DNA of 22,315 bases from a virus: positions 1 through 22,315 of the IMG/VR virus record IMGVR_UViG_3300023243_000078. One strand, written 5' to 3'. The notes beneath the pieces were generated by a model. It saw only the letters and a list, made by a program, of their open reading frames with translations, ran no database searches and was not told the DNA's origin. The position numbers and the translations under genes were made by a program. Shown here piece after piece: positions 1-22,315 of the stretch; the stretch's first letter is position 1, and every line of letters starts with the position of its first letter.

Positions 1-224
1 GGTGCGTCTAAACTAATAAGATCGTTTGCACTGCGTACCAACACTTCTTGAATTTCGTTAGTGCTCATGCCGTCGTAAAATTGAATATTTGCATTCATTT
101 CAATTTGACTGCTACTAACTCCTGCTAGCTCTAAACAGGCGTGCTCAACAACTTTGTGTATTTTATCTATGTTGAGGTGTTCTTTTGTGCCGTCACGCTT
201 GACGATCATTGTTCCATTTGACAT
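1..224 (-). CDS. nrdA: Ribonucleotide reductase alpha subunit, N-terminal part (cut by window edge)
   Basis: The first 74 codons start at an ATG at 224 and run off the left edge of the window. The peptide begins MSNGTMIVKRDGTKEHLNID and continues with a KIHKVVEHAC segment and a MSTNEIQEVLVRSANDLI segment. This is the ATP-cone plus start of the R1 domain of class Ia ribonucleotide reductase, which reduces ribonucleoside diphosphates to supply dNTPs for phage replication. AGGAGAGAG lies just before the ATG, and an AATAAATA late-type promoter lies about 30 nt upstream. The catalytic cysteines and the radical-transfer residues are outside the window. T4-like phages commonly carry nrdA. The family call is firm, the completeness of the gene cannot be judged. 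Confidence 0.88.
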   Translation of the reverse strand, partial: MSNGTMIVKRDGTKEHLNIDKIHKVVEHACLELAGVSSSQIEMNANIQFYDGMSTNEIQEVLVRSANDLISLDA

Positions 225-253
225 TCTCTCTCCTAGTATTTTCTTATAATTGA

Positions 254-261
254 TATTTATT
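254..261 (-). promoter_or_regulatory. Late-type promoter AATAAATA upstream of nrdA
   Basis: On the minus strand this reads AATAAATA, one base from the T4 late consensus TATAAATA. It lies about 30 nt upstream of the nrdA ATG and overlaps the end of the preceding hypothetical gene. nrdA is usually an early/middle gene in T4-like phages, so a late-type element here could be coincidental in AT-rich DNA. Confidence 0.4.
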
Positions 262-682
262 GCCTGTGCGGCATGCTGTAAATTTTCTGGTCTACCATCG
301 TCGACGGTAATGCATCTACGGAAGTATATGTATCATTATAATATCCTATTGCGCATTTGTCTACCATTAATATATAATAATTAGTAGATTTATTGTAGTC
401 TGTAATGATATGTATCTCAAAATTAGACCTATTAAAACGATCGGTTAACTGTAAGGAATAACACATTCCTAATACGCGAGAGAACTCGCAGTACTGGTTC
501 TCTTGTATAAGTTGCCAAGGGTCTGGCCAGCTCTTTTGATCCCATGCATTAGTATGAATACTAACTGTTGGTGCGGTATTGTAGCAGTCGATAACATCTT
601 GAATAGGGTCCTTCGACCGCTCAAGACTGTACCTGAAGGCAACCCAGGCTACTAGCCTTTGTTCATAGGTTTTGTCAAACAT
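257..682 (-). CDS. Hypothetical protein, 141 aa
   Basis: I do not recognise a named family. The protein is soluble-looking and rich in aromatic residues (many Tyr and Trp), with no signal peptide or membrane segment. It starts with MFDKTYEQRLVAWVAF. Its ATG shares one base with the TAA stop of the tail-fibre-like gene (TAATG), so it is probably translationally coupled to it and made at the same late stage. A small gene just after a fibre gene is sometimes a fibre assembly chaperone or a tail accessory protein. That is positional inference only; no motif supports it. Confidence 0.7.
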   Translation of the reverse strand: MFDKTYEQRLVAWVAFRYSLERSKDPIQDVIDCYNTAPTVSIHTNAWDQKSWPDPWQLIQENQYCEFSRVLGMCYSLQLTDRFNRSNFEIHIITDYNKSTNYYILMVDKCAIGYYNDTYTSVDALPSTMVDQKIYSMPHRQ

Positions 683-2355
683 TACTCACCAGTAGCGTCG
701 ATTGTTGTTTTTCTATTTCTAATCTTAAATTCTAACTGGGTTAGATCGTCTACTGGCATAGTACTTGATAGTAATATATCGATAGTTTCGTTAACAGTAT
801 CGCCGTCAGCATCTTGTACTAAGGCACTAAATGCAATAGAAGTTTCGTAAGTTGATACACCTATATAATCGTATGCATCTGATACTGTTATAGTTTTGTC
901 TATACCGTTAACTGTTAGTGTAGCTACACCGCTGCGTACTGCTGAATAATTTCTACTAGATAATACGTATTCAATTTCAAATTGTTGACTAGCAATATCT
1001 ATTTCACCTGGAAGTCTAAAACGCTTTTGTGCAGATCCACTAGTGATACTGTTTAATACATGTAGTTCTCCGAAGACTGCAATAACAGCACCTTCAATTT
1101 CAGGAATGTATGCATAGTTGGTCCAGTATCCCGGAGTATATGATAGTACTGCTGTTCTTGAGAAGTAGTCACCTATAGACGAGTTTCCTGGAGTTTGATA
1201 TTTAAGTATAGAATCAGTAGCTAAGTATTCTGCTGCACCTTCTGTACCTACCATAGTATAAAAGTTATTTTCACTGACGTTGCCTTTACCGTACTTTACC
1301 CAAGCAGCGTTTTTGTTAATATCATTAAATCTACAATTGGTCCAGACGTTGTTGTAAGGGCCAGTTTCTCTACCAGATCCTACTGCTATGTTTAATGATA
1401 CAAGCTGTGTTGCAAATGCTAGTCCGTAAGACAGATTAGAGAACTCACAGTTAGTCCATGAGTTGTTGTGTATATCCCAATCACTTATAACTGCATAAGC
1501 AAATCCGTTAAGTGTACAATCTTCAAATACGTTATTCTTAGTTTCAACAGATCCACTTAGACTATTCATTTCAATTGCAACATCAGTAACTGCTACCGCG
1601 CCTCCACTAACCCAAGGTCCTGAAAACTTAATGTCTTTAAACACACTGTCTTTACAGTTATTGAGAATCAAGGCTTTGTTAGGAACTGTTGTTTCTAATG
1701 TCATACCTTCTAGTCTAATACGAGTTGGTTGGTTAATAGTTGTAGTGCTTGCATTACTTGCAGGAGTTCCAACTATGCTATCTCCATTAATCGTAGTGAA
1801 CATGTTTACACTTGCTGTAAGTGTTCTAATAATAGTTTTATCTGCGCCGGCACCTACAAGTGTTGTGTATGGCGGAATGTAAATAGGGCCGTCAATTACA
1901 TACTCACCTGGCTCAAGATGTAATATTACTCTACTAGCTGCACTACCTTTGATAGCATCATTTAAGTATAACTGATCAATAGCTGCTTGTAACCGTATAG
2001 TTGCAATTTGACTTGGCTGTCCAGTTAATCCAAAAGAACGAACACTTACTCTGTCGTCAAGTCTTGCTTGTAAACTTCTGCGTACTGGACTAGCAATGTC
2101 TCCGCCAGTTAATAAAAAAGCATCAGCTTCTCTATATGTATAACTATCAGCAAGAGTAAAGATGTTGTCGTACTGTGTCAATACTTTTGTATTGCCAACT
2201 GCCGGCGAACCTTCGGATACGCTGCCGTTTCCAATAAATAATTCTTGCGAGTCAACTGCCCAACCAAATTCACCCGAAGCTAATTGAGGTAGCCCGCTAC
2301 CTGCGTTTTTTTGTCCTCTACGAATTTGTATTCGACTGATCTGAACTACTGCCAT
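682..2355 (-). CDS. Tail fibre/spike-like structural protein with beta-helix domain
   Basis: This 557-aa protein starts with MAVVQISRIQIRRGQ. Residues about 5-50 (RIQIRRG, then LASGEFGWAVDSQELFIGNG) match the N-terminal domain of phage major-tropism-determinant-like and other tail proteins, used to attach to the baseplate or fibre. From about residue 100 a pectate-lyase-3-like right-handed beta-helix follows: a DDRVSVRSFG linker, VILHLEPGEYVIDGPIYIPP, then repeats rich in N-x-x-x-x-C and short hydrophobic strands. The C-terminal 130 residues look like a separate beta domain. It probably recognises or degrades a host surface glycan. AGGAG precedes the ATG, and a GATAAATA late promoter lies 19 nt upstream of it. 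Polysaccharide-degrading activity is possible but no catalytic residues could be assigned. Confidence 0.8.
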   Translation of the reverse strand: MAVVQISRIQIRRGQKNAGSGLPQLASGEFGWAVDSQELFIGNGSVSEGSPAVGNTKVLTQYDNIFTLADSYTYREADAFLLTGGDIASPVRRSLQARLDDRVSVRSFGLTGQPSQIATIRLQAAIDQLYLNDAIKGSAASRVILHLEPGEYVIDGPIYIPPYTTLVGAGADKTIIRTLTASVNMFTTINGDSIVGTPASNASTTTINQPTRIRLEGMTLETTVPNKALILNNCKDSVFKDIKFSGPWVSGGAVAVTDVAIEMNSLSGSVETKNNVFEDCTLNGFAYAVISDWDIHNNSWTNCEFSNLSYGLAFATQLVSLNIAVGSGRETGPYNNVWTNCRFNDINKNAAWVKYGKGNVSENNFYTMVGTEGAAEYLATDSILKYQTPGNSSIGDYFSRTAVLSYTPGYWTNYAYIPEIEGAVIAVFGELHVLNSITSGSAQKRFRLPGEIDIASQQFEIEYVLSSRNYSAVRSGVATLTVNGIDKTITVSDAYDYIGVSTYETSIAFSALVQDADGDTVNETIDILLSSTMPVDDLTQLEFKIRNRKTTIDATGE

Positions 2356-2374
2356 GACTATCTCCTATTATACA

Positions 2375-2382
2375 TATTTATC
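2375..2382 (-). promoter_or_regulatory. Late promoter GATAAATA for the tail fibre-like gene
   Basis: The minus strand reads GATAAATA, followed after 19 nt (containing AGGAG) by the ATG at 2355. T4-like late promoters are a single short TATAAATA-type box without a required -35 element. Expression with other virion genes fits the product. Confidence 0.6.
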
Positions 2383-2385
2383 GAA

Positions 2386-3090
2386 TTAACTGTTCTGTTC
2401 GTAGTATGTATATACTCTATTGTACCATTCATTACGCCACTCGGCATACTCATGTGGCCATACATCAAACTGCTGATATGTCTCTCCACCGAGATCTGAG
2501 CCATGGTCACCTCGGCTACACATAAAGATATGTCCTTCGCGAATATTAGTTCCAAACATTTCGTTGTGTGCTTCGGCATAGGCTACTAGTTGCAAGAAGT
2601 AGTTCTGTACATACTCTAACTTCTTAGGCTTATTTGTTTGCTTGAAGTCAAGAATGCAAGGTTGGCCTTTATACTGTCCAACTAAGTCAGTAGTACCGGC
2701 ATACATCTGCGGAACATAAAGAGCAACTTCGCTGCCCCAAATCTCATCAACATCTACCATTGCGTTGTCACGCACCTGAACTGCCATTGCGTGTGCTTTG
2801 ATTGCAAACGGGTTACTACCAGGAGTAGGCCATTCGCCGGTATCTACATAGTCTTCAAGATATTTGTGCATACGTGTACCAACACCGGCAGCTTCTGTTG
2901 TAATTTCTTGTGCTTTTACATCACCTACACGTCTGCGCCAAGCGATGAGTCCGGTCTTGTCACTAGTTGCATCAAGGATAGTTGTAACACTAGCAACAGC
3001 GTCGCCGTCAGGTGTCATGTATTTGCGTTTGCCGTCTACTTCTTTGCGTGATATTGGTTGATAATCGTATTTTTTAGTTATCAGACTCAT
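2386..3090 (-). CDS. PD-(D/E)XK exonuclease (RecB/MGME1-like)
   Basis: This 234-aa protein carries the RecB-family signature. GTRMH (H75) and the LED that follows lie at residues 71-80, E121 in EVALYVPQ, D135 in GTTDLVGQY, and D148-x-K150 in ILDFKQTNK, followed by a YFLQLVAYA helix. E121, D135, D148 and K150 are the likely metal-binding and catalytic residues. Proteins of this length and layout in marine T4-like phages resemble the mitochondrial single-strand exonuclease MGME1. A role in recombination, repair or degradation of DNA ends fits. GGGAGG sits 6 nt before the ATG. The gene overlaps the 3' end of the NifU-like gene by 17 nt, so both are likely expressed from the sigma-70 promoter at 3458-3486. 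Confidence 0.85.
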   Translation of the reverse strand: MSLITKKYDYQPISRKEVDGKRKYMTPDGDAVASVTTILDATSDKTGLIAWRRRVGDVKAQEITTEAAGVGTRMHKYLEDYVDTGEWPTPGSNPFAIKAHAMAVQVRDNAMVDVDEIWGSEVALYVPQMYAGTTDLVGQYKGQPCILDFKQTNKPKKLEYVQNYFLQLVAYAEAHNEMFGTNIREGHIFMCSRGDHGSDLGGETYQQFDVWPHEYAEWRNEWYNRVYTYYEQNS

Positions 3091-3433
3091 CTCGAACCTC
3101 CCGGATTGGGATCATATTTTCTATTTCCCATGCCTCTTGCCCGAAAGGATCGTTGTTCATATAATAAGGATTTACATCACTATATCCGTTATCGGCATCT
3201 ACACTTTGTACTTCGGGTACAAATTGTTTAATCATACTTTCAACACCGTGTTTTAGTGTTGCTGTTGATCCTGCACATCCGCTGCATGCGCCTTGTAGTT
3301 CTAACTGCAAATGTCCATCTAGATATGATGTAAACTCAATGTTGCCTCCGTGCTCTGCAACACTAGGTTTTACATGTGATTCGATTAGTTCTTTAATTTG
3401 TGTGATGATTTCTTCATCAGTTCTTTGTGTCAT
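3074..3433 (-). CDS. NifU-like (Nfu) iron-sulfur cluster scaffold/carrier protein
   Basis: The 119-aa protein is a single Nfu domain. EEIITQIKELIESHVKPSVAEHGGNIEF leads into LQLELQGAC-SGC-AGSTATLKHGVESMI, with the CxxC pair at C50 and C53. In the family this pair, in a dimer, holds a 4Fe-4S cluster for transfer to target proteins. There is no A-type domain and no IscU-type domain, so it is the carrier type. The C-terminal 40 residues (after VPEVQSVD) are acidic and phage-specific. The gene is first in a two-gene operon with the PD-(D/E)XK nuclease and overlaps it by 17 nt. Some RecB-family nucleases bind Fe-S clusters, but the nuclease here shows no clear four-cysteine set, so coupling is only suggestive. 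Confidence 0.88.
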   Translation of the reverse strand: MTQRTDEEIITQIKELIESHVKPSVAEHGGNIEFTSYLDGHLQLELQGACSGCAGSTATLKHGVESMIKQFVPEVQSVDADNGYSDVNPYYMNNDPFGQEAWEIENMIPIREVRDESDN

Positions 3434-3457
3434 AGATATACTCCATATGTTATACGT

Positions 3458-3486
3458 AGTGTAGCATACAAATATTACAATGTCAA
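3458..3486 (-). promoter_or_regulatory. Sigma-70 extended -10 promoter for NifU-like/nuclease operon
   Basis: On the minus strand the -35 is TTGACA (3486-3481), the spacer is 17 nt, and the -10 is TACACT (3463-3458) preceded by TGC, an extended -10. The start codon lies 25 nt beyond the -10, with GGAG before it. This is a host-type early promoter, unlike the late boxes of the neighbouring structural genes. Confidence 0.75.
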
Positions 3487-3493
3487 GAAGTTT

Positions 3494-3898
3494 TTAAAGT
3501 TTGTCGCCTATGTCAGTTGCTGACTTGGCCATTTTGGCAACTGTGTTGCTGCCAGCAGTATCACCTTGTGGTGTATCTGTTGCTTGTTTCTTAGTTTTTG
3601 GCTCAATACCTTTTTCACTAAAATTTTGGACCATTGCTTTTAATCTTGGATCTGTATCGTATGCTGCTTTAAATGTGCCGTAATCAAATTGCTCTGCACC
3701 AACGTTTTGCATAAGTTTATTAAGATCAAGATTCTTTGCATCTGATCTAATATCATTTACTGTTGGTTTGTTGAAATGTAAGAAAACGGAGACGCCTTTT
3801 TGATCAGCGTCTCCAATAACAGTTCTTAATACTTGTACTAACTTTAGTGAGGTAGATGCTTGGGGTTCACCTGCTTCATAAAGTTCAAATATTTTCAT
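3494..3898 (-). CDS. Hypothetical protein with head-targeting-like leader, 134 aa
   Basis: The protein starts MKIFELYEAGEPQ. The L-Y-E followed by A resembles the site cut by the T4 prohead protease (L/I-x-E, then a small residue), so the first eight residues may be a capsid-targeting leader. The rest is a mostly helical domain with a Gln/Thr/Gly-rich linker near residues 98-115. No enzyme motif is seen. It starts one base after the TAA of the 341-aa gene (TAAGATG), in the same transcription unit, and ends just upstream of the sigma-70 promoter. A minor head or internal virion protein is the best guess. Confidence 0.72.
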   Translation of the reverse strand: MKIFELYEAGEPQASTSLKLVQVLRTVIGDADQKGVSVFLHFNKPTVNDIRSDAKNLDLNKLMQNVGAEQFDYGTFKAAYDTDPRLKAMVQNFSEKGIEPKTKKQATDTPQGDTAGSNTVAKMAKSATDIGDKL

Positions 3899-3899
3899 C

Positions 3900-4925
3900 T
3901 TATTTACTAGTCTTACTTAAAATTGATCCTAGTCTACGTGATGTTTCAATTATTTTCTTTTTAGCATAGGTACGTGACTCACGACGCTCACGTCCTGCTT
4001 CTGCTTCGCCGCCAGCAGCTGGAGCTGCTGCTGCAAAATCGTCTGTATCTACAGTTGGTTCCATATCTTCAGCACCTGGTACTGGCTCTTCATCTGGTAG
4101 CTCTGCGCCCATATCCATCGCTGGTGCTTCACCTTCGCCAGTTAGCATGCCAACACCGCCTGTTAATGCAATACGTGTTGTTTCCATTGTTGCGTACAGT
4201 TGCTCTAGTGCAGGCTTAACTGAATTAGTAAATGCTTCTGATTGCTGGACACCCATTTCGTCGCGGATAGCATCAGCTAGTTCTAGCATTGATTCAGTTT
4301 GCATTTCAGCAGTGTCTTCCATCCAACCAGTTAAACGGTCAACCATATCTTTAGCTGCCATAATTAATTCTGCGTTGTCTTCTGCGCCTTCTTTGAGTAT
4401 TGATGCAAAGTAAGTGTCTATAATAGTTTTACCTTCGTCTACCTTTTTAGCAAATGGATTTACACCTTTTTTAGGCTTGTTACCTTTTGCGTCTTTAGCA
4501 GCTTTCTTCATTGGTTCTTTCTTGTCACCGTCTTTGTCTAAGTCAAGGAAGTCCGGCTTACTTTCATCAACTGGCTTGTCAGTAGCTCCATCCGCCGGCG
4601 CTTTGCCTTTTTTCTTATCTAACATCTTTTGGAACGCCGCTTTTTGTGCTGCTGTTTGTGCTTCTGAAATATCAGAACGCTCACTAATAGCAGCATTTAG
4701 AACATCAAGGAAAAGTTTGTTTTTGCTGTATGTTCTATTCTGCGATAGCCCACTGAAACTTTCATTTGTTTCAATATCAAATTGCTTTGTACGCATTTTG
4801 TTTCTTGCATCTTGTAGCTGTTCTAATGTAAACGAATCTACATTAATCGTTGTGCCAAATTTCTTTGCCATTGTTTCGTTTAGTGTTTTTGACGTCAATG
4901 GTTTATTCATATCTCTAATGTTCAT
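3900..4925 (-). CDS. Scaffold/core-like virion protein, 341 aa
   Basis: I choose the ATG at 4925 (MNIRDMNKPLTSKTLNETMA) because GGGGAAGAG lies 4 nt before it; a TTG five codons upstream is in frame but lacks such a site. The protein has an N-terminal helical part, a Lys/Asp-rich middle with a DLDKDGDKKEPM loop resembling an EF-hand/dockerin-type calcium loop, an acidic Ala/Pro/Glu-rich stretch around residues 265-315 and a basic C-terminus. The internal FASILKEG fits a prohead-protease cleavage site (L-K-E before G). Low complexity, high charge and the late promoter suggest a structural or scaffold-core protein. I recall similar proteins in marine T4-like phages, without an assigned function. 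Confidence 0.75.
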   Translation of the reverse strand: MNIRDMNKPLTSKTLNETMAKKFGTTINVDSFTLEQLQDARNKMRTKQFDIETNESFSGLSQNRTYSKNKLFLDVLNAAISERSDISEAQTAAQKAAFQKMLDKKKGKAPADGATDKPVDESKPDFLDLDKDGDKKEPMKKAAKDAKGNKPKKGVNPFAKKVDEGKTIIDTYFASILKEGAEDNAELIMAAKDMVDRLTGWMEDTAEMQTESMLELADAIRDEMGVQQSEAFTNSVKPALEQLYATMETTRIALTGGVGMLTGEGEAPAMDMGAELPDEEPVPGAEDMEPTVDTDDFAAAAPAAGGEAEAGRERRESRTYAKKKIIETSRRLGSILSKTSK

Positions 4926-4956
4926 GTTACTCTTCCCCAAGTAGTTTAATTATAGT

Positions 4957-4964
4957 TATTTATG
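4957..4964 (-). promoter_or_regulatory. Late promoter CATAAATA for the 341-aa gene
   Basis: The minus strand reads CATAAATA, 31 nt before the ATG at 4925. The leader contains a good GGGGAAGAG ribosome-binding site. The element lies just downstream of the stop codon of the previous gene. Confidence 0.6.
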
Positions 4965-4968
4965 CGTT

Positions 4969-5388
4969 TTATCTGAATATAATGCTATCAAGCGCCGACT
5001 TAGCATTAGCAGTTCTTGCCTTTGCAATTTCTAATCTAGTTAATATTACATCTTTTTTAAATTCGTCTTTGGTTGTTTTAATTGTATTTGTAAAGAACAA
5101 TGCATCCATATAATTCTTTTGAATGGTTTTATCTAAATCCATTACTATACTTATATTGTTAGTACCTTTAGACAAACTCTTAGCAAGAGCAAGTGCTGCT
5201 GTTTTACTAAAAGTAATCGCAACCTGTTTATTTTCTTGACAGTTATATATCAAAAATCCTTTTTTGCTGTCTCTTACAACCATTTTACCAATACGGATAC
5301 TGTTACCCTTTTGATAGGGAAACAAACTAGGATCTAGTTTATCTTCTATTAGATGTTGTAATTCTTTAAGTAATGTTGTGTTTGTCAT
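4969..5388 (-). CDS. Hypothetical protein, 139 aa
   Basis: I use the ATG at 5388 (MTNTTLLKELQHLIEDKL). A TTG three codons upstream is also in frame and would give 142 aa. The gene overlaps the end of the 71-aa gene by 23 nt. The protein is a mixed alpha/beta, Lys-rich soluble protein with no recognised motif; residues 40-65 (IGKMVVRDSKKGFLIYNC) look like a small beta domain, and the C-terminal 60 residues are helical. It is the last gene of the five-gene run starting at 6394, whose other members look virion-associated. Function unknown. Confidence 0.7.
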   Translation of the reverse strand: MTNTTLLKELQHLIEDKLDPSLFPYQKGNSIRIGKMVVRDSKKGFLIYNCQENKQVAITFSKTAALALAKSLSKGTNNISIVMDLDKTIQKNYMDALFFTNTIKTTKDEFKKDVILTRLEIAKARTANAKSALDSIIFR

Positions 5389-5581
5389 TTCTCGCAACCA
5401 TTATAACGTTATTTGATCGTATTTTACTTACCAAACTCTTGCGTATAAGGTTGTTCATTATGACTTGCTGTCTTTCAGTAAGACTGGACATAGGAGTAGG
5501 AGCGGAAAGATTCTCAAGCTCGACTTTCTCCTCATTGGTCATAAAGATTTTGAAATCTGTTAATAGCTCGTTTATTTTCAT
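5366..5581 (-). CDS. Hypothetical small protein, 71 aa
   Basis: The protein begins MKINELLTDFKIFMTNEEK. The first residues resemble the MK-x-x-E-L/I pattern of neighbouring proteins, but no clear L/I-x-E cleavage site follows. It is helical and charged, without a signal peptide or membrane segment. ATGA overlaps join it to the 84-aa gene upstream, and its 3' end overlaps the next gene by 23 nt. Function unknown. Confidence 0.65.
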   Translation of the reverse strand: MKINELLTDFKIFMTNEEKVELENLSAPTPMSSLTERQQVIMNNLIRKSLVSKIRSNNVIMVARNDKHNIT

Positions 5582-5832
5582 CTAACTGAAGCTAACTGTT
5601 GTTGCAAGGCTTTTAATTGATCTTGCGTTTGTTTAATTTGTGTTTGCAACTGTTGCTTCTGCTGTTGCTTCTGCTGATTCATTTGCTGTTGTTGTTTTGC
5701 TGCATCTGCAGGATTTGCGGTTGGAGCTGCTACGTTACCGTTGCCAGGTGTCTTTTGTCCTGGAACTGCTGGTTGTCCTGGAACTGCCGGAGGAGTCATT
5801 CCCATTTGTTGATCTAATTCAAAAATTTTCAT
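5578..5832 (-). CDS. Gln/Pro-rich coiled-coil protein, 84 aa
   Basis: The protein starts MKIFELDQQMG and contains two tandem PAVPGQ repeats near residues 15-26. An Ala/Asn/Pro-rich linker follows, then a Gln/Lys/Leu-rich heptad region from about residue 45 to the end, which should form a coiled coil. The composition is typical of a small structural or scaffold-associated protein. It overlaps both neighbours by four bases (ATGA), pointing to a translationally coupled operon. It shares the first five residues with the 134-aa protein at 3494-3898. No enzymatic role is suggested. Confidence 0.68.
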   Translation of the reverse strand: MKIFELDQQMGMTPPAVPGQPAVPGQKTPGNGNVAAPTANPADAAKQQQQMNQQKQQQKQQLQTQIKQTQDQLKALQQQLASVR

Positions 5833-6122
5833 AGTTTCTTTCTTCCTCTGCTTCTCGGCTTATTCATTGATTTTACACGTCTTGACACAGAATTAGTTGC
5901 TTTTGTGATACCTGCTTTACGTGTCATCATTCCGCCTTGACGTTTTTTAGTTAATGATAATGATTTACTCTTTTGTATATTTATTGGAGCATTACATGCT
6001 GCAGGACTTGCACGAACTTGTCCTTTTCGTGGGCCACTAGTGCATCTAAACTTTAGACTTTGAGATGCTCCAGATTTTGCATATGCTCTAGTAGCTTCTA
6101 TTACAAATTCGGCTGCTTTCAT
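5829..6122 (-). CDS. Basic virion-type protein, paralogue of its upstream neighbour, 97 aa
   Basis: The leader MKAAEFVIEATRAYAK has V-I-E before A, close to the T4 prohead-protease site pattern. The core LKFRCTSGPRKGQVRASPAACNAPINIQKS aligns with RKYRCTGGTRNGRIVAEPTQCFAPIDVKQR of the 91-aa protein upstream; both keep two Cys and a P-I-D/N turn. The C-terminus is strongly basic (MTRKAGITKATNSVSRRVKS, then KPRSRGRKKL). Such charge suggests DNA binding inside the head. The two genes overlap by four bases (ATGA), consistent with a tandem duplication. I recall such small basic proteins in marine T4-like phages, with no known function. Confidence 0.75.
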   Translation of the reverse strand: MKAAEFVIEATRAYAKSGASQSLKFRCTSGPRKGQVRASPAACNAPINIQKSKSLSLTKKRQGGMMTRKAGITKATNSVSRRVKSMNKPRSRGRKKL

Positions 6123-6394
6123 TTGTTCAGGCCTTTTGATAACCTAATACTTGCTGGATTTGTACGCTTAGTCTTCTTTGCTTTGCGTGCCATCTTCTTG
6201 CCTAAGCGTGCTCTAGTGCGTTTCATTAATGCTCGTTGTTTAACATCAATTGGAGCAAAACACTGTGTAGGTTCTGCCACAATACGACCATTACGAGTGC
6301 CGCCTGTACATCTGTACTTGCGCACAAGACTTGTTCCCTTGCGGGCCCATACTTGTTTTTCTTCTAGTGGTTTTGTAAACTCTCTTAATAACAT
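6119..6394 (-). CDS. Basic virion-type protein, 91 aa (tandem paralogue)
   Basis: The protein begins MLLREFTKPLEEKQVWARKG, with L-E-E as a possible leader cleavage site. Residues about 24-55 carry the same RCT-G-x-R-x-G ... C-x-A-P-I core as the 97-aa neighbour. The C-terminal half is very basic (RTRARLGKKMARKAKKTKRT). It is the first gene of the five-gene run down to 4969. The GATAAATA late promoter ends only five bases before the ATG and no ribosome-binding site is present, so the transcript is predicted to begin at or next to the start codon. The next in-frame Met is in the basic tail, so this start is the only sensible one. Confidence 0.74.
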   Translation of the reverse strand: MLLREFTKPLEEKQVWARKGTSLVRKYRCTGGTRNGRIVAEPTQCFAPIDVKQRALMKRTRARLGKKMARKAKKTKRTNPASIRLSKGLNK

Positions 6395-6399
6395 ATAGT

Positions 6400-6407
6400 T
6401 ATTTATC
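6400..6407 (-). promoter_or_regulatory. Late promoter GATAAATA abutting the 91-aa gene
   Basis: The minus strand reads GATAAATA-ACTAT-ATG. With T4 late geometry (box at -13 to -6) the first transcribed base would be the A of the ATG, giving a leaderless mRNA. Confidence 0.6.
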
Positions 6408-6419
6408 GAGAGCGGAAGG

Positions 6420-6650
6420 TTACTGCATTAAAATTACAATAACGATGGATAGTAAACTGGCAACTACTGTGCCTGCTGTGCCGATTAGCACTTTTGTGAT
6501 TGACTTCTGACCGTTGATCATATCGTCATGTATATTGTCGATTTTTGTTTCGACTTTGCCTAGGCGACCTTCTAATGCTTCGTAGCGTATTGCACATAAG
6601 TCAACGTGTGCTTCAAGGTTCGTTCTCTCTAATTCAGTAGTAACTGACAT
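6420..6650 (-). CDS. Small coiled-coil protein with C-terminal membrane anchor, 76 aa
   Basis: Residues 1-50 are helical with heptads (LEGRLGKVETKIDNIHDDMI). Residues about 53-75 (VLIGTAGTVVASLLSIVIVILM) form one membrane helix ending at the C-terminus. The layout resembles the XhlA/hemolysin-type small phage proteins associated with holins, so a role in lysis or a membrane-attached accessory role is plausible. GGAG lies 6 nt before the ATG. The leader carries a 17-nt palindrome and a stem-loop (6663-6682). No endolysin was seen nearby, so the lysis assignment is tentative. Confidence 0.7.
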   Translation of the reverse strand: MSVTTELERTNLEAHVDLCAIRYEALEGRLGKVETKIDNIHDDMINGQKSITKVLIGTAGTVVASLLSIVIVILMQ

Positions 6651-6662
6651 CTTATTCTCCGT

Positions 6663-6682
6663 AAAAACCTACACTCTGTAGG
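6663..6682 (-). terminator. Stem-loop with U-tract upstream of the 76-aa gene
   Basis: On the minus strand CCTACA-GAG-TGTAGG is followed by TTTTT. It looks like an intrinsic terminator for the 130-aa gene, but it sits in the leader of the 76-aa gene, 13 nt before its ATG. It may instead act as an attenuator or mRNA-stabilising hairpin. The loop core ACAGAGTGT also occurs in the leader of the 110-aa gene. Confidence 0.55.
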
Positions 6683-6730
6683 GTAAAGTAAACTCTTAGT
6701 TAGCCTTTGTTATGTTTGTAAGATGCCTGT

Positions 6731-6747
6731 TAGCTTAATTTAAGCTA
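6731..6747. repeat. 17-nt perfect palindrome
   Basis: TAGCTTAA-T-TTAAGCTA is a perfect inverted repeat with a single central base. It lies just downstream of the late promoter at 6754-6761 in the untranslated leader of the 76-aa gene. It could be a protein-binding site or an RNA hairpin. Confidence 0.5.
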
Positions 6748-6753
6748 CAAATG

Positions 6754-6761
6754 TATTTATC
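6754..6761 (-). promoter_or_regulatory. Late promoter GATAAATA for the 76-aa gene
   Basis: The minus strand reads GATAAATA and overlaps the stop codon of the 130-aa gene. The predicted leader to the ATG at 6650 is close to 100 nt and holds two inverted repeats. Confidence 0.5.
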
Positions 6762-7152
6762 ATTCTTCAATGATTTTAAACACTATATTAGTGTCATTTG
6801 GGTGATTGGTACGGAATATATTGTTATTGATTTTAGCAGTCTCGTCAAGCTCTGTAATAATAGGAACAAGGTCAAAGTCTGACATTAACATGTCTAATGT
6901 TAATGCATCTTCGTACTCGACTTCAAATGCAAACTCCCAGTAACGTTGTTTTCCTTTTGTGTTTGATCCAAATCCAAACTTGTCAATGTTGCTTACTTGC
7001 GAGCTACAACTAATAGGATTTATATTAACTCTGAGTCCAATAGTTTGTACTAAGGTATAATAGTTTGCTTGTTGATTAATAAGTCGCTTGTCGTCGCCGC
7101 GCCGGGCATTGGATTCTGTAATGTCAACAACTGTGGTTAATGTAAATTTCAT
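6760..7152 (-). CDS. Conserved phage hypothetical protein, 130 aa
   Basis: The protein starts MKFTLTTVVDITESNARRGD and contains a YTLVQTIGLRVNINPIS segment that I associate with a conserved hypothetical family of marine T4-like phages. It is all soluble, with predicted beta strands and no catalytic motif. Its ATG has no ribosome-binding site. Four bases upstream is TGTAAATA, a one-base variant of the late promoter, and the 18-nt stretch around the start is nearly identical to that of the hydrolase gene at 15659. It follows the terminator at 7170-7198 and so forms its own transcription unit. Function unknown. Confidence 0.75.
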   Translation of the reverse strand: MKFTLTTVVDITESNARRGDDKRLINQQANYYTLVQTIGLRVNINPISCSSQVSNIDKFGFGSNTKGKQRYWEFAFEVEYEDALTLDMLMSDFDLVPIITELDETAKINNNIFRTNHPNDTNIVFKIIEE

Positions 7153-7164
7153 ACTGTATTTACA
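7147..7164 (-). promoter_or_regulatory. TGTAAATA start-proximal promoter element
   Basis: The minus-strand 18-mer TGTAAATACAGTATGAAA includes the start codon of the 130-aa gene. It differs at one position from the 18-mer at 15647-15664 on the plus strand (TGTAAATACACTATGAAA). TGTAAATA resembles the late box TATAAATA. No Shine-Dalgarno site is present at either gene. Confidence 0.45.
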
Positions 7165-7169
7165 GCCAT

Positions 7170-7198
7170 AAAAAAAGGGCCCACTTAAAAGTGAGCCC
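7170..7198 (-). terminator. Intrinsic terminator after the 110-aa gene
   Basis: On the minus strand GGGCTCACTT-TT-AAGTGGGCCC forms a 10-bp stem with one U-G pair, followed by seven T. It is the strongest terminator on the minus strand in this window and ends the transcript of the 110-aa gene. Confidence 0.85.
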
Positions 7199-7199
7199 A

Positions 7200-7233
7200 G
7201 TGTGCCGAAGCACGGTTCCTAAGGTAGTTAGGA
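7200..7233 (-). other. 3' UTR structured element (two hairpins, TTCG tetraloop)
   Basis: Between the 110-aa gene and its terminator the minus strand holds CCTAA-CTACC-TTAGG, then GTGC-TTCG-GCAC, a C(UUCG)G-type stable hairpin. The 13-mer CTACCTTAGGAAC in this element recurs in the 3' region of the 206-aa gene (20312-20324). A role in 3' end stability is plausible. Confidence 0.5.
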
Positions 7234-7234
7234 T

Positions 7235-7567
7235 TTATGCTGCGTTGAATGTACTCAATGTACGTACAACTACGGTTGCTGCTGCAAGATTAACACCGTC
7301 TACTGTGCCTAGGGCTTGTAGACGACGTGTCATACCAGCTGCATCAACTGCGTGGCCGTCGACGATTGCAAAAATCTTACCAGCTGTGCCAGTTGATTCA
7401 TACATTAGTGGTGAAAACTCTCTAACGATAGTTTCAACTGCTCCGCCGATACCGTCTTTTGCTGTTAGGTCAACACCTGCATCGATTTCGATTGCAATGA
7501 TTTGTGCTGTAGCATATGCTACGCTGTGGTCGAAACCTGTGCCGTTTACTCTTGTGAACTCTGCCAT
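7235..7567 (-). CDS. Small conserved virion-type protein, 110 aa
   Basis: The protein starts MAEFTRVNGTGFDHSVAYAT. It is Ala/Val/Thr-rich with alternating beta strands (AIEIDAGVDLTAKDG, KIFAIVDGHAVD, AATVVVRTLSTF) and no signal, membrane segment or catalytic motif. It has its own unit: CTAAATA late-type box, a 55-nt leader with a stem-loop, AGGAG before the ATG, and a strong terminator after the stop. This isolated arrangement with a stabilised mRNA suggests high-level late expression, as for an abundant structural protein. I recall similar small proteins in T4-like marine phages but cannot name the family. Confidence 0.72.
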   Translation of the reverse strand: MAEFTRVNGTGFDHSVAYATAQIIAIEIDAGVDLTAKDGIGGAVETIVREFSPLMYESTGTAGKIFAIVDGHAVDAAGMTRRLQALGTVDGVNLAAATVVVRTLSTFNAA

Positions 7568-7594
7568 TTTATATTCTCCTATGATCTAATGGAC

Positions 7595-7611
7595 CTTCAC
7601 ACTCTGTGAAG
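7595..7611 (-). other. 5' UTR stem-loop of the 110-aa gene
   Basis: The minus strand reads CTTCACA-GAG-TGTGAAG, a 7-bp stem with a 3-nt loop, between the late promoter and the AGGAG site. It shares the ACAGAGTGT core with the stem-loop at 6668-6682 in front of the 76-aa gene. No U-tract follows, so it is not a terminator. Confidence 0.6.
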
Positions 7612-7617
7612 TTCTTG

Positions 7618-7630
7618 TAATGTATTTAGC
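7618..7630 (-). promoter_or_regulatory. CTAAATA late-type promoter for the 110-aa gene
   Basis: The minus strand carries GCTAAATACATTA. The identical 13-mer lies upstream of the 88-aa gene at 10800-10812, so this is likely a genuine variant of the late promoter box. Confidence 0.6.
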
Positions 7631-7652
7631 CTCTAAGACAAAAATATTGTTC

Positions 7653-8081
7653 TTAGCCTCTTTTTTGAGCTCTTTTGTGTAACACTCTTAGTAATTGCAC
7701 AAAACCTGGACCTGCTGATACAATGTCATCTAGCATTTCAATAGCAGGCTGCATTCCTTTAACATACGTTGCTGGTATGTTCTTACCTTCTTTAGCAAGT
7801 TCTAAAAATAACCTTACTCGCATTAGATTCTCAGCACCAACAATAAGTCTGTAGTTGATTATGTTTCTACTTTCAACTCTTTTAGCAATTCTGTCAAATG
7901 CAGCTTCGTTTATATAAACACTGTCAGCAGCATCAGAAATATCATGCCCGCCTTCCATGATCGCCCATTCACGAGCTGTATATCGCGGTTCATCTAAAAT
8001 TTTTAAATCTTCTAGAAACTTGTCTACATCTTCGTCAGTGATGAGAGTAGACTCGTTTACAATTGCTCTAATAAAATCCAT
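7653..8081 (-). CDS. Hypothetical late protein, 142 aa
   Basis: The protein begins MDFIRAIVNESTLITDEDVD; the IVNE-S stretch only loosely resembles the leader site of its neighbours. It is strongly helical and acidic/basic mixed, with a C-terminal LLRVLHKRAQKRG. No motif is recognised. The ATG shares one base with the TAA of the 145-aa gene (TAATG), so it belongs to the operon that starts at 10786 and is the last gene of it. A head or neck accessory protein is possible, on position only. Confidence 0.68.
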   Translation of the reverse strand: MDFIRAIVNESTLITDEDVDKFLEDLKILDEPRYTAREWAIMEGGHDISDAADSVYINEAAFDRIAKRVESRNIINYRLIVGAENLMRVRLFLELAKEGKNIPATYVKGMQPAIEMLDDIVSAGPGFVQLLRVLHKRAQKRG

Positions 8082-8518
8082 TATGCTCTTTTAGCTCTTG
8101 CTGCTTTTATTGCGCGACTTGCGTATTTGTCTGCTCGCATTGCATTTTTCCCGTCATCTGACGGATCAGCAAACTCATCAGGATCAGTATCGCTTTGATC
8201 AGTATCGTCTAGGCCACCTTGTTTATGATCTTTAGTTAACGCTGATTGCTGACTTTGTATTTTGTCTGCATAAGCCAATAGTTTTTTAATAACTTCGGGA
8301 CTAACTCCGGCTTTCTTTACAACATCTGCTAGATTCTTTGGTCCAAACAATGTACCAAAATCTGTTAGAGAACTACCAACTCGTGACATAGTATTTGATA
8401 ATGCATCGTCTTTGGTTGACGCTGCTTGACTCATTAGTATACGTCCGAAGTCTGCTAATTTACGCTGTTGTGGCGTCATTTCAAAATTAGCTTCGGCTAA
8501 TATTTCATTCATTTTCAT
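8081..8518 (-). CDS. Hypothetical protein with head-targeting-like leader, 145 aa
   Basis: The leader MKMNEILAEANFEMTPQQR has L-A-E before A, an excellent match to the T4 prohead-protease cleavage pattern (compare T4 internal proteins, which start MKTYQEFIAE). The body is helical, then an acidic linker (DDTDQSDTDPDEFADPSDDG), then a basic, Ala-rich C-terminus. AAGGAA precedes the ATG. It lies between the ligase-like gene and the 142-aa gene in one operon. A head-packaged internal protein is the preferred reading; no enzymatic motif is visible. Confidence 0.72.
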   Translation of the reverse strand: MKMNEILAEANFEMTPQQRKLADFGRILMSQAASTKDDALSNTMSRVGSSLTDFGTLFGPKNLADVVKKAGVSPEVIKKLLAYADKIQSQQSALTKDHKQGGLDDTDQSDTDPDEFADPSDDGKNAMRADKYASRAIKAARAKRA

Positions 8519-8530
8519 AATTGCAATTCC

Positions 8531-9676
8531 TTATCTTTGTACGGCTCTATTGGCTCTTGTAAAAAATTCTCTAGGTACTAATTTAACGTCACCGTCTGGA
8601 TGTGCTAGTACGTATCCTTCGCCACCAGCGCCGTGCCCTGGTATGTTTGCTTTTACGGTTGCATCGTGTGCATCAAATTGAGCAATCACTTTGTCCTTGA
8701 TCTGCATGATACCTGACACTACTTGCCATATTGCATCAAACCCTGCTTGATTATTTTGTATGTGCGTTGCAATGTTCTTTTGTTTGTTCGGCGATAGTTT
8801 AGAACTTGCCATCCAGTCAAAGAAGTCTGAGCCTAAGTTTTCTAAACCTGTATCAACTTTACCGTTAGTATATGCATAAAGCACTTTTGCAAAGTCTGAT
8901 ATTTTTAATTCTGTTAGTGCTGCAATATCCAACAGTTTATCAATTGCACCTGCATTCTTAGCAACTGCTGCTTTAAGTTGATTAATATCTTCGTCTTCAA
9001 TCTCTGGTGATTTTTGTACAGTCACGGATGGAAATATTAATACATCATTGCCCTGGAAGTCTATGCCTTGTGGTACTGCACTTTCGTTGCCATCTTCGTC
9101 AATAAGTCTGTGTACAACTACTCCAGTTATACTAGACCCAATACGTTTACCTAGGTCGCTGCTAATATCAACTGCATACTCTACTATGTTCGGCTTGAAC
9201 ACAAAGTTCTTATCTTTTACTGGCGGAGTGTTATAATATAACAGATCACCTTTTAAGTAACCGCGGAAGTCTGTTGGAGTTGCACGTTCGTACAAATCAA
9301 AGATGCCTCGCATGTTACCTGCAAAAGAAACATATCCCGGATTCTCTCTGTTCTTACCACCACTACGGTTTAAGAACATTTGTTCTAGGTCGTCGCCGCT
9401 TTTACTCTTACCGTCGTAACCCTTTGCGCTAAAGCCGCTTTTGTCTGTGAGTACAAACTCGCCGTCAGTGTTGCGGCCAAAGATAATAGCAGGACTGCCA
9501 TCCCATTTAATAGTAACATTTGTGTGCTTCCCTTGTTCTAAACTCTTAAGGCTTTCTAATGCACGAATTGCTCCGCGGCTACCTTCCCAGAACACAATGT
9601 CTTCTGCGTGGTCAATGCGAGCACCTTCTTTAAGGTATACACGACTTTCAACTAGTTTAATATCACGGTATCTCAT
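8531..9676 (-). CDS. Ligase-like nucleotidyltransferase with head-targeting-like leader
   Basis: This 381-aa protein shows the ordered motifs of the covalent nucleotidyltransferase superfamily (ATP-dependent DNA/RNA ligases and capping enzymes). Motif I is K57-W-D-G60 (TIKWDGSPAIIFGR), a motif III-like KGDLLYY is at 142-148, motif IV is E353-G-Y-V-L and motif V is V364-K-L-V. Motifs III and IV are far apart, so about 200 residues may be inserted. K57 would be the lysine that becomes adenylylated. The N-terminus MRYRDIKLVES, then YLKEG, offers two L-x-E sites before S and G, like T4 head-protein leaders. Its ATG overlaps the stop of the nucleotidyltransferase gene (ATGA). Nucleic-acid end joining or repair is the inferred role; the substrate is unknown. 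Confidence 0.68.
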   Translation of the reverse strand: MRYRDIKLVESRVYLKEGARIDHAEDIVFWEGSRGAIRALESLKSLEQGKHTNVTIKWDGSPAIIFGRNTDGEFVLTDKSGFSAKGYDGKSKSGDDLEQMFLNRSGGKNRENPGYVSFAGNMRGIFDLYERATPTDFRGYLKGDLLYYNTPPVKDKNFVFKPNIVEYAVDISSDLGKRIGSSITGVVVHRLIDEDGNESAVPQGIDFQGNDVLIFPSVTVQKSPEIEDEDINQLKAAVAKNAGAIDKLLDIAALTELKISDFAKVLYAYTNGKVDTGLENLGSDFFDWMASSKLSPNKQKNIATHIQNNQAGFDAIWQVVSGIMQIKDKVIAQFDAHDATVKANIPGHGAGGEGYVLAHPDGDVKLVPREFFTRANRAVQR

Positions 9677-10536
9677 CTGTTAAATGCTCCTGAACTCATA
9701 ACAACACTGTTCAATGGTGCACCACTTAGTTCTCTAATTCTACGCAACTGTTTATCAGCCAACGATTCAACTTGTGATTCAGGCACTTCTTTGCCTGCCT
9801 TTTCCATTGTTTCTTTCCACGGAGCAATAAGCTGTTCGTAGTCTGGATCGCCTTTGAGTCTTGCAAGTATACTTTCAACTGTGTGCGTGTCGGCTTCTTT
9901 AGCACCTTTACCTAATAGCAACGATGCAATTTCATCCCAGTCATCAGCAACAACAGCATCTCCGTTGTTAGGATCAACAACACCAAACTTAGGACTAAAC
10001 TTTAGTCCACGTCCTCTTGCTAGACTTGACAACAATATTGCTCTGTCTGTTCCGCCGAACTGTGCTGTTCCGCCACGCTTGGCTCCTCTTTGGAATTTAG
10101 GATTGTTTGTAAACATAAAGTCTGTTTGCACAAATCCTTTTTGGTCAGTGCCGTCGATAGGTGTACGGAAGTGAACTTGGTCACCAGCGTCCTTGATCCA
10201 ACCTGCTTCGAACCCCTTGCCTTTGTTCATAATTTCTAAGTCTGGAATGCCTTGTCCCTTGCACCAAGCTGCAAGTTTAGCAATTAGTTGTTCTTTGCTA
10301 ACTTTAGATGCATCTGTGTTTAAGTCTAAGTCACCTGAGCTATTCTTTTCAAATGCTCCATCTGGGTCATTCTTCTTACCAGTTGTGCCTAGCCAATCTT
10401 CTTCATCAAATACTAAGCCTGTAATCTTTTCAATAAATTGAATCGTAGGATGTACATCTTGAGTAGCAATACGTTGTGTTAATGGACCTTCTGTACTTTT
10501 AAATACGTTGCCGCCTTCTTTAAGAATTGCTGTCAT
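9673..10536 (-). CDS. Polymerase-beta-like nucleotidyltransferase with head-targeting-like leader
   Basis: This 287-aa protein has the minimal nucleotidyltransferase pattern. G50-TTGKK is followed about 16 residues later by S67-G-D69-L-D71-L, and a third carboxylate, D139, lies in the strand FVQTDFMF. D69, D71 and D139 would bind the catalytic metals. The glycine motif is GTTG rather than the usual GS, so activity is not certain. The start MTAILKEGGN has L-K-E before G, matching the T4 prohead-protease site. It overlaps the upstream 88-aa gene by 17 nt and the downstream ligase-like gene by four bases. The coupling suggests that the two enzymes work on the same nucleic-acid ends. Confidence 0.62.
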   Translation of the reverse strand: MTAILKEGGNVFKSTEGPLTQRIATQDVHPTIQFIEKITGLVFDEEDWLGTTGKKNDPDGAFEKNSSGDLDLNTDASKVSKEQLIAKLAAWCKGQGIPDLEIMNKGKGFEAGWIKDAGDQVHFRTPIDGTDQKGFVQTDFMFTNNPKFQRGAKRGGTAQFGGTDRAILLSSLARGRGLKFSPKFGVVDPNNGDAVVADDWDEIASLLLGKGAKEADTHTVESILARLKGDPDYEQLIAPWKETMEKAGKEVPESQVESLADKQLRRIRELSGAPLNSVVMSSGAFNR

Positions 10537-10786
10537 TATTCTTACTCTCTATAACTTTTTGGATACCGCGTCTAAACTTTTTAGGATCTCCGCTTTTAAT
10601 AGCATTGATAAATCTACGCTCAAGTTCGCCAGCTGTTACATCATCATATGTACTTGCGATTCTATTAAGCAAGTTAATACTACTTTCGATGATATTATTA
10701 GCAGATGTCTCAATTTGTTTGTCGCTACTATATGTGCGGCCAAAGCTGTTGAGTTCTTCTAAAATGCTTCTTGTGCGTTTTTTCAT
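10520..10786 (-). CDS. Hypothetical helical protein, 88 aa
   Basis: The protein begins MKKRTRSILEELNSFGRTYS; I-L-E near the start could be a leader site. It is helical and basic, with LNRIASTYDDVTAGELERRF near the middle and KKFRRGIQKVIES near the end. It is the first gene of the operon running to 7653, and CGGAG lies before the ATG. Its 3' end overlaps the nucleotidyltransferase gene by 17 nt. Function unknown; a partner or head-packaging function is only suggested by position. Confidence 0.68.
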   Translation of the reverse strand: MKKRTRSILEELNSFGRTYSSDKQIETSANNIIESSINLLNRIASTYDDVTAGELERRFINAIKSGDPKKFRRGIQKVIESKNNDSNS

Positions 10787-10799
10787 TGCGTTGCTCCGA

Positions 10800-10812
10800 T
10801 AATGTATTTAGC
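10800..10812 (-). promoter_or_regulatory. CTAAATA late-type promoter for the 10786-7653 operon
   Basis: The minus strand carries GCTAAATACATTA, identical to the 13-mer upstream of the 110-aa gene. It lies 18 nt before the ATG of the 88-aa gene, with CGGAG between. It is back to back with the plus-strand TATAAATA at 10818-10825. Confidence 0.6.
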
Positions 10813-10817
10813 GTTGT

Positions 10818-10825
10818 TATAAATA
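10818..10825 (+). promoter_or_regulatory. Perfect late promoter TATAAATA for the lipase gene
   Basis: This is an exact match to the T4 late consensus, 27 nt before the lipase ATG, with GGGGGAGGG as ribosome-binding site in between. It is divergent from the CTAAATA box six bases away. Confidence 0.7.
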
Positions 10826-10852
10826 AGAGTACTACACTTGGGGGAGGGCATA

Positions 10853-11620
10853 ATGTCTATATCAGAGATGAATTTCAAAGAAAGATCCTTATTGTTTGCA
10901 AAACTTGCGAGTACTGCTTATAATAACTTAAAGGACGCAAAAAGTCAAGCAAAGAGTTTAGGCTTTACAACTGTAGAGTTTTATGATAAAGATGGTGCTC
11001 AGGCATATCGATTCATGAACGCAGACGATTTAGTTATTGCCTGTCGCGGCACCGAACCTACACAGTTTAACGACATTGCAGCAGACCTGCGGGCTATTCC
11101 AGTAGTTGCAGAAACTATCAGTAGAGTACACAAAGGCTTTAAAGCAGAAGTAGATGAACTTTGGCCAATGATATGTGACGACCTAGTTCGTACAGTTAAT
11201 CGAAGCAAGGCAGTTTGGTTCTGTGGGCACAGTTTGGGCGCAGCGATGGCAACTATTATGGCAAGTCGTTGCCGACTTTATGCAAGCGTTCCTAATCCGC
11301 AAGAGCTTTACACATACGGTTCGCCTAGAGTAGGGTGGCCTAATTATGTTAAAAGCCTAGGCGTAGTGCATCATCGTTGGAAGAACAATAACGATATTGT
11401 TACAACTGTTCCTCCTATGCTGTTAGGATTTAGACATCACGGTATACAGCATTACCTAAATGCCTACGGACAAGTTCGTAACCCAACTGGATGGCAGATG
11501 GTTAAAGATCGTTGGCGCGGTATCTGGATGGGACTAAAGCAAGGCAAGATAGATAGCTTTAGTGATCATTCAATAGATGAATACATCAAACACCTAGAAA
11601 ACTATAACAAAGAGGCTTAA
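10853..11620 (+). CDS. Class 3 lipase-like alpha/beta hydrolase
   Basis: I choose the ATG at 10853 (MSISEMNFKERSLLFAKLAS); GGGGGAGGG lies just upstream, and a TTG five codons earlier is less likely. The 255-aa protein fits the lipase_3 family: DDLVIACRGTEPTQFNDIAADL (oxyanion region), GHSLGAAMA with nucleophile near S127, YTYGSPRVGW, Asp near 181 in NNNDIVTTVPP, and a C-terminal His in SDHSIDEY. All three triad residues are present, so it is probably an active lipase/esterase. No signal peptide is seen, so it would act in the cytoplasm, after lysis or as a virion part. It has a late promoter and its stop overlaps the convergent dehydrogenase stop. Confidence 0.88.
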   Translation: MSISEMNFKERSLLFAKLASTAYNNLKDAKSQAKSLGFTTVEFYDKDGAQAYRFMNADDLVIACRGTEPTQFNDIAADLRAIPVVAETISRVHKGFKAEVDELWPMICDDLVRTVNRSKAVWFCGHSLGAAMATIMASRCRLYASVPNPQELYTYGSPRVGWPNYVKSLGVVHHRWKNNNDIVTTVPPMLLGFRHHGIQHYLNAYGQVRNPTGWQMVKDRWRGIWMGLKQGKIDSFSDHSIDEYIKHLENYNKEA

Positions 11621-12369
11621 CCTCTAATACGGTTATTGTACGCAATAGCTTCTTGAATTAGACTCAGCTCAATGTCACTGCGTTGAGCTGTTTTTACGAT
11701 TGCGCTAGTGTCTTTAGGAAAGCAATGTCCACCAAAGCCGCGTTCTGTTGTGATGGAAGTATGACTCATACCAATACGAGGATCAGCACCTACTACTGCA
11801 ACAACTTCGTCATAGTTTAAATTGTTCGCTGCACACAGATCATAGACTTGATTAAAAAACGCAACCTTAGTAGCAAGGAAACTGTTGCGCATATACTTGC
11901 CTAGGATAAGACTTTCAACGCTTGTTGCAGTACTAGTAAAGTCTTTGAATACTTTTGCAAATGCACTGTGCCAAAACTGTGTATCGTCTCCGCCAAAATA
12001 CAAGTGAGAAGTATTCTTAAAGTCTTCTGTTGCAGTTTTAGCAACAAGGAACTCTGGGCTAAATGTTAAACTATGCTTAGGAAACTCTGTTCTAATTGCA
12101 TCCCAGCCTTCTAAACTAATTGTACTCTTAATTAGAATAGGCATATCTGAACGTGTGTTTGATATTACATCGTACACGTTATTTACATTACACGCACCAC
12201 TTTCATGCGGCGGAGTTGATACACATACAATTAGTGCATCTGTATCTTTAGGCATAGGATGGCTATACTCAGGAAATGCTGGGTCTGATACAGTAATTAA
12301 ATGACGGTATTGCATAACTTCTGCGTGAGCTCTGCCAACAAAACCGTATCCTGCTATTGCGATATTCAT
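11617..12369 (-). CDS. Compact UDP-glucose/GDP-mannose dehydrogenase-family protein
   Basis: This 250-aa protein begins MNIAIAGYGFVGRAHAE, a Rossmann G-x-G-x-x-G NAD site. It continues with the family's VCVSTPP, the S-P-E-F-L motif, KYMRNSFLATKVAFFN and GGHCFPKD with the catalytic C216. The family oxidises UDP-glucose or related sugar nucleotides to uronic acids in two NAD-dependent steps. Usual members have about 400 aa; this one ends right after the central domain and lacks the C-terminal UDP-binding domain. It may use a different substrate. It has its own sigma-70 promoter and overlaps the lipase stop by three bases. The neighbouring glycosyltransferase and LpxH-like genes suggest envelope glycan modification. 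Confidence 0.85.
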   Translation of the reverse strand: MNIAIAGYGFVGRAHAEVMQYRHLITVSDPAFPEYSHPMPKDTDALIVCVSTPPHESGACNVNNVYDVISNTRSDMPILIKSTISLEGWDAIRTEFPKHSLTFSPEFLVAKTATEDFKNTSHLYFGGDDTQFWHSAFAKVFKDFTSTATSVESLILGKYMRNSFLATKVAFFNQVYDLCAANNLNYDEVVAVVGADPRIGMSHTSITTERGFGGHCFPKDTSAIVKTAQRSDIELSLIQEAIAYNNRIRG

Positions 12370-12387
12370 ATTTTTTCCTATACTTTT

Positions 12388-12416
12388 ATACTAACACGAC
12401 TTTATTTAAATGTCAA
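12388..12416 (-). promoter_or_regulatory. Sigma-70 extended -10 promoter for the dehydrogenase gene
   Basis: On the minus strand TTGACA (12416-12411), a 17-nt spacer and TAGTAT (12393-12388), preceded by TGT. The -35 overlaps the stop codon of the glycosyltransferase. AGGAAA lies before the ATG. The layout matches that of the NifU-like operon promoter. Confidence 0.75.
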
Positions 12417-13123
12417 TCCCAATATTTAGAATAATCCATATTATCCCAGTACTTCTGATTGTTGCGATTTAAAAAGTTCTTAATAAGATACCAGGCCATG
12501 CCAAAGTATCCCATCTTTTGAAAACGTCTGCTGTCTTGTCCAAAGTAATGGTTAAGTAGTTTAAACTTCTTAACATCATACATTTTACTTAGAAAGAAGT
12601 CTTCGCTAGTTTGAAACTTACCAGGAAAGCCGCCTAGCTGTTCAAACTTATCTCTACGTGTGAGCATGAATGCGCCTACTGCAAATGGAACAAAGTGTTG
12701 CATCACACTGTTGATTACGTTGAATAACGTAAACCCTACCTTAGCTATAACGTCATTGTCATAGCACTTGATATACAGCCCTACTAGATCTAACTGTTGC
12801 TGTTCTAGTGCTTGCACACTGTCAACGATAACACTGTCTGAAAAGAAACGTACATCACTATCAATAAACAGTATGTAAGGAGTCGTTACTTGCTTGGCTC
12901 CGTTGTTCTTTGCTTCGCTTACAGGGCCACCTTGTATAATTTGTACGTTTAAGTTGCTCTTCTTTTCGTTGATCACTTTACGAGTATTGTCTGTGCTTGC
13001 ATCAGCAATGATAATCTTGGTGTTACCTATGCCTTGTTGTTTACGTAGGTCGTTTAATAAGTGTTCAATATAATCTTCTTCATTCTTACAAGGGACTACT
13101 ATGGTTATTTTTTCTGAGAGCAT
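12413..13123 (-). CDS. Family 2 glycosyltransferase (cassette copy 1)
   Basis: This 236-aa protein is a GT-A fold family 2 enzyme. ITIVVPCKNEEDYIEHLL is at the start, ADASTDNT follows, D88-S-D90 is the nucleotide-sugar/metal-binding DxD, and TSEDFFLS near residue 170 supplies the acidic catalytic region. Two hydrophobic segments (about 128-155) may dip into the membrane. It adds a sugar to a lipid or glycan acceptor, not identifiable from sequence. GGAGG precedes the ATG. It overlaps the small 58-aa gene by 19 nt and follows the LpxH-like gene. A close paralogue of equal length lies at 18528-19238 in the same arrangement. Confidence 0.88.
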   Translation of the reverse strand: MLSEKITIVVPCKNEEDYIEHLLNDLRKQQGIGNTKIIIADASTDNTRKVINEKKSNLNVQIIQGGPVSEAKNNGAKQVTTPYILFIDSDVRFFSDSVIVDSVQALEQQQLDLVGLYIKCYDNDVIAKVGFTLFNVINSVMQHFVPFAVGAFMLTRRDKFEQLGGFPGKFQTSEDFFLSKMYDVKKFKLLNHYFGQDSRRFQKMGYFGMAWYLIKNFLNRNNQKYWDNMDYSKYWD

Positions 13124-13281
13124 ATTGCCTCCAATTTAAATTGTTTAAATTTTATATCGTATCCAAGAGTGTCAGCCGCTGACCGGCATTGTTGTTCACT
13201 TGGAAACTGCATCGTTAATCTCGCCTGCTGATCACTTGGATCGTTTATGTGTACTGCTAGTATTATCAATAACCACATCAT
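13105..13281 (-). CDS. Small membrane-anchored protein with two Cys (cassette copy 1)
   Basis: I start this 58-aa protein at the double ATG at 13281/13278 because AGGAG lies just upstream; a longer frame would read back into the phosphoesterase gene. It begins MMWLLIILAVHINDPSDQQA: a short hydrophobic N-terminus, an N-D-P-S/T-D-Q-P/Q turn, then MQFPSEQQC and a C-terminal Cys. Both Cys are conserved in the copy 2 paralogue, which suggests a disulfide outside the cytoplasm, though the N-terminus is short for a signal peptide. It sits between the phosphoesterase and glycosyltransferase genes in both copies, so it probably helps this pair. Function unknown. Confidence 0.75.
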   Translation of the reverse strand: MMWLLIILAVHINDPSDQQARLTMQFPSEQQCRSAADTLGYDIKFKQFKLEAICSQKK

Positions 13282-13288
13282 CTGACTC

Positions 13289-14029
13289 CTAAGTTGGGTT
13301 GCTGTGAGTGTAGATTTCAAATGTTCCGTCTAGGTGTTCTAGCAAAGCTGTAGCACTTTCTACCCAGTCGCCGTCATTCATATATTCTATACGGCCTATC
13401 TTCTTAATCTCTGCATGGTGTATATGACCACAGATGATTCCGTCGTAGCCTTTATTCTCGCAATACTCTGCTACATATTCTTCATAGCGGTTGATAAACT
13501 TAACTGCTTGTTTGGTATTGTCTTTGAGCCATTTACTTAGGCTCCAGTAGTTCATGCCTATTAGTTTTCTAACACGATTAAACTGTATGTTAAACCATAT
13601 CGTGCTATCGTAAAGCGTGTCACCAAAGTGCATTAACCACTTCTTATCTTTCATTAGTACATCAAAGAAATCGCCATGTATGACTAGATACTTTTTGCCG
13701 TTTACTGCTGTGTAGTCATACCTGTTTAGGATTTTAATACGTCCAAAGCTAATGTCAAACTTTAAAAAAGTTCTTAATCCTTCATCATGATTGCCCAGGA
13801 TATAATATACTTTGGTATTGCGTTTAGCTGCTGTTAATATGCTGCGTATTACGTTAGCGTGACTTTGCGGGAAGTACCAACGTTTGCGTAGTCTCCAGCC
13901 ATCTAGTATGTCGCCAACTAGGAATAGATTATCGCAGGTGTGTGTTTTTAAAAAAGCACAGAGAGCGTCTGCTTGACACCCCCGTGTACCTAAATGTATG
14001 TCACTTATGAATATACTTTTATAATGCAT
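13289..14029 (-). CDS. LpxH-like metallophosphoesterase (cassette copy 1)
   Basis: This 246-aa protein carries all calcineurin-like metallophosphoesterase motifs: S9-D10-I-H12, G39-D40-I-L-D, G79-N80-H81-D82-E, an HGD near residue 118 and GHIHHAE near 200. The context IFISDIHLGTRG and the LpxH-type length and spacing point to UDP-2,3-diacylglucosamine hydrolase relatives, which act in lipid A synthesis at the inner membrane. The final MNDGDWVESATALLEH is typical of this group. It is the first gene of the cassette; its stop TAG is within the TAGGAG site of the small gene. A near-leaderless start follows a CTAAATA late box. The exact substrate in phage infection is unknown. Confidence 0.85.
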   Translation of the reverse strand: MHYKSIFISDIHLGTRGCQADALCAFLKTHTCDNLFLVGDILDGWRLRKRWYFPQSHANVIRSILTAAKRNTKVYYILGNHDEGLRTFLKFDISFGRIKILNRYDYTAVNGKKYLVIHGDFFDVLMKDKKWLMHFGDTLYDSTIWFNIQFNRVRKLIGMNYWSLSKWLKDNTKQAVKFINRYEEYVAEYCENKGYDGIICGHIHHAEIKKIGRIEYMNDGDWVESATALLEHLDGTFEIYTHSNPT

Positions 14030-14036
14030 CTTGTTT

Positions 14037-14071
14037 TATTTAGTAGTACATATGTTACAGTTTGATTACAA
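14037..14071 (-). promoter_or_regulatory. Late-type box CTAAATA plus 17-nt upstream box (copy 1)
   Basis: On the minus strand TTGTAATCAAACTGTAA (14071-14055), 11 nt, then CTAAATA (14043-14037), then seven nt to the ATG. The same 17-mer lies the same 11 nt from the late box at copy 2 (20165-20199). The 17-mer contains TTACA twice, 11 bp apart on the plus strand, about one helical turn. Confidence 0.65.
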
Positions 14072-14139
14072 GTCTATTAATTTTTCTATTTAATCCATGC
14101 AAACACCATAGGAAAATTACTCTAATGAGTGTATTATTG

Positions 14140-14147
14140 TATAAATA
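14140..14147 (+). promoter_or_regulatory. Perfect late promoter TATAAATA for the small-gene cluster
   Basis: This exact TATAAATA precedes a leader of about 140 nt to the ATG at 14296. It is the only clear promoter before the plus-strand genes from 14296 to 15607. Confidence 0.65.
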
Positions 14148-14295
14148 AAGATGTTAGTAAAAACCATTAGTGGTTAATACTGATGACACAAGGAAAGACT
14201 TGGGCGATTGCTACGCCTTACAACTGACTGACACTGGCAAAGACCAGGGATAGTTGATTCCTAAAATCACACACACATATACAAGGAAATAAAAA
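14148..14295 (+). other. Structured untranslated leader with two mini-ORFs
   Basis: This stretch holds two possible hairpins, GGCG-ATTGCTA-CGCC and CTGG-CAAAGA-CCAG. It also has two mini-ORFs without ribosome-binding sites: 14151-14177 (MLVKTISG) and 14183-14227 (MTQGKTWAIATPYN). It ends in an AAGGAA site before the ATG at 14296. Upstream, 14072-14139 shows nothing recognisable. The mini-ORFs are more likely chance than genes. Confidence 0.4.
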
Positions 14296-14469
14296 ATGTT
14301 TAAGAAACTAAAAGCACTCTTACAAGGAGTGGTAACTCGGTTAGACACATCTAATCAACGCAAACTTGAACTCTTTATCAAGAGCAAGAACCCTACCTGC
14401 ACAGCAGACCTAGAACAGCTAGTACGCACATACGAGCGCTCACTAAGGAGCTCACAGTATGGTTACTAA
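14296..14469 (+). CDS. Small hypothetical protein, 57 aa
   Basis: The protein reads MFKKLKALLQGVVTRLDTSN and continues with a helical LELFIKSKNPTCTADLEQLV segment and a charged C-terminus. AAGGAA lies 8 nt before the ATG. Its end overlaps the 36-aa gene by 11 nt. The Lys-rich amphipathic N-terminus is shared in style with the next genes. It is the first of five tiny genes expressed from the late promoter at 14140. Function unknown. Confidence 0.65.
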   Translation: MFKKLKALLQGVVTRLDTSNQRKLELFIKSKNPTCTADLEQLVRTYERSLRSSQYGY

Positions 14470-14569
14470 AATTAAAAACTCCATCAAATCGTTCGGTTGT
14501 GCATTGTTCAATGCAATGATCATCAGTGGCGAAAGCCGTACTCAGCAAGTATCTAGATGGTATGTATAA
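14459..14569 (+). CDS. Small hypothetical protein, 36 aa
   Basis: The protein starts MVTKIKNSIKSFGCALFNAM, an amphipathic helix, and ends VSRWYV. AAGGAG lies eight nt before the ATG, within the previous gene, which is strong support for translation. It overlaps the next gene by eight bases if that starts at 14562. No family was recognised. Confidence 0.6.
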   Translation: MVTKIKNSIKSFGCALFNAMIISGESRTQQVSRWYV

Positions 14570-14714
14570 TTTGCTAAAGCAGCTTGTTGCAGTATTCTGC
14601 GACAGCAAGTACGATAAAGAAATTATGCGTTATGCCAAGTCTGAATATTCAAAAGACTGGGAATACGCATACCATATGTTAATGCAGGGCAAACAGCCCT
14701 ATACAAGGTTTTAA
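14562..14714 (+). CDS. Small hypothetical protein, 50 aa
   Basis: I prefer the ATG at 14562 (MYNLLKQLVAVFCDSKYDKE) which overlaps the stop of the 36-aa gene, suggesting coupled translation. A GTG at 14526 would give 62 aa. The protein has a short hydrophobic helix, then a Tyr/Lys/Glu-rich helix (IMRYAKSEYSKDWEYAYHML). No signal, no known motif. It belongs to the tiny-gene cluster. Confidence 0.58.
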   Translation: MYNLLKQLVAVFCDSKYDKEIMRYAKSEYSKDWEYAYHMLMQGKQPYTRF

Positions 14715-14715
14715 A

Positions 14716-14868
14716 ATGTTTAACACAATTATAGAGTTTTTTGAAGCACTAGGTAGAGCAAGAGCAGCTGCCACACTGGCTAGGTTGGGACATCATGAGT
14801 TGGCAAAAAAACTTATGTCTGCTGATACGCCAACGTTTGATGATCACCCATTTGAGGTTCATCCATAA
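14716..14868 (+). CDS. Small hypothetical protein, 50 aa
   Basis: The protein reads MFNTIIEFFEALGRARAAAT, then LARLGHHELAKKLMSAD and an acidic His-rich tail ending EVHP. The ARAAATLARLGHHELAKKL helix is reminiscent of small bacterial proteins of the DUF1127 type, but the match is by eye and weak. There is no strong ribosome-binding site, only AAGG 11 nt upstream. It starts one base after the previous stop and shares one base with the next start (TAATG). Confidence 0.58.
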   Translation: MFNTIIEFFEALGRARAAATLARLGHHELAKKLMSADTPTFDDHPFEVHP

Positions 14869-14924
14869 TGTGGCCTGTGTCTGACGAAGAATGGGAAGCA
14901 TGGTTCAACCAACCCAGTAAGTAG
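14868..14924 (+). CDS. Possible 18-aa micro-protein
   Basis: The ATG shares one base with the previous TAA. It encodes MWPVSDEEWEAWFNQPSK, acidic and Trp-rich. Translational coupling is its only support. It could be chance. Confidence 0.35.
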   Translation: MWPVSDEEWEAWFNQPSK

Positions 14925-14966
14925 TGCGCATCACGCAACTATTACAGAATATAAAGGAAATATTAA

Positions 14967-15428
14967 ATGTTAGTTAATATAAGAAACTATTGGAATCTAT
15001 TACCAGATTTTAGCCTAAGCCATATTCTGCTGCGTATCCCACTAGCGCTGATCTTTATTCAGCAGGGTTTAAGTAAAATGCCGTTCGATCCTGCTGGCGG
15101 TGAAGCATTTGGGTTACCAGCATTGATATGGTGGGTAGTTGTATTTGGAGAAATTGCTGCTGGTATAGGACTTTTATTAGGCGCACTAACCACACTGCCA
15201 GGACTGCGGGACAACTATGTTGTGGCAGTGACTGGCGACTTGATCACACGATTCTGCGGCATCACCATGTGCTGTATTGCAACCGGAGTGATTTGGGTAG
15301 TAATCAGACCTGACGACCTGCTGACATTTGTAATGACCGACTACATGCACTTTTCTTTGTGGTGCGGCGGGCTATATTTTGCCTTGCGTGGCAACTGGGC
15401 AGTAGCAACCAGAATTAAATCTACGTAA
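14967..15428 (+). CDS. DoxX-family membrane protein, 153 aa
   Basis: The protein has four membrane helices, near residues 20-35, 50-75, 95-110 and 125-145. The first helix is followed by LIFIQQGLSKMPFDPAGGEAFGLP, the DoxX-type G-x-x-K/H signature, then a VVVFGEIAAGIGLLLGALT helix. DoxX relatives are inner-membrane proteins linked to quinone oxidoreduction or thiol redox stress, with unclear biochemistry. AAAGGAAA precedes the ATG. It lies in the late plus-strand unit after the tiny genes and before a 52-aa membrane protein. A phage use might be to hold the membrane state during infection; that is inference. Confidence 0.78.
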   Translation: MLVNIRNYWNLLPDFSLSHILLRIPLALIFIQQGLSKMPFDPAGGEAFGLPALIWWVVVFGEIAAGIGLLLGALTTLPGLRDNYVVAVTGDLITRFCGITMCCIATGVIWVVIRPDDLLTFVMTDYMHFSLWCGGLYFALRGNWAVATRIKST

Positions 15429-15448
15429 CAAACACGGATATATACAGT

Positions 15449-15607
15449 ATGACAACAATAAATCAACAAGAAGACACTGGCACAGCGTCTGACCCAGAAG
15501 AAAAAGACATAACAGAAGAAGTAGTGCATGTAATGCACATTGTTCTACCCATTACAGGCGCTATCTTGATTTTCTTAATAGCATTTATTGCTGTGTTCAT
15601 GGCATAG
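15449..15607 (+). CDS. Small single-pass membrane protein, 52 aa
   Basis: Residues 1-25 are acidic and soluble (MTTINQQEDTGTASDPEEKD). Residues about 31-52 (IVLPITGAILIFLIAFIAVFMA) form one membrane helix at the C-terminus. It is 20 nt after the DoxX-like gene and no strong ribosome-binding site is visible. The arrangement resembles small accessory subunits of membrane redox complexes; a DoxX partner is possible but unproven. Confidence 0.6.
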   Translation: MTTINQQEDTGTASDPEEKDITEEVVHVMHIVLPITGAILIFLIAFIAVFMA

Positions 15608-15646
15608 AGTACCTGTCGATTCAACAGTTGGCACATAGTAGATAAA

Positions 15647-15664
15647 TGTAAATACACTATGAAA
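15647..15664 (+). promoter_or_regulatory. TGTAAATA start-proximal promoter element
   Basis: TGTAAATACACTATGAAA contains the hydrolase start codon and differs in one base from the element at 7147-7164. No Shine-Dalgarno site is present. A TTGGCA 18 nt upstream might serve as a weak -35. Confidence 0.4.
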
Positions 15665-16234
15665 ATAGTGTACATACATGGTGCTAATGCTACCGGTGAA
15701 AGTTTTAATTATATAAAAAACAAACTAGGTAGCGGCATAGACGTCAATTACGACAGTAGCAATGGGTTTGAAAATAATCTAAAAGACATGCAGGCAGCAC
15801 TAGACGGGCAGACTGATCTAGTGTTTGTTGCTCACAGTCTAGGTGGCATCTACAGTTTGCATCTAGCTAATAGCATGCCCAATGCTGTTAAAGGTGCCAT
15901 AACACTAAGCACCCCCTATGGTGGTGCAGCATCCGCAGACTATGCCAAATATTTCTTACCATTTAGTCGACTGATGCATGATATTGGCCCTAGCAGTTGG
16001 GCAATGAAACAGGCTGATAAGATTAAGATACAGCATCAGTGGACTAATGTAGTAACAGTCAAAGGACAAAGTCCATTTATGCACGAGCCCAATGATGGTG
16101 TAGTGACTATTGCTAGTCAAAAGCACCACGCAGATATGGAACTAATAGAAGTAGATTTTAACCACTATGAGGTTGTGCTTAGTGACGTAGTGGTTGGGCT
16201 TATTCAAGAACGAGTAAACAAGTTCAAGAAATAA
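15659..16234 (+). CDS. Alpha/beta hydrolase (esterase/lipase-like), 191 aa
   Basis: The protein begins MKIVYIHGANATGESFNYIK, with the HGAN oxyanion segment. VFVAHSLGGIYSLHLA has the nucleophile S60. GAITLSTPYGG is typical of PGAP1/triacylglycerol-lipase-like hydrolases. HEPNDGVVT (Asp near 145) and FNHYEV (His near 167) complete a triad. It is a second lipolytic-type enzyme in this window, unrelated in detail to the class 3 lipase at 10853. There is no signal peptide. The start lacks a ribosome-binding site and lies four bases from a TGTAAATA box. The substrate is unknown; a lipid or a small ester is likely. Confidence 0.82.
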   Translation: MKIVYIHGANATGESFNYIKNKLGSGIDVNYDSSNGFENNLKDMQAALDGQTDLVFVAHSLGGIYSLHLANSMPNAVKGAITLSTPYGGAASADYAKYFLPFSRLMHDIGPSSWAMKQADKIKIQHQWTNVVTVKGQSPFMHEPNDGVVTIASQKHHADMELIEVDFNHYEVVLSDVVVGLIQERVNKFKK

Positions 16235-16235
16235 G

Positions 16236-16264
16236 TTGACTTGTAAAGACTAGGCATATATAAT
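16236..16264 (+). promoter_or_regulatory. Sigma-70 promoter for the 88-aa gene
   Basis: TTGACT (16236-16241), a 17-nt spacer and a perfect TATAAT (16259-16264). The leader to the ATG at 16326 is about 55 nt and ends with AGGAG. A host-type early promoter on the plus strand. Confidence 0.8.
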
Positions 16265-16325
16265 AGTACATAGAGAAAAACAAATATCTATGTAAACACA
16301 GACATTAAACACACAGGAGATTATT

Positions 16326-16592
16326 ATGTCAAATTTCGAAACACCAAAATTGCCAGAAGTTAAATTTAACAAGAACGGATATGAAATCCGCACAGATATC
16401 TTAACCATGGCCAAGTCTATGGTAACTGAAGACTTTAACGCTAAACTCTATGGTTGGGAGCTCGCGCAGACGCGCAATGAGCAGGGACAGATTGTTACTA
16501 CAGTAGGTATGCCGCAGTTTCCAGGGATGGAAAAAGTGCTCGAAGCTGCTGAAAGAATGTACGGATTCGTTAATAGCGGCTTGAAGAAATAA
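16326..16592 (+). CDS. Conserved phage hypothetical protein, 88 aa
   Basis: The protein reads MSNFETPKLPEVKFNKNGYE, then IRTDILTMAKSMVTEDFNAK, YGWELAQTRNEQGQ, GMPQFPGMEKVLEAAERMY and a C-terminal FVNSGLKK. I associate this pattern with a small conserved family of marine T4-like phages of unknown function. It is soluble, with one predicted amphipathic helix at each end. It has its own near-consensus early promoter, AGGAG, and hairpins behind it, so it is a single-gene early unit, probably strongly expressed. A host-takeover or nucleic-acid-associated role is possible but not shown. Confidence 0.75.
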   Translation: MSNFETPKLPEVKFNKNGYEIRTDILTMAKSMVTEDFNAKLYGWELAQTRNEQGQIVTTVGMPQFPGMEKVLEAAERMYGFVNSGLKK

Positions 16593-16598
16593 ATTATT

Positions 16599-16653
16599 GG
16601 CGCATAGCGCCTTATATATTGTAGTAATAGATTGGACTCTTCGGAGTCCTTTC
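16599..16653 (+). terminator. Tandem hairpins after the 88-aa gene
   Basis: GGCGC-ATA-GCGCC (16599-16611) is followed by TTATATATT. GGACTC-TTCG-GAGTCC (16634-16649), a stable C(UUCG)G hairpin, is followed by TTTCT. The second is the better terminator. It ends two bases before the -35 of the next promoter. Confidence 0.7.
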
Positions 16654-16655
16654 TG

Positions 16656-16684
16656 TTGACATCCTAGCAAAAATATAGTATAAT
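16656..16684 (+). promoter_or_regulatory. Perfect sigma-70 promoter for the deoxyribonucleotidase
   Basis: TTGACA (16656-16661), a 17-nt spacer and TATAAT (16679-16684): an exact consensus match. The predicted first transcribed base falls at or next to the ATG at 16691, so the mRNA should be leaderless. Confidence 0.85.
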
Positions 16685-16690
16685 ACATGC

Positions 16691-17185
16691 ATGAACATAT
16701 ATTTAGACATGGATGATGTGGTTGCCGCTTGGCATTACCGCGCACAAGAGATCTTAAAACTACGTGTTGCTAAAGACAGTGACCGTATCCCCCAAGTAGA
16801 ATGGGACAAGCTCAAAGAGGACCTACGTTTTTATCGAGACTTGCCCTTAATGGAGGGCGCACATGAACTAGTTAATATGTGTAAGCAGTATATTCAGCGC
16901 AATCCCCAATATACACTACGATTCCTTACAGCATTACCGCATGACTACTCTATGCCATTGGCCGTATATGACAAGGTTCATTGGGGAGATAACCACTTCC
17001 CCGGAATACCAGTTACTATTGGTCCTTTTAGTTTTGACAAATGGCGCCATTGCAAAACCCCAGGCGATATCTTGATTGATGATAGACACAGTAACTGTAA
17101 AGAATGGGAGGCAGCAGGCGGAGTAGCACATATCTATACCACCTGGGATAACTGCAAGCCTTGGCTTGAGACAGTACTCAAATAA
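16691..17185 (+). CDS. 5'(3')-deoxyribonucleotidase (NT5C-like, HAD superfamily)
   Basis: This 164-aa protein begins MNIYLDMDDVVAAWH. D6-x-D8 is HAD motif I (nucleophile and acid/base). FLTALP near residue 78 is motif II, the Lys in FDKWRHCK is motif III, and DILIDDRHSN near 127-136 is motif IV. The size and the DMDDVVA start match the 5' nucleotidase, deoxy (NT5C) family, which dephosphorylates dNMPs and so tunes dNTP pools. It fits with nrdA in nucleotide metabolism. The start is fixed by the family pattern. It has no ribosome-binding site and a perfect sigma-70 promoter that predicts a leaderless transcript. A strong terminator follows directly. Confidence 0.87.
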   Translation: MNIYLDMDDVVAAWHYRAQEILKLRVAKDSDRIPQVEWDKLKEDLRFYRDLPLMEGAHELVNMCKQYIQRNPQYTLRFLTALPHDYSMPLAVYDKVHWGDNHFPGIPVTIGPFSFDKWRHCKTPGDILIDDRHSNCKEWEAAGGVAHIYTTWDNCKPWLETVLK

Positions 17186-17208
17186 AAAGCCCCGCAAGGG
17201 GCTTTTTT
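17184..17208. terminator. Bidirectional intrinsic terminator
   Basis: AAAAAGCCCC-GCAA-GGGGCTTTTTT has a GC-rich stem, a GCAA tetraloop and T-runs on both strands. It separates the plus-strand deoxyribonucleotidase from the minus-strand 297-aa gene and can end transcripts from both sides. Confidence 0.9.
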
Positions 17209-17213
17209 AATGA

Positions 17214-17230
17214 GTCTATAATTTATAGAC
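17214..17230. repeat. 17-nt perfect palindrome at the 3' end of the 297-aa gene
   Basis: GTCTATAA-T-TTATAGAC is a perfect inverted repeat with a single central base. It overlaps the TAA stop of the 297-aa gene. It may fold as an extra hairpin before the terminator. Confidence 0.5.
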
Positions 17231-18116
17231 CGCTTGCGCCAGTGCTTGCCCATTCACGAGCACCATTTGGAAGTGTGCGCTCACAAGCTAACTGTGCTAC
17301 TAGTGTTGTTACAATACCAGCAACGACCGCAGCACAGCTTTGCGGGATAACCATTGCGCCTGCTGCCGCATCTATTGACTTAGCAAGCGTAAATGCAATA
17401 GCATCTGTTAAGATCTGTTTGTTCTTGTTACCAATTGCCTTGCGTACATCTGCTGAGATCCAGATCAATTCAACAAATGCCTGTGCAGTCAAGTCGACTG
17501 CGGTGCCTAATGCAACAGCACCAACTGTTTCTTTAGCAGCCAAATACAAGATTGCAGTTGCGCTTAGTGGAGCAGTTGCCGCAGTAGTTGTCGCTACGCT
17601 AACTGGCTCTGGACGATATAGCAGTGCTGCGAAGATAGTACCAAGAGCAATGCTAACACCAATTTGACAGTAGTTGGCTTCTGCCCACTCTGCAATCAAT
17701 TCACCGGCGTCTGCTACAGCATACGCACCTTGCTCAAGGCCGTGAACAGCAAGTTTACTGCCAGCCTCGATATCATTCATAGCAGCAGCCGCTACGTTAG
17801 CAGTTGCCATTGCGCCTTTTGTTGCTGCAACTTTTGCCTGGCCAGCTGCACTAACTGTAGTCTTGTTAATAGCATTTACTGTGTCTGTCGCGGCCTTGGC
17901 TGTTTTAGCAGCAGCATCGGATGTGGCCTTAGCGGCAGCATCGGCCTGACGTTTAGCTTCAGCAGCAGCGTCCTGTGCTGCCTTGGCAGTTGCATTAGCT
18001 GTGTCTGTTGCAGTTTTAGTGGTTGTATCTACTACTGTGTTAGTAACCTTAGTAGTTGTATCGGCTACTTTGTTAACTGTCTTGCTTGCACTTTTTATAA
18101 TTGATTTCAAACTCAT
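17223..18116 (-). CDS. Ala/Thr-rich coiled-coil protein with C-terminal membrane segments, 297 aa
   Basis: Residues 1-110 are repetitive and rich in Ala, Thr, Lys and Asp (VADTTTKVTNTVVDTTTKTA, later AAQDAAAEAKRQADAAAKA), in an 11-residue-like amphipathic pattern that resembles group 3 LEA or apolipoprotein-type helices. Residues about 150-265 hold several hydrophobic stretches (CQIGVSIALGTIFAALLY, ATAILYLAAKETVGAVALGT, GAMVIPQSCAAVVAGIVTTL). It probably associates with membranes. AAGGA lies before the ATG. It follows the two-helix protein at 18129 with a 12-nt gap, likely one transcript. The function is not recognised; a membrane-active or stress-protective role is only a guess. Base composition is richer in G+C than its neighbours. 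Confidence 0.72.
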   Translation of the reverse strand: MSLKSIIKSASKTVNKVADTTTKVTNTVVDTTTKTATDTANATAKAAQDAAAEAKRQADAAAKATSDAAAKTAKAATDTVNAINKTTVSAAGQAKVAATKGAMATANVAAAAMNDIEAGSKLAVHGLEQGAYAVADAGELIAEWAEANYCQIGVSIALGTIFAALLYRPEPVSVATTTAATAPLSATAILYLAAKETVGAVALGTAVDLTAQAFVELIWISADVRKAIGNKNKQILTDAIAFTLAKSIDAAAGAMVIPQSCAAVVAGIVTTLVAQLACERTLPNGAREWASTGASGL

Positions 18117-18128
18117 GATATTTTTCCT

Positions 18129-18338
18129 TTATTCGTTTTTAGATGATTGTTTTCCGCCTAAGTATCCGCCAATAATTCCTATTAGTCCTGTGATACTCAT
18201 TTTCATTAGCGTGATGATTTCTGGATCTAGAACTCTGTCAGTTCGCATGGCAATCATGTAATCACCTAAAATAACTATGCACAGCAGAATCATTATTCCT
18301 GTTGCTAGCATACCAACTATATAATCTGCAAACTTCAT
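18129..18338 (-). CDS. Small two-helix membrane protein (holin-like?), 69 aa
   Basis: The protein starts MKFADYIVGMLATGIMILLC. One membrane helix covers about residues 7-27 and a second about 43-62 (MKMSITGLIGIIGGYLGGKQ), with a charged loop between and a charged C-terminus (SSKNE). Size and layout fit small class II holins, but no lysin gene is near. AGAGAG precedes the ATG. A CTAAATA late-type box lies 26 nt upstream. It may work with the 297-aa membrane-associated protein downstream. Confidence 0.68.
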   Translation of the reverse strand: MKFADYIVGMLATGIMILLCIVILGDYMIAMRTDRVLDPEIITLMKMSITGLIGIIGGYLGGKQSSKNE

Positions 18339-18364
18339 TGTACTCTCTTATTAACTATTAGGAA

Positions 18365-18371
18365 TATTTAG
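18365..18371 (-). promoter_or_regulatory. CTAAATA late-type promoter for the 69-aa gene
   Basis: The minus strand reads CTAAATA, 26 nt before the ATG at 18338. It overlaps the stop codon of a possible tiny ORF. It has the same form as the boxes at 7623, 10805 and 14037. Confidence 0.5.
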
Positions 18372-18442
18372 TGGTTAACAATCAGTTGGAACACAATTGT
18401 GATAACTGGTATAATAATGCCAAATGCTCCTAGAAATATCAT
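18368..18442 (-). other. Possible tiny hydrophobic ORF (24 aa or a remnant)
   Basis: From an ATG at 18442 the minus strand encodes MIFLGAFGIIIPVITIVFQL and four more residues: one membrane helix. AGGAG is not positioned before this ATG. The open frame continues upstream to about 18497 with a charged KLKQKKKEDTAEAIL segment but has no start codon there. It may be a real small membrane protein with a lost start or a chance frame. The rest of 18443-18527 shows only a short CGCC/GGCG inverted repeat. Confidence 0.3.
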
Positions 18443-18527
18443 ACCGTTTAGTATCGCCTCTGCGGTGTCTTCTTTCTTCTTCTGTTTTAACTTGTCCTAT
18501 TATACGCCGCCAGCCCGGCGAGTATTC

Positions 18528-19238
18528 TTAACTCCAATACCTAGATGAATCCAAGCTATCCCAATAGGCCTTGTTGTTGCGGTTGACAAAGTTCTTGATT
18601 AAGTACTTGGCCATCCCAAGATAGCCCATCTTCTTGAACCTACGACTATCCTGTCCAAAGTGATGGCGGAGGATTCTAAACTTTCTTGGACTGTACTTTC
18701 TAGATAGGAAGAAGTCCTCGGAAGTTGAAAACTGTTCAGGAAAGCCACCGAGCTCTTCAAAACGATCTTTACGAGTAAGCATGAATGCTCCGACGGCAAA
18801 TGGAGAGAAATATTTTATTGTGTGGTTGATTAAGTTAAATGCGGTGAATCCAATCTTTGCTCGTAAGTCATTGTCATAGCATTTGATGTTTAGTCCGATG
18901 AGATCTAGGTTCTCAGACTCGATTAAATTGACAGCATCTTTAATCACAGTGCCTTTAAAGAACCGCACATCGGCATCAATGAATAGAATGTAAGGAGTAG
19001 TCACTAGCTGTGCTCCGCTGTTCTTGGCTATAGAAACAGGACCACCTTCGATGATTTCGACCTGCAATGCGCCTTTGTTATCTTGTATAACTTGCCTAGT
19101 ACTATCAGTAGAGCAGTCAGCTATGATAACTCTGGTATCACCTATATCTTGGTCGCGTAGAGCATCTAACAAATGATGTATATAGTTTTCCTCATTCTTA
19201 CAAGGTACCACAATGGTAATGGTATCACTTAATTTCAT
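18528..19238 (-). CDS. Family 2 glycosyltransferase (cassette copy 2)
   Basis: I use the ATG at 19238 (MKLSDTITIVVPCKNEENYI): it overlaps the stop of the small gene (ATGA) and gives 236 aa, exactly the length of copy 1. An ATG four codons upstream is also in frame. ADCSTDST, a D-A-D motif (DSD in copy 1) and TSEDFFLS are conserved, as is the C-terminal FGQDSRRFKKMGYLGMAKYL. The two copies are clearly similar along their whole length, more so than expected for general family 2 enzymes. The role is transfer of a sugar onto an envelope glycan or lipid; donor and acceptor are unknown. Confidence 0.88.
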   Translation of the reverse strand: MKLSDTITIVVPCKNEENYIHHLLDALRDQDIGDTRVIIADCSTDSTRQVIQDNKGALQVEIIEGGPVSIAKNSGAQLVTTPYILFIDADVRFFKGTVIKDAVNLIESENLDLIGLNIKCYDNDLRAKIGFTAFNLINHTIKYFSPFAVGAFMLTRKDRFEELGGFPEQFSTSEDFFLSRKYSPRKFRILRHHFGQDSRRFKKMGYLGMAKYLIKNFVNRNNKAYWDSLDSSRYWS

Positions 19239-19405
19239 TGTTTCTTGCATTGACCTGTTACCTTAAAATTTTTAAACTTTAGTTGCCACTGGATCGTGTT
19301 TAGAGCTTGCTCGCAACTCTGTTGGTCCGGAAATTGCATCTCCACTCTCCCTGGCTGATCGGTTGGGTCGTTTACGTGCATTGCTATTAGTATCAGTATC
19401 CACAT
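19235..19405 (-). CDS. Small membrane-anchored protein with two Cys (cassette copy 2)
   Basis: This 56-aa protein starts MWILILIAMHVNDPTDQPGR and continues VEMQFPDQQSCEQALNTIQW with a second Cys near the end. It matches the copy 1 protein in the hydrophobic start, the H-V/I-N-D-P-S/T-D-Q turn, MQFP, both Cys and the FK-x-FK stretch. AAGGAG lies before the ATG. It lies entirely or nearly entirely within the same strand as the extended 3' end of the phosphoesterase gene, in another frame, and its TGA overlaps the glycosyltransferase ATG. The homology with copy 1 shows that this frame is the ancestral coding one here. Confidence 0.8.
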   Translation of the reverse strand: MWILILIAMHVNDPTDQPGRVEMQFPDQQSCEQALNTIQWQLKFKNFKVTGQCKKQ

Positions 19406-20156
19406 CGTCGCTCTCCTTGGTCCAAGTTACAATTTCCCAACGGCCACAGTGATGTTCTACCAATGCTGTGCATGATTCAACCCAGTCGCCGTCATTCATA
19501 TACACAATGCCATCTATCTCTTTGATCTCTGCATGATGTATATGTCCACATATAACACCATCAAATCCTCGCTTCTTGCAGTAGGCCACTAGGTTCTTTT
19601 CAAACTGGAATATAAAGTCCACAGCCTTCTTAACTCGTGCTTTGAGATATTGGCTAAGGCTCCAGTAGCCAAAGCCCATACGATGCCGGATCCAGTTAAA
19701 TTTACTGTTAGCAGATAGGATAAAGTCATATGCCTTATCGCCTAAGAATGCCAACCAGGGCGCTAGTCTAGTAATACCATCAAACAGATCGCCGTGTGTG
19801 ACTAGGTAGTGTTTGGTGTCTACACCTATGTGTTCAAATTGATTAACAACTTCTACATTACCAAAGTTAATACCATAAGGCATAAGAGGTCTTAGAAATT
19901 CATCGTGATTGCCTGCTACGTAGATTACTCGTGTGCCACGTTTAGCGTGTCCAAGTATACGTCTTACAACGTTGGTATGACTCTGCTTCCAACGCCATTT
20001 GTTTTGTTGTATACGCCAAACATCTAATATATCTCCCACGAGATAAAGTGTTTCGCATGTGTTGTGTTTAAGGAAATTGTTGAGTTTGTCTGCTTGACTA
20101 TCTCTAGTGCCAAGGTGAACGTCAGAAATAAAAATACTGCGATAAGTTTTTAGCAT
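19272..20156 (-). CDS. LpxH-like metallophosphoesterase with read-through tail (cassette copy 2)
   Basis: The 294-aa protein keeps all metallophosphoesterase motifs seen in copy 1: ISDVHLGTRD, VGDILD, AGNHDE, THGD and GHIHHAE, then MNDGDWVESCTALVEHH. Copy 1 ends soon after (THSNPT and stop). Here the stop is lost: the codons reading TAG in copy 1 correspond to AAG, with about nine bases missing before it. The frame then runs on for some 45 residues (ESDDVDTDTNSNARKRPNRS and further), which overlie the small gene in another frame. So the tail is most likely not a conserved domain. Substrate inferred as UDP-diacylglucosamine-like, as for copy 1. Confidence 0.83.
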   Translation of the reverse strand: MLKTYRSIFISDVHLGTRDSQADKLNNFLKHNTCETLYLVGDILDVWRIQQNKWRWKQSHTNVVRRILGHAKRGTRVIYVAGNHDEFLRPLMPYGINFGNVEVVNQFEHIGVDTKHYLVTHGDLFDGITRLAPWLAFLGDKAYDFILSANSKFNWIRHRMGFGYWSLSQYLKARVKKAVDFIFQFEKNLVAYCKKRGFDGVICGHIHHAEIKEIDGIVYMNDGDWVESCTALVEHHCGRWEIVTWTKESDDVDTDTNSNARKRPNRSARESGDAISGPTELRASSKHDPVATKV

Positions 20157-20164
20157 AGTGCTAA

Positions 20165-20199
20165 TATTTATCGCAGCATCGATTACAGTTTGATTACAA
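20165..20199 (-). promoter_or_regulatory. Late-type box GATAAATA plus 17-nt upstream box (copy 2)
   Basis: The minus strand carries TTGTAATCAAACTGTAA (20199-20183), 11 nt, then ATAAATA (20171-20165), then eight nt to the ATG at 20156. The 17-mer and its spacing are identical to those in front of copy 1. Confidence 0.68.
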
Positions 20200-20222
20200 A
20201 ATTAAATTTATTTTGTAGCCGT

Positions 20223-20259
20223 AAAAAGGTGCTCACTTTAAGATATCATTCCGGAGCAC
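20223..20259 (-). terminator. Intrinsic terminator downstream of the 206-aa gene
   Basis: On the minus strand GTGCTC pairs with GAGCAC across a 19-nt loop, and CTTTTT follows. Inside, AGATAT and ATATCT offer an alternative pairing that would compete with it. Confidence 0.6.
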
Positions 20260-20330
20260 GACTTCCTTAATATCTAGCCCAGCAGCCGGGCAACCCAAAA
20301 GCAACGCAAGCGTTCCTAAGGTAGGGTATT
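20260..20330 (-). other. Candidate structured RNA / 3' UTR element
   Basis: The minus strand carries, in order, CTACCTTAGGAAC (shared with 7215-7227), AACG-CTTG-CGTT, GCCC-GGCTGCT-GGGC and half of an AGATAT/ATATCT inverted repeat, ending in the terminator at 20223-20259. Upstream, 20331-20368 contains an AT-rich TTATAAAAT that might be a -10 box. The density of inverted repeats suggests a structured 3' end or a small RNA. Confidence 0.4.
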
Positions 20331-20368
20331 CTATTTTATAATAACAGTGGTGTTTTCACGCATTGTAT

Positions 20369-20989
20369 TTATATTGCTTTCTCAGTGTCTTCGCCTTTCT
20401 TCCAACCTAACAGGTATTCAGCTTTCCAATCGTTCTGAGCAAACGATTTGAGATCCTGCCACTGTGTTCTTTCCTTCCAAACACGATTAGCAGCATCTTG
20501 CCAGTCATTGTGGCGGATGGCATATTCTACATTAAACATACGAGTGTTAAAGTAATCGTAGTCATTGCTGTCGAACTCTACGTGCAGGACTTCAAACACA
20601 GTTCCACAAGGTGCTACTGCATCCAGTGCAAAATCGAATCCCCACTTAACGCGAGTTCGTAATAGATAGTCAGCGGTAGGCACTGTAGCTTTTAATTTTT
20701 CTAACTGTCTTTGAGCTCCATCGCTATAATTACAACGGCATAGAAACATTGCGTGATCTAATATAAGTCCTAGGTCATCTCGTTCTAGATAGAACCACGG
20801 TTGTTGCCAGCAGCAATGATTTAGTATAGGTATATCTATAGGATAATTCATAGCAGCGTAAAACTTCTGTTCTGCTTGATTCAGTTCAAAACCATCTTTG
20901 TCGTAGTATTGGAAATCGTTAGGCTGCAGATCGACTGGATTGGTACAGACAGGATTAGATATTAATGTTATGTCTTGTCTAGCAAACAA
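20369..20989 (-). CDS. Hypothetical protein, 206 aa, probable TTG start
   Basis: The frame opens with TTG at 20989 (MFARQDITLISNPV if read as Met). GGGGGA lies seven nt upstream, and the next ATG (MNYPIDIP) is 47 codons further on, so the TTG is the likely start. The protein is soluble, Trp/Asp/Tyr-rich, with NHCCWQQPWFYLERDD, LDHAMFLCRCNYSDG and VKWGFDFALDAVAPCG as notable segments. Several Cys and His could bind a metal but no standard pattern is complete. Function is not recognised. It stands alone between a terminator and the 174-aa gene. Confidence 0.68.
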   Translation of the reverse strand: MFARQDITLISNPVCTNPVDLQPNDFQYYDKDGFELNQAEQKFYAAMNYPIDIPILNHCCWQQPWFYLERDDLGLILDHAMFLCRCNYSDGAQRQLEKLKATVPTADYLLRTRVKWGFDFALDAVAPCGTVFEVLHVEFDSNDYDYFNTRMFNVEYAIRHNDWQDAANRVWKERTQWQDLKSFAQNDWKAEYLLGWKKGEDTEKAI

Positions 20990-21013
20990 AGTTATTCCCC
21001 CTATTGTTGCGTG

Positions 21014-21538
21014 TTAATCCTTGGCAGTTTTAGCAGCATCTTTCCATGCCTGTGCTGTAGGAGATCCTGGAGCACCTTGCTTTCTACTGGTTCCGGCCTT
21101 CTTGCGTTTGTTTACATTATAGTAAAGACCTTTCTTAGCAGCCTCGTGCATACCGAAGTTGCCTTGCATACGCACTTGTTCTATATCGTTTTTTTCTGCG
21201 TAGTAGTCTACATACAGGGCTAGCTTGAAATCTAATATAGTTAACCCTTTAACGTCAAAGGTACTTGTCTTAACTGTGACTTCCGATACATCTTGTGTGA
21301 CTTCTGCAAAGTGATCCAGCTTCTCTGACAGTCTGTTAACAAAACCCACAAACTCTAGTGCAAGTCTGTGATCTTTGGCCACGTACTTGGCCTGAAGTGT
21401 GAGGTGATCTAGCATTTCCCAGTCTGGTAGGTATTGTGATTTTAAATCGTTAAGGTCGTCGTTCTTGGGCACAAATTCTTCTATGCCTTTGCTGCGAAAC
21501 TTGCCTTCTACTATATCCATAAGGTCTCGAATGTTCAT
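21014..21538 (-). CDS. Hypothetical protein with head-targeting-like leader, 174 aa
   Basis: The start MNIRDLMDIVEGKFRSKGIE has I-V-E before G, like T4 prohead-protease sites. The body is helical and mixed-charge, with VTVKTSTFDVKGLTILDFKL as a possible beta segment. The C-terminus is basic and low complexity (KRKKAGTSRKQGAPGSPTAQ). It overlaps the 140-aa gene by four bases (ATGA) and lies in a minus-strand run with it and the Cys-rich gene. A head-packaged or internal virion protein is the preferred reading. No enzymatic motif was found. Confidence 0.7.
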   Translation of the reverse strand: MNIRDLMDIVEGKFRSKGIEEFVPKNDDLNDLKSQYLPDWEMLDHLTLQAKYVAKDHRLALEFVGFVNRLSEKLDHFAEVTQDVSEVTVKTSTFDVKGLTILDFKLALYVDYYAEKNDIEQVRMQGNFGMHEAAKKGLYYNVNKRKKAGTSRKQGAPGSPTAQAWKDAAKTAKD

Positions 21539-21957
21539 TGTGTTCGGTCCTTGTTGTCAATAGAGCCGCCTGCTACCCATGCACTACAGGCTCGGGTACC
21601 TGCACACTTAAAATGTAAAAAATTACAGTATCCTAGGTCCGCTTTGTGTATTGATGCCATAGCATCTACTGCCTTGTCGTCGCCTTGGATCCCAGATTCT
21701 ATACAGGCCCACATAGTGTCTGATACATCAAAGGAAGAACAGTTTTCACACTTCATTGTCTTGGCAGTCTTTTCGTCTATGTGCCATTGCTTGGCCGCTT
21801 CTTTCCAGTAATTGCCTGGCTCTGCCGGATTGGCTGGACCGTAATGGTGGTTATCTATAGCATTCTGACGATTCTTTAAATTAATATCAATATCGTGTGT
21901 GGCAATAGGACAGCCTTTGTTAGCTGCTTCTACTATGTTTATATACTTTCTATACAT
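21535..21957 (-). CDS. Cys-rich metal/Fe-S-binding-type protein with head-targeting-like leader, 140 aa
   Basis: I choose the ATG at 21957 (MYRKYINIVEAANKG): AGAGAG lies before it, and an earlier start would read backwards into the Cys-rich gene. The leader has I-V-E before A. The C-terminal half holds C70-E-N-C73, C85, C111 in LGYC, C118 and C124 with surrounding Trp and Phe, a spacing seen in a family of marine T4-like phage proteins that probably binds zinc or an iron-sulfur cluster. It overlaps the next gene by four bases. Which metal it binds cannot be told from the sequence. Confidence 0.72.
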   Translation of the reverse strand: MYRKYINIVEAANKGCPIATHDIDINLKNRQNAIDNHHYGPANPAEPGNYWKEAAKQWHIDEKTAKTMKCENCSSFDVSDTMWACIESGIQGDDKAVDAMASIHKADLGYCNFLHFKCAGTRACSAWVAGGSIDNKDRTQ

Positions 21958-22111
21958 AATTTTCTCTCTTAGTTGTAGTTGCTTGACATTCAAAGCATCC
22001 GCATTCAGTACAGTCACATCCGTCAGTCATACAACTGGTTCCACAATGCTTGCCACACCAGCATGGACATCCTTTATTTTCTAAACGCTTGTACGTATCT
22101 TCTTCGTTCAT
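21950..22111 (-). CDS. Metallothionein-like Cys-rich protein, 53 aa
   Basis: The protein begins MNEEDTYKRLENKG and then has ten Cys in 28 residues: C15, 17, 19, 23, 27, 32, 34, 37, 39, 42, as CPCWCGKHCGTSC and GCDCTECGCFEC with one His. The C-x-C and C-x-x-C pairs without hydrophobic core residues are typical of metallothionein-like metal clusters. AAGGAA precedes the ATG. Its TAG overlaps the ATG of the 140-aa Cys-rich gene, so the two metal-binding proteins are probably made together. No known metallothionein signature could be matched by eye; a zinc or iron-sulfur site is an alternative. Confidence 0.72.
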   Translation of the reverse strand: MNEEDTYKRLENKGCPCWCGKHCGTSCMTDGCDCTECGCFECQATTTKRENYV

Positions 22112-22120
22112 AATTATTCC

Positions 22121-22315
22121 TTAGTTAGTTATCGGTATTAATGTTAGTGCCATGGCAGGTCCGATGCTGAATCCGCCAGTAGGAACTGTTGTTTTAACGG
22201 TCACTACTTGTCCTGCAGTCACAGTTGCTATAGTTTGTATTGACATAGGCCAACCACTTACTAGTGATGTTTGTGACTGAGTGCGATTGGAATCAGCGAT
22301 TAGTACACTGTCAAC
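22121..22315 (-). CDS. C-terminal end of a probable tail/structural protein (cut by window edge)
   Basis: The last 64 codons before TAA at 22121 are open to the right edge. The peptide has VDSVLIADSNRTQSQTSLVS, a TIATVTAGQVVTVKTTVPTG segment and ends GPAMALTLIPITN. The alternating polar/hydrophobic strands with a TAGQ-V-T-V motif are typical of the last strands of a jelly-roll/C1q-like receptor-binding domain at the end of tail proteins. The N-terminal part is outside the window, so the assignment rests on this fold pattern only. It is upstream of the Cys-rich gene with ten bases between. Confidence 0.5.
   Translation of the reverse strand, partial: VDSVLIADSNRTQSQTSLVSGWPMSIQTIATVTAGQVVTVKTTVPTGGFSIGPAMALTLIPITN

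Follow-up and report, generated by a model that had tools for sequence, protein, structure and literature searches.

Can a phage carry in its head the enzymes that restore and seal broken nucleic acid ends? The question is raised by two overlapping minus-strand genes of a T4-like marine phage, in a 22.3-kb viral record of IMG/VR, of which the full stretch of 22,315 nucleotides was analysed and is referred to here as the window. No near match to the window, by DNA, was found among 50,697 phage records. The upstream gene (9673-10536) encodes a 287-aa protein and the downstream gene (8531-9676) a protein of 381 aa; the ATGA stop/start overlap that the first-pass annotation had described between them was confirmed at 9673-9676, and the same -4 overlap is found in most relatives. 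The RNA-repair systems known in phages consist of genes that are expressed in the course of infection, and to our knowledge few counter-defences act at the stage that precedes phage gene expression. In this work, we present the evidence that these genes encode two functionally coupled nucleotidyltransferases, that their N-termini resemble prohead protease sites, and that a role in end repair immediately after infection would account for both features.

Predicted activities of the two proteins

The first-pass annotation had recognized in the 287-aa protein the glycine, DxD and third-aspartate pattern of polymerase-beta-type nucleotidyltransferases, and comparison with homologues bears this out. 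Its motifs read L49-G50-T-T-G53, D69-L-D71 and Q137-T-D139, and residues G50, G53, D69, D71, Q137 and D139 show no variation among 44 relatives, out to those of jumbo phages and Lak megaphages. By sequence, the predicted metal-binding pair is encoded by the D69-L70-D71 codons at 10324-10332, and the predicted third catalytic aspartate, D139, at 10120-10122, both on the minus strand. No Pfam match was obtained for this protein, and Pfam and PDB sequence searches, with single sequences and with profiles, returned nothing informative. Its AF2 model (pLDDT 87.3, pTM 0.76) was more telling: the best PDB matches found by Foldseek were DNA polymerases beta, lambda and mu (probability 1.00, E 1.7e-3, TM about 0.4), aligned over some 220 columns, and all 50 PDB matches listed were family X polymerases. 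The structural comparison that had been proposed with MNT-type transferases thus upheld a nucleotidyltransferase fold of the family X kind, with the modelled fold appearing nearer to polymerases beta, lambda and mu than to the minimal MNT type. Identity with RlaP (PF10127) was considered and rejected, given that no profile match was obtained for the protein or among its 40 relatives; Atu_ph07 encodes RlaP and an Rnl2-type ligase in genes distinct from its copy of the pair.

The 381-aa protein is a member of Pfam DUF6267 (PF19782; E 9e-33, 114.5 bits against a curated cut-off of 27), whose profile is matched by all 38 members of our ligase alignment, and it also matches phrog_455 (E 1.6e-20). 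Neither DUF6267 nor PHROG 455 carries a function annotation, no mention of DUF6267 was found in our literature search, and Pfam and PDB sequence searches, single and profile, gave nothing informative beyond DUF6267 itself. The 106 phage records that match the family come almost entirely from T4-like cyanophages and their kin, for example Methylophilales phage Melnitz. Relatives of the 381-aa protein were gathered from viral contigs and phage records, and the motifs previously noticed in ligase order in this protein (KWDG, GDLLY, EGYVL and VKLV) were examined across them. They correspond to K57-W-D59-G60, G143-D144-L-L-Y, E353-G354-Y-V and V-K365-L-V, follow the order in which motifs I, III, IV and V occur in covalent nucleotidyltransferases (the ligase superfamily), and contain eight residues (K57, D59, G60, D144, E353, G354, K365 and V367) that are invariant in 57 diverse DUF6267 proteins. 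The predicted adenylylated lysine, K57, has its codon at 9506-9508 on the minus strand. Motif III of DUF6267 is the invariant G-D144-L-L-Y, without the usual glutamate.

The AF2 model of the 381-aa protein (pLDDT 87.8, pTM 0.83) displays a helical insert at about residues 228-336, preceding the EG motif, and a single helix formed by the 16 residues that follow K365. DNA ligases carry an OB-fold after motif V. With only 16 residues beyond this motif, the 381-aa protein therefore has no DNA-ligase-like OB-fold, and a C-terminal OB-fold (motif VI) is absent from both its sequence and its model; this argues against membership in the ATP-dependent DNA ligases, and no profile match to Rnl2 (PF09414) was obtained. 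For the predicted ligase fold, for which a structural check had also been suggested, the model is confident and the matches are remote. Among the remote BFVD matches, those with names, below the DUF6267/cytidyltransferase group, were mostly RNA ligases and polynucleotide kinase/ligases, whereas the PDB search gave as its top match a fungal tRNA-ligase adenylyltransferase domain at a level without significance (E 0.055, TM 0.16).

The ligase reading of DUF6267 rests more on homology to proteins of jumbo phages than on the fold search. In Atu_ph07, Phosso and PA5oct, a gene with KxDG and EGxV...K motifs adjoins or lies near the polymerase homologue. A three-sequence profile of the jumbo-phage proteins aligned to DUF6267 in the EG/KLV region only, and a clear link was obtained after relatives had been added on both sides: in hhalign, the profile of 26 jumbo-phage ligases matched that of DUF6267 at 99.9% (E 1.7e-34, 281 columns), against 0.1% for the reversed jumbo profile used as a control. 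K57, D59, G60, E353, G354 and K365 are kept in 24-26 of these 26 homologues, the remainder being gaps, and K57 is invariant bar two gaps among 83 diverse ligase homologues; the jumbo-phage set further has an invariant glutamate (E79 of P0003), a candidate counterpart of the motif III residue. As judged by these profiles, DUF6267 is homologous to the jumbo-phage ligases. Eight of 14 jumbo-phage ligases matched Pfam RNA_ligase (PF09414) below its cut-off (best 8e-4), five of the 14 matched DUF6267, and one homologue is named RNA ligase in UniProt. Weak in-register matches to T4 Rnl1 were obtained with the jumbo ligase profile over motifs I-III and IV-V (best E 0.0036, probability 9%). The DUF6267 profile was also compared directly with T4 Rnl2, Rnl1 and DNA ligase and gave no convincing match, T4 DNA ligase scoring at background. 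Our reading is that the 381-aa protein would be an RNA-ligase-like enzyme, with a putative place in that family. Computation thus reveals two enzyme classes whose catalytic residues are kept in homologues, as the first-pass annotation had anticipated, and we regard it as highly probable that the pair consists, as predicted, of two nucleotidyltransferase-type enzymes.

Coupling of the two genes and fusion to further enzymes

With each window protein as query, both genes were present in 146 of 153 loci, mostly with the same 4-base overlap; since the ligase query favours loci in which the two genes adjoin, this set carries some bias, and the argument is built on the polymerase-query set and on clusters. 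When an alignment of distant jumbo-phage and Lak polymerases alone served as a second query, the ligase adjoined the polymerase gene or shared its ORF in 75 of the best 80 loci. Two of the five exceptions encode a jumbo-type ligase elsewhere in the genome, and no ligase was found in three of the best 80 contigs, which may be fragments. After clustering at 60% identity, 21 of 23 clusters displayed a ligase fused to the polymerase or within 1.7 kb. Fusion of polymerase and ligase was found in 32 ORFs, about a dozen of them with distinct junctions. No adjacent ligase was found for the polymerase-type gene of a Lak phage, nor was a ligase found at loci L092 and L136, which have enough flank. The jumbo phages display the ligase gene first and a very different ligase sequence, giving two gene orders overall, and this reversed order together with the strong divergence of the ligase argues that the two genes have stayed together, or been reunited, in the face of extensive sequence change. 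The coupling proposed in the first-pass annotation is therefore sustained by adjacency in unrelated phages, two gene orders and repeated fusions, and we consider it practically certain that the polymerase-type and ligase-type proteins are functionally coupled. At four loci where the two genes are separated (L018:2009-2850, L035:4086-5058, L042:4314-5970 and L045:2925-3756), the product of the inserted gene has a peptidoglycan-binding-like repeat, and other parts of it look lysozyme- or peptidase-like in sequence.

Some of the fusions include further domains. The L056 polyprotein is ordered as a HIGH-type nucleotidyltransferase (with a GRFQPF motif and a weak match to a PHROG cytidyltransferase), a HAD domain, the polymerase and the ligase, and that of L055 contains, besides polymerase and ligase, HAD, HD and zincin-like HEIEH domains. 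The HAD domain of both polyproteins matches a PHROG polynucleotide-kinase family, and the presence of a phosphatase, a nucleotide adder and a ligase together suggests healing and sealing of ends. Sites of the [LI]xE type are located at the domain junctions of both polyproteins. These very long multi-enzyme ORFs (L055:3-4289 and L056:3625-7095) have the look of head polyproteins.

N-terminal leaders and the surrounding gene block

In phage T4, short N-terminal leaders steer internal head proteins into the prohead, where gp21 cuts after L/I-x-E (PMC9026906). The first-pass annotation had pointed to prohead-protease-like sites at the start of both window proteins. The leader of the 287-aa protein (10516-10536, minus strand) reads MTAILKE followed by GGNVF, with a predicted cut after E7, and that of the 381-aa ligase (9623-9676, minus strand) reads MRYRDIKLVE-SRVYLKE followed by GARIDHAED; here the cuts are predicted to fall behind E10 (in LVE) and E18 (in LKE), as numbered by motif. 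The sites are conserved: 62 of the 63 distinct windows ahead of the ligase domain contain [LI]xE, compared with 7% of internal windows, and of about 217 polymerase-type ORFs with a leader, 211 display [LIV]xE immediately before GG. In the AF2 models, residues 1-6 of the polymerase and 1-20 of the ligase have pLDDT below 50, both leaders being disordered. Jumbo-phage polymerases, which lack a leader, start with M-GGxAF, the very residues that a leader cut would expose, and the cyanophage DUF6267 proteins, also leaderless, start near the HLED motif. At 7 residues, the polymerase leader is shorter than the 10-19 of T4. It is very likely, in our judgement, that these leaders are prohead protease sites, as predicted.

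The leaders are shared with neighbouring genes. An [LI]xE within residues 3-22 is present in 16 of the 35 window genes, against 3.4 +/- 1.6 expected, and 11 of these 16 fall among the 15 genes of the minus-strand block at 3494-10786, which contains the pair; this suggests that the whole block is likely to represent head cargo or a virion module. PHROG head-and-packaging families are matched by two genes of the minus-strand run around the pair: the upstream 88-aa gene (10520-10786, minus strand), which overlaps the start of the polymerase-type gene, bears the leader SILEE and matches phrog_11854 (E 3.7e-14), a virion structural (head and packaging) family, and the gene at 3900-4940, which matches phrog_14154. 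The T4 late promoter TATAAATA, searched as a marker of head blocks, displayed no excess over chance. Several N-termini of the [LI]xE genes of this block read MKIFEL, MKINELL, MKMNEILAEA and MLLREFTKPLEE. Two overlapping genes (5829-6122 and 6119-6394, minus strand) encode small basic proteins, apparently paralogous, with a common segment of the KxRCTxGxRxGxxxAxPxxC type.

The L051 pair lies on a 110-kb contig that also encodes a T4-type prohead protease (Peptidase_S77, E 1e-27); Peptidase_S77 was not found in nine other contigs, which are possibly fragments, and no prohead protease was found in the 22-kb record of the window, which is too short to be informative. Virion proteomes, to which the first-pass annotation had looked for both proteins, gave a divided answer. 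The PA5oct homologue of the polymerase, EST35_0231, a remote one, is annotated as 'structural protein, ESI-MS/MS', in a list that also includes an FtsH homologue and may therefore contain contaminants; the PA5oct ligase gene bears no MS-detected annotation, and the proteins that MS detected in the S-CREM2 virion do not include that of its DUF6267 region (58914-59762). The presence of the pair in virions is thus supported indirectly, and we judge it probable that both proteins are packaged in the phage head.

An end-repair model and its alternatives

The mechanism that we infer from these findings would proceed as follows. Each N-terminal leader would direct its protein to the prohead core, where a T4-type prohead protease would cut after [LI]xE to leave mature N-termini of GGNVF on the polymerase-type enzyme and GARIDHAED on the ligase. 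Both mature proteins would enter the cell with the phage DNA at infection; the polymerase-beta-type enzyme would then restore the missing nucleotide or nucleotides at a broken 3' end; its ligase partner, the DUF6267 protein, would adenylylate itself on K57, activate the 5'-phosphate and seal the break. The likeliest substrate would be RNA, for instance a tRNA that a defence ribonuclease has cleaved during the first minutes. Leader cleavage, injection, the enzyme activities and the RNA substrate are all predicted steps, and injection, end repair and an anti-defence role appear plausible to us; for the nucleotide trimming also attributed to the pair in the first-pass annotation, no support was found. 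We give a head-carried, probably injected healing-and-sealing pair, acting in RNA repair rather than in DNA gap repair, close to an even chance of being correct. A fuller version, in which the DUF6267 ligase and a new Pol-beta family form a head-packaged, protease-matured repair kit that is injected with the genome, with polyproteins that also comprise HAD, HIGH-nucleotidyltransferase and HD domains being cleaved within the prohead in some phages, so that repair would be on hand ahead of phage gene expression, is put forward only tentatively.

The choice of substrate separates this model from one in which the pair acts as a viral Pol X and DNA ligase to fill and then seal gaps or breaks of the incoming phage DNA just after entry, whether to repair damage, to join ends or to circularise the genome. 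We favour RNA on account of the resemblance of the ligase to RNA ligases and its lack of an OB-fold, and RNA seems to us the somewhat likelier substrate, with DNA retaining an appreciable minority chance because the polymerase fold is nearest to the family X DNA polymerases and the jumbo-phage pairs sit downstream of a DnaB-like helicase/primase. There is also a precedent in African swine fever virus (ASFV), where a small virus-coded Pol X-type enzyme and a DNA ligase serve in repair (PMC5330486, PMC6344480). However, the approximately 0.4 TM score of the polymerase match gives no decision between DNA and RNA, the weak named matches of the 381-aa family are RNA ligases, and T4 DNA ligase compared with it at background level. 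Taken as a whole, gap repair of DNA is a rather unlikely explanation, albeit one to be reckoned with.

A different view of the leaders holds that the two enzymes are coupled in the infected cell and never packaged, the leader serving assembly or regulation, or having been recombined from a head gene. The proteomic results for the S-CREM2 DUF6267 and the PA5oct ligase fit this view, as does the retention of the enzyme in cyanophage and jumbo-phage homologues that are mostly leaderless; but leader sites that are in register and near-invariant, disordered in the models and repeated throughout a gene block, together with one homologue annotated as a virion protein, make it improbable. Finally, DUF6267 might transfer nucleotides to something other than a broken end, capping or adenylylating a protein, an RNA 5' end or a metabolite with the NMN-adenylyltransferase-like 'cytidyltransferase' as its partner. 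In many cyanophages, a HIGH-type cytidyltransferase-like gene adjoins DUF6267 or forms a fusion with it, no polymerase of the window's family was found near DUF6267 there, and cytidyltransferases of this kind are present in cyanophage virions (PMC3037559, PMC10665884). Nevertheless, the polymerase-type partner in the window lineage and in jumbo phages suits end repair better, and the OB-fold expected of capping enzymes is absent, so that we rate this option as the most improbable of those considered. In cyanophage S-CRM01, DUF6267 has a large kinase-like gene two genes away (L159:7655-10120), and since a putative Ser/Thr kinase has been reported in virions of this phage (PMC10665884), this DUF6267 neighbourhood may be head cargo too.

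Comparable pairs have been described, contrary to what was first supposed. RlaP proteins of jumbo phages are polymerase-beta enzymes that work with RNA ligases and, as has been proposed, replace lost nucleotides ahead of the sealing step (PMC7824862); they share with the pair the link between a Pol-beta-superfamily nucleotidyltransferase and a ligase, whereas the 287-aa protein has no RlaP match, and that source does not describe RlaP as head-packaged. T4 tRNA repair by Pnkp (PseT) and RNA ligase 1 (RnlA) likewise heals and seals ends in a T4-like phage, and its ligase, Rnl1, is the one to which the jumbo relatives of the 381-aa protein display their weak in-register similarity; unlike the window pair, it relies on a kinase-phosphatase instead of a polymerase, and its products are not known as head cargo. 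The ASFV enzymes are also a described small Pol X-type enzyme plus ligase, and differ from the pair in belonging to a eukaryotic virus, in their DNA substrate and in the membership of the ligase in the DNA ligase family. With the T4 head proteins Alt and IPI-IPIII, which are ejected into the host, the pair shares a short leader ending in L/I-x-E (PMC9026906), which can be shorter in the window type; known T4 cargo, in contrast, consists of an ADP-ribosyltransferase and small proteins rather than nucleic-acid repair enzymes. What looks new here is a Pol-beta family outside RlaP, the assignment of DUF6267 to the ligases, the deep and repeated coupling of the two, and leaders that predict head delivery. 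If the end-repair model is true, head-delivered repair would be at work before phage gene expression can be halted by defence ribonucleases or nucleases, DUF6267, recurrent in T4-like cyanophages, would gain a function, and a testable link would be established between capsid-targeting leaders and nucleic-acid repair.

Elsewhere in the window, a duplicated cassette comprising a family-2 glycosyltransferase and a calcineurin-like phosphoesterase occurs in two diverged copies (12413-14029 and 18528-20156, minus strand). On the plus strand, the gene at 10838-11620 encodes a class 3 lipase-like protein (PF01764, E 3.6e-19) and that at 15659-16234 a second alpha/beta hydrolase; lipase and hydrolase genes are unusual for a phage.
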